From positions 1-64,000 of the forward strand of contig NZ_JAEPQA010000017.1 in the NCBI RefSeq assembly GCF_017640745.1: a stretch of 64,000 nt of DNA. The letters run 5' to 3'. Under the pieces are notes generated by a model. It had not been told where the DNA came from. It did not search any database and saw only the letters and a program-made list of their open reading frames with translations. Positions 1-64,000 of this stretch are shown piece after piece. Positions within the stretch are counted from its first letter, which is position 1; each line of letters begins with the position of its first letter. A program made the translations under genes and the position numbers. Source of the DNA: Nisaea sp. GTDB lineage: Bacteria > Pseudomonadota > Alphaproteobacteria > Thalassobaculales > Thalassobaculaceae.

Positions 1-3000
1 CGCAAGGCGCTCGGCATAGACCTCCCCGCAAACGCCGTCTTCGCTCACCCCACAGCCAGAGACCTCGCTAAACATGTAAGAGAGGCGAAGAGGGCGGACG
101 AAAAGCCGATCGTGAAGGTGGAGCGGGAGACCGTGCTGCCGTCGCTCGGGCAGGAACAGCTCTGGTTCCTCTCCAGCCTCGAAGGCTCCAACGCCTACAA
201 CGTCCCGGACGGTTTCGTCATCGACGGGCCGCTCGATCTGGCGGCGCTTTCCGGCGCGGTCAGCGACATCGTCGCCCGCCACGAGGCGTTGCGGACCGTG
301 CTCGTCGAGGAAGATGGCCGGCTGATCGCGAAGGTGCAGCCGCCTGCGCCGGTCGATGTCCCGCTGGAAACCCTGGAAAGCAGCGATGAGGCGGCGATCC
401 GGGCCTGGTTCGAGCGAAAGGGGCTCGAGAGTTTCGATCTTGGCCGGGACATCCCCGTCCGTGCCTCCGTCGCGGCGCTGCCCGACGGGCGGCATCTGCT
501 GGCGCTTGTGATGCATCACAGTGCGACCGACGGCGGTTCTGCCCCGGTGGTCTATCGCGATCTCACCATGGCGTATCACGCCCGCTGCCGCGGCCGGGCA
601 CTCGCCCTGCCGCCGCTCTCCATCGAATATTTCGACTGGGCGGCCTGGCAGCGGGAGCGCATGGCCTCGCCGGAGACGGCGGAGAATGTCGAGAAGGTCG
701 CGCGGCGGCTCGCCAGGGCGCCGCAGACCCTCGATCTACCGGAGGATTTCCAGCGCGCCGATCCGCAGGGCTTCGAAGGAGCCATGCTGCATCTGCCCGT
801 GCCCGGAAAGCTCGCCCGGGCCCTGCGCGGCAAGGCGCGGGACAAGCAGGCGACGCTCTTCATGCTTCTGCTCGCCGGTCTCGGCGTCACGCTGCAGAGA
901 CTTTCGGGCGAGAGCGACATCGTCGTCGGCGCCCCGGCCTCCGGACGGGACCGCGGAGAGGTTCAGGACCTTGTCGGCTATTTCGTCAACACGGTGCCGC
1001 TGCGTCTGCGGTTCGAGGATGCCGGCTCGCTCGACGACGCGGTCGAGATCGCGCGGCGCGAGGTTCTGGAAGGATTCACCTATCAGGATCTGCCGATGGA
1101 CCGGGTGGTGCAGGCGCTCGGCCCGGACCGGGCAGCGGGACGAACACCGCTCTTCCGGGTCATGCTGGTGCTGCAGCCGGCCGACCGCATGGCGCTCGCG
1201 CTCGACGGTGCGACGGTGACGCCGATGCATATCGACGCGGTCAGCGCGCGTTACGACCTGACCTTCGCCTTCGACGATCTCGGCGACGGACTCGGCCTCG
1301 TCGTGCACTACGCCTCCGACCTGTTCAGCGACGCGAGCGCCCGCCGTTTCGCCCGATATTACGAGAAGGTGCTTTCCGATCTCGTCGCCGAACCGGAAAC
1401 GGATCTGGCGGCGGTCTCCCTCTTCGCGCCGGGCTCGCCGGAGCGGTCGGCGGAAATCGCGGGGGCGGAGATCGTCGATGCGCGCGGCGCGCCGGAGGGC
1501 ACGGTGGTCTCGCGGTTCGCGGAAATGGCGGCGGCGCACGAATCGCTGCCGGCGCTCGAAGGCCAGGACGGTGCGTCTCTGACCTATGCCGAGCTGGACC
1601 GCCTGACGGACGAACTGGCCGCCGGTCTTGCGGCGAGGGGCGTCGGGCGAGGGACGCCGGTCGGTGTCAGCATGGCGCGCGGACCCAAACAGATCGCGCT
1701 CTTCCTCGCGGTGCTGAAAGCGGGCGGTGCCTATGTCCCGCTCGACCCGGAACAGCCCGGAGCGCGGCTTGCCGAAATGGCGGCGGATGCCGGTCTCGCG
1801 TTCGTGGTGACGGATGGCGGGACGGCATGGCTGCCCGCCGGAGTGGAGGCGGTCGATTGCAATGCGCTCAAGGTTCCGGGCGGCAAGGTGACGTGCCCCG
1901 CGACCCTGGGTGCGGACGCCGCCTATATCATGTTCACCAGCGGCTCGACCGGACGTCCGAAAGGCATCCGGGTGCCGCACCGTGCGATCCTTCGGCTCGC
2001 GGTTGAGCCGGGCTTTGCGAAGTTCGGTCCCGGCAAGCGTGTCGCGCAGATTGCGACCACGGCCTTCGATGCCGCGACCTACGAGATCTGGTGCGCCCTG
2101 TTGAACGGCGCGACCACTGTCGTCGTGGGACGTGAGGCGACCTACGATCCGGATGCGCTCGCGGCGGCATTCGGCACGGCACGGCCGCATTCGATGTTCC
2201 TCACGACGGCGGTCTTCAATCGTGCAGCCGCAGCCGAAGCGGATGTGTTTGCCGGGATCGAGGAGATCCTGGTCGGCGGCGAACGGGTGGATCCGGATGC
2301 AATGCGCACGGCGCTGGATCGCTGGCCGGGGCTCCGGATTTCCAACGTCTACGGTCCGACCGAGACGACCACTTTCGCGAGCCATTACCCAGTCGATCAG
2401 ATCGCGGCGGGGGCAGGCAACGTGCCGATCGGTGGGCCGATCCGGGGCACGGCGCTCTATGTGCTCGATGCCAATCTGGAGCCTGTGCCGCGCGGTGTCG
2501 CCGGCGAGCTCTATATCGGTGGCGCCGGGCTCGCGGACGGTTATGTCGGACGGCCCGGGCAGACGGCGGAAGCTTTCCTCGCAGACCCGTATGCAGACGA
2601 GCCCGGCGCCCGCATGTACCGGACGGGCGACCTCGTCCGGCGAAGGGCGGACGGCGCGGTCGAGTATCTCGGCCGTATCGACCGGCAGATCAAGCTGCGC
2701 GGCTTCCGCATTGAGCCGGGCGAGATCGAGGCGGTGCTGCGCGAGGTTTCCGGCGCCGATCAGGTCGTTGTGGATGTGCGCGAAAGCGCCGGCGACCGTG
2801 CGCTCTACGGCTGGGCAGTCGCGCCGGAGGGCACGGATACGCGACGCTGGCGCGATGCTCTGGCCGAACGGTTGCCGGGCTGGATGGTGCCGCGGCGGAT
2901 CGCATTGCTCGACGCGCTGCCGCTCACGCCGAACGGCAAGCTCGACCGGACGGCTCTTGCGCTGCCCGAGGCAGCGGCTAGAGCGGAGGATGCCGGACCG

Positions 3001-3324
3001 GTGGCATATGCCACGGACACCGAGCGGGAGCTTGCCGCACTCTGGAGCGAACTTCTGGGTGGGGGGAGCTTCCGGCCCGATGACGGTTTCTTCAATGTGG
3101 GCGGCCATTCGCTGCTCGGCGTCCGCCTCGTTGCGGGGATCCGCGAGCGCTTCGGCGTCGCGCTGCCGCTACGCACGATCTTCGAGCAGCCCGGCCTCGG
3201 GGCCATGGCACGGGCGGTGGATGCGCTGCGACCGGCGGAGGGCGATGCCGCGGCCACGGCGGGTGACGGTCCGATCACGCGCCGGGCGCGGCGGTCCGGC
3301 AGGAAAGGCATGGAGCTGACATGA
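1..3324 (+). CDS. Nonribosomal peptide synthetase, 5'-truncated: (T)-C-A-T
   Basis: The frame is open to the left edge. The first ~30 codons read as the C-terminal half of a carrier (T) domain, so the GTG at 112 is an internal codon and the gene starts outside the window. A complete module follows. The C domain has an HHxxxDG motif (HHSATDG, cat at 514). The A domain (about 1570-2980) has core motifs [24 protein letters not shown] and NGKLDR. The T domain has GGHSL with the phosphopantetheine Ser near 3109. There is no E or TE domain, so the chain passes to the next protein. Hand alignment to GrsA gives a specificity code near D-A-Y-L-L-G-V-T-F, which looks aliphatic (similar to Val-type codes); this call is weak. 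It overlaps the next synthetase by 4 nt (ATGA), so the two are translationally coupled. Confidence 0.95.
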
Positions 3325-6300
3325 GCCCCGACGGTCTTGGCGACAGGCTGGATGTCGTCCTCGAACCCGATCTGCCGCTCTCGACGATGCAACTCGGTAT
3401 CCTCGCCGAGCAATGGATGGCGCCCGGGAGCACGCGCTACAACGTGCCCGTCGCCTTTCGCGTCCGCGGCCGGGCGGATCTTGGCGCGCTGCGCGCGGCG
3501 CTTGTCTGGCTGGCGGAGCGGCACGAGGTCCTGCGCACGGTCTACCGCGACAGTCCGGACGGGCCCGTGCAGGCGATCGCCGAGGAAGCACCGGACCTTC
3601 TGACGGTCGCGTCCGTCGAAACGCCGGAAGCGCTCGGGACGGCCGCGCGGCGCGAAGCGGGACATGTCTTCAACCTGAAATCCGAGCTCCCGCTGCATGC
3701 GGCCTATATTTCAGCCGGGCCGGACGACGGCGCTCTGGTGCTTGTTTTTCATCACATCGCCGTCGACGGCTGGTCGCTGCGCCTGTTGCTGGAAGAGCTG
3801 GCGGCCGCCTACCGTGCTTTCCTCGAAGGAGACGCGCCGGAGCTGCCGGAGCCGGATCTGCAATACGCCGATTGGGGCGCCTGGCAGCAGGAAAAGCTCG
3901 CGCGGCCCGAGGCGGAGGCTCTGCGCCGGGCCGCCATCGACCGGCTTGCAGCCATCGAGGAGGATCTCGGCCTGCCGCCGCGTCCGGCCCTGCGGAACGA
4001 GGCGGATAACGGCGCCGAAATGCTGCCTTTCGAGCTGGACGGCGCGACCGTCGGCCGGGCGGAGCAAACGGCACGGCGCCTCGGGGTCAGCCTTTATGCC
4101 CTGCTCGCCGGGGCCTACGGCCTCGTGATCGGGCGTCTCTGCGACAGGGACCGGCTCGCCCTCGGCATGCCGGTGGCTCTGCGGGACCGGAGCGAGGTGC
4201 ATGGCACGGCGGGCTGCTTCGTCAATACCGTGGCCTTCACGGTCGATCTCGAACGGTCGCTGACGCGGGACCGTTTTCTTGGGCGGTTGCGCGATGCGGT
4301 GGTCGATGCCCTCGACGCGCGGGAGATTCCGTTCGAGCAGATCATGCGCGGCCTCGCCGAAAAGCGCGGCGATACGGCGCCGGCGGTGCGCTGTTTCTTC
4401 AATTTCGACGATGCCGGGATCGCGCCTCCGGACCTGCCGGGAGTGGCGCTGGAGATCCTCGAGTGCGACCGGGGCACAGCCAAGTTCGACCTGATGATGT
4501 CCATGGTGCGGAGCGGTGACGGCATCCGCGCCGGGTTCGATCATGCGCTCGGTGTGTTACCGCCCGAGGTCGCGCGCTCGGTGCCGGACCGGTTCCATCG
4601 GGCGCTGGACTGGCTCTGCGCGGCGGGGAATCCTGCGCTCTCTGAGTTCTCACTGCTTGAGACCGGCGAAAGCCATCGGGTCGAGACGCTTGGAACGGGC
4701 GACGTGCGGGCTGTTCCGGACGATACGCTCGACGGCGGGGTCCTTGCTGCCGCGGAACGCGATCCGGACGGCATCGCGGTCACCGCGCCGGACGGCCGCC
4801 TGACGTTCGGTGAACTGGTCACTGCGGCCGAAACATTCGCCGGGCAGCTCGCTTCCGCAGGCACCGGGCACGGCGACCGGGTCCTCGTCATACTGCCGCG
4901 CGGGCTGGCCCTGCCGGTGGCGATGCTCGGCGCGCTCAGGGCCGGGGCGGCCTATGTCCCCGTCGATCCGGGAGTCCCGGAGCAAAGGTTGAAGGACGTC
5001 GTCGCGGACGCGGAGCCCTCGGCGCTGATCTGCGCGGCGGGTGCCTCCGTGGAAGTCGCTGACACAGTTGCCTTGTTCGAGGCGGACGGAACCGGCTTCC
5101 GGCATGTGCGCGGCGGCGGCACGGCGGCAGCGCGGATTGCGGCGCGCCCGGACGATCTCGCCTACATGATCTACACCTCCGGCTCCACGGGACGGCCGAA
5201 GGGCGTGATGGTCCCCCATCGCGGAGTGATGAACTATCTTGGCTGGGCGCGCGACGCCTACACCATCGACGAGGGTGACGGCACCGCGGTGCTGACCGCG
5301 ACCGCGTTCGACGCGACCGTGCTGTCCTTCTGGCTGCCGCTCGTCGCGGGCAAGCCGGTGCATCTGCTGCCCGAGGAAGGCGCCGTCGAGGAACTGGCCG
5401 AACGGCTCGCCGTCGGGGCCGGTTACGGCTTCGTCAAGATGACACCCGCGCATCTCGACCTGCTGGCGGAGCTGAAGTCGGTCGCGGCGCAGAAGACAGG
5501 CGCGCGGATGTTCGTGATCGGCGGCGAGGCGCTGGCCGTCGCCTCGACCGCACCCTGGCGCCGCGGCGCGCCTGATATCCGGCTGATGAACGAATACGGT
5601 CCGACCGAGACCGTGGTCGGCTGCACCTGGCATGAGGCGGATGCCTCCGGCGGCGCGTCGGAGCCGATCGGCAAGGCGATCTGGAACACGAGGCTCTATG
5701 TTCTCGACCGCAATCTCGATCCGCTGCCGGCGGGTGTGACGGGCGAGCTCTATGTCGGCGGCGCGGGCGTCTCCTGGGGCTACTGGCGGCGGCCGGGTCT
5801 GACGGCGGAGCGCTTTCTCGCCGATCCCTTCGCTGCGGAGCCGGGCGCGCGGATGTACCGGACCGGCGATCTCGTGCGCTGGCGCGCCGACGGCACGCTC
5901 GAGTATCTCGGCCGGGCGGACGAGCAGGTGAAGGTCCGCGGCTTCCGGATCGAGCCTGGCGAGATCGAGGCGGGACTTCGTTCCATCGACGGTGTTCAGA
6001 ACGCGGCGGTGATCGCGGCCGGCGAGGGCAGCGACAAGCGGCTGGTCGCCTTCGTGACCGGAGAGGCCGATCCCGAAAAGTGCCGGGCGCGGCTCGCGGC
6101 CCTTTTGCCCGCGCACATGGTGCCGGACCAGATCCAGAAGCACCTCGCGCTGCCATTGACCGGGAGCGGAAAGATCGACCGGCGGCAACTCGCGGCGCTC
6201 GCGGCGGAACCGTCGTCTGTGCCCGCCGTAGCCGAAGCGGCGACGGGAGCCGATCCCGAAAAATGCGCGGCGCTGGTCGAACTCTGGCGGACCGTGCTGA

Positions 6301-9300
6301 AGAACGATGCGGCGGACGCGGGGACCGATTTCTTCAAGTCCGGCGGCACCTCGCTTGCGGCGATCCGTTTGATCGCGCGGCTGAAGCGGAACTTCGGGGT
6401 AGAGCCGAGTTTTGCGGACCTTGCTTCTGCGCCGACCCCGGCGGCGCTGGCTGCCCGTCTCTTCGGTGGGGACGGGGCAACCGAACCGGCGCTTCTGCCG
6501 GAGGTGCTGGAGATCGTGCGGACGGTCCTGAAACAGCCGGATCTGGGTCCCGACGCGGATTTCTTCAAGTCCGGCGGCACCTCGCTCGCGGCGATCCGCA
6601 TTGTCGCCCGTCTGAAACGCGCGCTCGGCCGCGAGGTCGCGAGCGACGTGGTGCATCGGGGATTGACGCCTACGGGCATCGCCGCGCTGCTCGATAAGAT
6701 GGAAACGGCGGCGACTGATAGCGGTCCGGCGCGGACGTTGGCCGAGGGCGAGACGCCCGTTGCATCCCCCGGTGAAGCCCAACTCTGGCTCGAACACGCG
6801 CTTGGCGCCGATGCGAGCGCCTATGTCATGCAGGCGGCGATCCGTGTTGCTCTGAACGACCCTGAAACGGAAATCGCGGCGGCTTTTGCCGCCCTTGCCA
6901 ACCGGCATCCGGTCTTGCGCACGTCTTATCCGGGCGGTGTCGATGGTGCGTCAGTCACGATTGCCGACACACCGAAGCCCGCGATCAGGTGTCTTCGTGG
7001 AGGCGAGGATCTCGACGCTTCCGTCAAGGCATCGGCGCGCGCCGATGCGGAAGGCCGCTTTGCCATCGAGAATGGCGAAACCGCACGGCTCACCTATGTC
7101 GGGGACGGTGCCGGAAGCGGCGTGCTGGTCCTCTCCCTGCACCATATCGTCTCCGACGGAACGACCCTCGGTGTGTTGCTGAGAGATCTGACCGCGCTGC
7201 TGAAAGGCGGTACGCTGCCATCGGCGCCGCAGGCCGACTACCGGGCCTACGCGAAATGGCGCGGCGATCAGGTCTGCGCGACGGAGGCGGCCGAGACGGA
7301 GTTCTGGAAAGCGAAGCTGACCGATGCGCCGGGTCCGCTCGATCTGCCGGCAGATCGGGCGCGTCGGCCTGGGCACCGGTCTCGGGGCGCTTCGGTGCTG
7401 CTGCGGATAGATCCGGAGCTTGCGCGCCGTGCCGAGACACTGGCGCGGGAGCAGGGCGGGACCTTGCAGGGCCTGCTGGTCTCCGCTTATGCGCTGTTCC
7501 TGCACCGCCTGACCGGAGCGGAGGATCTGGTGCTCGGCATTCCGGTCAGTAACCGTCCTGACGGGTTCGAGGATGTCGCGGGGCTCTTTCTCAACACCCT
7601 GCCGCTGCGCCTGACCATGGACGGCACCGAGAGCGGTGCCGGACTGCTCGGCCGTGTCCGCGAGGGCATGACGGAACTGCTGAGCCATGCCGGACTGCCG
7701 CTGGCCCGGATCGTCGAAGCGGTCAATCCGGAGCGCCTTTCCGGGCGCACGCCGTTGCTGCAGACCGTGCTGGACTGGCGCGAGGCGGCGACCGGCGACG
7801 CTTTGGGGACGGATCTGGTCCCGCTGCCGGTGGCGACGGCGCCGTTCGATCTCGCCGTCAGTCTCTCCCGAGATGCAAAAGGGGGGATTGCCGGCGGCTT
7901 CATCTATGACGGTGCCCTGCTGGACGAGGCCACGGTCGCGGCCTGGACCCGATCTTTCGCGACGCTTTTCGAGGGCCTGGTCGGAGCCCTCGGACAATTC
8001 GTCGGAGCGCTTTCGGCCGTGGCCGACGAGGATCTTCCGCGCTCCGTGTTGCAGGGTCCCGAATCAAGGGAGCTTCCAGGTCTGGATGTGCTCTTGGCGC
8101 GGAGCCTGGCGGAACATGCGGATCGGCCGGCGCTCGATTTCGATGGCGCCGTGCTCACCTATGCCGACCTCGAAGGACGGGCACGCGCCGTGTCGCCGGT
8201 TTCCGGTCCGGTCGCTATGGTGGCGACCGGCGATCCTGTCGAGCGCGTGGTCGAAGCGCTCGCCGCGCTGCTGTCGGGCAAGGTCCTGGCGCTGATTGAT
8301 CCTGCGCTGCCGGAAGCGCGCAGGGAACAGATGCGCAGGACGCTCGCCGAGGTGTCCGAGGGAACGGACGGCGCCTATGCCCAGTTCACCAGTGGCTCGA
8401 CCGGCACGCCCAAGGCGGCGCTGCTCGGGCGTGCCGGGCTCGCCAACCTGATCCGAACCATCGGCAGCGATCTCGAAATCCGGCCGGGCAGCCGGGTGCT
8501 GCAGCTGGCGGCTCCGGCCTTCGACGCCTGGGTCTGGGAAGTCTTCACGACGCTCGGCGCGGGCGGCACGCTGGTTCTTGCGGACCGCGAGGCGCTGCAG
8601 GCGGGCGCGCCGCTGGCTGCAACCCTGGAGGAGCGCCGCGTCAGCCATGTCACGATCACGCCGTCGGCCCTGGCGGCGCTCGGCGAGCACGACTTCCCGG
8701 ATCTGCGGACGGTGGTCGCTGCGGGTGAGCCGCTGCCGTCCGATCTTGCGGATCTCTGGGCGCCGGGGCGTCGTCTACTGAACGCCTACGGGCCCTGCGA
8801 GACCACGGTCTGCGCGACGCACGGGCTCTGCACGGCCGGGACGTCGTCCGATATCGGTACGCCGATCGCGGGGATGTCCGTCACGGTAACCGACCGCTAC
8901 GGGCAGCCAGCCATTCCGGGCGCGGTCGGCGAGATCGTGATCGGCGGGATTGGCGTCGGGCTGGGTTATCTCGGCAATGACGACGCGACTGCGGAGAGGT
9001 TCTTTGACGGGCCGGACGGTGCGCGGATGTATCGGACCGGGGACATGGCGCGGGTCACGGGCTCCGGGCGGCTCCAGTTCGTCGGGCGGGAAGACCGGCA
9101 GGTAAAGGTCCGCGGCGTGCGCATCGAGCTCGACGAGATCGAGCATGCGCTGCGCCATGTTGCCGGCGTCGCGCAGGCGGCGGTGAAGGCAGTTTCGGGC
9201 GCGGACGGGCGACCGGCGCTAGCCGCATGGGTGACCGGGCCGGCCGAGAATGCTGCGGGCGAGGTTCGCAGGGCGCTCGGGGAAAAGCTTCCCGAGACCA

Positions 9301-10313
9301 TGCTGCCGGCTTTCCTCAATGTCCTCGAAGCGATGCCGATGACCGTCACGGGCAAGGTCGACCGGACCGCGCTGATGTTGCCGGAAAGCGCCAAGGCAGA
9401 TGAGGATGAGGCGCCGCGCTCTGAAGCCGAAGCGGAGATTCTCGATATTTTCCGAGAGGTGCTCTCGCTTGGGAAGCGCCCGGGACGGAACCGGAACTTC
9501 TTCACCCTTGGCGGCCACTCGCTCCTTGCTGTTCGTCTGGCGGCGAGGTTGGGCGAGACGTTTGGATGCAAACTGCCGCTGCCGCGGGTCTTCGCCAATC
9601 CGACCGCTGCAGGCCTTGCCGTACTGGTGTTGGGACAACAGGAGGAACGCGGTCCGTGCCTGCTCCGCACCTTGCGGGACGGTGCGGAGCCGGCGGCCTA
9701 TCTTGTTCACCCGGTCGACGGATCCGGCGCTGTCTATCAGAAGCTTGCCGATGTCTGGGCCGGGGAGCGCCGTATCGTCGCCCTGGAGCAGGGTGCCGGT
9801 TTCGAGACCCTCGCGGCACAGGCAGAGGTCTATGCGGACGTCGTTATGGAAGCGGCGGATGAGGCTGCACCCATCCTGCTCGCGGGCTGGTCGCTCGGCG
9901 CGGTTATCGCTGCCGCTGTTTCGGCGCAGTTGCGCAAAGCGGGTAGGGATGTGAGGCTGGTGCTTCTGGATGCCGCCGCACCGTCAGCCGGCGATGCCGA
10001 AATCGATGCGGCGGAGATCGAAGCCGCGGCGGCGGAAGCCGGCGCCGACGCGGAGATCGCGGCCCGCGCGCGGGACAATGTCCGCATCGCGGCGGAGCAT
10101 CGCTTCGCGCCGGTGAGCGGACCGGCCGCGGTCATAAAAGCACGCGGCACCGAACGTCCCGGAGCGGACGACGGGCTGGGTTGGGCGGCGGTATTCGAGC
10201 GCGTGACCGCTAAAGAGGCTGCAGGGACACATCAGACATTGCTGCGCGAGGGAGATCTCGCGGGGCTGACGAAGCTGATCGAATTGCTTTGGCACGAGCA
10301 AGGGGAGCGATAG
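3321..10313 (+). CDS. Nonribosomal peptide synthetase C-A-T-T-C-A-T-TE (terminal subunit)
   Basis: The protein has 2330 residues and two modules plus a release domain. C1 carries HHIAVDG at 144-150. A2 spans about 470-960, with [17 protein letters not shown] and GSGKIDR. Two carrier domains follow in tandem, each with FFKSGGTSL (Ser1011 and Ser1088). C2 has HHIVSDG at 1274-1280. A3 spans about 1600-2020 and is compact: the stretch between the A2 and A3 core motifs is about 40 residues shorter than in A2. A further T domain has Ser2067. The type I thioesterase has GWSLG (Ser2191), Asp2217 and His2304. Hand-read codes are about D-A-L-K-V-G-E-V-G for A2 (Asn/Asp-like) and D-A-W-T-V-A-A-V-C for A3 (Phe/aromatic, close to GrsA). 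It should therefore add an Asn/Asp-type and a Phe-type residue and then hydrolyse or cyclise the product. There is no epimerisation domain. Confidence 0.95.
6327..6598 (+). repeat. 41-bp near-identical direct repeat at the tandem carrier domains
   Basis: Positions 6327-6367 and 6558-6598 match at 40 of 41 bases (one synonymous t/c change). Each encodes the [14 protein letters not shown] carrier motif. The flanking sequences of the two T domains differ clearly, so this is an older domain duplication with a conserved or gene-converted core, not an assembly duplication. Confidence 0.85.
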
Positions 10314-10315
10314 GG

Positions 10316-11311
10316 ATGGCAACGGTAGACGGAACCGTACGGCAATTGTTCGCGGGCGAGGATTTCGCTGTCATCGTCGAGGCGGACGGCACGAGCGACA
10401 ATGCGGCGTCCTGGGTCTCGGCCAATATCGCGGGCATCGAGGACCTGGCGAAGACTCATCCGGTCGTCGTGCTTCGCGGCATCGGCCTGTCCGACGAGAA
10501 AGGCTTTCCGCCGGTGCGCGACCTGTTGGTCGGCCGGCCGGCGAACTATGTCTATCGCTCGACCCCGCGCACCGAAGTGCTCGAGGGCGTGCTGACGGCG
10601 ACGGAATATCCGGCGAGCGAAGAGATCCTGATGCATTGTGAAAACGCCTATCAGCGCGACTGGCCGCTGCGTCTGGTCTTCTGCTGCATCAAGCCGGCGG
10701 AGACGGGCGGGCAGACGCCGGTCGCCGACGTGCGCAAGGTGACGCGGGATATCGGAGACGAGATCCTCGACGAGGTCGAGCGCCGGGGCATCCGCTATAT
10801 CCGGAACTATCACGAGGGCTTCGATCTCGACTGGAAGACGGTGTTCCAGACCGAGGACAGAGGCGAGGTCGAAAGCTTCTGCCGGGCGAACGATATTGAT
10901 TTCGAATGGACGCCGGACGGCCATCTGAAGACGGCGCAGACCTGTCAGGGCACCGCGCGCCATCCGGTCACCGGCGAGCGGCTCTGGTTCAACCAGGCGC
11001 ATCTCTTCCATGCCTCCGCGCTCGGCGAGGACGTACTGGAGGATCTGGTCGATATTTTCGGCGAGGACGGGCTGCCGCGCGATGCGCGCTACGGCGACGG
11101 CACGCCAATCCCGGGCGAGGTGCTGGAGAAAGTCCGCGCGGCCTTCCAGAAAGAGGCCCGGCAGTTCGACTGGCAGGCGGGCGACGTCATGCTGGTCGAC
11201 AATATGCTGGCCTCGCATGCCCGCCGGCCCTTCACCGGTTCGCGCCGGGTGCTGGTCAGCATGGGCCGGATGCATTCCGAAATTGAGCAGGTCGCGGGCG
11301 CGGCTGAATAG
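10316..11311 (+). CDS. TauD/SyrP-like Fe(II)/2-oxoglutarate-dependent hydroxylase
   Basis: The protein has 331 residues. The ATG at 10316 lies 2 nt after the NRPS stop and behind a purine-rich site (aggggag, 10301-10307). The frame also opens at a TTG at 10289 inside the NRPS gene, which I reject. The TauD/TfdA fold is recognised from MHCENAYQ, giving His107-x-Glu109, and a distal His301 followed by Arg residues in the 2-oxoglutarate-binding segment. HxE instead of HxD is typical of clavaminate-synthase/AsnO/SyrP-type amino acid beta-hydroxylases. Its position directly behind the NRPS suggests it hydroxylates an amino acid, free or carrier-bound. The Asn/Asp-like A2 unit is the natural candidate, which would give a beta-hydroxy-Asn/Asp residue. 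The substrate is inferred. Confidence 0.85.
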   Translation: MATVDGTVRQLFAGEDFAVIVEADGTSDNAASWVSANIAGIEDLAKTHPVVVLRGIGLSDEKGFPPVRDLLVGRPANYVYRSTPRTEVLEGVLTATEYPASEEILMHCENAYQRDWPLRLVFCCIKPAETGGQTPVADVRKVTRDIGDEILDEVERRGIRYIRNYHEGFDLDWKTVFQTEDRGEVESFCRANDIDFEWTPDGHLKTAQTCQGTARHPVTGERLWFNQAHLFHASALGEDVLEDLVDIFGEDGLPRDARYGDGTPIPGEVLEKVRAAFQKEARQFDWQAGDVMLVDNMLASHARRPFTGSRRVLVSMGRMHSEIEQVAGAAE

Positions 11312-11343
11312 ACCGCGAGAAGTAAGAGGCTGGGAGGCCGTCC

Positions 11344-13311
11344 ATGCGCATTGCGCTCGTCAACATGCCGTTCTCGTCGCTGCAGATCCCGTCGATCGCG
11401 CTGCACCAGCTCGAGACCGTGGTCCGCGAGAAATTCTCCGACGCCGAGACCAGCGTGCATTACCTGAACCACGATTTCGGGGCGTTGGTCGGACCCGACC
11501 TCTATGCCTGGATTTCCGAAAGCCTCGCCGGCCATACCTGCGGCTTTGGTGAATGGCTGTTCCGCCATGCCGCCTTCCCGGAGCACGGCGACAATACCGA
11601 GGCCTATTTCGCCCGCTACCTGCACCATTTCGGCAAGGAACAGGTCGAACGCTATCACCGCGAACTGGCGCCGGTGCGTGCCGACCTGCCGCGCATTCTC
11701 GACGAGATGATCGAGACCCACGGGCTGGCGGATGCGGATATCGTCGGGCTCACCTCCATGTTCTTCCAGAACATGCCGAGCTTCGCGCTGGCGCGGCGTC
11801 TGAAGGAGACGGGTTCGAAGGCGCTGGTGCTGATGGGCGGGGCTAATTGCGAAGGCAATATGGGGATCGAGATCGTCAACAACGTGCCCTGGCTCGACTA
11901 TGTCTTCTCCGGTCACGCGCTGGTCAATTTCCCGAAGTTCCTAGACGCCTTCAGAGCGGGCGAGACCGAGGCCATGTCGAGGATCGACGGCATCTTCAGC
12001 CGGAGCAACAGCCGTTCGATCACCGCGCTCGATCCGTCGGTGAAAGCAAAGCGTCCCTCGGATGCGAAGCCGGAACTGCAGGTGGAGGGCATCAAGGTCG
12101 ACGGGCCGGAGCGTTCGCTCAACAGCGACGTGCCGCTCGATTACGAGGTCTATCTCGACTCCTACCAGCGCCATTTCGGCGACCATCGCGCGGACGAGGT
12201 CGAGCTGCTCTTCGAGACCTCGCGCGGCTGCTGGTGGGGCGAGAAGGCGCATTGCACCTTCTGCGGCCTGAACGGCGCGACCATGAAGTTCCGCGAGATG
12301 GGGGTGGATCTCGCGCGCAAGACGATCCAGGAGATGGTCGACAAGTATGCGGACCGGGTGACCCGCTTCGCCAGCGTCGACAACATCATCCCGAAATCCT
12401 ACACCGACGACCTGCTGCCGGCGCTGAAGGTGCCGGACCACGTCACCCTCTTCTACGAGGTGAAGGCGGATCTTTCCCGCGAGCAGCTGAAGACGCTGGC
12501 GACGGCGCGGGTGGTCGAGGTCCAGCCGGGGGTCGAGTCCATCGCGACCGAGACCCTGAAGCTGATGCGCAAGGGTACGACCGCCTTCAACAATATCCGC
12601 TTCCTCGCCGACTGCGCGGCCGAGGGGGTGAAGCCGGTCTGGAACCTGCTCGTCGGCTTCCCGGGCGAGTCCGCCGAGACCTTCGAGATGTACCGCAAGA
12701 ACCTGCCGCGGCTGACCCACCTGCCGCCGCCCTCCGGTGTCTTCCCGGTGCGCTTTGACCGGTTCAGTCCCTATTTCACCCAGGCGGACAGCTTCGGGCT
12801 CGATCTCGAGCCGCTGGATTATCACGAGCTGAACTATCCCTTCCCGGAAGAGGTGGTCTGGAACATGGCCTACTATTTCCGCGACCGGAACATCGATGCG
12901 CCCTACCAGGTCGATCTCGCCGAGCATCTGGCGCATCTGCGCGAGGCGGTGACGAAGTGGCGGGCGCGCTGGGAATCCGAGGCGGGAGCGCCGCGGCTCC
13001 GCCTGATCGAGGACGATTATGGCTGGCTGGTCGAGGACCAGCGGACCGGCCACAAGGTCGAGCACGAACTCGACGATCCGGATGTCGAACTGCTGCGGGC
13101 GCTTGAAACGCCGCAGGCGATCTCCAAGGCGCGCGAGATGAATGCCGACAGCCTCGCCTATCTGCAGGAGCTGGGGCTGCTGTTCGAGGAGCGCGGCCGG
13201 GTGATGTCACTGGTCATGGAGGGCACGCGGCACGATCTCGATGCCGGTCTGCACAGCTTCGCCGGCTCGAAGGGACGGGCGGAGAACGCGGCGCTCGGCC
13301 TCACCTTCTAA
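11344..13311 (+). CDS. B12-binding radical SAM protein, RiPP-type C-methyltransferase-like
   Basis: The protein has 655 residues. A gggagg site precedes the ATG, which starts 33 nt after the hydroxylase. Residues 1-210 look like a cobalamin-binding Rossmann region (LVNMPF, DIVGLTSMFFQN, VLMGGANC). The radical SAM core has RGCWWGEKAHCTFCGLNG, a C-x7-C-x2-C cluster at Cys296, Cys304 and Cys307, later EVQPGVES and WNLLVGFPGE. This cluster form is characteristic of the RiPP-maturation radical SAM family (rSAM_ocin_1 type, related to the bottromycin and polytheonamide methyltransferases). In those systems the enzymes methylate unactivated carbons of ribosomal peptides. Here the partner genes are NRPS genes, and no small precursor ORF lies in either adjacent gap. 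It probably tailors the NRPS product, but the substrate is unknown. Confidence 0.8.
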   Translation: MRIALVNMPFSSLQIPSIALHQLETVVREKFSDAETSVHYLNHDFGALVGPDLYAWISESLAGHTCGFGEWLFRHAAFPEHGDNTEAYFARYLHHFGKEQVERYHRELAPVRADLPRILDEMIETHGLADADIVGLTSMFFQNMPSFALARRLKETGSKALVLMGGANCEGNMGIEIVNNVPWLDYVFSGHALVNFPKFLDAFRAGETEAMSRIDGIFSRSNSRSITALDPSVKAKRPSDAKPELQVEGIKVDGPERSLNSDVPLDYEVYLDSYQRHFGDHRADEVELLFETSRGCWWGEKAHCTFCGLNGATMKFREMGVDLARKTIQEMVDKYADRVTRFASVDNIIPKSYTDDLLPALKVPDHVTLFYEVKADLSREQLKTLATARVVEVQPGVESIATETLKLMRKGTTAFNNIRFLADCAAEGVKPVWNLLVGFPGESAETFEMYRKNLPRLTHLPPPSGVFPVRFDRFSPYFTQADSFGLDLEPLDYHELNYPFPEEVVWNMAYYFRDRNIDAPYQVDLAEHLAHLREAVTKWRARWESEAGAPRLRLIEDDYGWLVEDQRTGHKVEHELDDPDVELLRALETPQAISKAREMNADSLAYLQELGLLFEERGRVMSLVMEGTRHDLDAGLHSFAGSKGRAENAALGLTF

Positions 13312-13333
13312 GGGCGTCCAACTGCCGGACATG

Positions 13334-13367
13334 AAAAAAAGCCGCGGCATCCACCGCGGCTTTTCTT
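13334..13367. terminator. Bidirectional rho-independent terminator
   Basis: A perfect 11-bp stem (aaaagccgcgg / ccgcggctttt, 13337-13347 and 13354-13364) with a 6-nt loop has A-tracts on one side and T-tracts on the other. It sits between two convergent operons and can end both: the NRPS operon on + and the ParA/DUF697 pair on -. Confidence 0.9.
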
Positions 13368-13386
13368 CTGAGCCCAGGGAGAGGAC

Positions 13387-14157
13387 TCAGTTCTTTTTCT
13401 TCATTTCCTCGGAGAGCGAGGCCTTCATCGCGGCCGTGTCGACATCTTCGAGTGTCCCGCCGGACTCGAAATGCTCGATGAAGAGCTTGCCGATGGTCCG
13501 GCTGGCGAGGTTCGAGAGGCCCGCCATGCCGACGAAGCCGACACCGAGGCCCCAGCCGGGAACACCCTTCAGGAAGGTGCTGACGACACCGCTGGTCACG
13601 GCCCAGGGCGCGACGCCGCCGGCGATCGCGCTCAGGATCGCGCGAACCCACTTCTCGGAGAAGGGAACGTCGTAATGCTTGCAGAGCGCCACCACCATGG
13701 CGACCTGGGTACCGGAGATCCCGGCGATGTCCGCGAAGGGGATCGGCAGCACGCCGAAGGCGGACGACCAGGCGGCGTATTTCGAGACGATCGCGTTCGC
13801 CTGGGCGCGCCGGAGCGTGTGGTTGACGACAACGGGTTCGGAAGCGACGGCTTCGGTTTCTGCAGTCATGGCAACACCTGCTGAGGTTGTTTGAGACGTG
13901 GTTGACGAAGAGGCAGCGGCCTTTTCCGGCCGCTTGTCGGTGGTTCTTGAGGACGGTCGCGCGCTGCGCGTTGCTGCTCCGGATGAAGCTGCCGCGGCGG
14001 ATTTCTTCGCTGCGGCAGGTTTCTTCGCCCCCGCTTTCGCGGCGCTCTTTTCAGCGCCGGGTGCGGTGTTTGCCGGGCGCGCGGCGGTACGTCCCGTCGT
14101 TCTGGAAGAAGTGCCGGGCCGTTGTGTGCGGCGCAGTTCCGGGAGTTTCTTGCTCAT
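13387..14157 (-). CDS. DUF697-family membrane protein with basic disordered N-terminus
   Basis: The protein has 256 residues. Residues 1-96 are low-complexity and strongly basic (Lys, Arg, Ala, Pro, Ser, Thr; for example AAKAGAKKPAAAKK). Residues ~105-235 are a DUF697-like hydrophobic domain with Gly/Ala-rich membrane-associated helices (VLPIPFADIAGISGTQ, GWGLGVGFVGMAGL). The tail is acidic and then KKKN. The ATG at 14157 overlaps the stop of the upstream ParA gene by 4 nt (ATGA), which supports the long form. An internal ATG at 13869 (Met97) would give only the DUF697 domain and could be a second product. The function is not established. The arrangement suggests the cargo or membrane partner of the ParA ATPase. 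Confidence 0.75.
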   Translation of the reverse strand: MSKKLPELRRTQRPGTSSRTTGRTAARPANTAPGAEKSAAKAGAKKPAAAKKSAAAASSGAATRSARPSSRTTDKRPEKAAASSSTTSQTTSAGVAMTAETEAVASEPVVVNHTLRRAQANAIVSKYAAWSSAFGVLPIPFADIAGISGTQVAMVVALCKHYDVPFSEKWVRAILSAIAGGVAPWAVTSGVVSTFLKGVPGWGLGVGFVGMAGLSNLASRTIGKLFIEHFESGGTLEDVDTAAMKASLSEEMKKKN

Positions 14158-14822
14158 ACCGTCTCGCTTGCTTTTCCTGCCTTCGCGCGGCGGCGAGACA
14201 GCAGTCTGTCGGTCTCGGCCGCAAATTGTGCGATCTCCGCCGCGGCCGCGCCGCGGGGCTGGTAATAGCTCGGTGTGGTTCCCGCCAGAGCGGCTTCACC
14301 ATAAGCGACTCGGGCCGGAAATTCTACATTCATGGGTTGAAGCCCGGCATCTTCCATCTGCGCGCGCATGTGCCGCGCGATCACGCTGCCCCGCGTGGTC
14401 TGGCTGAGGACGAAGCGCACCGGCGCGGAGCTGAGCCGGGCCACATGCTCCGCCGTGTCGGCCGCCACCTGATAGTCGATCGGCGAGGGGCGCATCGGGA
14501 TCAGCAGCAGGTCCGCTCGGCGGATCGCCGCGTCCGTCGCCTCGGACTGGAAACCGGGCGTATCGATGATGATGGTCTCGAACCCGTCTTTCAGAAAGGC
14601 GTCGATCTGTTTCTCGACCGTCCCCGGGCCGGCGGTGGCCGCCGCCAGGTCCGCGAGATCCTCACCGGCCTCGATCCAGCGCACCAGCGTTCCGGCCGGA
14701 TCGGCATCGATCAGCGCGACTTTGGCGCCTTGCTTGTGCCAATAGGCGCCGAGGCACATCGCGGACGTGCTCTTGCCGCTTCCGCCCTTCATGGTGACGA
14801 AGGTGATGATCTTCGCTGGCAC
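14154..14822 (-). CDS. Orphan ParA/MinD-family ATPase
   Basis: The protein has 222 residues and a deviant Walker A box KGGSGKST near the N-terminus, DADPAGT as Walker A', and IIIDTPG as Walker B. It is a short single-domain ParA with no HTH. The GTG start at 14822 is preceded by a strong aaggagg site at the right spacing. No ParB gene or parS-like repeats are nearby, so it is not an obvious chromosome-segregation locus. The coupled downstream gene encodes a DUF697 protein with a basic N-terminus. ParA ATPases of this type often position cargoes such as plasmids, carboxysomes or chemoreceptor arrays. Confidence 0.88.
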   Translation of the reverse strand: MPAKIITFVTMKGGSGKSTSAMCLGAYWHKQGAKVALIDADPAGTLVRWIEAGEDLADLAAATAGPGTVEKQIDAFLKDGFETIIIDTPGFQSEATDAAIRRADLLLIPMRPSPIDYQVAADTAEHVARLSSAPVRFVLSQTTRGSVIARHMRAQMEDAGLQPMNVEFPARVAYGEAALAGTTPSYYQPRGAAAAEIAQFAAETDRLLSRRRAKAGKASETV

Positions 14823-14966
14823 CCGGCCTCCTTCGGAACGTTCGCCTGTCCCCGGAGTTGATCGATGTAAAACTCAAGAATTGCAGAAGTTTAGCAGGCG
14901 ATGCGGTAGGTTGTCAGAATATTTTGCGACAAGGTGTCGCGACCGAAAGCGGATCGAAGGGACGGT

Positions 14967-15665
14967 ATGAGCGGTTTTCCAGCGCCTTCGGCATCCTGGC
15001 ATTTTCCGGAGCCCGGTCTTCCGGTCTTCATGGCGGAGGCTGTCTTCGAGCACCGTCTCTCGGAACCGGCCGATTTCGCCGCGGCAGGCATCCCGATGCC
15101 GGAGGATCTGGCCGAGGCCGTGCCGATGCGCCGCGCGGCCCATCTCGCCGGACGGATCTGCGCCCGGGAGGCCTTGCGTGCGGCAGGAGCAGCCGAGCAT
15201 ATGGTCGGCCGGGACCGGTCGGGCGCACCGATCTGGCCCGCCGGATATCTCGGATCGATCACGCATGCGGGACAACTGGCGGCAGCCGCGGTCATCCGCG
15301 CCGATGCGTGCCGGGGCCTCGGGCTCGATTACGAGATCTGCATGACCGGGGAGGTCGCGGAAGAGATATCCGACCTCGTCCTGCGCCCGGCCGACAGGAA
15401 GGGGATCGCCGCTCTGGCGGGAGTTTCCTTCGAGGAGGGGGCGACGCTGGTCTTCTCTCTCAAAGAGAGCCTCTACAAGGCGATCGCTCCGTCGCTCGGT
15501 ACTTTTACCGGCTTCGAAGACGCGGAACTCGCCTCGATCGGCGACGGCCGGGCCCGGCTCCGGCTGGTGCGCCGGCTGTCGGACGCCTTGCCGGACGGCA
15601 CCGAGGTGGACTGTGTCTATGCGCTCACGGGCGGTGCCGTGCGGACTCTTGCCGTGCTGGCCTAA
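14967..15665 (+). CDS. 4'-phosphopantetheinyl transferase (EntD/Sfp type)
   Basis: The protein has 232 residues. The ATG at 14967 has an aaggga site at 14957-14962, preferred over the in-frame GTG at 14934. Family motifs are WPAGYLGSITHAG, LGLDYE (Mg-binding acidic pair) and KESLYKA. It transfers phosphopantetheine from CoA to the conserved Ser of carrier domains, so it should activate the NRPS encoded upstream. It overlaps the end of the convergent oxidoreductase gene by 4 nt. Confidence 0.93.
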   Translation: MSGFPAPSASWHFPEPGLPVFMAEAVFEHRLSEPADFAAAGIPMPEDLAEAVPMRRAAHLAGRICAREALRAAGAAEHMVGRDRSGAPIWPAGYLGSITHAGQLAAAAVIRADACRGLGLDYEICMTGEVAEEISDLVLRPADRKGIAALAGVSFEEGATLVFSLKESLYKAIAPSLGTFTGFEDAELASIGDGRARLRLVRRLSDALPDGTEVDCVYALTGGAVRTLAVLA

Positions 15666-16546
15666 TCGTTCGTGTCGAGCCGGTTCAGGACCTTGCCGGC
15701 GATGTCGCGGTAATTGTCGTCCTCGTTGACCTCCGGGCCGAGTCCGAGCGCACCCATGCGGGCCTGCCACTCGACCGTCGCGCTCGCCATGTCCGGAGAA
15801 AAGCCGAGATCCGCCACGGTCTTCACCACCTCGCGCATCTCCGCCGCCCGGCGGATGCCATGGGCGAGAGAGCGCTCGAAATTGTAGGCGGAGCGGGCGC
15901 GCCAGTCGAAATCGGGATTGCTCGCCTGCAGCGAGGACAGCACCTCGTCATCGACTCCGGCGCGGACGGCGGCGAGCACGCATTCGGCGGTCAGCGCCTC
16001 CATGCCCTTCATCATGATGGAGCGGATCATCTTGATCGAGGAGGCGGAGCCGACCGGTCCCTCGACCACGCGGGGCGCCATCGGCAGGGCTTCCAGCAGC
16101 GGCTTTACCGTTTCGGCATGTGGCCCCGCCAGCAGCAGCGGCACCATGTTCCGTTTCGGATAGACCGGCGCCATCACCGCGATATCGACATAGCGCGCGC
16201 CGGCCGCCTCGACGGTCTCCGCCGCGCTCTTCTTCGTCGAGGGCGCGCAGGAATTCAGGTCGAGCCAGAGCGCTCCGGGTTTCAGATACGGCGCGCAACC
16301 GCCGGCCGCGATCGCCGCCTGGTCCGCCGTCACAGTGCAGAACACCATGTCCGCATCCTGGACTGCTTCGGCCGCGCTCATCCGGCCGGCGACGCCGAAT
16401 TCCTGATAGCGCGAAAGCATGGCGGGTCGCTCAGCCTCGTCGTCGGTCTTGATGTCGAAGACGCGGATGTCCGGCACATCTTTCCATCCGCTGACGATGG
16501 CGCTGCCGGCTTCGCCGAAGCCGATGAAGGCAATTCTCTGGTCCAT
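15662..16546 (-). CDS. NAD(P)-dependent oxidoreductase, hydroxyisobutyrate-dehydrogenase-like with DUF1932-type C-terminus
   Basis: The protein has 294 residues. Start ATG 16546 gives MDQRIAFIGFGEAGSAI, a Rossmann GxGxxG nucleotide site. Sequence further upstream in this frame is arginine-rich and non-homologous, so I exclude it. The substrate-binding half (GSASSIKMIRSIMMKGMEAL) has the Lys expected of the beta-hydroxyacid dehydrogenase superfamily. The C-terminal helical part resembles DUF1932. It is the last gene of a run of five on this strand that encodes a 4-oxalomesaconate-type aromatic pathway, 37 nt after the tautomerase gene. It may reduce or oxidise a pathway intermediate; the substrate is unknown. 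Confidence 0.8.
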   Translation of the reverse strand: MDQRIAFIGFGEAGSAIVSGWKDVPDIRVFDIKTDDEAERPAMLSRYQEFGVAGRMSAAEAVQDADMVFCTVTADQAAIAAGGCAPYLKPGALWLDLNSCAPSTKKSAAETVEAAGARYVDIAVMAPVYPKRNMVPLLLAGPHAETVKPLLEALPMAPRVVEGPVGSASSIKMIRSIMMKGMEALTAECVLAAVRAGVDDEVLSSLQASNPDFDWRARSAYNFERSLAHGIRRAAEMREVVKTVADLGFSPDMASATVEWQARMGALGLGPEVNEDDNYRDIAGKVLNRLDTND

Positions 16547-16583
16547 GAATCTCGTTCCGTCGCGAAGAAAGTGACGCATTCTG

Positions 16584-17639
16584 TCAGGCAAAAACCGTCC
16601 CGTCGAACAGCTTCCGCGCGGTGCGCAGGATCGCGGCGCTGGTGACGCTCCCGGCCGCATCCATCTCCGCGACGATGGTGGTTTCGCCGATCGGATGCTC
16701 GATGGAGAGCGTTTTGCGCAGACCGTCCGGGATCACAGCCAGCTCGGAGCCGACCGCGCCTTCGGTCAGGCAGGCGGTGGCGACCGTAACGGCGCCGAGC
16801 ACGCCGATGGAGGCGTGGCAGCGGTGCGGGATGAAGGTCCGGGTGGAGATCGCCCCGCCGTTCCGGGGAGCAGACAGCATGGTCATCTTCGGTACCGACT
16901 TTTCCGTCACGTCGCCGAGAGTCATCAGCGGACCGGCCTTGAGGCGGATCGCCTCCAGCTTTGCCCGGAGCATATCGTTCGCCTCAAGCTCCTCGCGGGT
17001 CTCCGTTCCGGCGATGCCGAGATCGGCGGCGCGCAGGATGACGCAGGGCATGCCGTTGTCGATCAGCGTCGCTTCCACACCTTCGATGACGTCGATCACA
17101 TTTCCACTCGGGAGCAGCGCGCCGCAGGTGCTGCCCGCCGTGTCGCGGAAGGCGATCGGGACGGGTGCCGAGGTTCCCGGCACGCCGTCGATCTTTGCCT
17201 CGCCCTCGTAGCTGACCTTGCCGCCGGGAGTGCGGACCGTCGCCGTCGCGGTCTGGTCCGTATTCTCCATGAAGATCGAGACCGGGGTTTCCCCGTCCTC
17301 TGCCTTGACCAGCCCGCGCTCGATGGCGAAGGGGCCGACGCCGGCGAGGATGTTGCCGCAATTCTGCGCATCCGTGACGATGGCCTGATCGACGAAGACC
17401 TGCAGGAAGAGGTAGTCGACGTCGATCCCGGGACGCTTGGACGGCTTCACCACGGCGACCTTGGAAGTCAGCGGATCGGCGCCGCCGAGACCGTCGATCT
17501 GGCGCGGGTCGGGCGAACCCATGACGCGAAGCAGGAAGGCATCCCGTTCCGAGGTATCTGCCGGCAGGTCGGAGGCGAGGAAGTAACCGCCCTTGGAGGT
17601 CCCGCCCCGCATCCACATGGCGCGGACGCCGTCAGACAT
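16584..17639 (-). CDS. PrpF-family isomerase, probable 4-oxalomesaconate tautomerase (GalD-like)
   Basis: The protein has 351 residues with the diaminopimelate-epimerase-like PrpF fold. Motifs are [11 protein letters not shown] at the N-terminus, [15 protein letters not shown] with the active-site Cys, and [12 protein letters not shown] with a second Cys. Start ATG 17639 overlaps the end of the aldolase gene by 8 nt; the longer reading is shadow sequence of that gene. GalD interconverts keto and enol forms of 4-oxalomesaconate in gallate/protocatechuate meta-cleavage pathways. The neighbouring GalC- and GalB-like genes support that role. A PrpF aconitate isomerase is less likely. Confidence 0.85.
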
Positions 17640-18303
17640 ATTTGAGGCCCTTTTCGGCCAGCTTGCCGCGCATGTCGTACATGTCGAGACCGAGCACGCC
17701 GCTCGCCAGTTTCGCCCGCTTCTCGCCCTCGTTGGCGATCCGGGCGCGGGTTTTCTCCAGCACCTCTTCGGCCTCGGCGCGGCGCACGACACAGACCCCG
17801 TCATCGTCGGCGACGATGATGTCGCCCGGATCGACGGCGGCGCCGGCGCAGACAACCGGCACGTTCACCGAGCCGAGGGTCTCCTTCACCGTGCCCTGGG
17901 CGCAGATCGCCTTCGACCAGACGGGGAAGCCCATCTCGGTCAGGTCCTTCACGTCGCGCACGCCCGCATCCAGCACCATGCCGACGCAGCCCCGCGCCTT
18001 GGCGGAGGTCGCCAGCAGGTCGCCGAAATAGCCGGCGTCCGACGGCGAGGTGGTCGCCATGACCATGATGTCGCCCGCCTTCAGCTGCTCGATCGCGACA
18101 TGGATCATCCAGTTGTCGCAGGGCGGGGCGAGGATGGTGACTGCCGAGCCGGCGACCGCGGCGCCGGCATAGATCGGCCGCATGTAGGAGGCGAGCAGTC
18201 CCTTGCGGCCCTGTGCCTCGTGCACCGCGGCGACGCCGCACTCCCCGAGTGCCTTGATGATCGCGGGATCGGCCCGCTCGATATTCTGGACGACGACGGA
18301 CAT
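17632..18303 (-). CDS. RraA-fold aldolase, probable 4-carboxy-4-hydroxy-2-oxoadipate aldolase (GalC/LigK-like)
   Basis: The protein has 223 residues, the usual length for class II HMG/CHA aldolases. The RraA-type metal/substrate motifs are [11 protein letters not shown] and LDAGVRD. It should split 4-carboxy-4-hydroxy-2-oxoadipate into pyruvate and oxaloacetate at the end of the pathway. Its ATG overlaps the dioxygenase stop by 1 nt (TGATG), showing translational coupling. Confidence 0.88.
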
Positions 18304-19265
18304 CAGTGTGCTCCTCCCTCGACGGGCGGCGTTCCGTGGGTGTGGAACGATTCAATGGTCTTGAGGCCCCAGGCCTGACCCTTCTTGCGGTCGCTCTCGG
18401 TCCAGGTGACGGTCTCCCAGTCCGGCGCGAGGATCAGGCGGGCGCCGGCATTGGCGACCTCGACCCGGTTTCCGGCCGGCTCCCAGACATAGAGGAAGAA
18501 GGTGCCCTGGACGGCGTGCTTGTGCGGGCCGGTCTCGATGAAGACCCCGTTCTCGAGGAAGATGTCGGCGGCGCGCAGGATCTCCTCGCGCTGGTCGACC
18601 GCGTAGGTGACGTGGTGGAAGCGGCCCTTCACTCCGGTCATGTCCTTGGTGTAGGCGATGTCGTAGGTCTTGTTGTTGACCGTGAACCAGCAGCCGGCAA
18701 GGGCGCCGCTATCGAGCACGATCTGTTCGGTGACGCGGGAGCCGAGCGCCTTCTGCATGAAGTCGCGGATCGCCTCGACGTTGGTGGCGAGCAGGTTCAA
18801 ATGGTCGAGCCGGCGGACGCCGACGCCGCGCCCGTGGAAGCGCTGGGCGATGTTCTTCAGCGCCGGTTTTTCCTCCGGCGGGGCGACGTACCTGTTCGTG
18901 TCGTAATAAAGCTCGAACACATGCCCGTCCGGATCCGTGAAGCGGTAGGCGCGGCCGTGGCCGAGATCGCCGTCGACCCAGCCGATGCCGCAGCCCATCT
19001 CCTCGATCACCTTGATGCGCCGCTCCAGCGCCTCGGGGGAACTGGTGCGGTAGGCGACATGGCCGACGCCGGTGGTGTCCGAGCGGGTCAGCTTCAGGCT
19101 GTGATACTCGTAATCGTCGAAGGCGCGGAGATACGCGGAGGACTCGTCCCGTCCGCTTTCAGTCAGGCCGTAGACATTGACGAAGAAATTCAGGCTCTCC
19201 TCGAACTTGTCGGTCAGGAGCTCGACATGGGCGAGGTGGGCGACGTCAAAACAGGGTTCTGCCAT
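18303..19265 (-). CDS. Type I extradiol ring-cleavage dioxygenase (VOC family, catechol 2,3-dioxygenase-like)
   Basis: The protein has 320 residues with two vicinal-oxygen-chelate modules. Likely Fe ligands in the second module are His155 (RRLDHLNLL), His217 or His218 (GRFHHVTYA) and Glu269 (GNRVEV). [13 protein letters not shown] marks the first module. It cleaves a catechol-type ring next to the diol. The odd point is context: the protocatechuate/gallate 4,5-cleavage enzymes usually found with GalB/C/D are type II (LigAB-like), not VOC enzymes. The real substrate may be a different carboxylated catechol. Confidence 0.88.
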
Positions 19266-19268
19266 GGC

Positions 19269-20003
19269 TCAAAGCTCGTCGACGGTGCGCGGGAAGACGG
19301 ACTGGAAGCCCTCGGCATAGCGCGCGTTGCGCCCGCCGGACTGGCCGCCCGAATTCCGCCGGAAATGGTTGCCGCGGTTCTCCGCGACGTTGGTGTAGTA
19401 CTTCCAGAGATGCTCCTGGCCTTCCATGCATTCGATGGCGGCCTGCTTCTTGTCCCAGACATCGGTGATGTCGAGGAAGGTGTCCGGCTTCCAGCCCATC
19501 TGCTCGGTCTGGTGCGGTTCGAAGAGATAGAGCTGCGGCGCGCCGAGCACCGTCTCTCCCGGATTGTGTCCCCAGGCCTGCGCAATCATGCGCGCTTCGA
19601 GCGCCACCGAGGTCGTGTACATGTGGTCGGTGTTGTAGGGATCGTAGTGCGAGTGGGACATCATGAAGCGCGGCTGCACCTCGCGGATGATGTCGACCAG
19701 CTTGTACTTGTCCTCGCGCTCCAGGATCAGCGGATAGTCGCCGAGATCCATGAAGCGGATGTCGGCGACGCCGAGTGCGGCGGCGGCGTTCTCCGCCTCG
19801 GTGCGGCGCGCGGCCTTCACCTTCTCCAGCGTCATGCCGCTTTCCTTCCAGAGCTTCGCGGACTCTCCGCGTTCGCCATAAGACAGGCACACGACGGTGA
19901 CGTCGTAGCCGAGGCTCTGGTGTTTCGCGATGGCTCCTCCCGCGCGCCAGACGAAGTCGGCGGCGTGCGCGCTGATCACGAGCGCGGTTTTCTTCTCGGA
20001 CAT
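19269..20003 (-). CDS. PIG-L/LmbE-family hydratase, probable 4-oxalomesaconate hydratase (GalB-like)
   Basis: The protein has 244 residues. The PIG-L Zn motif is present in the GalB form, SAHAADFVWR (His13, Asp16), with the later His-rich segment HSHYDPYNTDH. GalB of Pseudomonas is a PIG-L-type enzyme that hydrates 4-oxalomesaconate to 4-carboxy-4-hydroxy-2-oxoadipate, the substrate of the aldolase two genes downstream. It is the first gene of the five-gene operon and is transcribed divergently from the double-HTH LysR gene. Confidence 0.87.
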   Translation of the reverse strand: MSEKKTALVISAHAADFVWRAGGAIAKHQSLGYDVTVVCLSYGERGESAKLWKESGMTLEKVKAARRTEAENAAAALGVADIRFMDLGDYPLILEREDKYKLVDIIREVQPRFMMSHSHYDPYNTDHMYTTSVALEARMIAQAWGHNPGETVLGAPQLYLFEPHQTEQMGWKPDTFLDITDVWDKKQAAIECMEGQEHLWKYYTNVAENRGNHFRRNSGGQSGGRNARYAEGFQSVFPRTVDEL

Positions 20004-20132
20004 TTTGGCCTCTGAGTTTGATTTTCTGCCCGACTATGCGCCGCGATGCGGAAAGGGGCCAACTTCAAAGGGCGATGCGCGATATAAGAAATATGCATAA
20101 GGTGTGTTTCTGAATGGTGGAGCAGCGCGGCC
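20004..20132. promoter_or_regulatory. Divergent control region between galB-like operon and LysR gene
   Basis: This 129-bp gap is the only non-coding space between the operon and its regulator. It contains an AT-rich patch at about 20080-20101 (gatataagaaatatgcataa) that stands out from GC-rich surroundings. The patch could hold a LysR box (T-N11-A type) or a -10 element. This is position-based inference. Confidence 0.4.
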
Positions 20133-21356
20133 GTGGAGCCTGATCGCCTCAATCTTCGGCACTTGAGGGCGTTCTGCGAGGCGGCCGCTCTCGGGAGTAT
20201 CAGCCGCGCTGCGGAGCAGGTGCATCTCTCGCAGCCGGCCGTGACGCAGGCGATCGCCAAACTGGAGACCCTGCTCGACGCACCGCTGTTCGAGCGGACG
20301 GCGGACGGGCTCAACCTAACCGAGTCGGGCAAGCTTTTCCTGCTGCGGGCCAAGCGCGCGCTCGGCCATATCGCGGACGGCGCGCGGACTGGCGGCCGCA
20401 AGGGCTCCCGCCCGGCGGAGAATTTCGAGCGCCGGGTCACGGCGGCGCAGCTGCGGGCCCTGCTCGCGGTCTCCAAGACGGGAAATTTTTCGATTGCTGC
20501 CCGCTCACTCGGCATGTCCCAGTCGGCGCTCTACCGGACCGCCCGCAGCCTCGAGAAGGATGCCGGCGTTCCGCTCTTCGAGGTGGTGTCGCAGGGCGTC
20601 GTGCTGACGCGGGCGGCAGAGCGCCTCGCCCGCCATTCCGGCCTCGCCTTTGGCGAGCTGGCGCAGGGGATGGAGGATGTCGCGGCCCGCAACGGACGCG
20701 ACACAGCACGGATCACGCTCGGCACGCTGCCGCTCGCCCGCACCTACATTCTGCCCCGCGCCATCACCGCTTTTCTGGCCGAGCGCCCGGATGCCTATAT
20801 CAGCGTCGTCGACGGACCCTATAACGCGCTTCTGCAGGCGCTCCGCCATGGCGCTATCGACATGCTGATCGGCGCGCTCCGGGAGCCCGGCATCGTCGCG
20901 GATATCGAGCAGCGCACTCTCTTCGAGGACCGGCTTGAGCTTGTCGCCCGGCCGGCACATCCGCTCGCCGGGCGGGACGATCTCACCCTCGAGGACCTTA
21001 CCGACTATACCTGGATCGTGCCGCGCCCGGGGGCGCCGACCCGGGCCAGGTTCGACGAGATGTTCGCCGGCAGCGATGCCCCGCCGACCCATATCGTCGA
21101 GGCAAGCTCGCTGATCCTGATCCGCGGCATCCTGACCGAGAGCGATGCGGTCGCGCTGATCTCTGCCCATCAGGTGCGGCACGAGGAGTCGCTCGACATC
21201 CTCGCGCGGCTGAATTTCCACGTGCCCTCGGCCCCGCGCCGGATCGGCCTGTCGCTGCGCCGCGGCTGGCGTCCGACGCTCTCTCAGAAGCGCATGATCG
21301 AGCTTCTGGTCGAGGCCGGCACCGAGGTCGCGGCGCATTATCCGGGGCCGTACTGA
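20133..21356 (+). CDS. LysR-type regulator with two tandem helix-turn-helix domains
   Basis: The protein has 407 residues, about 100 more than a normal LysR protein. The extra length is a second HTH. HTH1 is at about 8-66 (LRHLRAFCEAAALGSISRAA, LSQPAVTQAIAKLE). HTH2 is at about 105-160 (LRALLAVSKTGNFSIAARSL, MSQSALYRTARSLE). The substrate-binding domain follows from ~185. The start is GTG; an ATG at 20114 is out of frame. Its divergent position makes it the likely activator of the aromatic pathway operon, with a pathway intermediate as ligand. Confidence 0.9.
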   Translation: MEPDRLNLRHLRAFCEAAALGSISRAAEQVHLSQPAVTQAIAKLETLLDAPLFERTADGLNLTESGKLFLLRAKRALGHIADGARTGGRKGSRPAENFERRVTAAQLRALLAVSKTGNFSIAARSLGMSQSALYRTARSLEKDAGVPLFEVVSQGVVLTRAAERLARHSGLAFGELAQGMEDVAARNGRDTARITLGTLPLARTYILPRAITAFLAERPDAYISVVDGPYNALLQALRHGAIDMLIGALREPGIVADIEQRTLFEDRLELVARPAHPLAGRDDLTLEDLTDYTWIVPRPGAPTRARFDEMFAGSDAPPTHIVEASSLILIRGILTESDAVALISAHQVRHEESLDILARLNFHVPSAPRRIGLSLRRGWRPTLSQKRMIELLVEAGTEVAAHYPGPY

Positions 21357-21362
21357 AGGCGG

Positions 21363-22247
21363 TCAGCCCGCCAGATGCTTCTGGAAGAAGGCCGTCGTCC
21401 GCTCCCAGGCGAGCTTCGCCGCCGCCTCGTCGTAGCGCGGGGTCGAGTTGTTGTGAAAGCCGTGCTTGGTGCCCGGATAGACATGCATCTCGTAATCGAC
21501 GCCGTGCGCCTTCAGCGCCGCCTCGTAGCCGTCCTTGCCGGCATTCACCCGCGGGTCATCCTCGGCATACTGGATCATCATCGCGGCCTTGATGTTGGCG
21601 ACGCCGGCATCCTCGGGCGCGCGTCCGTAGAACGGCACGCCCGCGGCGAGATCCGCGCCCATCTCGACCGCGAGCCAGTTCGTCACGCCGCCGCCGAAAC
21701 AGAAGCCGGTGGCGCCGAGCTTGCCGTTCGAGAGCTCGTGGCCCTTCAGGAACTTCGCGCCGTTCAGCAGGTCGACCATCAGCTTGTCCCGGTCGAGACT
21801 GGCCTGCATCGCCTTGCCGTCGTCGTCGTTGCCCGGATAGCCGCCGAGGGGCCAGAGCCCGTCCGGCGCGAAGGCGAGGAACCCGGCGACCGCCGCGCGC
21901 CGCGCCACGTCCTCGATATAGGGATTGAGGCCCCGGTTCTCGTGGATCACCAGCACCGCCGGAAACGGCCCGCTGCCGGCCGGCTGCACCAGATAGCCGC
22001 GCATCTCGCCGCCGTTGCCGCCGGGCGAGTCGTAGAGCTCGTAGGTCGCCTTGATGCGCGGATCGGTGAAGGAGATGGTCTGTGCCGCGGCATATTTCGG
22101 CAGCAGCGCCTGGGCCATCGCCAGCCCCGAACCGCCCACCACGGCCATCGCCGCCGCCCGCCTCAAAAACTCGCGCCGCTCCATCGCGGAGTGGCAGTAT
22201 TCGTCGTAAAGCGCGTAGATCTTCGGATCGATTTTCTGTTCGTCCAT
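21363..22247 (-). CDS. Dienelactone hydrolase-family protein with Tat-type signal
   Basis: The protein has 294 residues. The N-terminal ERREFLRRAAAMAVVGG segment looks like a twin-arginine signal after a 20-residue lead, suggesting export. The alpha/beta-hydrolase core has a Cys nucleophile in GFCFGGG, as in dienelactone hydrolases, and the catalytic His in KHGFHNN. It hydrolyses an unknown ester or lactone, perhaps related to the adjacent aromatic cluster. It is convergent with the LysR gene (6-nt gap). Confidence 0.87.
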   Translation of the reverse strand: MDEQKIDPKIYALYDEYCHSAMERREFLRRAAAMAVVGGSGLAMAQALLPKYAAAQTISFTDPRIKATYELYDSPGGNGGEMRGYLVQPAGSGPFPAVLVIHENRGLNPYIEDVARRAAVAGFLAFAPDGLWPLGGYPGNDDDGKAMQASLDRDKLMVDLLNGAKFLKGHELSNGKLGATGFCFGGGVTNWLAVEMGADLAAGVPFYGRAPEDAGVANIKAAMMIQYAEDDPRVNAGKDGYEAALKAHGVDYEMHVYPGTKHGFHNNSTPRYDEAAAKLAWERTTAFFQKHLAG

Positions 22248-22396
22248 GTCCCTGCCTCCCTGCGGCCGGTTGTGTTTGTGAAAGGGAGATAGCGTATGCG
22301 GGACGTCGGGAAAGAGTGAGGTGGAAAAGCCGCCGCTTCTGCATCCGCGGAACCCGGGCTAGAAAAGGGAAAACGTCCTGAGGGGGGGGACCTGAA

Positions 22397-22834
22397 ATGA
22401 CCCACACGATCCACATCCTGAACGGCCCGAACCTGAACAAGCTCGGCAAGCGGGAGCCGACGATCTACGGGCGCACCACGCTCGAGACTATTGAGGGCTG
22501 GTGCCGGGAGGCCGCGCGCGGGCCGATCGAATTCCGGCAGAGCAACCACGAGGGCACGCTGATTGACATGATCCACGAGGCCGAGGACGAGGCGGACGGG
22601 TTGATCATCAATCCGGCGGGCCTCAGCTTCCAGTCGGTGCCGCTCTTTGACGCGCTGAAGATCTTCGAGGGTCCGAAGATCGAGCTGCATATCTCCAACA
22701 TCCATGCCCGCGACGCGCTGCACCAGCACTCGATCATGTCCTCGGCGGTGACCGCCGTGATCTGCGGCCTCGGCCCGCGCGGCTACGTGACGGCGCTCGG
22801 TGCGATGTACGACCTGCTGGAGGCGAAGGGCTAG
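22397..22834 (+). CDS. Type II 3-dehydroquinate dehydratase-like protein, divergent
   Basis: The protein has 145 residues, the normal AroQ length. It has ILNGPNLNKLGKREP with Arg19, Tyr24 (IYG), QSNHEGTLIDMIHEA, and HISNIHARD with His98. Two substrate-binding positions differ from classical AroQ. The THTS His is Phe78 (GLSFQS), and the following Arg in ALRDA is Phe (PLFDA). The fold and catalytic Tyr/Arg remain. It may be a catabolic paralogue or act on a related substrate. The gene stands alone and ends 4 nt from the convergent DapA-like gene. Confidence 0.8.
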   Translation: MTHTIHILNGPNLNKLGKREPTIYGRTTLETIEGWCREAARGPIEFRQSNHEGTLIDMIHEAEDEADGLIINPAGLSFQSVPLFDALKIFEGPKIELHISNIHARDALHQHSIMSSAVTAVICGLGPRGYVTALGAMYDLLEAKG

Positions 22835-22838
22835 CGGC

Positions 22839-23729
22839 TCAGAGCGGTCCGAGATCGCGCGACCAGGCGTCCAGCACCTGCAGGCCGAAAGGATGCGGCG
22901 CTTCCGCCGGGCCGCGGTCGTGCACCTCCTTCAGCCCGATGCGTTTCGCCGCCAGGCGCTTGCCGTAGCAGAGCAGGTGGTCGATCCCGGTCATCAGGAA
23001 ATGCAGCAGGGGCAGGATTTCGCGGAAGAGCGCCTCCGCCTCCGCCTGTTTCCCCGCCTGCCAGAGCTCGAAGATCCGGCTTTCCACGTCCGAGCATTCG
23101 ACGCCAGGAATGCAGCCGGAGCAGCCGGCCCTGAGATCGTCGATCAGGGTCATGCCGTTGCGCCCGTTCAGCAGCTCGAAGCGTCCGGCTGCGTCCTCCG
23201 CCAGCTTGCCGATATAGAGTGCCGGGCCCTCCGCCTTCAGGATCGAGACGTTCGGGTGGCGGCGGTTCAGCTCGATGAGCCCGGCGTTGGACAGCCCGAT
23301 GCCGATATATTCCGGCGCGTTCTGGATCCCGACCGGGACCGGGGAGGCGTCGGCGACCGTGCCGAAGAAGTCGATCAGCGCGGCCTCGGAGGCGGTCTTC
23401 ACCGGCGGCGGCTGCAGCACGGCCCAGGCGGCGCCGAGATCGGCCGCATGACGCACGCCCTCGATCTGGCCCTCGACCGTATTGTCGCTGATCGTCACGC
23501 TGACCGGGCGGCGTCCCGCAACTGTCGCCAGCGTCCATTCCACATGCCGCCGGCGCTCCGCGACGGTCAGCTTGTTGCATTCGCTTGCGAGTCCGCCGAC
23601 CGCGAGCCCGTGCACCCCGGCGCGCAGACAGGCCTCGATCTGGGCCTCGTGCGCGTCCTTGTCGAGCTTTCCGTCCGCGCCGAACAGCGCGTAGAGCATC
23701 GGATAGATGCCTGTTGCGGTCCCTGCCAT
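22839..23729 (-). CDS. Dihydrodipicolinate synthase/N-acetylneuraminate lyase-family (DapA-like) lyase
   Basis: The protein has 296 residues. ATG 23729 follows a strong gggaggggg site, so the longer frame is rejected. The TIM-barrel Schiff-base Lys is Lys165 in SILKAEGP. The GGTTGE-type loop reads GGLASE. The position of the usual catalytic Tyr is Gln136 (GIQNAPEYIG), so chemistry may differ from DapA. It probably cleaves or forms a 2-oxo acid aldol. It is divergent from the importer operon, whose substrate could be its substrate. Confidence 0.85.
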   Translation of the reverse strand: MAGTATGIYPMLYALFGADGKLDKDAHEAQIEACLRAGVHGLAVGGLASECNKLTVAERRRHVEWTLATVAGRRPVSVTISDNTVEGQIEGVRHAADLGAAWAVLQPPPVKTASEAALIDFFGTVADASPVPVGIQNAPEYIGIGLSNAGLIELNRRHPNVSILKAEGPALYIGKLAEDAAGRFELLNGRNGMTLIDDLRAGCSGCIPGVECSDVESRIFELWQAGKQAEAEALFREILPLLHFLMTGIDHLLCYGKRLAAKRIGLKEVHDRGPAEAPHPFGLQVLDAWSRDLGPL

Positions 23730-24043
23730 CGCCCCCTCCCGGATCTGTTTTTCGGGAATTCTGGGAGCGGGCGGGGCAGGTGGCAAGTCCGGACGCCGGG
23801 CGCCGCACTTCGCAGCCTTGCCGTCGCCGGGCTCCGGCGCCAATTCATGCCGGGTCACTGGTTCCGTTCTGCGATCAGGAAATTCCCGCGCGGCGGTGCG
23901 GGTGACGGTTGACTTGCGGGGGGCTTTGTCGAAGGGTCCCCTTTTCCAGGTTTGAAGGGCAGTCGGGATTGGGACCGATGGCGCGAGCGGCGCCGCGGCG
24001 CGCAGCAACAGCGCAGCCGGACTGCCACAGAGGAGGGACCGGA
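23730..24043. other. 314-bp divergent intergenic region
   Basis: It lies between the starts of the DapA-like gene and the importer operon and so should hold both promoters. I see a ttgact-like hexamer at 23909-23914 but no convincing -10. There is no repeat, RNA or small gene that I can support. An open frame continues from the importer gene up to 23909, but the aggaggga site before 24044 decides the start. Confidence 0.5.
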
Positions 24044-25258
24044 ATGACCATCAGGACCGTTTTCACCGGACTTGCGCTCGGCGCGGCGCTGCTCACCGCC
24101 GCCGCTACCGCACCGTCCCATGCCGCCGAGAGCGTGAAGATCGGCGACATGAACAGCTACACGCGGCTGCCGGCCTTCACCGTGCCCTACAAGATGGGCC
24201 TCGATCTCGCGGTCGAGCATATCAACGCCAGGGGCGGGGTGCTCGGCGGGCGGATGATCGAGGTGGTCTCGCGCGACGATCTCGGCAAGCCGGACGAGGC
24301 GGTGAAGATCGCCGAGGAGATGTTCAGCCGCGATGGCGTCGCGCTGGTCTCCGGCAATCTCTTCAGCCATGTCGGCCTGGCGCTCGCCTCCTATGCGAAG
24401 CAGAAGAAGAAGCTCTATCTCGCCTCCGAGCCGCTGGCCGATGCGCTGGTCTGGGAGAAGGGTAACCGCTACACCTTCCGCCTCCGCCCCTCGACCTACA
24501 TGCAGGCGGCGATGCTGGCCGAGGAAGCGGCGAAGACCGGCGCCAAGCGCTGGGCGACCATCGCGCCGAACTATGCCTACGGCAAGGAGGCGGTCGCGGC
24601 CTTCAAGCAGGTGCTGACCAAGCTCGTGCCGGACGTCGAGTTCGTCGCCGAGCAGTGGCCCGCCCTCTTCAAGATCGATGCCGCCGCCGAGGCCCAGGCG
24701 CTCGCCGCGGCCAATCCGGAGGCGATCTACAACGTCACCTTCGGCTCCGATCTCGCGAAATTCGCGCGCGAGGGGTCGCTGCGCAATCTGTTCGACGGCA
24801 AGACCATGCTCGGCCTGCTCGGCGGGGAGCCGGAATATCTCGACCCGCTGAAGGACGAGGCGCCGGAGGGCTGGATCGTCACCGGCTATCCCTGGTACGC
24901 GATCGAGACGTCGGAGCACACGGCTTTCAAGGAAGCCTACGAGAAGCGCTACGGGGACTATCCGCGCAACGGCTCGCTCGTCGGCTACAACACCATGCTC
25001 TCCATCGCCGCGGCGATCGAGAAGGCGGGCAGCACCGAAACCGAAGCGCTGGTCGAGGCCTTCAAGGGTCTGAAACTCGCGACCCCGGTCGGCGAGATCA
25101 CCTACCGGGCGATCGATCACCAGTCGACCATGGGCGCCTTCGTCGGCAAGACGGCGGTCAAGGACGGCAAGGGCGTGATGGTGGACTGGAGCTATCGCGA
25201 CGGTGCCGACTATCTGCCGTCCGACGACGAGGTGCGCGCGCTCCGTCCGGCGGAGTAA
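24044..25258 (+). CDS. ABC importer periplasmic binding protein (LivK-like)
   Basis: The protein has 404 residues. The ATG has an excellent aggagggac site. The signal peptide is residues 1-~27 (LGAALLTAAATAPSHAA). The type I periplasmic binding fold is recognised from SVKIGDMNSYTRLPAFTVPY, INARGGVLGG and YAYGKEAVAAF. It is the first gene of a four-gene HAAT-type importer operon. The ligand is probably an amino acid or an aromatic/organic acid, not determinable here. Confidence 0.92.
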   Translation: MTIRTVFTGLALGAALLTAAATAPSHAAESVKIGDMNSYTRLPAFTVPYKMGLDLAVEHINARGGVLGGRMIEVVSRDDLGKPDEAVKIAEEMFSRDGVALVSGNLFSHVGLALASYAKQKKKLYLASEPLADALVWEKGNRYTFRLRPSTYMQAAMLAEEAAKTGAKRWATIAPNYAYGKEAVAAFKQVLTKLVPDVEFVAEQWPALFKIDAAAEAQALAAANPEAIYNVTFGSDLAKFAREGSLRNLFDGKTMLGLLGGEPEYLDPLKDEAPEGWIVTGYPWYAIETSEHTAFKEAYEKRYGDYPRNGSLVGYNTMLSIAAAIEKAGSTETEALVEAFKGLKLATPVGEITYRAIDHQSTMGAFVGKTAVKDGKGVMVDWSYRDGADYLPSDDEVRALRPAE

Positions 25259-25288
25259 CCGCCGGGCGCAGGGGCCGGGGAAGGTCTT

Positions 25289-27130
25289 ATGGGACTTCTG
25301 GTTGCCCAGCTTCTGGCGGGGCTGGCGAACGCGGCGGCGTTGTTTCTCGTCGCCTCCGGACTGTCGCTGATCTTCGGCGTCACCCGGATCGTCAATTTCG
25401 CCCACGGCTCGCTCTACATGCTGGGCGCCTATTGCGGCTACACGGCGCTGCAATATCTGACCGGACCGCTCGGCTTCTGGGCGGCGGCGCTCGCCGCCGC
25501 CGTTGCCGTCGGTCTCTTCGGCCTGCTGGTCGAGTGCCTGATCCTGCGGCGGCTCTACAAGGCGCCGGAACTGTTCCAGCTGGTCGCGACCTTCGGTGTC
25601 GTGCTGGTCGTGCAGGATCTGACCCTGATGCTCTGGGGGGCGGAGGACCTGCTCGGGCCGCGCGCGCCGGGGCTCGACCGCGCGGTGATGCTGTTCGGCC
25701 AGCCGGTCCCGGAATACGACCTCGCCCTCATCGCAGTGGCGCCGCTCGTGCTGCTCGGCCTCTGGCTGCTGATGACGAAAACGCGGGCCGGGATCCTGAT
25801 CCGGGCGGCGACCCAGGACCGGGAGATGGTCGGCGCGCTCGGCATCAACCAGTCGCTGCTCTTCAGCGGCGTGTTCTTTCTTGGCGCAGCGCTCGCCGGT
25901 CTGGGAGGCGCGCTGCAGCTCCCGAAGGGCGGGGCCGACCTCACGCTCGATCTCGGTATCCTCGCGCCCGCCTTCGTCGTCGTCGTGATCGGCGGAATGG
26001 GGTCAATCGGCGGCGCCTTCGTCGCTGCGGTGCTGATCTCCGTCGTCAATGTCTTCGGCGTGCTCTACCTGCCGGAAAGCACGCTGGTGCTGATGTATGT
26101 CGTCATGGCCGTGGTGCTTCTGGTGCGTCCGCACGGTCTCTTCGGCCGGGCCGAGCTGCAGGCGGGACCTCCTGCCGCCGGGATCCCGGACCGGCCGCTG
26201 GCGCCGCTCGGGCCGCGCTGGCGGACCGCTGCACTGGCGCTCATCGGACTGCTCGCCGTGCTGCCGCTCATCGGAAGCGATTTCGCGCTGGTGCTCGCGA
26301 CCGACATCGTGGTGCTCGCGCTTTTCGCCGCGAGCCTGCATTTCATGCTCTCGCTCGGCGGGCTGATCTCCTTCGGCCATGCGGCCCTGTTCGGCGGCGG
26401 TGCCTATGCGGCGGCCCTTGCCGTGACCTACGCGGAAACCCCGATGGAGCTTGCGCTGCTCCTGGCGCCGCTGGCGGGCGGCTGGCTTGCCTTCGCCATC
26501 GGCTGGTTCTGCCTGCGCCTGACCGGAGTGTATTTCGCCATGCTGACCCTCGCCTTCGCCCAGCTGCTCTGGTCGCTCGCCTTCCAGTGGACGGAGGTGA
26601 CCGGCGGCGACGACGGGCTGATCGGGATCTGGCCGGCGGCCTGGGCCTCCGACGGCACGGTCTATTACTACCTGACCATCGTCCTCGGCGGCGGTGCGAT
26701 CCTGATGCTGCGGCACCTTGCGCATTCTCCCTTCGGATACGCGCTCCGGGCGGCGCGGGATTCCGAGAAGCGGGCCCGCGTCTCCGGCATCCGGGTCGAC
26801 CGGGTCCGGCTCGCGGCGATGGTGGTTTCCGGCACCATGGCCGGGCTGGCGGGCGGGCTCTTCGTCTTCTCCAAGGGCAGCGTCTTTCCGAGCGCGCTGG
26901 AGATCGCGCGTTCCTTCGACGCGCTGATCATGGTCTTCCTCGGCGGCGTCGACGCGCTCGGCGGACCGCTCGTCGGTGCGGCGGCCCTGACCCTGCTGCA
27001 GGACTGGCTCTCCCGCCTCGAAAGCTGGCGGCTGCTGCTCGGCCTCGCGGTCATCGCCATCGTGCTCCTTGCTCCGACCGGAATTGCGGGGTTTGCCGGG
27101 CGTCTGCTCCGACGCCGGGAGGCTTCATGA
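25289..27130 (+). CDS. Fused LivH-LivM ABC permease
   Basis: The protein has 613 residues. The first half (to ~290) is a complete LivH-type permease (SGLSLIFGVTRIVNFAHGS, GGMGSIGGAF). From ~315 a complete LivM-type permease follows (LSLGGLISFGHAALFGGGAYAAA, RAARDSEKRARVSGI). LivH and LivM are usually separate genes. The ATGA overlap with the next gene shows coupling. Confidence 0.93.
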   Translation: MGLLVAQLLAGLANAAALFLVASGLSLIFGVTRIVNFAHGSLYMLGAYCGYTALQYLTGPLGFWAAALAAAVAVGLFGLLVECLILRRLYKAPELFQLVATFGVVLVVQDLTLMLWGAEDLLGPRAPGLDRAVMLFGQPVPEYDLALIAVAPLVLLGLWLLMTKTRAGILIRAATQDREMVGALGINQSLLFSGVFFLGAALAGLGGALQLPKGGADLTLDLGILAPAFVVVVIGGMGSIGGAFVAAVLISVVNVFGVLYLPESTLVLMYVVMAVVLLVRPHGLFGRAELQAGPPAAGIPDRPLAPLGPRWRTAALALIGLLAVLPLIGSDFALVLATDIVVLALFAASLHFMLSLGGLISFGHAALFGGGAYAAALAVTYAETPMELALLLAPLAGGWLAFAIGWFCLRLTGVYFAMLTLAFAQLLWSLAFQWTEVTGGDDGLIGIWPAAWASDGTVYYYLTIVLGGGAILMLRHLAHSPFGYALRAARDSEKRARVSGIRVDRVRLAAMVVSGTMAGLAGGLFVFSKGSVFPSALEIARSFDALIMVFLGGVDALGGPLVGAAALTLLQDWLSRLESWRLLLGLAVIAIVLLAPTGIAGFAGRLLRRREAS

Positions 27131-27888
27131 ACGCGGTGCTGGAAGTACGGGGTCTCTCCAAGGCCTTCGGTGGCGTCCACGCAGTCGAGGATCTCGGCTT
27201 CGATCTCCGGGCGGGAGAGCGTCTCGCCCTGATCGGACCGAACGGGGCGGGCAAATCGACCTCGTTCCAGATGCTGATGGGCGAGCTCCGCCCGGACGCA
27301 GGCACCGCCTGTTTCGAGGGCGTCGATCTGGTCGGCATGGAACCGCGCGAGATCTGGGCGCTCGGTGTCGGCCGCACCTTCCAGATCACCTCCGTCTTCG
27401 CCTCCATGACGGTGGCGGAGAACGTGCAGACCGCGTTGCAGGCGCGGAATGGCCAGAGTTTCGATCCTTTCCGCCGCGCTCGCGCCCTTCACCGTGATGA
27501 GGCCATCTCCCTGCTGGAGCGCGTCGGTATGGCGGAGCAGGCGGACCGACCGGCCAGCGTGCTTGCCTATGGTGACGTGAAGCGGCTCGAATTCGCCATC
27601 GCGCTCGCCGGAGAACCGCGGCTTCTGCTGATGGACGAGCCGACAGCCGGGATGGCGCCGAGGGAGCGGCACGCGCTGATGGATCTGGTCTCGGGCATCG
27701 TTGCCGAGCGCGGCATCAGCGTGCTCTTCACCGAACACGACATGGACGTGGTTTTCGGCCATGCGGACCGGATCATGGTGCTCGACCGGGGACGGCTGAT
27801 CGCCGACGGGACGCCCGACGCCGTGCGCGCGGATGCGAAGGTGCGGAGCGTCTATCTCGGTTCCGGAGCGGAGACGGGCCATGCTTGA
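27127..27888 (+). CDS. ABC importer ATP-binding protein (LivG-like)
   Basis: The protein has 253 residues with Walker A GPNGAGKST, Walker B LLLMDEPTAGM and the LivG-type signature region LAYGDVKRLE in place of LSGGQ. The start at 27127 overlaps the permease stop by 4 nt. The frame is open far upstream but that part is antisense-like shadow of the permease. It powers the importer with LivF. Confidence 0.92.
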   Translation: MNAVLEVRGLSKAFGGVHAVEDLGFDLRAGERLALIGPNGAGKSTSFQMLMGELRPDAGTACFEGVDLVGMEPREIWALGVGRTFQITSVFASMTVAENVQTALQARNGQSFDPFRRARALHRDEAISLLERVGMAEQADRPASVLAYGDVKRLEFAIALAGEPRLLLMDEPTAGMAPRERHALMDLVSGIVAERGISVLFTEHDMDVVFGHADRIMVLDRGRLIADGTPDAVRADAKVRSVYLGSGAETGHA

Positions 27889-28582
27889 GGTCGCCGCGGT
27901 CAACAGCTTCTATGGCAAGGCGCATATCCTCTTCGATGTGTCTTTCTCCGTTGGCAAGGGCGAGGCGGTGGCCCTGCTTGGGCGGAACGGGGCGGGCAAG
28001 TCGACGGTGCTGAAATCGATCCTTCAGCTCGTTCGCCCGGAGAGCGGGAAGGTGCTCTTCGAGGGGCGCGACATCACCCGGCTGCCGCCGCACCGGATCG
28101 CCCGCCTCGGGCTCGGCTATGTGCCGGAGGAGCGCCGGATTTTCGCCGACCTTACCGTGAGCGAGAACCTGGAGGTCGGCCGCCAGCCGGCGCGCACCGG
28201 TCTTCCTCTCTGGACGCCCGAGCGTCTGTTCGAGCTCTTCCCCAACCTCGCCGAGCGCCGGAACGCCCTCGGCGGCACCTTGTCGGGGGGCGAGCAGCAG
28301 ATGCTGACCATCGCCCGGACCCTGATGGGCAATCCCCGCCTTCTGCTTCTGGACGAGCCGTCGGAGGGGATCGCGCCGGTGATCGTCGAGCAGATGGCCC
28401 GGACGATCCGGGCCCTGAAAGACGCCGGGGTCACCGTCCTGCTTTCGGAACAGAATCTGCGCTTCGCCCGCACCGTGGCCGAGCGCGCCCTGATCATCGA
28501 CAGCGGCCATATCCGCTTCGACGGCAGCTTTGTCGACCTTGAGGCAGACGCGGAAATCTCGGCGAGCTACCTCGCGGTCTGA
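27881..28582 (+). CDS. ABC importer ATP-binding protein (LivF-like)
   Basis: The protein has 233 residues from ATG 27881, overlapping LivG by 8 nt. It has Walker A GRNGAGKST, signature TLSGGEQQ and Walker B LLLLDEPSEG. Its 3' end overlaps the end of the convergent P-type ATPase gene by 16 bp, so no terminator can lie between the two. Confidence 0.92.
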   Translation: MLEVAAVNSFYGKAHILFDVSFSVGKGEAVALLGRNGAGKSTVLKSILQLVRPESGKVLFEGRDITRLPPHRIARLGLGYVPEERRIFADLTVSENLEVGRQPARTGLPLWTPERLFELFPNLAERRNALGGTLSGGEQQMLTIARTLMGNPRLLLLDEPSEGIAPVIVEQMARTIRALKDAGVTVLLSEQNLRFARTVAERALIIDSGHIRFDGSFVDLEADAEISASYLAV

Positions 28583-31197
28583 GCCCGGTGCCGGCGCCGG
28601 TGCCAGTATTTGTGCGCTTCTTCGGTCGCCAGCAGCAGCAGCGAGACGCCGAGCAGCATCAGCCATTCCGAGACTGCCACAGGTCGGAGCGAGAGCACGT
28701 CCGCGATCCAGGGGATATGCGTCGCCCCGATATGGACGGCCTGGGCGATCGGCACGGCGAGGACAAGGAAAGGGTTGCCCCAGAACCGGATGCGGAACAG
28801 CGAGCGGGTTTCCGAACGGCTTGAGAGGGCGTGGATGTTGCCGAACAGGATCATCAGCATCAGCGTGAGGTTGCGGGCCTCGTCCGCGCCTCTGCCGCTT
28901 GAGATCAGCCAGTCGAAGACGGCGAAGGCGAGCAGCCCCATCGCCGTGCCGGTCACCAGTACATGTTCTATGATGCGCCGGTCGAAGATCGGCTCGTCCG
29001 GCCGCCGTGGCGGACGGCCCAGTTCGTTCCCCTCCTTCGGTTCGAAGGCGAGGGCGACGTCCTGCAGGCCGTTGGCGATCAGGTTGAGCCAGAGCAGCTG
29101 CACCGCGTTGAGCGGCATCGGCAGGCCCGCGAGGACGGTCAGGAAAAACAATAGCAGCGCGGAGAAACCGGTCGCGACCAGCAGGGCGATCACCTTGCGG
29201 ATATTGCCATAGACCACCCGGCCCTGCTCGACGCCGGCGACGATGGAGGCGAAGCGGTCATCCGTGATGATCAGGTCCGCCGCCTCCTTGGCGACGTCGG
29301 TGCCGCGCTTGCCCATGGCGACGCCGACATTGGCGCGGCGCATCGCCGGGGCGTCGTTGACCCCGTCTCCGGTGACGGCCACGAAATGCCCGGCGCGCAT
29401 CAGAGAGTCGACGATCTGCTGCTTCTGCAGCGGCTCGATGCGGGCGAAAACGCGCGCCGGTTTCACCAGGGTATCGAGCGCATCCTGTCCTTTTTCGGCG
29501 GCTTCGCGCAGGGCGCTGCCGGTCACGACCTCGCCGGAGATGTTCCGGATGCCGAGATCCCGGGCGATGGCGCCCGCCGTCGCCGGATGGTCTCCGGTGA
29601 TCATCGCGACTTCGATACCGGCGGCGCGGCATTTGTCGACGGCCTCCTTTGCATCGGGGCGGACCGGATCGATCATCGCCACCTGGCCGAGGAAGGTGAG
29701 TTCTGAGAGCTGGTCGATGGCGCCTGTGAAGCGGTCGGTTTCACGCCGCCCCAGCGCGATCACCCGATAGCCCTGCCGTGCGAGCTCGAGCGACTGCGCC
29801 TCGATGGCGGCGCGGTCGATCGGCACCACGCCGTCATGGGTCAGCATGTGGCTCGACATGGCAGCCAGCTTTTCCGGACTGCCTTTTACATGCAGGCAGG
29901 CGCCCTCGCCGAGCCGGGTCAGGCTGCCGGAGAGGGCGCGCTCGGACTCATAGGGGATCATCTCCAGCTGCGCCTGCTCGGCGCGGACCTGGCGCAGCGA
30001 AAGGCCGAGTTTCTTGGCAAGGACAAGAAAGGCGACGTCGACGATGTCGCCGTCCGAGGCCCACTCGCCGCCCGCATAATCCAGATAGCTCTCGTTGGCG
30101 AAGACACCCGTCAGGCAGATGTCGCGGAGACGGTGATGCTGCTCGGGCGAGCCGATGCTGCCGGGCCCGACGCCGGAGCCGCTGACCTCGAACTCGGTGC
30201 CGCCAGGCAGGACGATCTTCGTGATGGTCAGCTCGTTGACGGTGAGGGTGCCGGTCTTGTCGGAGCAGATGAAGGTGCAGGAGCCGAGAGACTCGACCGC
30301 GATCAGCTTGCGGATGATCACATGCAGCTTCGCCATGCGTCCCATACCGATGGCGAGCGCGACGGTCAGCGCCGCCGGCAGGCCTTCCGGGATCGCCGAG
30401 ACCGCGAGGCCGATCGACATCATTGCCATGTCGCGGGTGTCGTAGCCGCCGACCTGGAGCATCAGCAGAATCAGGGCAAGGATCGAGAGCCCGATGCCGC
30501 CCGCGACCTTATAGGTGAAGCGGCGGATGCGAATCATCAGGGGCGGCTCGGACAGCCGTCCGGCGCCGATCTCCCGCGCGATCGAACCGATCTCTGTGGA
30601 AAGTCCGGTCGCCGTCACCGTGCCGAGGGCGCGGCCGTGGGTGACGACGGTTCCGGCGAAGCACATATCGACCCGTTCCGAGATGGGCGCGTCGCGGTCG
30701 GGCTGCGCCTCGGCATTTTTGGTGACCGCGAGGGATTCCCCGGTGAGTGCGGACTCGTCGACGGCGAGGTTGTAGGCGGTGGCAAGGCTGATATCGGCCG
30801 GGACCTTGTCGCCGGAGGCGAGCAGGACGAGATCGCCCGGAACGACCTCTTCGATGTCGATGCTTCTGTCGATGCCGTCGCGGCGGACGCGGGCCGTGCC
30901 GCGGACCATCTTGCGGAGCGCCGAGGCGGATTTCTGCGCGGCGTATTCCTGCACCGTTCCGATCGCGGCGTTGATCACCAGGACCGCGACGATGAAGACC
31001 GCGCTCGGGATCTGCCCGATGGCAAGCGAAGCAAGGGCGGCGGCGATCAGAATGTAGATGAACGGACTGAGGAATTGCCGGGCAAACAGCAGGAGCGGTC
31101 CCGACAGTTTCGGCTCGGGAAGTCGGTTCGGCCCAACCTCGGCAAGACGCCGTCCTGCTTCTGCCGAGGTCAGTCCATCCGGGTTTTCGATCGGCAC
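28567..31197 (-). CDS. P2-type (Ca2+/Na+-like) cation-transporting ATPase
   Basis: The protein has 876 residues. It has an N-terminal cation-ATPase domain, TGES at 152-155, the M4 motif SAIPEGLPA at ~268-275, phosphorylation site DKTGTLT with Asp313, hinge TGDGVNDAP, and six C-terminal membrane segments. PEGLP and overall length match P2-type pumps rather than heavy-metal P1B pumps, and no metal-binding N-terminal domain is seen. It exports or takes up Ca2+, Na+ or a similar cation across the inner membrane. No regulator is adjacent. Confidence 0.93.
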   Translation of the reverse strand: MPIENPDGLTSAEAGRRLAEVGPNRLPEPKLSGPLLLFARQFLSPFIYILIAAALASLAIGQIPSAVFIVAVLVINAAIGTVQEYAAQKSASALRKMVRGTARVRRDGIDRSIDIEEVVPGDLVLLASGDKVPADISLATAYNLAVDESALTGESLAVTKNAEAQPDRDAPISERVDMCFAGTVVTHGRALGTVTATGLSTEIGSIAREIGAGRLSEPPLMIRIRRFTYKVAGGIGLSILALILLMLQVGGYDTRDMAMMSIGLAVSAIPEGLPAALTVALAIGMGRMAKLHVIIRKLIAVESLGSCTFICSDKTGTLTVNELTITKIVLPGGTEFEVSGSGVGPGSIGSPEQHHRLRDICLTGVFANESYLDYAGGEWASDGDIVDVAFLVLAKKLGLSLRQVRAEQAQLEMIPYESERALSGSLTRLGEGACLHVKGSPEKLAAMSSHMLTHDGVVPIDRAAIEAQSLELARQGYRVIALGRRETDRFTGAIDQLSELTFLGQVAMIDPVRPDAKEAVDKCRAAGIEVAMITGDHPATAGAIARDLGIRNISGEVVTGSALREAAEKGQDALDTLVKPARVFARIEPLQKQQIVDSLMRAGHFVAVTGDGVNDAPAMRRANVGVAMGKRGTDVAKEAADLIITDDRFASIVAGVEQGRVVYGNIRKVIALLVATGFSALLLFFLTVLAGLPMPLNAVQLLWLNLIANGLQDVALAFEPKEGNELGRPPRRPDEPIFDRRIIEHVLVTGTAMGLLAFAVFDWLISSGRGADEARNLTLMLMILFGNIHALSSRSETRSLFRIRFWGNPFLVLAVPIAQAVHIGATHIPWIADVLSLRPVAVSEWLMLLGVSLLLLATEEAHKYWHRRRHRAQTAR

Positions 31198-31310
31198 GTC
31201 TGGTATCTCCGGCGATGTCGCGGGGCCGCAGATATTCTATATCGCACCGCACAATCGGCGGAAATGACCTGGCGCAATACGATTGCCCTGCCGGAAGACG
31301 GGTCTTCCGG

Positions 31311-32873
31311 CTAGTGCGTGCCTGTCGCCTTGAGATCGTCGAGGGCGTTCCTGAGATAACCGACGCGCGCCGCCGGCAGCCAGACGGAGACGGTGGTTCC
31401 GACATCCACTTCGCTCTCGAGCGTGAGCGTGCCGCCATGCAGTTCGACCATCATCTGCGCCAGCGGCAGACCGAGGCCGGTGCCGCTCTGCGACGCGGTA
31501 ATCTCGTCGTCGAGCCGCTCGAAAGCGGTCAGCGCCTTCGGTATCTGATCCGACGGAATACCGCGACCGGTATCGGAGATATGGAACTCGATCCCGCCCC
31601 GGCGGCTGTCGCCGTGGCGCGGCCTGAGAGAGACGATCGCTTTGACCGTGCCTCCCGCCGGTGTGTATTTGACCGCATTGCCGAGCAGGTTCAGCAGCAC
31701 CTGTTTCATTTTCGTAGGATCGACATCGAGCACCAGTTCCGGGTCGACCTCGGACCGCTGTAGCTCGATGCCCCGCTCGTCCGCCAGCGGCTTGACCAGC
31801 CGGACCGCTTCGGAGACCAGCGCATCGACGCCGACGATCTCCTCCTCGAGCGAGTCCTGTCCGGCCTCGATGCGGGCGATGTCCAGCAGTTCGTTGATGA
31901 TCTTCAGCAGGTGTCGTCCGCTCTCGCGGATATCGACCGAGAACTCCCTGTAGCGCTCGTTCTCCAGCTTGCCGAGCGTGCCGTGCGCCATGATGTCCGA
32001 GAAGCCGATGATGGCATTCAACGGGGTACGCAATTCGTGGCTCATCGCGCGCAGGAAGCGGGTCTTGGAACTGTTGGCGAATTCGGCGGCTTTCTTGGCG
32101 ATCTCGAGCTCGCGGGTGCGCTCGCGCACGCGATCTTCGAGATCCCGGTTGAGGTCCCCGAGATCCGCCTCGGAGCGGCGCAATTCCTCGTTGACGGACC
32201 GCAGCGTCAGCTCGCGCTGGCGCTCGCGCTCCACCATGGTGTTGTAGGCCTGAACGACCAGCCCAAACTCGTCCCGGCTCTGCCAGTTCACGGTCTGCAG
32301 TTCGCCGCAGTCCGAGGACTCCCGGATGGCTTCAAGAAGGCGCTTCAGCGGCCGGTCGACGAGGAAGAAGAAACCAACGACAACTGCGATCAGCGCTGCA
32401 AGGAAAGCGACGGCTATCGCTGTCGCACCGGCGGTATATTCGAACTGCCGGGTTTCCCTTATTTCCTTGTCCGTAAACATCACGCGCAAGGACCAGAGCC
32501 CGTTCTTGGAGGCCGGGATTCGGATCTCCATGCCGTCGAGATTTTCCGGACAGCCCTGCGCCGACGGCATCGCCATGGCCGGTGCCTCGTTACCTTTCGT
32601 CAGCTCGGCACAGAGGAAGGCACGATCGGCGGCGAGCGGCGACAGCAGGTCGCGGGCGAGGAAAGGCTTGTCGTAGGCCGCGTGCCGGTCGACGGCGAGG
32701 GCCGTGCGGGCGGTCAGATTGCCGATCCGGCTGGCGAGGAGCTCCTCGTCGGCGAGCGAGGCGGTGACGAGCAACAGCCAGATCCCCGGAACGATGAGCG
32801 CAAGGAAGGTCACGCCGACAATTGCCAGCAATTTGACCTTCAGCAGTCTCGGGAATGGAGGATTGGCGCCCAT
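31311..32873 (-). CDS. Membrane sensor histidine kinase
   Basis: The protein has 520 residues. TM1 is at ~14-38. A ~105-residue periplasmic domain with Cys88 and Cys108 (possible disulfide) follows. TM2 is at ~148-172, then HAMP, and a coiled coil at ~215-265. HisKA has SHELRTPLNAIIGFSD with His279. The HATPase has NAVKYT, DTGRGIP and GTGLGLPL. There is no response regulator nearby, so it is an orphan. It lies 31 nt downstream of a small secreted protein gene and probably shares its transcript. Confidence 0.93.
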   Translation of the reverse strand: MGANPPFPRLLKVKLLAIVGVTFLALIVPGIWLLLVTASLADEELLASRIGNLTARTALAVDRHAAYDKPFLARDLLSPLAADRAFLCAELTKGNEAPAMAMPSAQGCPENLDGMEIRIPASKNGLWSLRVMFTDKEIRETRQFEYTAGATAIAVAFLAALIAVVVGFFFLVDRPLKRLLEAIRESSDCGELQTVNWQSRDEFGLVVQAYNTMVERERQRELTLRSVNEELRRSEADLGDLNRDLEDRVRERTRELEIAKKAAEFANSSKTRFLRAMSHELRTPLNAIIGFSDIMAHGTLGKLENERYREFSVDIRESGRHLLKIINELLDIARIEAGQDSLEEEIVGVDALVSEAVRLVKPLADERGIELQRSEVDPELVLDVDPTKMKQVLLNLLGNAVKYTPAGGTVKAIVSLRPRHGDSRRGGIEFHISDTGRGIPSDQIPKALTAFERLDDEITASQSGTGLGLPLAQMMVELHGGTLTLESEVDVGTTVSVWLPAARVGYLRNALDDLKATGTH

Positions 32874-32904
32874 CGGATCAGCCTGAGAGTAGCCGTGCGT
32901 TGGT

Positions 32905-33309
32905 TTATTGAACCCGCTTCACGCGTCCGTCCTTCATCAACCGCTGCAGCAGAGCGCGGTCGGCGACGGCGGTATGGAAAACGACATAATCGCCGTTGTT
33001 CCGGGCCATGTAGTAGTCGATCGGCACGTCCTTTCCGGAATCGTCACGGAAATCGAAGCAGAGGACATAGTGATCCGCCATCGACAGGATCATAGGATGG
33101 GCCGTGACCGGATGCAGTTTGTGAACCTCGCCATCATTCGGATCGAGATAGAGAACCGAGCCGTCGACCAGTGTGCTGTCGACATGCCGCTGCATCGCGG
33201 CCTGGATCGCCGCTTTCTCGGAGAGGGTGAGCGCGGACGCGGACCCGAACGGAGCGATTGCCGCGGCAAACATGAAGAACCCGAGTGCAAGGAGGTGAAT
33301 TCTGGTCAT
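32905..33309 (-). CDS. Small secreted protein of unknown function
   Basis: The protein has 134 residues. The signal peptide is ~1-26 (LLALGFFMFAAAIAPFGSASA). The mature part is about 108 residues, with a helix (LSEKAAIQAAMQRHVDSTLV) then strand-rich sequence (SVLYLDPNDGEVHKLHP, YVLCFDFRDDSGKDV). I do not recognise a named family. It is transcribed just before the histidine kinase gene, so it could be a periplasmic accessory or ligand-binding partner of that sensor. Confidence 0.8.
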   Translation of the reverse strand: MTRIHLLALGFFMFAAAIAPFGSASALTLSEKAAIQAAMQRHVDSTLVDGSVLYLDPNDGEVHKLHPVTAHPMILSMADHYVLCFDFRDDSGKDVPIDYYMARNNGDYVVFHTAVADRALLQRLMKDGRVKRVQ

Positions 33310-33534
33310 CGTTTCTCTCGTCCTGCTGGAATTTTCAGCGTTTTATCATCGAGATAATAAAGAAGCGGTTAATTCTGGAATACTGGTTCAATTATCTTAA
33401 ATGCCATCTATTCGGCGCGCGATCGGAGTGCGCGTTCCGCTTCCCGGGATAGCCGGCGAACCGATTGACAGCCTCGCCCGTGGGGCTAGGCTCCCCACCC
33501 GGCACCTCCCGCCCCCCAAGTCTTCCGGATTCAC

Positions 33535-34122
33535 ATGCTTACATTCGCAACGGCGATCTTTTTCCTGATCATCACGCCAGGGATCGGGGTTCTGACGACA
33601 GCTGGCATCGGGGCCGGATACGGATTCGCTGCCGGTATACGGTTCCTGATCGGGCTCTTCTTCGGGACCAACGCCGTGGCGGTGCTGACCGTGACCGGAA
33701 TAGCGGCGGTGGTGCTGGCAAATCCGATCCTCGGGCCTGTGCTGTTCTATGGATCGGCCGCCTACCTGCTTTATCTCGCCTTCAGGATTGGCTGGGCCGG
33801 CTCGAAGATCGCTTTCGTCGAGCGGCAGAGCGCGCCGGGAATCGTCGGCGGGTTCCTGCTGCAGCTGATCAATCCGAAGGCCTACGCAGTCAACACCACG
33901 CTCTTTTCCGGCTTTCATTTCATGCCCGAGAACATGAGCATGGAACTGGCGCTGAAATTCCTGATCATCAACGCGATCTGGGTTCCGGTTCACCTGCTCT
34001 GGCTCTGGGCCGGCGTTTCGCTCAAGCATCTGGACCTGTCGGAGCGCAGCCAGTCCCTGATCAACAAGGGCATGGCATTGTCGATGCTGATCGTCGTCGC
34101 TCTGGCCGCGACGAGAGGCTGA
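33535..34122 (+). CDS. LysE/RhtB-family amino acid exporter
   Basis: The protein has 195 residues and about six hydrophobic segments. The family motif after the first helix is TPGIGVL, with LLQLINPKAYAVNTTLF at ~110. The N-terminus is slightly shorter than usual, but no better start is seen. It sits 18 nt upstream of the D-threonine aldolase-type gene, so it may export an amino acid related to that enzyme. The 225 bp before it contain an AT-rich patch (33330-33400) shared with the divergent secreted-protein gene. Confidence 0.85.
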   Translation: MLTFATAIFFLIITPGIGVLTTAGIGAGYGFAAGIRFLIGLFFGTNAVAVLTVTGIAAVVLANPILGPVLFYGSAAYLLYLAFRIGWAGSKIAFVERQSAPGIVGGFLLQLINPKAYAVNTTLFSGFHFMPENMSMELALKFLIINAIWVPVHLLWLWAGVSLKHLDLSERSQSLINKGMALSMLIVVALAATRG

Positions 34123-34140
34123 ACTGAGGGAGAAACAAGG

Positions 34141-35292
34141 ATGAGCGGCAGGTCTTCAAACAATCCGGAAGTCGGATACGACGTGCCGGCGGCGGTCGGC
34201 ATGCGGGAGGGCGAGATTCAGACGCCCTGTCTGGTGATCGATCTCGACGCCTTCGAGCATAATCTCCGGAAGATGGGAGCGCTTTGCGCCGGAATGGGCG
34301 TGAAGCTGCGGCCGCACGGCAAGATGCACAAATCCGCCGACATCGCCCGACGGCAGGGCGAGATGGGCGGCGCAACAGGGATCTGCTGCCAGAAAGCTTC
34401 CGAGGCCGAGGCCTTTGCGCGCGGCGGCATCACCGACATCCTTGTGACCAACCAGGTGCGCAGCCCGCGCATGATCGACCGGCTGGCCCGGCTCGCGGGC
34501 GAGGTGAAACTCGGACTCTGCGTCGACGATGCGGACAATGTTGCCGAATTGTCTGCGGCGGCGGTCCGGCATGGCAGCGAGATCTCCGTGCTGGTCGAGA
34601 TCGACTGCGGCGCCGGGCGCTGCGGCGTCGCGCCGGGCGCGCCGGCGGTGGAGCTGGCGAAAGCGATCGTGGCCGCGCCCGGGCTCGTCTTCTCGGGTAT
34701 TCAGGCCTATCACGGAGCGGCCCAGCATGTGCGGGCCTTCGCCGACCGGAAAGCGCGGATCGAAGGCGCCATCGCCCTCGCGCGGGAAACCCGCGATGCG
34801 CTCGTCGCGGCCGGCATTCCCTGTCCGACGGTGACCGGTGCCGGAACCGGCAGCTACATGTTCGAGGGCAGCTCCGGGGTCTATACCGAGCTGCAATGCG
34901 GTTCCTACGCGTTCATGGATGCGGATTACGGCAAGGATCTCGACGAAAGCGGCGCGCCGATCTCCGAATTCAGGAACGCCTTCTTCCTGCTCACCTCGAT
35001 CATGAGCACGGCGAAGCCGGGCCAGGCGGTCTGCGATGCCGGGCTCAAGGTGCAGAGCGTGGATTCCGGCCTGCCGGTGATCTTCGGGCGGGACGATGTT
35101 GAATATGTCGGCTGCTCCGACGAACACGGGACGATCCGAGACCCGGGCAACGTGCTGAAGGCGAACGACAAGCTGAAGCTGGTGCCGGGCCATTGTGACC
35201 CGACCTGCAACATCCACGACTGGTATGTCGGGGTGCGCGGCGGCACGGTCGAATGCCTCTGGCCGGTGACGGCGCGTGGCAAGGCTTACTGA
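34141..35292 (+). CDS. DSD1/D-threonine aldolase-family PLP enzyme (3-hydroxyaspartate aldolase-like)
   Basis: The protein has 383 residues with an alanine-racemase-type N-terminal barrel and the PLP Lys in RPHGKMHKS (Lys61). GAGTGS is the phosphate-binding loop. The C-terminal metal site PGHCDPT gives His351-x-Asp353. H-x-D is the D-threonine aldolase/3-hydroxy-D-aspartate aldolase pattern, whereas D-serine dehydratases use H-x-C. It should split a D-beta-hydroxy-amino acid into glycine plus an aldehyde or 2-oxo acid. It is coupled to the LysE exporter. Confidence 0.85.
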   Translation: MSGRSSNNPEVGYDVPAAVGMREGEIQTPCLVIDLDAFEHNLRKMGALCAGMGVKLRPHGKMHKSADIARRQGEMGGATGICCQKASEAEAFARGGITDILVTNQVRSPRMIDRLARLAGEVKLGLCVDDADNVAELSAAAVRHGSEISVLVEIDCGAGRCGVAPGAPAVELAKAIVAAPGLVFSGIQAYHGAAQHVRAFADRKARIEGAIALARETRDALVAAGIPCPTVTGAGTGSYMFEGSSGVYTELQCGSYAFMDADYGKDLDESGAPISEFRNAFFLLTSIMSTAKPGQAVCDAGLKVQSVDSGLPVIFGRDDVEYVGCSDEHGTIRDPGNVLKANDKLKLVPGHCDPTCNIHDWYVGVRGGTVECLWPVTARGKAY

Positions 35293-35302
35293 GCGTCAAG
35301 AT

Positions 35303-36190
35303 CTATCGCGCGTCTGCGCCTTCGTAGAACGTCCCCCGTTCGGCGAAATGCCGGCTGAGCGCGTCCTTCAGGGCCCGAAGCCGGGCCAGGTTCTTCTGGT
35401 CCGGGCGCGAGAGGATCCAGATGCTCCGGTCCGCGATCATCCTTGCGCCGGGCACGCGCACCAGCCCGGGCTGGCAGTCGCCGAGGAAACAGGGCAGCAA
35501 CGTCAGGAAGGGGCCGTGCCGCGCGATCTCGATCTGGCTCCAGTGCTCCGGACATTTATGCGCCATGGCGAGGCCGGTGATCCCGGTCTCCTCGGTCCAG
35601 CCGGTGCCCTCCGCCCAGCCGAGCCAGCGGACGGCGCCGCGATCCCGCTCCAGCAGCGCGCAGGTCTCCGCGCTCGCATAGACCGTCTTGCGGTACTGCA
35701 TCACCCGCTGGCCGATGGCGTCGTCGTCGACCTCGAAGGCGAGGCGGACGGAGAGATCGGTCTCGAGCTCGGCGAAACGGGTGAAGCGGTCGGTGATCTC
35801 GAGTTCAATCTCGATCTCCGGATACTCTTCCGCGAACCCGGCAAGCGCAGCGCCGAGCCCGGCCGGACAGAGCGCGAAGGGAATGCTGACCCGGATCGGC
35901 CCCTTCAGCTCGGCGTCCCGTCCGGCGGCGAGGCGCTTCGCCGTACGGAAGGCGGTCTCCATCTCGGCCGCATGCCGGGCCAGCTCCATTCCTTCCGCCG
36001 TCGCTTCAAGCCCTTTGCGCGTCCGCCCGAACAGTCGCGTGCCGAGTGCCTGTTCGACCGCGTTGAGCCGCTGCAGAACGGTACCGTGATTCACCCCGAG
36101 GTCGCGAGCGGCCGCACGGATCGACCCGGCCCGCGCGACGGCGAGCACGTAGCGGAGATCATCCCAGTTAGTGGATAAATTATTGACCAT
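35303..36190 (-). CDS. LysR-type transcriptional regulator
   Basis: The protein has 295 residues. The N-terminal HTH (WDDLRYVLAVARAGSIRAAARDL, VNHGTVLQRLNAVEQAL) is followed by a ligand-binding domain. It is divergent from the cysteine-synthase-like gene with a ~75-bp shared gap and convergent with the aldolase gene. It most likely controls the cysteine-synthase-like gene and itself. Confidence 0.9.
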   Translation of the reverse strand: MVNNLSTNWDDLRYVLAVARAGSIRAAARDLGVNHGTVLQRLNAVEQALGTRLFGRTRKGLEATAEGMELARHAAEMETAFRTAKRLAAGRDAELKGPIRVSIPFALCPAGLGAALAGFAEEYPEIEIELEITDRFTRFAELETDLSVRLAFEVDDDAIGQRVMQYRKTVYASAETCALLERDRGAVRWLGWAEGTGWTEETGITGLAMAHKCPEHWSQIEIARHGPFLTLLPCFLGDCQPGLVRVPGARMIADRSIWILSRPDQKNLARLRALKDALSRHFAERGTFYEGADAR

Positions 36191-36267
36191 GATGGTGAAT
36201 ATTATCGCTCTTTGGTTTGTTCAGGTAGCCACATATGGTCCTCGCATCCCGACACGTGGAGGGCATG

Positions 36268-37215
36268 ATGCGGGGACAGACAATCATCGACCGGATCGGA
36301 AACTCGCCTCTGGTCGAGCTGAAGCACATCGTGCCGGACGGGGCGGGCCGGGTTTTTCTGAAGATCGAGAGCGAGAACCCGACCGGCTCGATGAAGGACC
36401 GGATGGCACTTGCCATGGTCGAGGCGGCGGAGCGCGACGGGCGGCTCGCGCCCGGCGGCTCGGTGGTGGAATATACCGGCGGCAGCACCGGCGTTTCGCT
36501 CGCCATGGTCTGCGCGGTGAAGGGCTATGCGCTGCACATCGTTTCTTCCGACGCCTTCAGCATCGAGAAACGGCGGCACATGCAGGCGCTCGGCGCGAAA
36601 CTGACCGTGCTGCCGAGCGATAATGGCGCGATGGACGCCGCGCTGACCCGCGCGATGATTGCCGAGGCGGACCGCATCCAGCGCGAGACCGGAGCCTTCT
36701 GGACCGATCAGCTCAACAATGTCGACCAGCTTGCGGCCTATCACGCGATGGGCCGGGAAATCTGGGAACAGACCGGGGGACGGGTCGATGCCTTCGTCCA
36801 AGCGACCGGGACCGCGGCCTCGGCGCGTGGCGTGGCGGAGTTCCTGAAAGAGCGCCGAATGGAGATCCGCACCGTCGCCATTGAGCCCGCCGAGTCGGCG
36901 GTGCTCTCGGGCGGTCCCTCCGGAAAGCACCGGATCGAGGGTGTCGGGGCGGGGTTCGTGGTCCCGCTCTGGGACCCGGCGCCGATCGACGAGGTGGCGA
37001 CAGTCAGCACTGCGGACGCGATGGAGATGTCCCGCCGCCTCGCACGCGAGGAGGGGCTCTTCGCCGGCACCTCGACAGGGGCGAATGTGCTCGTCGCCCT
37101 CAGCGAGGCCGAACGTCTCGGACCGGACTCCGTCGTGGTCACCATCATGTGCGACAGTGGGGTCAAATATCTCAGTACCGAGCTCTACAATGGGGAGGCG
37201 AGCGATGCCGGTTGA
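36268..37215 (+). CDS. Cysteine synthase-family PLP enzyme (beta-replacement, atypical)
   Basis: The protein has about 316 residues. ATG 36268 is best spaced from ggaggg at 36258-36263; ATGs at 36265 and 36235 are alternatives. It is a fold-type II PLP enzyme with PLP Lys in NPTGSMKDRMA. The substrate loop normally written TSGNTG reads YTGGSTGVSLA, so the Asn that contacts PLP is Ser. That places it in an atypical subgroup and the donor/acceptor amino acids are uncertain. It overlaps the glycosylase-like gene by 11 nt and is divergent from a LysR regulator. Confidence 0.82.
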   Translation: MRGQTIIDRIGNSPLVELKHIVPDGAGRVFLKIESENPTGSMKDRMALAMVEAAERDGRLAPGGSVVEYTGGSTGVSLAMVCAVKGYALHIVSSDAFSIEKRRHMQALGAKLTVLPSDNGAMDAALTRAMIAEADRIQRETGAFWTDQLNNVDQLAAYHAMGREIWEQTGGRVDAFVQATGTAASARGVAEFLKERRMEIRTVAIEPAESAVLSGGPSGKHRIEGVGAGFVVPLWDPAPIDEVATVSTADAMEMSRRLAREEGLFAGTSTGANVLVALSEAERLGPDSVVVTIMCDSGVKYLSTELYNGEASDAG

Positions 37216-37879
37216 GAGTTTTGCCGCGATAAGACGGCGGGCGGAGGCGCAACAAGGCGGGGCCGCGGCGCTGGAAAAGCGCATCGCCGAAGGGCTGCGG
37301 CCGGGCGATCCTGCCGCTCTCACCGATGACCGCATCCTTGCGGAGATGGCCAAGCGTGTGTTCCAGGCCGGGTTCTCCTGGAAGGTGATCGAGGCGAAAT
37401 GGCCGGGTTTCGAGCAGGCCTTCGAGCATTTCGACGTCGCGGCGAATGGCGAGATGAGCGCCGAGCGACTGGCCTCGCTCATGGCGGATGAGCGCATCGT
37501 GCGCAACAAGCCGAAAATCCTCGCGGTGCGCGACAATGCCCTGCTGGTCGAGCAGATGGCGGCGCTCGACGGCAGCGCCGGGCGTTTCCTGGCGAAGTGG
37601 GACCGGGCCGACCAGATCGGGCTGATGGAGTATCTGAAAGCGCACGGCAATAGGCTTGGCGGCGCGACGGGACAGTATTTCCTCCGCTTCATCGGCTGGG
37701 ACGGCTTCATTCTCTCGAAGGACGTGGTCACGGCATTGGGACTGGCTGGCGTGATCGACGGCCCGGCGACCTCGAAATTGGCCATGGCGAAGATCCAGGC
37801 CGCCTTCAACGCCTGGCACGAGGAGAGCGGCCGCCCACGCTCCGAGATCAGCCGGACGCTCGCGCTCTCTGTTGGTTAG
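37205..37879 (+). CDS. DNA-3-methyladenine glycosylase I (TAG)-like protein
   Basis: The protein has 224 residues from ATG 37205. The core resembles the TAG/Adenine_glyco family (VFQAGFSWKVIEAKWPGFEQAF, NKPKILAVRDNA, GATGQYFLRFIGWDGFILSKDV, ending SEISRTLALSVG). The N-terminal Cys and C-terminal His/Cys that bind Zn in classical TAG are not seen. Base-excision repair of alkylated adenine is the family role. Overlap with a cysteine-synthase-like gene is unusual, and its actual substrate is uncertain. Confidence 0.78.
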   Translation: MPVESFAAIRRRAEAQQGGAAALEKRIAEGLRPGDPAALTDDRILAEMAKRVFQAGFSWKVIEAKWPGFEQAFEHFDVAANGEMSAERLASLMADERIVRNKPKILAVRDNALLVEQMAALDGSAGRFLAKWDRADQIGLMEYLKAHGNRLGGATGQYFLRFIGWDGFILSKDVVTALGLAGVIDGPATSKLAMAKIQAAFNAWHEESGRPRSEISRTLALSVG

Positions 37880-37998
37880 GAAACGGACCGCGCGGGCGTC
37901 ATAAAGTCAGCCGGTCTCTCCGATAAGCATTTCTCCGATTCCCATTCGGCGCCATCGCCTGCAAGCTCGCCCGGAGTTCAGATCGCGGGGGAGACGGA

Positions 37999-38958
37999 AT
38001 GAAGATCGGGTTCATCGGACTTGGAAATGTCGGGGCGAAGCTGGCGGGCAGTCTGCTCAGGAACGGTGCCGACCTCACGGTGCGCGACCTCGACACGGCA
38101 AACATGCAGCCCTTTCTCGCAAAAGGCGCTGCTGCGGGCGAAAGTCCGAAGGCGATGGCCGAGGCCTGCGATATTGTCATCACCTGCCTGCCGAGCCCCG
38201 CGATCTCGGCCGCGGTGATGGAGGCGGAGGACGGCATTCTCGCCGGGCTCGCCCCGGGGAAGATCTGGGCGGAGATGTCGACCACCGACGCGGGCGAGGT
38301 GACACGGCTCGGCGCGCTGGTCGCGGCGAAGGGGGCGGAGGTTGTCGATTGTCCGGTCTCCGGCGGCTGCCACCGGGCGGCGACGGGGAATATCGCGATC
38401 CTCGCCGGCTGCGCGCGGCCGACCTTCGAGAAGATCCTGCCGGTGCTGACCATGATGGGCCGCCGCATCCTGCATACCGGCGATCTCGGTACCGCCTCGG
38501 TCCTCAAGGTGATGACCAATTATCTCGCGACAGCCAATCTGGTGACGCTCTGCGAGGCGCTGGTGACCTCGAAGGCGGCGGGAATGGATCTCAACACGAC
38601 CTTCGAGGCGATCCGCATCTCCTCCGGCAATTCCTTCGTCCACGAGACCGAGAGCCAGGTGATCCTGAACGGCTCGCGCGACATCAGCTTCACCATGGAT
38701 CTGGTGCTGAAGGATGTCGGCCTGTTCCAGGAGATCGCGGAGAAGAACGGCGTGCCGCTGGAGGTTTCGCCGCTGCTCTGCAACATCTTCCGCGACGGTA
38801 TCTCGCGCTTCGGCCCGCGCGAGTTCTCGCCCAACATCATCAAGCGGCTGGAAGAGGCGACGGGCCTCGACATCACCGCGCCCGGCTTCCCGCCAGAGAT
38901 GGTGGATGACGAGCCGGAGGCGCCGGGTTATGAAATTGTACCCCCGGGGCGCTCTTAG
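37999..38958 (+). CDS. 3-hydroxyisobutyrate dehydrogenase-family oxidoreductase
   Basis: The protein has 319 residues. It has NAD-binding GFIGLGNVGAKLA, substrate motif DCPVSGGCHRAATG, and a catalytic Lys in SVLKVMTNYLATA. It oxidises a beta-hydroxy acid to the semialdehyde. The aldehyde dehydrogenase gene starts 41 nt downstream, which fits sequential oxidation of a hydroxy acid to a diacid or acyl product. Confidence 0.9.
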   Translation: MKIGFIGLGNVGAKLAGSLLRNGADLTVRDLDTANMQPFLAKGAAAGESPKAMAEACDIVITCLPSPAISAAVMEAEDGILAGLAPGKIWAEMSTTDAGEVTRLGALVAAKGAEVVDCPVSGGCHRAATGNIAILAGCARPTFEKILPVLTMMGRRILHTGDLGTASVLKVMTNYLATANLVTLCEALVTSKAAGMDLNTTFEAIRISSGNSFVHETESQVILNGSRDISFTMDLVLKDVGLFQEIAEKNGVPLEVSPLLCNIFRDGISRFGPREFSPNIIKRLEEATGLDITAPGFPPEMVDDEPEAPGYEIVPPGRS

Positions 38959-38999
38959 GGGACGCTTCCGAGGCAACATCTGCAGCCGGGAGGGACGCC

Positions 39000-40424
39000 A
39001 TGCTGGATCGACGCGCATTCTTCATCGACGGAAGCTGGGTCGCGCCGATGGACGGCCAGGATTTCGAGGTCGTGAACCCGGCGACCGAAGAGGCCGTGGC
39101 GGTGATCTCGCTCGGGGGTCCGGAAGACGTGGACTATGCCGTGCGCGCCGCGCGGGATGCGTTCGAGATGTGGAGCGAGTCGGCGGTTTCCGAGCGCGTG
39201 GACCTGCTGCGCCGGGCGCGCGAGATCTATCTCCGCCGCCGGGAGGAATTCGCCGAGGCAATGACCATGGAGATGGGCGCGCCGCGCGACTTCTCCCGCG
39301 AAAGCCAGGCGCCCTGCGGCGACACGCTGCTGGCCTCCGCGATAGAGGCGCTGGAGGCGCATGTCTTCGAGCGTCCGAGTCTGCGCGGCGGCAGTACGCT
39401 GCGCGACGAGGCGGCGGGCGTCGCCGGGCTGATCACGCCCTGGAACTGGCCGGTCAACCAGGTGATGGCCAAGGTCGCCTCGGCGCTCGCGGCGGGCTGC
39501 ACCATGGTGCTGAAGCCGAGCGAGTACGCGCCGCTCTCCGCCGGCATGGTGGCGGAGGTGCTGGCCGAGGCGGGCTGCCCGCCGGGCGTCTTCAATCTCG
39601 TGCATGGCGACGGCTTCTGCACCGGCGCCGCGCTTTCGGCCCATCCGGGGATCGACCTGCTCTCCTTCACCGGCTCGACCCGGGCCGGAACGGAGGTGAT
39701 GAAGGCGGCGGCAAACGGGATCCGCCGGGTGGCGCTGGAACTCGGCGGCAAGAGCCCGAACATCCTGTTTGCCGATGCGGATCTCGACACCGCGCTGCGT
39801 TTCAGCATCGAGAACTGCTTCTCCAACAGCGGCCAGTCCTGCGACGCGCCGACCCGTCTCCTGGTGGAGAAGAGCGTCTATGACGAGGCGGTCACCATGG
39901 CCGGGCGCTTCGCCGCGGAAGTGAAGGTCGGCGATCCGCAGCAGCCGGGCGACCATATCGGCCCACTGGTGAACAAGATCCAATTCGAGCGCGTGCAGGA
40001 CCATATCCGCAAGGGGATCGAGGAGGGCGCCCGCGTCGTGACCGGCGGCCTCGGCAAGCCGGATGGGTTCGAGAGAGGGTATTTCGTCAAGCCGACGATC
40101 TTCGCCGATGTCGACAATGGCATGCATATCGCCCGCAACGAGATCTTCGGCCCGGTGCTGGTGATGATCCCGTTCGACGGCGAGGACGAGGCGGTCGCGA
40201 TCGGCAACGACACCGAGTACGGCCTCGCCGCCTACATCCAGACCGCCGACGAGCCGCGCGCCCAGCGCATCGCGCGCCGGCTCAGGGCAGGGAACGTCTA
40301 TATCAACGGAAATTACGGCGACAGCGACGTGCCCTTCGGCGGCTACAAGCAATCCGGCATCGGCCGCGAGAACGGTCCGTTCGGGTTGGCGGAGTTCCTG
40401 GAGACCAAGGCGATCACGGGATAG
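39000..40424 (+). CDS. NAD(P)-dependent aldehyde dehydrogenase
   Basis: The protein has 474 residues. It has the N-terminal NAD site (TPWNWPVNQV), FTGSTRAG, catalytic Glu in LELGGKSPN, catalytic Cys in NSGQSC, and C-terminal PFGGYKQSGIGRENG. It is cotranscribed with the hydroxyisobutyrate-dehydrogenase-like gene. The substrate is probably the semialdehyde made by that enzyme; the exact compound is unknown. Confidence 0.93.
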   Translation: MLDRRAFFIDGSWVAPMDGQDFEVVNPATEEAVAVISLGGPEDVDYAVRAARDAFEMWSESAVSERVDLLRRAREIYLRRREEFAEAMTMEMGAPRDFSRESQAPCGDTLLASAIEALEAHVFERPSLRGGSTLRDEAAGVAGLITPWNWPVNQVMAKVASALAAGCTMVLKPSEYAPLSAGMVAEVLAEAGCPPGVFNLVHGDGFCTGAALSAHPGIDLLSFTGSTRAGTEVMKAAANGIRRVALELGGKSPNILFADADLDTALRFSIENCFSNSGQSCDAPTRLLVEKSVYDEAVTMAGRFAAEVKVGDPQQPGDHIGPLVNKIQFERVQDHIRKGIEEGARVVTGGLGKPDGFERGYFVKPTIFADVDNGMHIARNEIFGPVLVMIPFDGEDEAVAIGNDTEYGLAAYIQTADEPRAQRIARRLRAGNVYINGNYGDSDVPFGGYKQSGIGRENGPFGLAEFLETKAITG

Positions 40425-40454
40425 GGCCTCCTGAAATTCGTCATGAATAGAAAC

Positions 40455-40541
40455 TCGTCATCCCGGACCCCGACCCGGGACCTTTCGACGGATCTGGCTC
40501 GATGCTCGACAAGGCCCCGGCCTTCGCCGGGGTAACGACTT
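40455..40541. repeat. Intergenic palindromic repeat element
   Basis: It consists of two hairpins: tcccgg/ccggga (40461-40466 with 40475-40480) and ccccggc-cttc-gccgggg (40515-40521 with 40526-40532). The outer ends are roughly inverted (gtcatcccgg versus ccggggtaacgac). Palindromes of this type are scattered between genes in many Rhodospirillales. There is no T-run, so it is not a classical terminator, though it could stabilise mRNA 3' ends. Confidence 0.7.
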
Positions 40542-40616
40542 GAAGAGCATCTGTCGCATACCCACCGATGTCGGCTAAACTACCCGCGGCCTCACAACCA
40601 CCCCGCAGGGAGCCCC

Positions 40617-41171
40617 ATGCAGGACGACCGCTATTCCCTCCCGCAGCGCTGGCTGCACTGGATCATCGCGCTGCTGGTCCTCGCCGCGCTCGGCGCCGGC
40701 ATCCTGTTCTTCACCCTCGGCTTCGATGGGTTGATGAAGACCTTCGGCGGCGACCTCACCAATGCGATCTACAAGTATCACAAGACCGCCGGTGTGCTGG
40801 TCCTCGCCCTGATGCTGCTCCGTCTCGTCCTGCTTATCCGCCTCGGCGCACCGCCGAAGCCGGAAAGTCTGACCCCGCCCGAGCGCATCCTCGCGACCGG
40901 GGTGCAGCATCTGCTCTACCTGATGCTGATCGCGCTTCCTATCCTCGGCTGGGCGGCGACCGCCGCCGGCGGCTATCCGGTGGAGTTCTTCAACTGGACG
41001 CTCCCCGGACTGCTCGCCAAGGATCCGGCGCTCTCGGAAACCCTCTTCGCCCTGCACGGTCTCGCGGCGCTGGCCGTCGCCGGCCTGATCGGCCTGCACA
41101 TCGCCGGCGCGCTCTGGCACTGGCTGATCAAGAAGGACGGCGTGATGCGGCGGATGAGTTTGTTTGGATGA
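40617..41171 (+). CDS. Cytochrome b561-family membrane protein
   Basis: The protein has 184 residues and four membrane helices. Candidate heme-ligand His residues are in QRWLHWI, YKYHKTAG, ALHGLAAL and GLHIAGALWH. It resembles bacterial CybB-type di-heme b561 proteins that move electrons from ubiquinol. It is single-gene and ends just before the AT-rich islet. Confidence 0.9.
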   Translation: MQDDRYSLPQRWLHWIIALLVLAALGAGILFFTLGFDGLMKTFGGDLTNAIYKYHKTAGVLVLALMLLRLVLLIRLGAPPKPESLTPPERILATGVQHLLYLMLIALPILGWAATAAGGYPVEFFNWTLPGLLAKDPALSETLFALHGLAALAVAGLIGLHIAGALWHWLIKKDGVMRRMSLFG

Positions 41172-41453
41172 TTCTGCGCAGCGATGGTCGCGCCCTGCGT
41201 TCCCTCTAGGATGCAAATAGCCTGAATTGCTGACGATTTTTCTGTTTTTTTTTCCGGCTCCTAATGGATCAATCCGCTGAAAGCCGAAGTGCGCAGCATA
41301 ATCACTGTGCAAAATGCGGTGCATAGGAAGAGTTGTCGCCAGACGGCACGCATCTGAAAACACCTAGTTAAAAAATGTTTTTTCAATCATGGCGAGTGAT
41401 ATATTATGGTTTTTTTAGAGTAGATATAGCGACTTTATTTTGGGGGATTTGTT
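41172..41453. other. Boundary of AT-rich islet, non-coding
   Basis: Base composition falls abruptly from about 41215. I see no gene, tRNA or clear direct-repeat attachment site. A tatattat element near 41400-41406 could be a promoter -10 for the islet. A ggggga ribosome site (41442-41447) precedes the GTG at 41454. Confidence 0.5.
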
Positions 41454-42011
41454 GTGCTCCGAAATTTTCTTTTAATAGTTTTCTTAAACGTTTCCCTGTC
41501 GAGTAACGCTCTTTCCGAAGAGCTCGCTCCATTCTCTCAGCTACTGGAGCTCATTGATAAAGAGATTGCAAACGCGCAAACTTATTCAACGCGTGAATCT
41601 CCTGTTCGAATTGACGAAGTGCTTCTTGATGCGAGTGTGGTCGAAAAAACCCAAATCGTCGGCGGCCTTGCAATAAAGACTCCGATGATTGAACTGGGTG
41701 CGGAGACAGCTCAATCCGCGCAAAATGTTCGACGGCTGAAGTTTTATTTTCGAGCAAAACCCGATTTAAACATCAGTGATGACGAGGGTCTTGCGCTAAC
41801 CGAGGCGATACAACAAACAAAAGTTGTCTTCACAGATGCCATCAATAATAGCAAATTCCTGATTCCCGAATATGCTGATTATACGTGGAGCTTCACCGTC
41901 TCGCGCAATGCCGATGGTAGTTTGGGATTTCTAGGTTTTCGATCTGGCATCGACTTGGAGACAAAGAATTCGCATTCCATAACGGTTCGTCTAATAGCTT
42001 TGAACTATTGA
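41454..42011 (+). CDS. Exported protein resembling a duplicated trypsin-co-occurring domain 2 (Trypco2)
   Basis: The protein has 185 residues with a GTG start and a signal peptide at 1-~21 (FLLIVFLNVSLSSNALS). The mature protein has two similar halves, each a helix followed by strands. Half 1 is FSQLLELIDKEIANAQ, then VRIDEVLLDASVVEK and NVRRLKFYFRA. Half 2 is LTEAIQQTKVVFTDAI, then YTWSFTVSRN and SHSITVRLIAL. Half 1 fits the pattern I know for Trypco2, a small domain found beside trypsin-like proteases in bacterial conflict-type loci. The next gene, 28 nt away, encodes such a protease. Usual Trypco2 proteins are short and not exported, so this version is unusual. The family call is by eye and not certain. 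Confidence 0.6.
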   Translation: MLRNFLLIVFLNVSLSSNALSEELAPFSQLLELIDKEIANAQTYSTRESPVRIDEVLLDASVVEKTQIVGGLAIKTPMIELGAETAQSAQNVRRLKFYFRAKPDLNISDDEGLALTEAIQQTKVVFTDAINNSKFLIPEYADYTWSFTVSRNADGSLGFLGFRSGIDLETKNSHSITVRLIALNY

Positions 42012-42039
42012 CGTAACGATAACATGGAAGGGCGACATT

Positions 42040-43551
42040 ATGAAAAAATTATCGGTTATTTTGTACATATTGATTTTCTTCGCAAACTTTGCGGCACCAA
42101 ATGCAGGGAACGCGTTTGAAGTCTGCGATAGCGGTGAGAGCGATCCCAGGTTGAGAGACCGTTTCTATCAATCCGCAAATAGTTGGCTTGTGAAATTTTT
42201 TGAACAGCGCCGTCCGATCGCGAATTCAAGAAACGGTCTGAGTGATTCGCAAATCTCTAAGGATGTTCCAATTGGACATGGGGTCATCATTTCGGGGCGT
42301 GGCCATACTCTCACCGCCCTGCATGTCGTGGAAAACAAGGACTTCAACAAACTGATAGCCAGAAACGCGCTTGGGCATGAATTCAGGCTCGAAAGAGGTT
42401 TTTTGAAATCCGCACCTTCAGCGCATGAGATTGTAAGAGAGGCGGCCATCATCCGGTTAACTCCGAGCGAGCAATCGTCTGACAACGGCTACGCATCCTG
42501 GGCCACGCCTCTTTTGCGGCTGGGCATAATGGATGGTGGTGAAGCCAATCGATCAGGCAACGAAGCACTGAACGCTAGAAATCTTTTCCTGGACACCCTC
42601 AAACCGCAACACGATCGCATACAAACAAAGACAGAGACAATTGTTTATGAAAACAATAGAAGGTTCCGCTTCAATCAATCGATGGAGCGTGGTTTCAGTG
42701 GGTCTCCAGTATTTGATTGTCGATTTAATCTGGTTGGGATTTTGACGCAGGCGAATTCGCGCACTGATCAGAGCGAGATGATATATATTGATGATTACTA
42801 TGATTTATTGATTTTGAATAGAATAAATTTTCTGCCGCCAAAAAAACTTCAACCAACCATTTATCACAATAGAATATCCGAGTTGCAGCAATACTTTCTT
42901 AACATGAGGGATGAGTTCTTCCCTGTCCTGTCCGAGTTTGTCCACTTAAAATCATCCTATGACAGTCTTCAGGATTTTTACGCGTATGGTGATCGGGATA
43001 GTGACTATTATTCGACAATAAAAAATAATAGGGAAATTATCTATAAAACGGTAGACATTGAGGGTGTGCCTGAGCGTTATGTTGTATTTTCTTTTACTAA
43101 GAAGCTTGAATTGCAATACGATATAGACGAGGTATCAATGGATTTATGCCTAAATTTGAAAAATCCGGCCGCTAAGCATGTATCGGATAAAGAGGGGTGC
43201 AGTGAGGGGATCCCTGTTCCCGCCTGGGCTATCTTCAAGCCCGAGGTTGAAATGTTTCGAGGGAAAACGAATTTCATAAAAGCCATTTCTGTTCATGACA
43301 TAAAAAGTCAGATAAAGAAAAGCACGTTTCGCGAGAATCGATTTATTCCCAATAAGCGCGATCAAATCAAAGAGGAAGACGTTACAGGGGTCACCTTTAC
43401 TTTGACCGTTTACCATGACGGGCAAAAGCGACACGAGGAGGTATCGGCATTAATGAAAAATCTGGGTATGTCTGACTTCGAAAAAAGAATTCCGTGGCAG
43501 CAAAGTACCTACAGATGGATTACGCCCATTGATTATATCTTTCCTAGATAA
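42040..43551 (+). CDS. Exported trypsin-fold serine protease with unknown C-terminal domain
   Basis: The protein has 503 residues. An ATG after ggaaggg and a signal peptide at ~1-28 start it. The protease core (~55-265) has GHGVIISGRGHTLTALHVV with the catalytic His and RGFSGSPVFD with Ser in GxSGS. At the usual Asp site (D-x-A-x-L) the sequence reads REAAIIRL, so Glu or Ala replaces Asp. Residues ~280-503 match no family I recognise and appear strand-rich. Codon and base use are AT-rich like the preceding gene and unlike the neighbours. It probably works in the periplasm with the Trypco2-like protein. Confidence 0.75.
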   Translation: MKKLSVILYILIFFANFAAPNAGNAFEVCDSGESDPRLRDRFYQSANSWLVKFFEQRRPIANSRNGLSDSQISKDVPIGHGVIISGRGHTLTALHVVENKDFNKLIARNALGHEFRLERGFLKSAPSAHEIVREAAIIRLTPSEQSSDNGYASWATPLLRLGIMDGGEANRSGNEALNARNLFLDTLKPQHDRIQTKTETIVYENNRRFRFNQSMERGFSGSPVFDCRFNLVGILTQANSRTDQSEMIYIDDYYDLLILNRINFLPPKKLQPTIYHNRISELQQYFLNMRDEFFPVLSEFVHLKSSYDSLQDFYAYGDRDSDYYSTIKNNREIIYKTVDIEGVPERYVVFSFTKKLELQYDIDEVSMDLCLNLKNPAAKHVSDKEGCSEGIPVPAWAIFKPEVEMFRGKTNFIKAISVHDIKSQIKKSTFRENRFIPNKRDQIKEEDVTGVTFTLTVYHDGQKRHEEVSALMKNLGMSDFEKRIPWQQSTYRWITPIDYIFPR

Positions 43552-43558
43552 AAATTCT

Positions 43559-43592
43559 GCATGATATAAAAAACGATCATGCTGTGTTTTTT
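43559..43592 (+). terminator. Rho-independent terminator of the islet
   Basis: The stem gcatgat/atcatgc (43559-43565 with 43576-43582) is followed by tttttt at 43587-43592, 8 nt after the protease stop. Confidence 0.75.
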
Positions 43593-43651
43593 GGTGTGAA
43601 TTATTTTGCGCTGGATACGTCGGTGTTGGCGTTCTGGTCTGTGCCATTTCC

Positions 43652-45751
43652 TCACCCCGCCTCGCGCCGCCACGCCATGATGATCCCGCCGATCACCAGC
43701 AGCAGCACCAGCACGCCCGGAAGCAGAGGCACGGTGCGGACGCCCGTCACAATGTAATCCTCGTTCCGGATCAGCCCCGCCCAGTCGCGGCCTGACGTTG
43801 CGCGGCCGGCGCGGACGCGGCGGAGGTCGGGGACGGCTTCCTCGGCACCCCAGGTGACCGAGCCGCCGGTCTCCTCCGCCACTGGGCCGAGCCACTCATC
43901 CGTGGTGCGCACGTCCGAGAGCTCGATCGGGTTGAGCGCGCCGACGGCGGCGAGCTTGGTCAGCACCCCGTCGGCGAAACTGTGCAACCCGACCTGGTCG
44001 GTGGTGAAGCTCGCCTGGCCGCGGCCGGGGCCGGTGCGGGTGAGCGGCAGGGTGACCGTCTCCCCGTCCGGCAGGGTCATGGTCACGTCCGGCAGCTCGC
44101 CGTCGAGGGAGCGGCGGATCACCTCGATCTCCTCGCCGCGCACGCGGACGCGGAGATCGTTTTCCTCCAGGTCCGGCTCGCGCATCAGCCAGTGGGCGGT
44201 GCGGCGCAGCAGTTCGGCCTGCGGGCCGCCGCCGTCGAAGCCACGGGTCCAGAGCCACATCTGGTCGGTCAAAAGGTGCGCGACGCGGCCCTCGCCGAAG
44301 CGGTCGAGCACCAGCAGCGGGCGGCCCTCCGGCCCGTCCATCAGCACCACGCCGCGCAGCACGTCGGCCTCGATCTGGCGGAACCAGCGGCCCCAGGTCG
44401 CCCCTTCCGCCTCGATCCCGTCGGCGTCGAGCTGCGGGCCGCCGGTCAGGCCCGAGGTCACCGGATGGCGGTGGCCATCGAGCGTGGTATGGGCGCGGAA
44501 CGGCTCCTCGATGATGGCGCCGGTCGGCATCGCTGGCAGAACCTCGCCGAGCGGGGTGTTGGCGAGCGACAGGCGCGAGGCGAAGGGCGGGCCACTCGCT
44601 TCCAGGAAGGCGCCGCCCTTGCGCACGAACTCGACGATGTTGCGCAGGTAGCTGCGCGGCAGCACGCCGCGGCGCTGGTACTGGTCGAAGATGATCAGGT
44701 CGAACTCGTCCAGCTTCAGCTCGAACAGCTCGCGCACCGGAAAGGCGATCAGCGAGAGCTCGCGCACCGGCGTGCCGTCCTGCTTCTCCGGCGGGCGCAG
44801 AATCGTGAAATGCACGAGATCGACGGACGGATCGGCCTTCAGCAGGTCGCGCCAGGTACGCTCGCCCGCATGCGGCGCGCCAGAGACCAGCAGCACGCGC
44901 AGCCGGTCGCGCACGCCATTGATGGCGAGCACCGCACGGTTGTTCTTGATGGTCAGTTCGTCCTCTCCCGGCGCCGCGGTAAGCTCGACGATGGTCTCGC
45001 CGCCATGGGTGATCGGGATTTCGATCTCCACCACCTGGTTGGCGCGGATCACCTGATCGGGTTGGGCGACGCCGTCGATGGAGAGGCTGAAGGGCACCGC
45101 CGCCGCTTCCTCCGCGTCCTCGACCCGGATCTTCGCGGTGACGGAGCGGCCGACGACGCCGAAGGAGGGCACATGCTCGACCACAAGGCGACGGTCGCGT
45201 TCGCCGCGCTTGCCAGTCAGGATGACATGCAGCGGCGCGCCGAGATCGCGGCCGCGCAGTTCCTCCACCCGGTCGTGGCTCTGCCCGTCGGTCACCGCCA
45301 GCACGCCGGCGAGACGGCCCTGCGGCACGTCATCCAGCACGTCGCGCAGGGCGGCGAAGATGCGGGTGCCGTCACGCCCGCTGCCGGCCCGCGCGCGGCC
45401 GCCGTCCAGCGTCACCACGCGGAGGTCGAGATCCTCGAAATCCTGAAGCTGGCGCTGCAGGTTCTCGGAGATCGCCGCGGCCCGCTCCGTGCGTCCGTCG
45501 ATGCTCTGGCTGGTGCTCTCGTCGAGCAGCAGCACGGCGACGTCGTTGCGCGGATCGCGGTCCTCGGCGATCAGGTAGGGATTGGCCAGCGCGGCGACGA
45601 GCACCGCGAGCGCAAGGCTGCGCCACACCACCCCGCGGCCGCGCAGGACGGCCGTATAGACCACCAGCCCGATCCCGGCGGCGGCGAAGAGCGCGATCGC
45701 CCACCAGGGGATCATCGGCGAGAAATCGATGCCGACGGCGGATCCGATCAT
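43652..45751 (-). CDS. Large membrane protein with glutamine-amidotransferase-like/VWA-like domain (Bat-type operon)
   Basis: The protein has about 699 residues from ATG 45751, which has gagga 10 nt upstream and lies 13 nt after the previous stop. Two N-terminal membrane helices are followed by a VWA-like start (DVAVLLLDESTSQS, with DxSxS). A class I glutamine-amidotransferase-like region (VLLVSGAPHAGERTWRDLL, FDLIIFDQYQRRGVL, GGAFLEASGP) lies in the middle. A C-terminal helix (LLPGVLVLLLVIGGIIMAW) ends the protein. It is the last gene of the moxR operon. Related operons act in cell-envelope or stress functions, but the exact role is unknown. Confidence 0.82.
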   Translation of the reverse strand: MIGSAVGIDFSPMIPWWAIALFAAAGIGLVVYTAVLRGRGVVWRSLALAVLVAALANPYLIAEDRDPRNDVAVLLLDESTSQSIDGRTERAAAISENLQRQLQDFEDLDLRVVTLDGGRARAGSGRDGTRIFAALRDVLDDVPQGRLAGVLAVTDGQSHDRVEELRGRDLGAPLHVILTGKRGERDRRLVVEHVPSFGVVGRSVTAKIRVEDAEEAAAVPFSLSIDGVAQPDQVIRANQVVEIEIPITHGGETIVELTAAPGEDELTIKNNRAVLAINGVRDRLRVLLVSGAPHAGERTWRDLLKADPSVDLVHFTILRPPEKQDGTPVRELSLIAFPVRELFELKLDEFDLIIFDQYQRRGVLPRSYLRNIVEFVRKGGAFLEASGPPFASRLSLANTPLGEVLPAMPTGAIIEEPFRAHTTLDGHRHPVTSGLTGGPQLDADGIEAEGATWGRWFRQIEADVLRGVVLMDGPEGRPLLVLDRFGEGRVAHLLTDQMWLWTRGFDGGGPQAELLRRTAHWLMREPDLEENDLRVRVRGEEIEVIRRSLDGELPDVTMTLPDGETVTLPLTRTGPGRGQASFTTDQVGLHSFADGVLTKLAAVGALNPIELSDVRTTDEWLGPVAEETGGSVTWGAEEAVPDLRRVRAGRATSGRDWAGLIRNEDYIVTGVRTVPLLPGVLVLLLVIGGIIMAWRREAG

Positions 45752-45764
45752 CGTGCCATCCTCC

Positions 45765-48539
45765 TCATTGCCCGAGCCTTTCGAGAATGGCGGGGACATG
45801 CACCTGATCGGCCTTGTAGTTCCCGGTCAGCATGTACATCACCAGGTTGACGCCGGAGCGGAGCGCCATCTCGCGCTGGATCTCGCCGCCCGGCACCACC
45901 GGGAACTGGTAGAAGCCGTCGTCGGACTTCGCCCAGGCGGCGGCCCAGTCGTGGCTGCCGATGATCACCGGGGAGACCTCGCTGGAGCGGTCGCCCTCGC
46001 CCTGCTGGACATAGAGCCGGCCACCCTCGTAGCGGCCGGGGAAGCTGTCGAGCAGGTAGAACGCCTTGGTCAGCACATGGTTCTCCGGAACCGGCGCGAG
46101 CGCGGGGATGTCGAGCTCGCGGGTCAGGGAGCGCAGCCGCTGCAGGCCGGGACCGGCGCCGCTGCCGCTGTCGATCCGGTCCCGCGTGTCGAAGAAGAGC
46201 GTGCCGCCGTTGCGCATATAGAGGTTCAGCCGTGCCACGCCGTTCGGCGTCAGGTCGCTCTGCGCCTCGGTGATCGGCCAGTAGAGCAGGGGGAAGAGCG
46301 AAAGCTCATCGACCTCGACATCGACCGCCATCGGCTCCAGCGGCTCGACGGCGGTGCGCTGGGTCAGGACCTCGGTCAGGCTGCTGAGGCCGGAACGGCT
46401 GATCTCGTCGACCTCCCGGTCCCCGGTGATGACATAGGCGAGCCGGGTCGCGAGCGCGGCCCGCATGATCCAGCGGTCCTCCTCACTCATCGGCGCGCCG
46501 CTGGAGATGATGTTCTGTGCCTGAACCGATGCCGGGACGCTTGCAAGCACGGCGCCGAGCAGCAGAATCGCCGCGGTCTCGCGCACCCGGGCATTGCCGA
46601 CGCCCGGCACGAGGCCGCGCATCACCAGGGTGATGATGAAGTCCGCGAGCAGCAGCAGGACCGCCGCCGTCAGCGCCCATGGCGCGAGATCGAGTTCGTC
46701 GCCGCCGCCGTAGCTGACCCGCGACGTGCCGCCGGGCAGGGCTTCCAGCGGCGTCATCTTTGCCGCTTCCGGCCCGAGATTGACCGCCGTGCGGGAGAGC
46801 TCGCTGCCGTAATAGCCGGGCGGATGCTCGTGATCGACCGACGCGGCCTCGCCCTTCAGGAAGGAAACGGCACGTGCGCTCGCCGGCGGCGTTCCGAGCT
46901 GGCCCATGCCGTCCAGCGTTTCGACCGGTGCCGCGGCACCGCCTTCCGCCCGCTGCCCGACGCCCGCGCTGACCGCGACGATGCGCCGGAGCATCTCGAC
47001 AAAGGCGCCGGAGAGCGAGAGGTCGCTCCAGTCGGTGTTGGCCGTGGTGTGGAAGAGGACAATGCGGCCGTCCTCGCGCGCCATGGCGGTCACGATGGGC
47101 GTCCCGTCGATGAGGCTCGCCCAGGTCCGGTCCGCGAGTTCGATCGAGGGCTCGGCCAGCACCTGCTTGTAGATCAGCACGTTGTCATAGTCGGGGAGAT
47201 CGGCGAACGGCGTCTCGCCGTCGAACGGCGCGAGCGCGGCCGGTTCCGACCAGGAGAGCACGCCGCCGAGCGAGCGGTCGCCGCCGCGCAGACGGACCGG
47301 CAGCAGCTCGGATTCGCCGAGCCCGCGGTTTTCCAGGCTGGCGGCGGCAAGGCGCGGACCCGCAAAGCGGATCAGCGTGCCGCCCTTCTCGACCCAGTCG
47401 AACAGCTTCTGCTTCTCCGCCGGCGGCAGCAGGCCGGTATCGGGCAGGACGATCACCGAGATGTCGCGCTCGAGGAACTCCGCGAGCGTGCCGCGGCTGA
47501 CCTCGCTGAACGGCGACAGGGCCCGGTCGATGAAGAACATCTCCTCCAGCAGCGGTTGGGAATCGGCGAAGCCGGTGCCCGAGACGAGGCCGACCGGACG
47601 CCGCCGGAAACTCTCGTCGAGGAGCGCGACGGAGGCCGCGCCGGGCAGGTCGGCAATCTCCAGCCGGGCGAGCTCGTTGCGAAGCTCCAGGGGGAGTTCC
47701 ACATTCACCTCCGCCGCCGGCTCGCCCTCGGCGAAGGTGGCGGCTGTGCGGGTGAGCACCCGTCCGTCGGTTGCCACGGCGCGGATATTCACGATCTGCT
47801 GCGCGCCCGGTTTCAGCCGCGTGACCCGCGCGGTCAGGGCGTTGCCGTCTCCGATCCGGGCCGTCAATGCGATCGGCTGCTGGCCGCCTTCATAAACCGT
47901 CAGGGCGCCGAAGCGGATCAGCTGCTCGGCCATAGCGGCATCGTCCGCGTCCTGGATCCCGTCGGAAAGCCAGAAGACCGAGGCCGGCCGCTGGATCGGT
48001 GCCGTCTCCATTCGTTCCGCCGCGACGGAGGGCACACTGGCCCAGGGCTGGGGCGCGAGCGCATTGACGAAAGTGCGGGCCGCCTCTGGCGCCATGAGGC
48101 CGCCGCGCTCCAGCGCCGCCGAGTCCGAGAGCGCGGTCGGGAAGACCGCGATTTCCCGTCCGGCCCGCTCGGCGCGCTCGATCAGGTCCAGCGCCGCGGC
48201 CTTGCGTTCGGCCCAGCCGGGCGCGGACGCCCAGCCGTTATCGACGACGATCACCACCGGACCTCCGCCGTCGAGCTCCTCCTTGGCGCCGATCAGGGGC
48301 TGCGACAGCGCGAGAATAACGAGGGCTGCAAACAGCAGGCGCAGCAGCAAGAGCCACCAGGGCGTGCGGTCCGGCGTTTCCTCCGGCGACTGCAGCCCAT
48401 AGAGCAGACGGATCGCCGGAAAGGCGACGGTGCGGGGCGACGGCGGGGTAATCCGGATCAGCAGCCAGATCGCCGGCAGCACGATGAGCGCGGTGAGTAT
48501 CCACGGAGACGCGAAGGCGAGCGGGCCGAGACTCAGCAT
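45765..48539 (-). CDS. BatA-type N-terminus / DUF4159 membrane protein
   Basis: The protein has 924 residues. The BatA-like N-terminus has two membrane helices (FASPWILTALIVLPAIWLLI, LLLLRLLFAALVILAL) around PRTVAFPAIRLL. A long periplasmic or cytoplasmic middle with VWA-like features and a membrane helix near 660 follow. The C-terminal DUF4159 domain (RAALATRLAYVITGDREVDE, NGGTLFFDTRD) is fused, which is the normal alphaproteobacterial form. It is the third gene of the moxR operon. Confidence 0.87.
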   Translation of the reverse strand: MLSLGPLAFASPWILTALIVLPAIWLLIRITPPSPRTVAFPAIRLLYGLQSPEETPDRTPWWLLLLRLLFAALVILALSQPLIGAKEELDGGGPVVIVVDNGWASAPGWAERKAAALDLIERAERAGREIAVFPTALSDSAALERGGLMAPEAARTFVNALAPQPWASVPSVAAERMETAPIQRPASVFWLSDGIQDADDAAMAEQLIRFGALTVYEGGQQPIALTARIGDGNALTARVTRLKPGAQQIVNIRAVATDGRVLTRTAATFAEGEPAAEVNVELPLELRNELARLEIADLPGAASVALLDESFRRRPVGLVSGTGFADSQPLLEEMFFIDRALSPFSEVSRGTLAEFLERDISVIVLPDTGLLPPAEKQKLFDWVEKGGTLIRFAGPRLAAASLENRGLGESELLPVRLRGGDRSLGGVLSWSEPAALAPFDGETPFADLPDYDNVLIYKQVLAEPSIELADRTWASLIDGTPIVTAMAREDGRIVLFHTTANTDWSDLSLSGAFVEMLRRIVAVSAGVGQRAEGGAAAPVETLDGMGQLGTPPASARAVSFLKGEAASVDHEHPPGYYGSELSRTAVNLGPEAAKMTPLEALPGGTSRVSYGGGDELDLAPWALTAAVLLLLADFIITLVMRGLVPGVGNARVRETAAILLLGAVLASVPASVQAQNIISSGAPMSEEDRWIMRAALATRLAYVITGDREVDEISRSGLSSLTEVLTQRTAVEPLEPMAVDVEVDELSLFPLLYWPITEAQSDLTPNGVARLNLYMRNGGTLFFDTRDRIDSGSGAGPGLQRLRSLTRELDIPALAPVPENHVLTKAFYLLDSFPGRYEGGRLYVQQGEGDRSSEVSPVIIGSHDWAAAWAKSDDGFYQFPVVPGGEIQREMALRSGVNLVMYMLTGNYKADQVHVPAILERLGQ

Positions 48540-48548
48540 GGCGCTTCC

Positions 48549-49406
48549 CTACCCGTTCTGCCGCGTCATCGCGGCATAGAGTTGCAGCAGGGCCGCTTCC
48601 GGCGCTTCGGAGGTGACATGCTGGGCGAAGAACCAGCCTGCCGTACGGCAGGCATCCTTCAGCCGGGCGCGGTGCAGCGCCAGCTTCTCGACATAGGCCT
48701 CGCGCACCCTGTCGGCACGGCGGAGCAGGTGCGCGCTCTCTGCTTCGGTGCCTTCGAAACGGATGCGCCCCTGGAACGGGAAGGCCTCCTCGGCCGGGTC
48801 GGTCACCTGCAGCAGGAAACCGGAGACGCCGGAGGCGGCGAAGTGGCCGATGATCGCGGCATAGTCCTCCGCCGGTTCCATGAAATCGGAAACCATGACG
48901 GTGACGGCGTGGCGCGGAAGATGTTCAAGCGCCGGCAGGCTGGCGGCGCTGCTACGCGCATTTTCCAGCGTGTTCGCGAAGAGGTTCAACCCGCTCCGCC
49001 CGCCGCGCGGCGGCGCCCCTTCTCCGAGCAGCGCGATCCGTTCCCCGGCTTCGGTGAGCAGCGCGCCAAGCGCGAGGACCAGAAGATCGGTACGCGCCGC
49101 CTTTTCCGGCAGGGTTCGATCGGAGGCGAAGCGCATGGACGGTGAGGCGTCGCGCCAGATCCAGACGCTCTGGGAAGCCTCCCACTCCGTCTCGCGGACA
49201 TAGACCTCGTCACTCCGGGCCGTGCGGCGCCAGTCGATCCGGCGCACCGAGTCGGTTACCTGATAAGGGCGGAACTGCCAGAACGCCTCGCCCATGCCGA
49301 CCCGCCGCCGTCCGTGCATGCCCTGGGAGACGGTCGCAGCTACACGTTCCGCCGCCACGAGCAGCGGGGGGAATTTACCGGCGAGTTCCTCGGCGTGATG
49401 ACGCAT
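48549..49406 (-). CDS. DUF58 domain protein
   Basis: The protein has 285 residues. The DUF58 signature is RRRVGMGEAFWQFRPYQVTDSVRRIDWRR written in order at ~33-61 with the key RxIDW. A degenerate VWA-like fold follows (WIWRDASPSM). It is the second gene of the moxR operon. DUF58 proteins pair with MoxR AAA ATPases in chaperone-like assembly of envelope complexes. Confidence 0.9.
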   Translation of the reverse strand: MRHHAEELAGKFPPLLVAAERVAATVSQGMHGRRRVGMGEAFWQFRPYQVTDSVRRIDWRRTARSDEVYVRETEWEASQSVWIWRDASPSMRFASDRTLPEKAARTDLLVLALGALLTEAGERIALLGEGAPPRGGRSGLNLFANTLENARSSAASLPALEHLPRHAVTVMVSDFMEPAEDYAAIIGHFAASGVSGFLLQVTDPAEEAFPFQGRIRFEGTEAESAHLLRRADRVREAYVEKLALHRARLKDACRTAGWFFAQHVTSEAPEAALLQLYAAMTRQNG

Positions 49407-49421
49407 GGCGCGCGCCCCGGA

Positions 49422-50432
<1,011 letters not shown>

Positions 50433-50514
50433 GGACTCTATACTTCCTTCTAATCACTGGCCCGCCGGAACTGGCCGGCGCACGCCGAAGAACTCATAGA
50501 AGCAGCCATTACCG

Positions 50515-51102
50515 ATGACCGCATCGAACGCGTCTTCCGATCTCCCCCCGTCATCAGATCAGTTAGAGCGTATCGCAGCCGCAGCAACTGGCAAGCCGGA
50601 ACCGCGCAAACAAATCGATATGGGGCATTACGGAATCCGCATCGATCGCGACGGCACCTGGTATCATCTTGGCACTCCTATCAATCGGCTCCCTCTAGTG
50701 AAGCTCTTCGCCACCGTCCTCCACCGGGACGACGACGGCGGCTATTCGCTCCGCACTCCGGTCGAGCGCGGCCGAATCACGGTTGACGATGCGCCTTTCA
50801 CCATCGTCGCCGCATGGTACGACGAGACCGGCGCGGAGGACATGACAACTCGGAGACTCATGCTCCGCACAAACCTTGACCGCATTGTGGCCGCCGGACC
50901 GGAACACCAGATTCGCGTCGAGACCAATCCGGAAAGCGGCGAGCCGCGCCCCTATATCGATACCGGAAACGGGCTGGATGCACTGATCACAAGATCGGTA
51001 TTCTACGATTTGGTCGATCAGGCGATAGCGATGGAGCGCGATGGCGAAACTGTGCTTGGTCTCTGGAGTGACGGTATTTTTCACGAGTTGGGGTCTATAT
51101 GA
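50515..51102 (+). CDS. DUF1285 protein
   Basis: The protein has 195 residues of the DUF1285 family (YGIRIDRDGTWYHLGTPINRLPLVKLFATVL, in order at ~39-69). This protein is conserved in alphaproteobacteria next to the CoA pyrophosphatase and CCA-adding enzyme genes, as here. Its function is unknown. Its stop overlaps the next start (ATGA). Confidence 0.88.
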   Translation: MTASNASSDLPPSSDQLERIAAAATGKPEPRKQIDMGHYGIRIDRDGTWYHLGTPINRLPLVKLFATVLHRDDDGGYSLRTPVERGRITVDDAPFTIVAAWYDETGAEDMTTRRLMLRTNLDRIVAAGPEHQIRVETNPESGEPRPYIDTGNGLDALITRSVFYDLVDQAIAMERDGETVLGLWSDGIFHELGSI

Positions 51103-51716
51103 CCGGCATCTTTGACAGGGAGCGGTTGCGTGCGGCGCTGACGAGCGCCGCCCGGAACGGTGCCGGGCGCGGCGATCACGATCTCAATCCCGGCATGGAA
51201 GTGGCCGAGCGCCAGCGCCCTGCCGCAGTCCTGATCCCGGTGGTCGAACGCGAGGGCGGTCTGACGCTTCTCTTCACGAGGCGGTCGGACGATCTGCCGG
51301 TGCATCCGGGGCAAATCAGCTTTCCCGGCGGACGGGCCGAAACACAGGACAAAGGGCCGGCGGATACCGCGCTCCGGGAAACGGAAGAGGAGATCGGCGT
51401 GCACCGCCGGCATATCGAGGTTGTTGGCCAGCTCGATCTCTACCGCACCCGGACCGGTTTCGAGATCACGCCGGTCGTCGGCCTGCTGACCCCGCCGTTC
51501 GAGCTCAGGCCCGAGCCGGGCGAGGTGCAGGAGATTTTCGAGGTCCCGCTGCCGTTCTTTCTCGACCGCGCGAACCACCAGCGCCACAGCCGCGAATGGA
51601 ACAACCAGACACGCAGCTTCTACGCCATGCCCTATGGCGACTATTATATCTGGGGCGCGACGGCCGGCATGCTGGTCAATTTCGTCGACGTCCTGTTGCC
51701 CCGCGTCGATGCCTGA
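51099..51716 (+). CDS. Nudix hydrolase, CoA pyrophosphatase type
   Basis: The protein has 205 residues. The UPF0035 motif SDDLPVHPGQISFPGG is followed by a Nudix box with REtEEEIG (GGRAETQ...LRETEEEIGV). The family splits CoA to 4'-phosphopantetheine and 3',5'-ADP and trims damaged CoA. It is coupled to DUF1285 and followed 28 nt later by the CCA gene. Confidence 0.92.
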   Translation: MTGIFDRERLRAALTSAARNGAGRGDHDLNPGMEVAERQRPAAVLIPVVEREGGLTLLFTRRSDDLPVHPGQISFPGGRAETQDKGPADTALRETEEEIGVHRRHIEVVGQLDLYRTRTGFEITPVVGLLTPPFELRPEPGEVQEIFEVPLPFFLDRANHQRHSREWNNQTRSFYAMPYGDYYIWGATAGMLVNFVDVLLPRVDA

Positions 51717-51744
51717 ACGCGGCATCTGAGTCCGGAATCCGTCT

Positions 51745-52953
51745 ATGCGCCTTTCCCCGAAACCCTGGATGACGGCTCCCGAGACCCGCGCCGTCATGGA
51801 GGTCCTGAACCGGGACGGCGATATGGCGCGCTTCGTCGGCGGCTGCGTGCGCAGTGCCGTCCTCGATCTCCCGATCGCCGATGTCGACATCGCCACCCGC
51901 CACACGCCGGAAAAGGTGATGGAACTGCTCAATGAGGCCGGCATCCGCGTGGTTCCGACCGGGCTCGATCACGGCACGGTCACGGCCGTGGTCAATCACG
52001 AGCATTTCGAGATCACCACGCTCCGGCTCGATGTCGAGACCGACGGCCGCCGCGCCGTCGTGGCCTTTACAGAGGACTGGCGCGAGGACGCGGCGCGGCG
52101 CGACTTCACCATGAACGCGATGTTCCTGCGCCCGGACGGCAGTATCGACGATCCCTTCGGCGGGCACGGCGACGCGCTGGCCGGCAAGGTCCGCTTCGTC
52201 GGCGATCCGACAACGCGGATCCGCGAGGACGTGCTCCGGATCCTGCGCTTCTTCCGCTTTCACGCCTATTACGGCAAGGGCGAGGTCGATCCGGCCGGGC
52301 TCAGAGCCTGCCGCGAGAACGCGGGACTGATCGACAGCCTGTCCGGCGAGCGGATCCGGGTCGAGTTCCTCAAGCTTCTCTCGGCGCCGTCTCCTCTTCC
52401 GGTGCTCGACCTGATGGAAAGCGCGGGCGTGCTCCAGATCTTCCTGCCCGGCCCCTACGATCTGGAGGCGCTGTTGCGCCTGATTGAGATCGATGGCGAA
52501 GCGGCGGACCCGGTTCTTCGGCTCGCCGCCCTCGCGCCCGAACGGCACGGCCATGCTTTCCGCGCCTCAGAGCGCATGCGGTTCTCGAATGCCGAAGCGA
52601 CCCGCTTCCATGCGCTTTCCAGCTCCGAAATCGACCCGGGTGCGGACTCGGTCCGGCCGGATATATACCGCCTCGGCAACGCGCTTTATGAGGACATGGT
52701 CCGCCTGCAGGTTGCCCGCGGCATGATCAGTTCCGCCAATGCCAAGGCCATGATCGAGGCGTCGGAGGCCTGGCCGAAACCGGACCTGCCGGTGCGCGGA
52801 GCAGACCTCATGGAAATGGGGCTTGCCCGAGGCCCGTCCGTCGGCGAGGCTCTCCGCCGCCTGGAAGCGTGGTGGATCGCACGGGACTTTGTTCCGGACC
52901 GGGACGCCTGCCTTGCCGAAACCCGCCGGATGATTGCCGAGGAAAAGATATGA
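51745..52953 (+). CDS. cca: CCA tRNA nucleotidyltransferase
   Basis: The protein has 402 residues with a class II nucleotidyltransferase head: GGCVRSAV and the acidic DVDIAT pair. The RRDFTMNAM and DPFGG motifs and RIREDVLRILRFFRF of poly(A) polymerase/CCA enzymes follow. It adds or repairs the 3' CCA of tRNAs. It has ATGA coupling with the next gene. Confidence 0.93.
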   Translation: MRLSPKPWMTAPETRAVMEVLNRDGDMARFVGGCVRSAVLDLPIADVDIATRHTPEKVMELLNEAGIRVVPTGLDHGTVTAVVNHEHFEITTLRLDVETDGRRAVVAFTEDWREDAARRDFTMNAMFLRPDGSIDDPFGGHGDALAGKVRFVGDPTTRIREDVLRILRFFRFHAYYGKGEVDPAGLRACRENAGLIDSLSGERIRVEFLKLLSAPSPLPVLDLMESAGVLQIFLPGPYDLEALLRLIEIDGEAADPVLRLAALAPERHGHAFRASERMRFSNAEATRFHALSSSEIDPGADSVRPDIYRLGNALYEDMVRLQVARGMISSANAKAMIEASEAWPKPDLPVRGADLMEMGLARGPSVGEALRRLEAWWIARDFVPDRDACLAETRRMIAEEKI

Positions 52954-53720
52954 GCGACAAGATTGCCCGAATCGCTGCGAAACTCCACGCGGCCTTCGAA
53001 AGCGGCGTGCCGATCGCCGACATCCCGGACGGGGACGCGCCTACAACGCAGCAGGAGGCTTTCGCGATCCAGGATGCCACCTTCGGCCTGCTCGGACGCA
53101 CGCCCGGCGCCTGGAAGGTCGGCAGCAGCCCGGGCGCTGCGCCGACGGCCGCGCCGATCGCGGCATCGAAACTCTATCCCTCGGGCCAGGTGCTGCCGTC
53201 GGCGGCGCATCGCAATTTCGGCGTCGAGGCGGAGATCGCCTTTCGCCTCGGCCGGGATCTCCCGGCACGCGATGTCCCCTATACGGCGGAGGATCTGCGT
53301 GCGGCGGTCTCCAGCCTGATCGTCACTATGGAAATCGTGGAGTCGCGTCTCCGGGACTGGCCGAAAGTCGATCCGCTCTGGGCGCTGATGGACTTCCAGG
53401 CCAACGACTCTCTGGTGCTCGGTAGGGAAATGCCCGTGCCGGAAGCGCTCGATATCCCCAATCAGCCGGTCCGGGTCCTGTTCGACGGCAAGGTTGTCTT
53501 CGAGGATACCGGCAGCTTCAAGGGCGGCGATCCCTTCGCGCTCATGGCTTGGCTTGCCGATCACGCGCTGGAGCGCACCGGCTCCATGGCTGGACGCGGC
53601 CTCAAGGCAGGGGATGTGATCACGACCGGATCCTGGAACGGGGTCTCGTTCGCAGGCCCTGGCGTTGCCGCAAAGATCGAGTTTCCGGGACTTGGAGAGG
53701 CGGAAATGCGCTTCGCCTGA
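52950..53720 (+). CDS. 2-keto-4-pentenoate hydratase (MhpD)/fumarylacetoacetate hydrolase-family protein
   Basis: The protein has 256 residues from ATG 52950, which overlaps the CCA stop (ATGA); the longer frame is shadow. Family features are GAWKVGSS, FGVEAEIAFRLG with acidic metal ligands, VTMEIVESRL, and GDVITTGSWNG. It should hydrate a 2-oxo-4-enoate or hydrolyse a diketone. It is not next to the ring-cleavage cluster at 16-20 kb, but could act in the same kind of pathway. Confidence 0.88.
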   Translation: MSDKIARIAAKLHAAFESGVPIADIPDGDAPTTQQEAFAIQDATFGLLGRTPGAWKVGSSPGAAPTAAPIAASKLYPSGQVLPSAAHRNFGVEAEIAFRLGRDLPARDVPYTAEDLRAAVSSLIVTMEIVESRLRDWPKVDPLWALMDFQANDSLVLGREMPVPEALDIPNQPVRVLFDGKVVFEDTGSFKGGDPFALMAWLADHALERTGSMAGRGLKAGDVITTGSWNGVSFAGPGVAAKIEFPGLGEAEMRFA

Positions 53721-53731
53721 AGCGCGGCGGC

Positions 53732-54415
53732 TCAGACGACGATGCTGACGCCGCGTGCCGTGCCCGCAGTGGGGCGGCTGCTCAGGAACTGTAGGACCTC
53801 GGTCGTCCGGGTCAGGCGCTCATTGAAGATCTGGATCGAGCGCTCGTCCGGATCGATGTCGTAATTGGGGACTTCCAGCGGATCTCCGGTCAGGCGCTGA
53901 TCCTCGCTGATGAGGTCTCCGACCCTGATCGAGTCCGGGCGGCCGTCCAGGGCAACTGACTCGGCGTTCTCGACGCCGTCCACCGGGACGAGGCGTGCCG
54001 CAATGTCGGTCGATTCCTCGTCGCCCTGGAGTCCGAGCCTGATCTCGTCGCTTGCGCCATCCTCGCCCTGCTGCATCTCGCGAAGCCGAGTCGGATCGGC
54101 GAACGCGCGGGGCGCTTCCTCGTCACTCCCGGCTTGCACCTGTTGCTCCGGGCCCGCCGCGGGTTGAGACGGCGTTCCGGCTTCCTGAGCTTGGGAGAGA
54201 TTGGCTGGATTTACGATTGGCTGAGGCGGCTGTGACGAAGTCTGCTGCCCCCGTTCGTCCGTCGGGGCTTGCGCCTGGTCTTCGCGCGTCTGCGTAAAGC
54301 GCTCGTTGCCGACCGGCTGCAGCTCTCTCGTACGCGCATCCGCACCGAAAGACGCAACAGGTCCTTCAGGCGAAATCGTCGTCGGAAATAAAAGCGCTCC
54401 GGATATCGACATCAC
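53732..54415 (-). CDS. Uncharacterised protein, Gln/Glu/Pro-rich
   Basis: The protein has 227 residues with no recognised domain. Residues ~30-110 are low complexity (Gln, Glu, Ala, Pro, Ser, Thr), and the C-terminal third is acidic then ends RGVSIVV. It starts MMSISGALLFP, similar in style to the other unknown protein at 55482-56270. It has no signal peptide. It is real by codon bias and its own upstream AT-rich leader, but the function is unknown. Confidence 0.65.
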   Translation of the reverse strand: MMSISGALLFPTTISPEGPVASFGADARTRELQPVGNERFTQTREDQAQAPTDERGQQTSSQPPQPIVNPANLSQAQEAGTPSQPAAGPEQQVQAGSDEEAPRAFADPTRLREMQQGEDGASDEIRLGLQGDEESTDIAARLVPVDGVENAESVALDGRPDSIRVGDLISEDQRLTGDPLEVPNYDIDPDERSIQIFNERLTRTTEVLQFLSSRPTAGTARGVSIVV

Positions 54416-54459
54416 TCATGCCACACAAAACACGCCCTCCGGCGACCTCTTCACCGGAC

Positions 54460-54477
54460 GGTAAATAAGAAGTTAAT
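54460..54477 (-). promoter_or_regulatory. Possible CtrA-type binding site
   Basis: On the minus strand the sequence reads ttaa-N7-tttac (54476 to 54461), one base off the alphaproteobacterial CtrA box TTAA-N7-TTAAC. It lies ~45 nt before the start at 54415. This is a single weak match. Confidence 0.3.
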
Positions 54478-54524
54478 GCAAACTTATCCGAATCCCAACT
54501 GAAATAGGAGTATCACTTGGTGCC

Positions 54525-55388
54525 TTAGAGACCGTCCGGGGCAGGCCAAATCACCTGTGGCGGCATGCTCATCAGGATCGCTTCGACGTTTCCGCCGGTT
54601 TTCAGCCCGAAGAGCGTGCCCCGGTCGTAGAGCAGATTGAACTCCACGTAGCGCCCGCGGCGCACCAGCTGATGGTGTCGCTCTTCCTCGGTCCAGTCCT
54701 CGTTCATGCGCCGCCGCGCGATCTGCGGATAGGTCTCGAGAAAGGCGGTGCCGACGTCACGGGTGAAAGCGAAGTCCTTTTCGAAATCGCCGTCGACATA
54801 ATCGTAGAAGATCCCGCCGACACCGCGCGGCTCGTTGCGGTGCTTCAGGAAGAAATACTCGTCGCACCACTCCTTGAATTTCGGATAGTAGGCCGGATCG
54901 TGCCTGTCGCAGGCCGCCTTGAAACCGGCATGGAAAGCGTCCGTGTCGACCTGTTCCGGAACCATCGGCGTCAGGTCCGCGCCGCCGCCGAACCAGGATT
55001 TCGTCGTGGTGATGTGCCGTGTGTTCATGTGCACGGCGGGCACTTTCGGCGATTGCATGTGCGCGACCAGCGAGATCCCGGAGGCCCAGAAGCGCGGATC
55101 CTCGTCTGCGCCCGGGATGGATTTCCTGAACTCTTCCGAGAAAGTGCCGTGGACGGTCGAGACATTCACCCCGACCTTCTCGAAGACCCGGCCCTGCATC
55201 AACGACATCACGCCGCCGCCGCCGCCCTCGCGCTCCCAGCTCTTGCGCTTGAAACGGCCGGCGGGCCTGTCCTTCAACGGGCCTTCGTAGTCGTCTTCCA
55301 TCTTCTCGAACGCCGCGCAGATCCGGTCACGCAGGGCTTCGAACCACGCGCGGGCTTCGTTTTTCTGATCGTCGGTCGAGATATACAT
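54525..55388 (-). CDS. hemF: Oxygen-dependent coproporphyrinogen III oxidase
   Basis: The protein has 287 residues. Characteristic features are [21 protein letters not shown] (written at ~51-71), [33 protein letters not shown], and [20 protein letters not shown]. It converts coproporphyrinogen III to protoporphyrinogen IX with O2. It is a single gene, separate from the heme operon at 56-61 kb but in the same region. Confidence 0.95.
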
Positions 55389-55481
55389 GGGCCTATCCGG
55401 TATGGGCGCGCTATGCGGGACATCTGTCCCCTGCGCCCGGTTTAGCCGGAAGCCCGGAGTGCTGTCGAGTGCCGGAAGAGC

Positions 55482-56270
55482 TTAGAGCTCGAGAATGCCG
55501 CTCCCCGGAAAGACCTTGCTCCCGGTGACGTCCTTGGCCTTGGAAAGCGCGCGGACGGTCTCGGCGTCGAGCGTGCCGCCGCGGAACAGGGTCTCGATCT
55601 CCTGCAGCGGACGCAGGTCGCCCTTGCGGAAAGCCGCCAGCGCGTCATTGACGAGACGCAGCCGCTCCAGGGCCTTTTCGATTGCGGCGGACTGCGCCTT
55701 GTTGGGCGCGGTCTGGGCTTCCTTGTCATCGATGGTGAACAGGCCGCTGACAATGCCGGACTGTTTCTGCGTCTCGGTAAGAGACAGCTTCTTGCCTTCG
55801 AAAGACAGGAGTTCGACATCGCCGGCGGCAACCTTGCCATCCCGGACCAGGCCGACCTCGATCGAGAGCTGGGAAATGCTGGAAAAGACGCCGCCTTCGC
55901 CGTCGGCCGAGCGAAATTGCTGGCTGACGCTCGAAATTCGGATCTGGATCCCGCTCACGGTCGGATCTTCGAGGGCCTTCTGCGTAAGGTCTTTCAGGCT
56001 GTCGAGCGCTTCCGTCAGAAACGCCTCGGAGTCGCCGCGCTTGTTGAGGGCGCCGAAGATCGTGCCAAGTTCGTCGCCGAGAAGTTCCGAGAGACCGCTC
56101 TGCGTTCGGGTGCCGGAGGTGACGGAAGCGGAGAAGGCGACCGGGCCGGCTGTGCGGAACGTGGGCAGGGGCGCGGATTTCTCGCCGCGTGCAGTATCGG
56201 AGGTGCCGACGGTGCGGGGCTCCGGCGGAGTGGGTCGGAACAGAGACGATATTGAGGATATGGATGTCAT
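55482..56270 (-). CDS. Uncharacterised protein
   Basis: The protein has 262 residues with ATG 56270. It has no recognised family. A Ser/Thr/Pro-rich N-terminus precedes an alpha/beta-looking core (SGLSELLGDELGTIFGALNKRG, GIQIRISSVSQQF) and helices (AAIEKALERLRLVNDALAAFRKG). It has no signal peptide or membrane segment. It shares the MxSIS start and hydrophilic nature with the protein at 53732-54415, and the two flank hemF. Confidence 0.7.
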   Translation of the reverse strand: MTSISSISSLFRPTPPEPRTVGTSDTARGEKSAPLPTFRTAGPVAFSASVTSGTRTQSGLSELLGDELGTIFGALNKRGDSEAFLTEALDSLKDLTQKALEDPTVSGIQIRISSVSQQFRSADGEGGVFSSISQLSIEVGLVRDGKVAAGDVELLSFEGKKLSLTETQKQSGIVSGLFTIDDKEAQTAPNKAQSAAIEKALERLRLVNDALAAFRKGDLRPLQEIETLFRGGTLDAETVRALSKAKDVTGSKVFPGSGILEL

Positions 56271-56373
56271 CGGAACGGCTCCATTCTGGACCCTATGCTC
56301 ACCCGGGGCGGCTTGCCCCAAACCGGTATTGTACCGGAACCAACCGACAATTTAACTCAGCTTGCAGTAAGAG

Positions 56374-57885
56374 TCACGCGAGACGGCGCACCACGTCTTC
56401 GGGGTTGGGCGTGTCTTCCCCCTCTTTGGAGGGGCCGTCTGCCGCCGCGGCCGGTTTCCCTGGCGGAACGGGGGCCCGTTCCGGTGCCGGATCCGGCGCC
56501 GGTGCTTCGGCTGCGTCAATGTCGCCCACGATCAGCGCTGGCTCCGGCGCAACCGGTTCGGAGAACGCTTCCGGCGGCAGGCTGACGAGGGTCGAGACCC
56601 GGGGCGGCTGTTTCCAGGACAGGCTGGCGAAGTGCCCGCAATTGCCGCAGGACACGGTCCAGACCTCGGCGGTGGCGCCGCAGTCGGAACAGGTCCAGGC
56701 AGGATCGGGCGCAGCGGCGCCGGCGCGCTCAAGCAGGGCGCGGGCTTCGCTCGCATTGCCGCGTTCGGCCTGAGCCAGATAAGCCAGCAAACGGAAGACC
56801 GCGGCCCGTCGCTCCGGCACCGGCACGGCGTCCAGCGCCGTCCGGGCCTCGCCCCAGAGCTCTGCCGCGACCGCCGCCTCGGCAAGCGCGACCCGCCCGG
56901 TGGTGGTTTCCGTCCCGGTGCCGACGAGTTTCTGGATATGCTTGAAGCGCTGAGCCGGTGAATCTTCCGGCCAGAGATCCGCATAAAGTTTCGCGAAGCT
57001 CGGATGCGGCGCCTGTTGCCAGGCATCTTCCAGCAGTTTCTGCGCCTTCTTGATCCGCCCCTTGGAGGTCTCGGCCGCGGCCACGATCTTCACCGCCGGA
57101 GCGAATGCCGGCTCGACCTTGAGGGCGCGCTGCGCGAAATCGGCGGCCTCGCCAAGCTGGCCTTCAGCTTCCTTAAGGCGCGCGCGCTCCATGTCGATGG
57201 CGACGCGGTAGCGTTTGGCTTCACTTTCCGGAATGAGATCGCGGCGTACCGCATCGAAAAGGGTCTTCTGCGCCTCGTCCCAATCTTCCGCCTCGGTTTC
57301 GAGCGTGAAGAGGGTGCGGGCGGCAAAGGCGGAGTCCGGCCGCAGGTTCCGGGCCTTCCGGGCCAGCGGGAGCGCGGTTTCCCGGTCTTCCGAATCAAGG
57401 GCCTGGCGCAGCTTGCCGATAAGGCCGACAAACTTGGTCTCGGGGCTTTCCGTCAGCTCGTCGAAATAGCGGCCCGCGGCATCGCTGTCGCCGCCGAGCG
57501 CCGCCGCCTGGGCGGACAGCAGGCGGGTCTTGGCGGGATCATCAAGCAGTCTTTCCGCCCGGCGCGCCTGCTTGCGGGCCTCTTCGGCGTCTCCCGCCGC
57601 GATCGCGGCCATGCCGAGGCTGAGCGCGTTCACCCCGTCGTCCCGGCGGCGCGCCGCGCGTCGGTCCAGAAATCCGCCGGGTAGACCGAGCAGACCACGC
57701 ACCAGACGATAGGCGATAAGCAGCAGGTAGAGTGCGCCCAGCAGAACCAGCAGGGCGACGCCGAAATAGGTATCGATCCGGTAGCCGAGCCACTCAACGG
57801 TGAGCCGTCCCGGATTATCGGCAAGCTGGATCGAGGCGAAGACCAGCGCGCCGACGAGGATGAAAAATCCGAAGATCCTGAACAT
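56374..57885 (-). CDS. HemY-family heme biosynthesis-associated membrane TPR protein
   Basis: The protein has 503 residues from ATG 57885. Two N-terminal membrane helices (IFGFFILVGALVFASIQLA; GVALLVLLGALYLLLIAY) precede TPR repeats over ~100-400. A C-terminal zinc-ribbon-like CSDC...CGNC follows at ~415-435, then a Pro/Ala-rich tail. It is the last gene of the hemC-hemD-Mic60-hemY order, 4 nt after the Mic60-like gene. Its biochemical role is not settled; the HemY name reflects conserved association with heme genes and is distinct from the HemY oxidase of Gram-positives. Confidence 0.88.
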   Translation of the reverse strand: MFRIFGFFILVGALVFASIQLADNPGRLTVEWLGYRIDTYFGVALLVLLGALYLLLIAYRLVRGLLGLPGGFLDRRAARRRDDGVNALSLGMAAIAAGDAEEARKQARRAERLLDDPAKTRLLSAQAAALGGDSDAAGRYFDELTESPETKFVGLIGKLRQALDSEDRETALPLARKARNLRPDSAFAARTLFTLETEAEDWDEAQKTLFDAVRRDLIPESEAKRYRVAIDMERARLKEAEGQLGEAADFAQRALKVEPAFAPAVKIVAAAETSKGRIKKAQKLLEDAWQQAPHPSFAKLYADLWPEDSPAQRFKHIQKLVGTGTETTTGRVALAEAAVAAELWGEARTALDAVPVPERRAAVFRLLAYLAQAERGNASEARALLERAGAAAPDPAWTCSDCGATAEVWTVSCGNCGHFASLSWKQPPRVSTLVSLPPEAFSEPVAPEPALIVGDIDAAEAPAPDPAPERAPVPPGKPAAAADGPSKEGEDTPNPEDVVRRLA

Positions 57886-57889
57886 GGCG

Positions 57890-59302
57890 CTATCCAGCCT
57901 TCGCGACGGAGGAAAGCGCGGCGCCACGGAGCTTCGAGACCGCGTCGTCGACCGTGAGGCGGGCCTTCGCCGCAGCGATCCAGTCAGCTGCGCGATCCGC
58001 GGGCGGACCGCTGAGTTCCTCGAGCGCAGAAAGGGCGCCGGAGAGATCGCCGGCATCCAGCGCGGTTTCGGCGCGCACCAGAATGGCATCGACGCTGGGG
58101 CCATCGGCGACGTCCGTGCGGCGCACCGTCACCAGAGCGGCCATCGTATTCAGGGTCTTGCCGACAAGGCCCTCGTCGCTTCCCGCAATTTTCGCCTGCG
58201 TCACGGCCTTCGCCATGCCGTCGAAGCGTTCCGTAAGCGCGGCGATCGTCTGCACCCCGCCGCTGTGACCTTCGAGAGTCTCGACTGCCGCCATGACTGC
58301 CGGGTCTCCGTCGGTGGTCAGATCCTTTACGGCGCCAAGCTGACCGGCGAAAGACGCGGAGGTGACAGTCACGGCTTCCAACTGGCCGACCGCGAGCAGC
58401 AGCAGCCCGGCCCGCTCCCGTTCGGGCGCGCGCTTTTCAGCAAGCTGGCGGACCGCGGAGAGTTCGGCTTCGAGGCTGGCAATACGTTCTCCGGCGCCGC
58501 TCTCGGCCGTTTCGATGCGGCTGGCCACGGCATTGAGGTCTGACGGGGAAACTTTCTCCTGCGCTTCCAGGACGACGATCCGCTCGCGCAATGCGCCGAT
58601 GGTACCGAGCAGCGCTTCGTTGACTGCGGAACCGCCTCCGCCGGCGCTATCGACGGCGACGGCCTGCCGTGCCGCGAGTTCGTCGATCCGGGCCTGCAGG
58701 GCCTCGATCTGGGCTTTCAGTCCGTCTTCCGCTTCGGACGGCCCCTCGGAGCCGGCCGTGAGGGCGCCGACGGCGTTAGACGCCTCGCCCGCGGCCTGCG
58801 CCGCTGCGTCGGCGGCGGCCCGGGCCGCCTGCAGGTCCTGCGTCAGAGTTGCGACCTCTGCCTCGAGTGCGACCACGCGGTCGGCAAGTATCGTCAACGG
58901 ATCCGCTTCCGCCACCGGTTGCTCCGCCCCGGCGGCAGGTTCCGCGGTCTGTTGCGGCGCCGGTTCGCCCGGCGTCCCGCGCAGGAAGGCGATGGCATTC
59001 TCGACGACGGCGTAAAAGCTGTTCTGCGGCACTTCGGGCACGGTAACCGGAAGACCGTTTTCCTCGACGAATTCCTCGGCATGGTTCTGCCAGAGCGGGT
59101 AGAGCGCCGCTGCGACGCCGCCGGAGAGAAGCAGTAGGACAACAAGAATCCCGATCACCTTCGTCCGCGAGGAGAACACCGCTTTCGGTGTGAGGTTCTC
59201 GGCCGGCTCGGCATCGATCACCGTCGCATCCTCTACGTCTTTCAACGTCTCCACGGCCTCCTTGTCGGAGAGTCCGCCGGTATCGCTCTTTGGATCGCTC
59301 AT
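57890..59302 (-). CDS. Mic60/mitofilin-like membrane protein (COG4223 type)
   Basis: The protein has 470 residues from ATG 59302, preceded by gagg. One membrane segment at ~48-70 (VIGILVVLLLLSGGVAAALYPLW) is followed by a long coiled-coil/heptad region at ~130-310 (LQAARAAADAAAQAAGEA, LKAQIEALQARIDEL). A C-terminal helical domain (GDLSGALSALEELSG, ADWIAAAKARLTVDDAV) looks mitofilin-like. In alphaproteobacteria this Mic60 homologue sits between hemD and hemY, as here. The mitochondrial relative shapes cristae, and bacterial versions deform membranes and bind outer-membrane partners. Confidence 0.87.
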   Translation of the reverse strand: MSDPKSDTGGLSDKEAVETLKDVEDATVIDAEPAENLTPKAVFSSRTKVIGILVVLLLLSGGVAAALYPLWQNHAEEFVEENGLPVTVPEVPQNSFYAVVENAIAFLRGTPGEPAPQQTAEPAAGAEQPVAEADPLTILADRVVALEAEVATLTQDLQAARAAADAAAQAAGEASNAVGALTAGSEGPSEAEDGLKAQIEALQARIDELAARQAVAVDSAGGGGSAVNEALLGTIGALRERIVVLEAQEKVSPSDLNAVASRIETAESGAGERIASLEAELSAVRQLAEKRAPERERAGLLLLAVGQLEAVTVTSASFAGQLGAVKDLTTDGDPAVMAAVETLEGHSGGVQTIAALTERFDGMAKAVTQAKIAGSDEGLVGKTLNTMAALVTVRRTDVADGPSVDAILVRAETALDAGDLSGALSALEELSGPPADRAADWIAAAKARLTVDDAVSKLRGAALSSVAKAG

Positions 59303-59404
59303 CGCCTCAGGTCTTTCCAGTTCCACGACACGGGTCGCGTTGCATCCCGTTCAGGCTCCGCTGCCATCGAAGCATCTAGGCGCAGCGGAATCAGCAAATT
59401 TTTT

Positions 59405-60127
59405 TCAGTCGTCTTTGTTACATAGGGCGGTCAACAGCCCGAGTAAGTCCATCTTTGTCGGCCGCTCCGCGACCCGGACCGCGCTCCACGGAAGCGCTGC
59501 GACGCTCCCGGCCACGGCCTCGCTGAGACAGAAAGCCGTCATCCCCTCACAGCATGCCGTGAGGTCCGCGTTCCCGACAAGGGAGACGAAGCTGCGGCCG
59601 GTTTTCGGCGAAAAGAACAGCACGCCGTCCAGCGTCCCGTCGCGCAGCGCGGTCTCGGCTTCTCGCGGAAGTCCGGTTGCGGGCACGCTTCTGTAAGCGA
59701 CGATGCGTCGCAGATCGAATCCGCGCGCCCGTAGCGTCCCTTCAACGTCCCCGGCGACCTCCTCGGCACAGACAAAAGCGAGCGGGCCTCCATCCGGTTC
59801 CATCCGCCGGCCAATCAACTCGACAAGCGCCGCCGCATCGCCGGCCGCGCTTTCCACGGTCTCGAATCCCCGCTGGCGAAGGCGTTCGGCCGTGGCATCG
59901 CCCACCGCGTAAACCGGAACGGAGCGCTCCTGGGTGTAGCGGACCAGCGCTTCGGCGCCGTTGCGGCTGGTTACGATGAATGCAGCGGGCCGGAGCGCGG
60001 GATCCGGTTTCGGGTCGAGGAAGGTGCAGGACAGCATCGGGGCGAGCACGCTTTCGATTCCCACAGCGGCCAGGTCTTCCGCCAGGGCCCGTGCATCCTC
60101 AACCGCTCGCGTGATGAGGACGCGCAC
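59405..60127 (-). CDS. hemD: Uroporphyrinogen-III synthase
   Basis: The protein has 240 residues. A GTG start at 60127 lies 5 nt after the hemC stop; sequence before it in this frame is antisense to hemC. HemD-fold features are MRVLITRAVEDA, FIVTSRNGAEAL, VYAVGDATAERL, VAYRS and GVLFFSPKTGRSF. It closes and rearranges hydroxymethylbilane to uroporphyrinogen III. The sequence is usually poorly conserved, but the gene order fixes the call. Confidence 0.92.
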   Translation of the reverse strand: MRVLITRAVEDARALAEDLAAVGIESVLAPMLSCTFLDPKPDPALRPAAFIVTSRNGAEALVRYTQERSVPVYAVGDATAERLRQRGFETVESAAGDAAALVELIGRRMEPDGGPLAFVCAEEVAGDVEGTLRARGFDLRRIVAYRSVPATGLPREAETALRDGTLDGVLFFSPKTGRSFVSLVGNADLTACCEGMTAFCLSEAVAGSVAALPWSAVRVAERPTKMDLLGLLTALCNKDD

Positions 60128-60132
60128 GACGG

Positions 60133-61089
60133 TCAGACCTTGTAGCCGGGGCCTGCCTGCGCGATCAGATCCTCGCCGACGAGTTCCCCAAGCGTCTCGG
60201 GGGCGTCTGCCGGTCCGGTCGCCTCGGCGGACCAGAGCGCGGAGCCGTCGAGCGCGGCAAGCTGGCCGCGCAGGCGGAGCATGCCGCCGCCGATCAGTTC
60301 CGCAAGTCCGGCGATCGGTGTGCGGCACGACCCGTCGAGGCGTGCAAGCATGGCCCGTTCGGCCTTGACCCGCGTCTCGCTCTCGGCGTCATTGATCCCG
60401 CGGGCCCAGTCGAAGATCCGCTTGTCGCCCGGCGTATTTCCGATCCGGCACTGGATGCCGATCGCGCCCTGGGACACCGCCGGGAGCATTTCTTCCGGTT
60501 CCAGAACCCGGGTCGCGCGGTCGCCGAGGCCAAGACGGGAGAGGCCGGCGATCGCCAGAAGTGTCGCGTCGCACTCGCCTTCGGCCAGCTTGCGCAGCCG
60601 TGTCTCGACATTGCCGCGGAAAAGGACGGTCTTGAAATCCGGCCGCCTGCTGAGGAGCTGTGCCGCCCGGCGCACGGATGCGGTGCCGATCACCGCGCCT
60701 TCGGGAAGGTCCTCGATACGCTCCGCCTTGAACGAGATCAGCGCATCGCGAGGGTCCTCACGGGGCAGGATCGCGGCGAGTTCGGTGCCTTCGGTCAGGA
60801 AGGTCTCGACATCCTTCAGGGAATGCACGGCGATGTCGATCCGGCACTCCAGAAGAGCTGCCTCGATCTCCTTCATGAACAGGCCTTTGCCGCCGATTTC
60901 GGCCAGCGCGCGGTCCTGTACCCGGTCGCCGGTGGTCTTGATCTCGACAATCTCGACCGCACCCTCAGGCGCCAGTTCCGGGAAGGTTTCACCAAGCCGG
61001 CGCTTGGTCTCGTAGGCCTGGGCGAGCGCGAGTTTGGAGCCGCGCGTGCCGAGGCGGATCAGAGCGTTTGCTTTCGACTGGTCTTCCAT
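60133..61089 (-). CDS. hemC: Porphobilinogen deaminase (hydroxymethylbilane synthase)
   Basis: The protein has 318 residues from ATG 61089. It has [43 protein letters not shown], and the dipyrromethane cofactor Cys in DGSCRTPI. It polymerises four porphobilinogens. It is the first gene of the heme/Mic60/hemY operon and is divergent from tsaD. Confidence 0.96.
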
Positions 61090-61114
61090 GGGCGGACTGT
61101 GTAGACCGGAGCGC
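61090..61114. promoter_or_regulatory. Very short divergent gap between hemC and tsaD
   Basis: Only 25 bp separate the two start codons. Promoters for both genes must lie inside the opposing coding sequences, overlap, or drive leaderless or antisense-overlapping mRNAs. No box is assigned. Confidence 0.5.
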
Positions 61115-62203
61115 ATGGCATTGGAAGAGCAAAGAGAAATTGGCGGGAACCCGCTGGTGCTCGGGATCGAGACCAGCTGCGACGAGACCGCGGCTGCCGT
61201 CGTCGACGGCTCCGGGCGGATCCATGCCAATGTGGTCTTCACGCAGATCGAGGATCATGCGCCTTTCGGCGGCGTGGTCCCGGAGATCGCCGCGCGTGCC
61301 CATCTCGACCATCTCCGTCCGGTGATTGACCGCGCGCTCAAGGAGGCCGGTATCGGCTTCGACGCGCTCGACGCGGTCGCCGCGACCGGCGGGCCCGGGC
61401 TGATCGGCGGCGTGCTGGTCGGCACCATGACGGCGAAGGCCATCGCGATGGCGCGCGGTATTCCTTATCTCGCGGTCAATCATCTCGAAGCTCATGCGCT
61501 GACCGCCCGGCTGACCGACCATGTGCCCTTTCCCTACCTACTGCTCCTCGTTTCCGGCGGTCATTGCCAGCTCATCGCCGTCGAGGGGCTTGGAAAGTAC
61601 CGCCGTCTCGGGACGACGATCGACGATGCGGTCGGCGAGGCCTTCGACAAGACCGCGAAGCTGCTCGGCATGGGCTATCCCGGCGGTCCCGAGCTCGAGA
61701 AAGCCGCGGAGACGGGCAACCTGGACCGCTTCGAGCTTCCGCGGCCGATGGTCGGCAAGCCAGGCTGCGACTTTTCCTTCTCCGGTCTGAAGACGGCGGT
61801 CCGGCAGAAGGTCTCTGCGCTTGGCGACCCATCTGAGCAGGACATCGCGGACATTGCCGCCGCGTTCCAGCACGCGGTTGCCGCAAGCCTCGTAAATCGT
61901 TGCCGCAACGCGATCCAGGTGTTTTCCGAAACGCACGGGGGCGGACATGCGCTGGTTGTCGCCGGCGGGGTCGCCGCGAACAAACATCTCCGCGCCGCCC
62001 TCTCGGAACTGGCGATGAAGAGCGGGATGGAATTCGTCGCGCCGCCGATCGGGCTCTGCACAGACAACGCTGCCATGGTCGCCTGGGCCGGGATCGAACG
62101 GCTGCGTGCCGGAGAAAGCGACCCGCTCAGTTTCGCGCCGCGCCCGCGCTGGCCGCTCGATCCGGGTGCGCCGAAGGCGATCGGCGCCGGAGTGAAGGCA
62201 TGA
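61115..62203 (+). CDS. tsaD: tRNA N6-threonylcarbamoyladenosine synthase subunit TsaD
   Basis: The protein has 362 residues from ATG 61115. It has [16 protein letters not shown], the metal-binding HLEAH pair, [33 protein letters not shown] (written at ~172-193) and [13 protein letters not shown]. It makes the t6A37 modification of ANN-decoding tRNAs. Its stop overlaps the gpsA start by ATGA. Confidence 0.96.
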
Positions 62204-63216
62204 AAATCGAGCGGATTGCCGTGCTCGGCGCCGGTGCCTGGGGTACCGCGCTCGCACTTGCGGCGTACAGAGCCGGCCGCGAGGTCACGCTCTGGGCTCG
62301 CCGGGCCGAACAGGCGGAGGAAATGCAGCGCCTCCGCGAAAACCGGGTCTACCTTCCGGGGGTCCGTCTGTCTGACCAGATCTCGGTTACGAGCGATCCT
62401 GCGACCGCAATCGACGGCGCAGACGCCCTGCTTCTGGTCGTCCCGGCACAGCATATGCGGGCCGCTCTCGCGGAATTCTCGATTCCAGCCGGTGTCCCGC
62501 TGATCTCCGCCGCCAAGGGGATCGAGAACGGCACCGACAAGACCATGAGCCAGGTCCTCGCGGAGCTGCTGCCGGACAATCCGGTCGCCGTTCTCTCCGG
62601 ACCGAGTTTCGCCGGTGAGGCCGCCGTGGGCAAGCCGACCGCTGTCACCCTCGCTGCTGCCGACAAGACATTGGCCCTGAAACTGGGAGAGGCCTTTGGC
62701 TCCGGCACTTTCCGGCCCTATGCCTCGACCGATCTCATCGGCGCCGAGGTCGGCGGCGCGGTGAAGAACGTGCTCGCCATCGCCGCCGGGATCGTCTCCG
62801 GTATGGAACTCGGAGAGAATGCCCGCGCCGCGCTGATCACCCGAGGCCTTGCCGAAGCGACCCGCTTTGCCGTCGCTCTGGGCGGCAGGCCGGAAACGCT
62901 GATGGGGCTCTCGGGGCTCGGCGACCTGGTGCTGACCTGCTCGAGTACGAGTTCGCGCAATTTCACCCTTGGCACAAGACTCGGCAAAGGCGAGGCGCTG
63001 GAGGAAATTCTCGGCGCCAGCCCGTCTGTCGTCGAGGGCGTGTTCACCGCCGCCGCCCTGCACCGCCGGGCCCGTGTCCTCTGCGTGGAAATGCCAATCG
63101 CAGAGGGCGTGGATGCGGTCTTGAACCGGGGCATCGATCCCGGCACGGTGGTGAAAGAGCTTCTCTCCCGGCCGATCGGCTGGGAGTTCGCGGACGCGGG
63201 ACCGTCCGCTTCCTGA
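62200..63216 (+). CDS. gpsA: NAD(P)H-dependent glycerol-3-phosphate dehydrogenase
   Basis: The protein has 338 residues from ATG 62200. It has [27 protein letters not shown], the catalytic Lys in [13 protein letters not shown], and the TSSRNF motif. It supplies sn-glycerol 3-phosphate for phospholipids. It is coupled to tsaD. Confidence 0.95.
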
Positions 63217-63236
63217 CCTGCAAGGAGACTGATCAG

Positions 63237-63656
63237 ATGGCCTACTGGTTGTTCAAATCCGAGCCGAATACCTGGTCCTGGGATGATCAGGTCAAGAAAG
63301 GCGCGGTGGGCGAAGGCTGGGACGGGGTGCGGAACTACCAGGCCTCGAACAACATGAAGGCCATGAAGATCGGCGATCTCGGCTTCTTCTACCACTCGGT
63401 CAACGAGAAGCAGATCGTGGGCATTGTCGAAGTGATCGAGGAATACCACCCGGACCCGACCGACGCGAAAGGCCGCTTCGGGATGGTGACCATCAAGGCG
63501 GTGAAGCCGGTCGAGAAACCGGTGACCCTGGCGGACATCAAGGCGGACCCGCGGCTGGAGGATTTTGGCCTGGTGCGGCAGTCCCGGCTCTCCGTCGTCC
63601 CGGTCACGGCGGAGCAGTGGAAACTGATCCTCTCCATGGCCGGAACCAAGCTCTAG
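63237..63656 (+). CDS. EVE-domain protein
   Basis: The protein has 139 residues, 20 nt after gpsA with an aaggag site. The EVE (PUA-like) fold is recognised from YWLFKSEPNTWSWDD, GWDGVRNYQASNNM, GDLGFFYHS and VGIVEV. EVE/YTH-related proteins bind modified nucleobases. The order tsaD-gpsA-EVE is common in alphaproteobacteria. Confidence 0.9.
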   Translation: MAYWLFKSEPNTWSWDDQVKKGAVGEGWDGVRNYQASNNMKAMKIGDLGFFYHSVNEKQIVGIVEVIEEYHPDPTDAKGRFGMVTIKAVKPVEKPVTLADIKADPRLEDFGLVRQSRLSVVPVTAEQWKLILSMAGTKL

Positions 63657-63660
63657 AGAT

Positions 63661-64000
63661 CTAGGCTTCCTCTTCGTCCACCTCGGACGGCTCTACGATC
63701 CGCACCTCAGCCACGTCTTCCGGCCCGGCGCCCCTGGCGAACCGGGCCTTGTAGACGCTGACCCAGATCGTGATCGCGACGGTGCCGACCAGCGTCGGCC
63801 CGAGCCAGCGGACAAGCGGCGGCAACATGTCCATGTTGGTGACCATGAACGCCGTGACCGACGCGATGGTGCCGCCGAGCATGCGGATCATATGGGTGAA
63901 GAACCATCGCGTTGGCCCGACGCTCGCGGACCGGAACCGGCGCAGATCCAACAAGGCCATCAGCGCGCCGATGCTGCCGAGAATCATCAGAACCGGCGCC
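63661..64000 (-). CDS. Small membrane protein, 5' end cut by right edge
   Basis: The frame stays open to base 64000 (upstream codons Ala-Pro-Val-Leu before the ATG at 63987), so the start may lie outside. The visible ~112 residues hold about three hydrophobic segments (ILGSIGALMALL, MLGGTIASVTAFMV, LGPTLVGTVAITIWVSVY) and an acidic tail ending EVDEEEA. I do not recognise the family. It is convergent with the EVE gene (4-nt gap). Confidence 0.6.
   Translation of the reverse strand, partial: APVLMILGSIGALMALLDLRRFRSASVGPTRWFFTHMIRMLGGTIASVTAFMVTNMDMLPPLVRWLGPTLVGTVAITIWVSVYKARFARGAGPEDVAEVRIVEPSEVDEEEA

Follow-up and report, generated by a model that had tools for sequence, protein, structure and literature searches.

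The window, which is the whole 64,000-nt stretch of DNA analysed, contains an AT-rich islet at positions 41215–43600. The islet has a GC content of 42.9%, whereas the other 2.3-kb stretches of the window have a mean of 66.6% (sd 2.1, minimum 60.6%). It holds two ORFs, ORF1 and then ORF2, both on the + strand and separated by 28 nt (Table 1). The GC content at third codon positions (GC3) is 0.43 in ORF1 and 0.47 in ORF2, compared with 0.86–0.91 in the neighbour genes. The composition of the ORF1-ORF2 islet is foreign and not native to the chromosome. An initial annotation had described an AT-rich islet with two genes at this spacing, and both the GC scan and the ORF coordinates agree with that description. 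Two other compositional features are present in the window. Positions 25500–27500 show a strongly negative AT skew (to about -0.38) within a GC-rich stretch, and positions 32500–34000 show a milder dip in GC (0.58–0.60), which may be a further small insertion.

ORF1 begins with a GTG start codon, which is preceded by a GGGGG ribosome-binding-like run. The initial annotation had also assigned the pair its own promoter and its own terminator. The promoter is statistically unsupported: there are three consensus matches where 4.8 are expected from shuffled sequences, and one of the three is upstream of ORF1. The terminator is plausible. A hairpin at positions 43559–43582 consists of a 7-bp stem and a 10-nt loop and is directly followed by TTTTTT; the terminator scan overlooked it because of the long loop. 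This hairpin and T run probably end the transcript of the pair.

Table 1. Positions of the islet genes, their domains, candidate expression signals and flanking genes
Feature	Position	Strand	Basis or remarks
Left flank, presumably a cytochrome b561-like gene, 184 aa	40617..41171	+	Same neighbour in four congeners; homology ends at stop codon
Possible sigma-70-like promoter, TTTTCA-16-TATTAT	41380..41407	+	Consensus match only, frequency no higher than in shuffled sequence
ORF1, exported tandem Trypco2-like protein, 185 aa	41454..42011	+	Signal peptide predicted at about residues 1–21
First Trypco2 unit of ORF1, residues 27–97	41532..41744	+	Pfam PF19631 22.3 bits, E 1.5e-4; hhalign 97.2%, E 3e-11
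Second, degenerate Trypco2-like unit of ORF1, residues 110–185	41781..42008	+	hhalign with canonical Trypco2 88.7%, E 2.5e-6
ORF2, exported trypsin-fold protease, 503 aa	42040..43551	+	Signal peptide predicted at about residues 1–25; His95, Glu134, Ser220
Trypsin_2 domain of ORF2, residues 79–234	42274..42741	+	Pfam PF13365 30.5 bits, cut-off 27.6
Hairpin and T run, likely intrinsic terminator of the pair	43559..43592	+	RNA fold -10.1 kcal/mol, z -1.95
Right flank, 715-aa gene, last of an operon presumably of MoxR-DUF58-BatA/DUF4159 type	43652..45799	-	Convergent to the pair; in 22 of 36 family genomes

Variable content of the insertion site

The islet lies between two convergent genes. The gene on the left is one that we take to be cytochrome b561-like, and the gene on the right is the last of an operon (43652–50432) that is presumably of the MoxR-DUF58-BatA/DUF4159 type. 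The same neighbours are at the same place in all four congeners analysed (G001–G004). Homology among the five genomes ends at the stop codons of both flanking genes, with the exception of approximately 200 bp that G002 and G003 have in common beside the left flanking gene.

The DNA enclosed by these genes is different in each congener. In G004, the closest congener, the site has a 597-aa gene of 41% GC (L067 2334–4124). Its product is, by reading, presumably a membrane protein, and it is without a Pfam, PADLOC or PHROG match. The site in G001 (L068, G001:C1 between 3043134 and 3044999) has an exported LysM-like gene (362 aa) and a small membrane-protein gene (193 aa) of 37–41% GC; neither protein has a firm family match, and the LysM match of the 362-aa protein is under the Pfam cut-off. 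In G002 (L069, G002:C7 between 139572 and 140304) there is a 151-aa ORF similar to the N-terminal half of UzuA of the Uzume defence system (E 3e-27), which represents a truncated defence gene. In G003 the site is an empty gap of 226 bp. Since the same convergent flanks enclose different genes or nothing across the congeners, the site between the b561-like and 715-aa genes is an insertion hotspot for accessory genes.

No integrase was found at the site. A tRNA-targeted integration and one that leaves direct repeats at its ends were both rejected, as there is no nearby tRNA and no repeat that convincingly brackets the islet. None of the other 35 genomes of the order, the four congeners among them, has the exported pair, which is therefore not universally conserved at this locus. 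This absence from relatives, together with the non-native composition and the variable site, supports a horizontal origin of the pair, in line with the insertion described in the initial annotation.

The exported proteins and their relatives

By inspection of the sequences, the N-termini of both ORF1 and ORF2 show a short N-region and a hydrophobic core, followed by a plausible cleavage site for signal peptidase. This supports the earlier assignment of signal peptides to both proteins. The trypsin fold that had been read in the second protein is likewise supported, as the Trypsin_2 score of ORF2 is above the Pfam cut-off. The C-terminal region of ORF2, approximately 260 residues, is without a family match.

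The proposed resemblance of ORF1 to Trypco2 has a less direct basis. Its Pfam score is under the curated cut-off of 24.2 bits. However, among 385 genomes of the class that were searched, G344 (MAG B5T1B8, JADFMW010000114.1), a bacterium of another alphaproteobacterial order, encodes a homologue (P0001) that is full-length and 23% identical to ORF1. This homologue scores 70.2 bits to Trypco2, with two Trypco2 stretches, and through this intermediate and profile comparison the relationship of ORF1 to Trypco2 is supported at the sequence level. Both halves of ORF1 link to canonical Trypco2 by hhalign with profiles that included the G344 homologue, and ORF1 therefore probably consists of two Trypco2-like units in tandem, of which the second is degenerate. 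The C-terminal unit of ORF1 has no Pfam match when searched alone, and the corresponding unit of the G344 homologue scores 18.2 bits to Trypco2. A profile comparison of the two ORF1/G344 halves against each other gave no direct match. A sequence search of the PDB gave no Trypco2 homologue, and AlphaFold2 models built from two-sequence alignments have pLDDT values of 36 (ORF1) and 28 (ORF2).

The gene order is also the same in G344. A protease gene is 33 nt downstream of the Trypco2 gene, as measured to its likely ATG start, and encodes a protein with a signal-peptide-like N-terminus and a Trypsin_2 domain (75 bits). The G344 pair is AT-rich relative to its host, with GC3 values of 0.55 and 0.44 vs 0.89–0.95. 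The two pairs are similar in that an exported tandem Trypco2 protein precedes an exported trypsin-fold protease in an AT-rich segment; they differ in the low identity of the Trypco2 proteins, in the acidic residue of the protease triad (Asp in G344), in chromosomal site, and in the C-terminal region of the G344 protease, which has no clear similarity to that of ORF2. An ORF that we take to be HicB-antitoxin-like adjoins the G344 pair (L010 214–552).

The exported pair is very rare. It is present in 2 of the 385 genomes of the class, and no new case was found among 398 genomes of the phylum. Searches of plasmid records, phage records and viral contigs gave a single homologue of the pair, a canonical Streptomyces Trypco2-trypsin pair. 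A scan of genome contigs gave no match with the ORF2 query, and the G344 protein query matched the G344 contig alone. Any one genome has few exported trypsin-fold genes, and we therefore estimate it to be very improbable that two orders of the class would share this two-gene arrangement by chance. Recurrence in one unrelated bacterium suggests a small movable envelope module.

Trypco2 takes its name from gene neighbourhood: it accompanies trypsin-like proteases in NTP-dependent conflict systems (eLife 2020, PMC7159879). Trypco2-trypsin pairs have been described in conflict systems (PMC7159879, PMC10907252). A literature search found no paper with an experimental test of Trypco2 function. In the genomes searched here, a trypsin-like ORF is directly downstream on the same strand in 8/8 canonical Trypco2 matches of at least 70 bits (L027–L033, L039). 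The Streptomyces plasmid copy is likewise directly upstream of a trypsin-like gene. The Pfam trypsin match is below the cut-off in five of the seven canonical partner proteases scanned, so that the alignment of their His and Ser motifs was also used to assign the partners. No trypsin-like gene is directly downstream of the genes for three weaker Trypco2 proteins that lack a signal peptide (L034, L082 and L083; 47–50 bits). Other weak Trypco2 matches (L007, L008, L009, L026/L038, L084 and L085) were discarded as spurious, off-frame or uninformative.

Signal-peptide-like N-termini are present on all four proteins of the window and G344 pairs, and are absent from the canonical Trypco2 (0/5) and trypsin (0/3) proteins checked. 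Because the canonical proteins lack signal peptides, the window pair is, as judged from its sequences, an exported, tandem-Trypco2 variant of the known Trypco2-trypsin partnership. Exported Trypco2 also occurs without a nearby protease. G706 encodes an exported protein of 314 aa (L035 4446–5390) that has two Trypco2 stretches, as does ORF1, but is lipoprotein-like; a homologue with 65% identity is on the Burkholderia vietnamiensis plasmid pBVIE01 (L073 4974–5921). No trypsin-like gene was found by motif within about 5 kb of the G706 gene.

Proposed function and alternatives

The reading that we favour, with moderate confidence, is that ORF1 and ORF2 form a mobile two-gene extracytoplasmic module with a defence-type accessory role, in which the Trypco2 protein would control or aim the protease. 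Control of ORF2 by ORF1 is suggested because Trypco2 proteins are partners of trypsin-like proteases in conflict systems (PMC7159879). ORF1 would be exported as a two-unit Trypco2 protein and ORF2 as a C-terminally extended trypsin-fold protease. The Trypco2 protein would bind the protease in the envelope and control or aim it; the model for this binding is the presumed role of Trypco2 toward trypsin partners without signal peptides. A perturbation of the envelope, e.g., phage adsorption, DNA entry or the attack of another cell, would then release or activate the protease, and the active protease would cut an envelope protein or a protein of the invader. The analysis shows the genes and their domain relationships, the signal-peptide-like N-termini, the presence of the exported pair in two lineages, its foreign composition in each of them, and an insertion site of variable content. 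From this we infer the interaction, the control by Trypco2, the proteolytic activity, the trigger, the substrate and the defence benefit. The UzuA remnant at the hotspot and the resemblance of the trypsin domains to proteases of defence proteins also speak for this reading. Points against it are the rarity of the exported pair, the Glu at the triad Asp position of ORF2, the lack of an NTPase or sensor gene in the islet, and the exported Trypco2 protein of G706 with no protease found nearby.

A more specific version is a stand-alone immune module of the envelope, in which the periplasmic tandem Trypco2 would itself sense an invader or breach and unleash the protease without an NTPase or cytoplasmic sensor. 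We regard this version as rather unlikely. Few known defence systems act in the envelope.

An alternative is that the pair is an exported protease with an inhibitor or chaperone, similar to HtrA/DegP with a helper, that serves in protein quality control or nutrient digestion and was acquired horizontally with no conflict function. Both proteins are exported and the closest PDB matches of the G344 protease are HtrA/DegP proteases (E about 1e-10), but Pfam detects no PDZ domain in ORF2 or in the G344 protease. The rarity of the pair, its foreign composition in both hosts and the defence-like variable content of the site also argue against a quality-control function, as does the description of Trypco2 as a partner from conflict systems (PMC7159879). 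We consider this alternative somewhat improbable.

The protease could also be catalytically weak or dead, with the pair acting by binding, e.g., as a decoy or dominant-negative regulator. In an alignment of ORF2 with the G344 protease and nine other proteases, His95 and the GFSGSP serine (Ser220) of ORF2 are conserved, but the triad Asp, present in most of the other proteins, is replaced by Glu134 in ORF2 and by Gly in one canonical homologue (L028). The His-Asp-Ser triad of the G344 protease is intact. Glu is able to act as the triad acid in other hydrolases. With Glu134, ORF2 may be active, weak or dead. In related systems, trypsin domains at the vWA effector position are often inactive (PMC7159879), which would fit a binding role, as would the Glu of ORF2 and the Gly of L028; the retained His and Ser, the use of a Glu acid by other hydrolases and the intact G344 member argue against it, and we find a pair that acts by binding distinctly unlikely.

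The least probable alternative, to which we give very little credence, is a toxin-immunity or toxin-antitoxin-like cargo, in which the protease would harm neighbour cells or the host envelope while the Trypco2 protein shields the producer: a two-gene islet at a variable site with the partner gene first and both products exported would suit it, but domain searches of the pair found no secretion-system or trafficking domain and no canonical Trypco2 protein is known to be an antitoxin.

Comparison with known systems

The trypsin domains of the pair match the protease domains of the LmuA, RT-Protease and Avs1b defence models with 24–65 bits. These matches reflect the common trypsin fold and are no proof of a defence role. 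The PADLOC anti-phage models gave weak matches to protease domains and no specific full-length match; the LmuA match (24.4 bits) extends over half the model. Compared with HtrA/DegP, ORF2 is likewise an exported trypsin-fold serine protease, but it has a different C-terminus in which no PDZ was detected, and a Trypco2 partner.

The adjoining MoxR-vWA-type operon was considered as a VMAP system linked to the pair. This was rejected, as the end gene of the operon occurs in many family genomes that lack the pair, and congeners have other genes at the site. The nearness of the operon is probably a coincidence, given how common its end gene is. There are no VMAP, MoxR ATPase or vWA genes within the islet, and no MoxR gene was found by reading of the ORFs on the 8.7-kb G344 contig. 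The pair belongs to no VMAP-MoxR-vWA ternary system.

The Trypco2-trypsin pairs of VMAP/MoxR-vWA systems nevertheless resemble the window pair in that Trypco2 is directly upstream of a trypsin-fold protease gene and the distribution is patchy. They differ in that the canonical partners checked lack a signal peptide and have a single Trypco2 unit, whereas in the window both proteins are exported, Trypco2 is in tandem and there is no VMAP gene. For a minimal exported pair without the large ternary machinery, two purified proteins would suffice to test the role of Trypco2, and the range of conflict-type protease pairs would then include the envelope as well as the cytoplasm.
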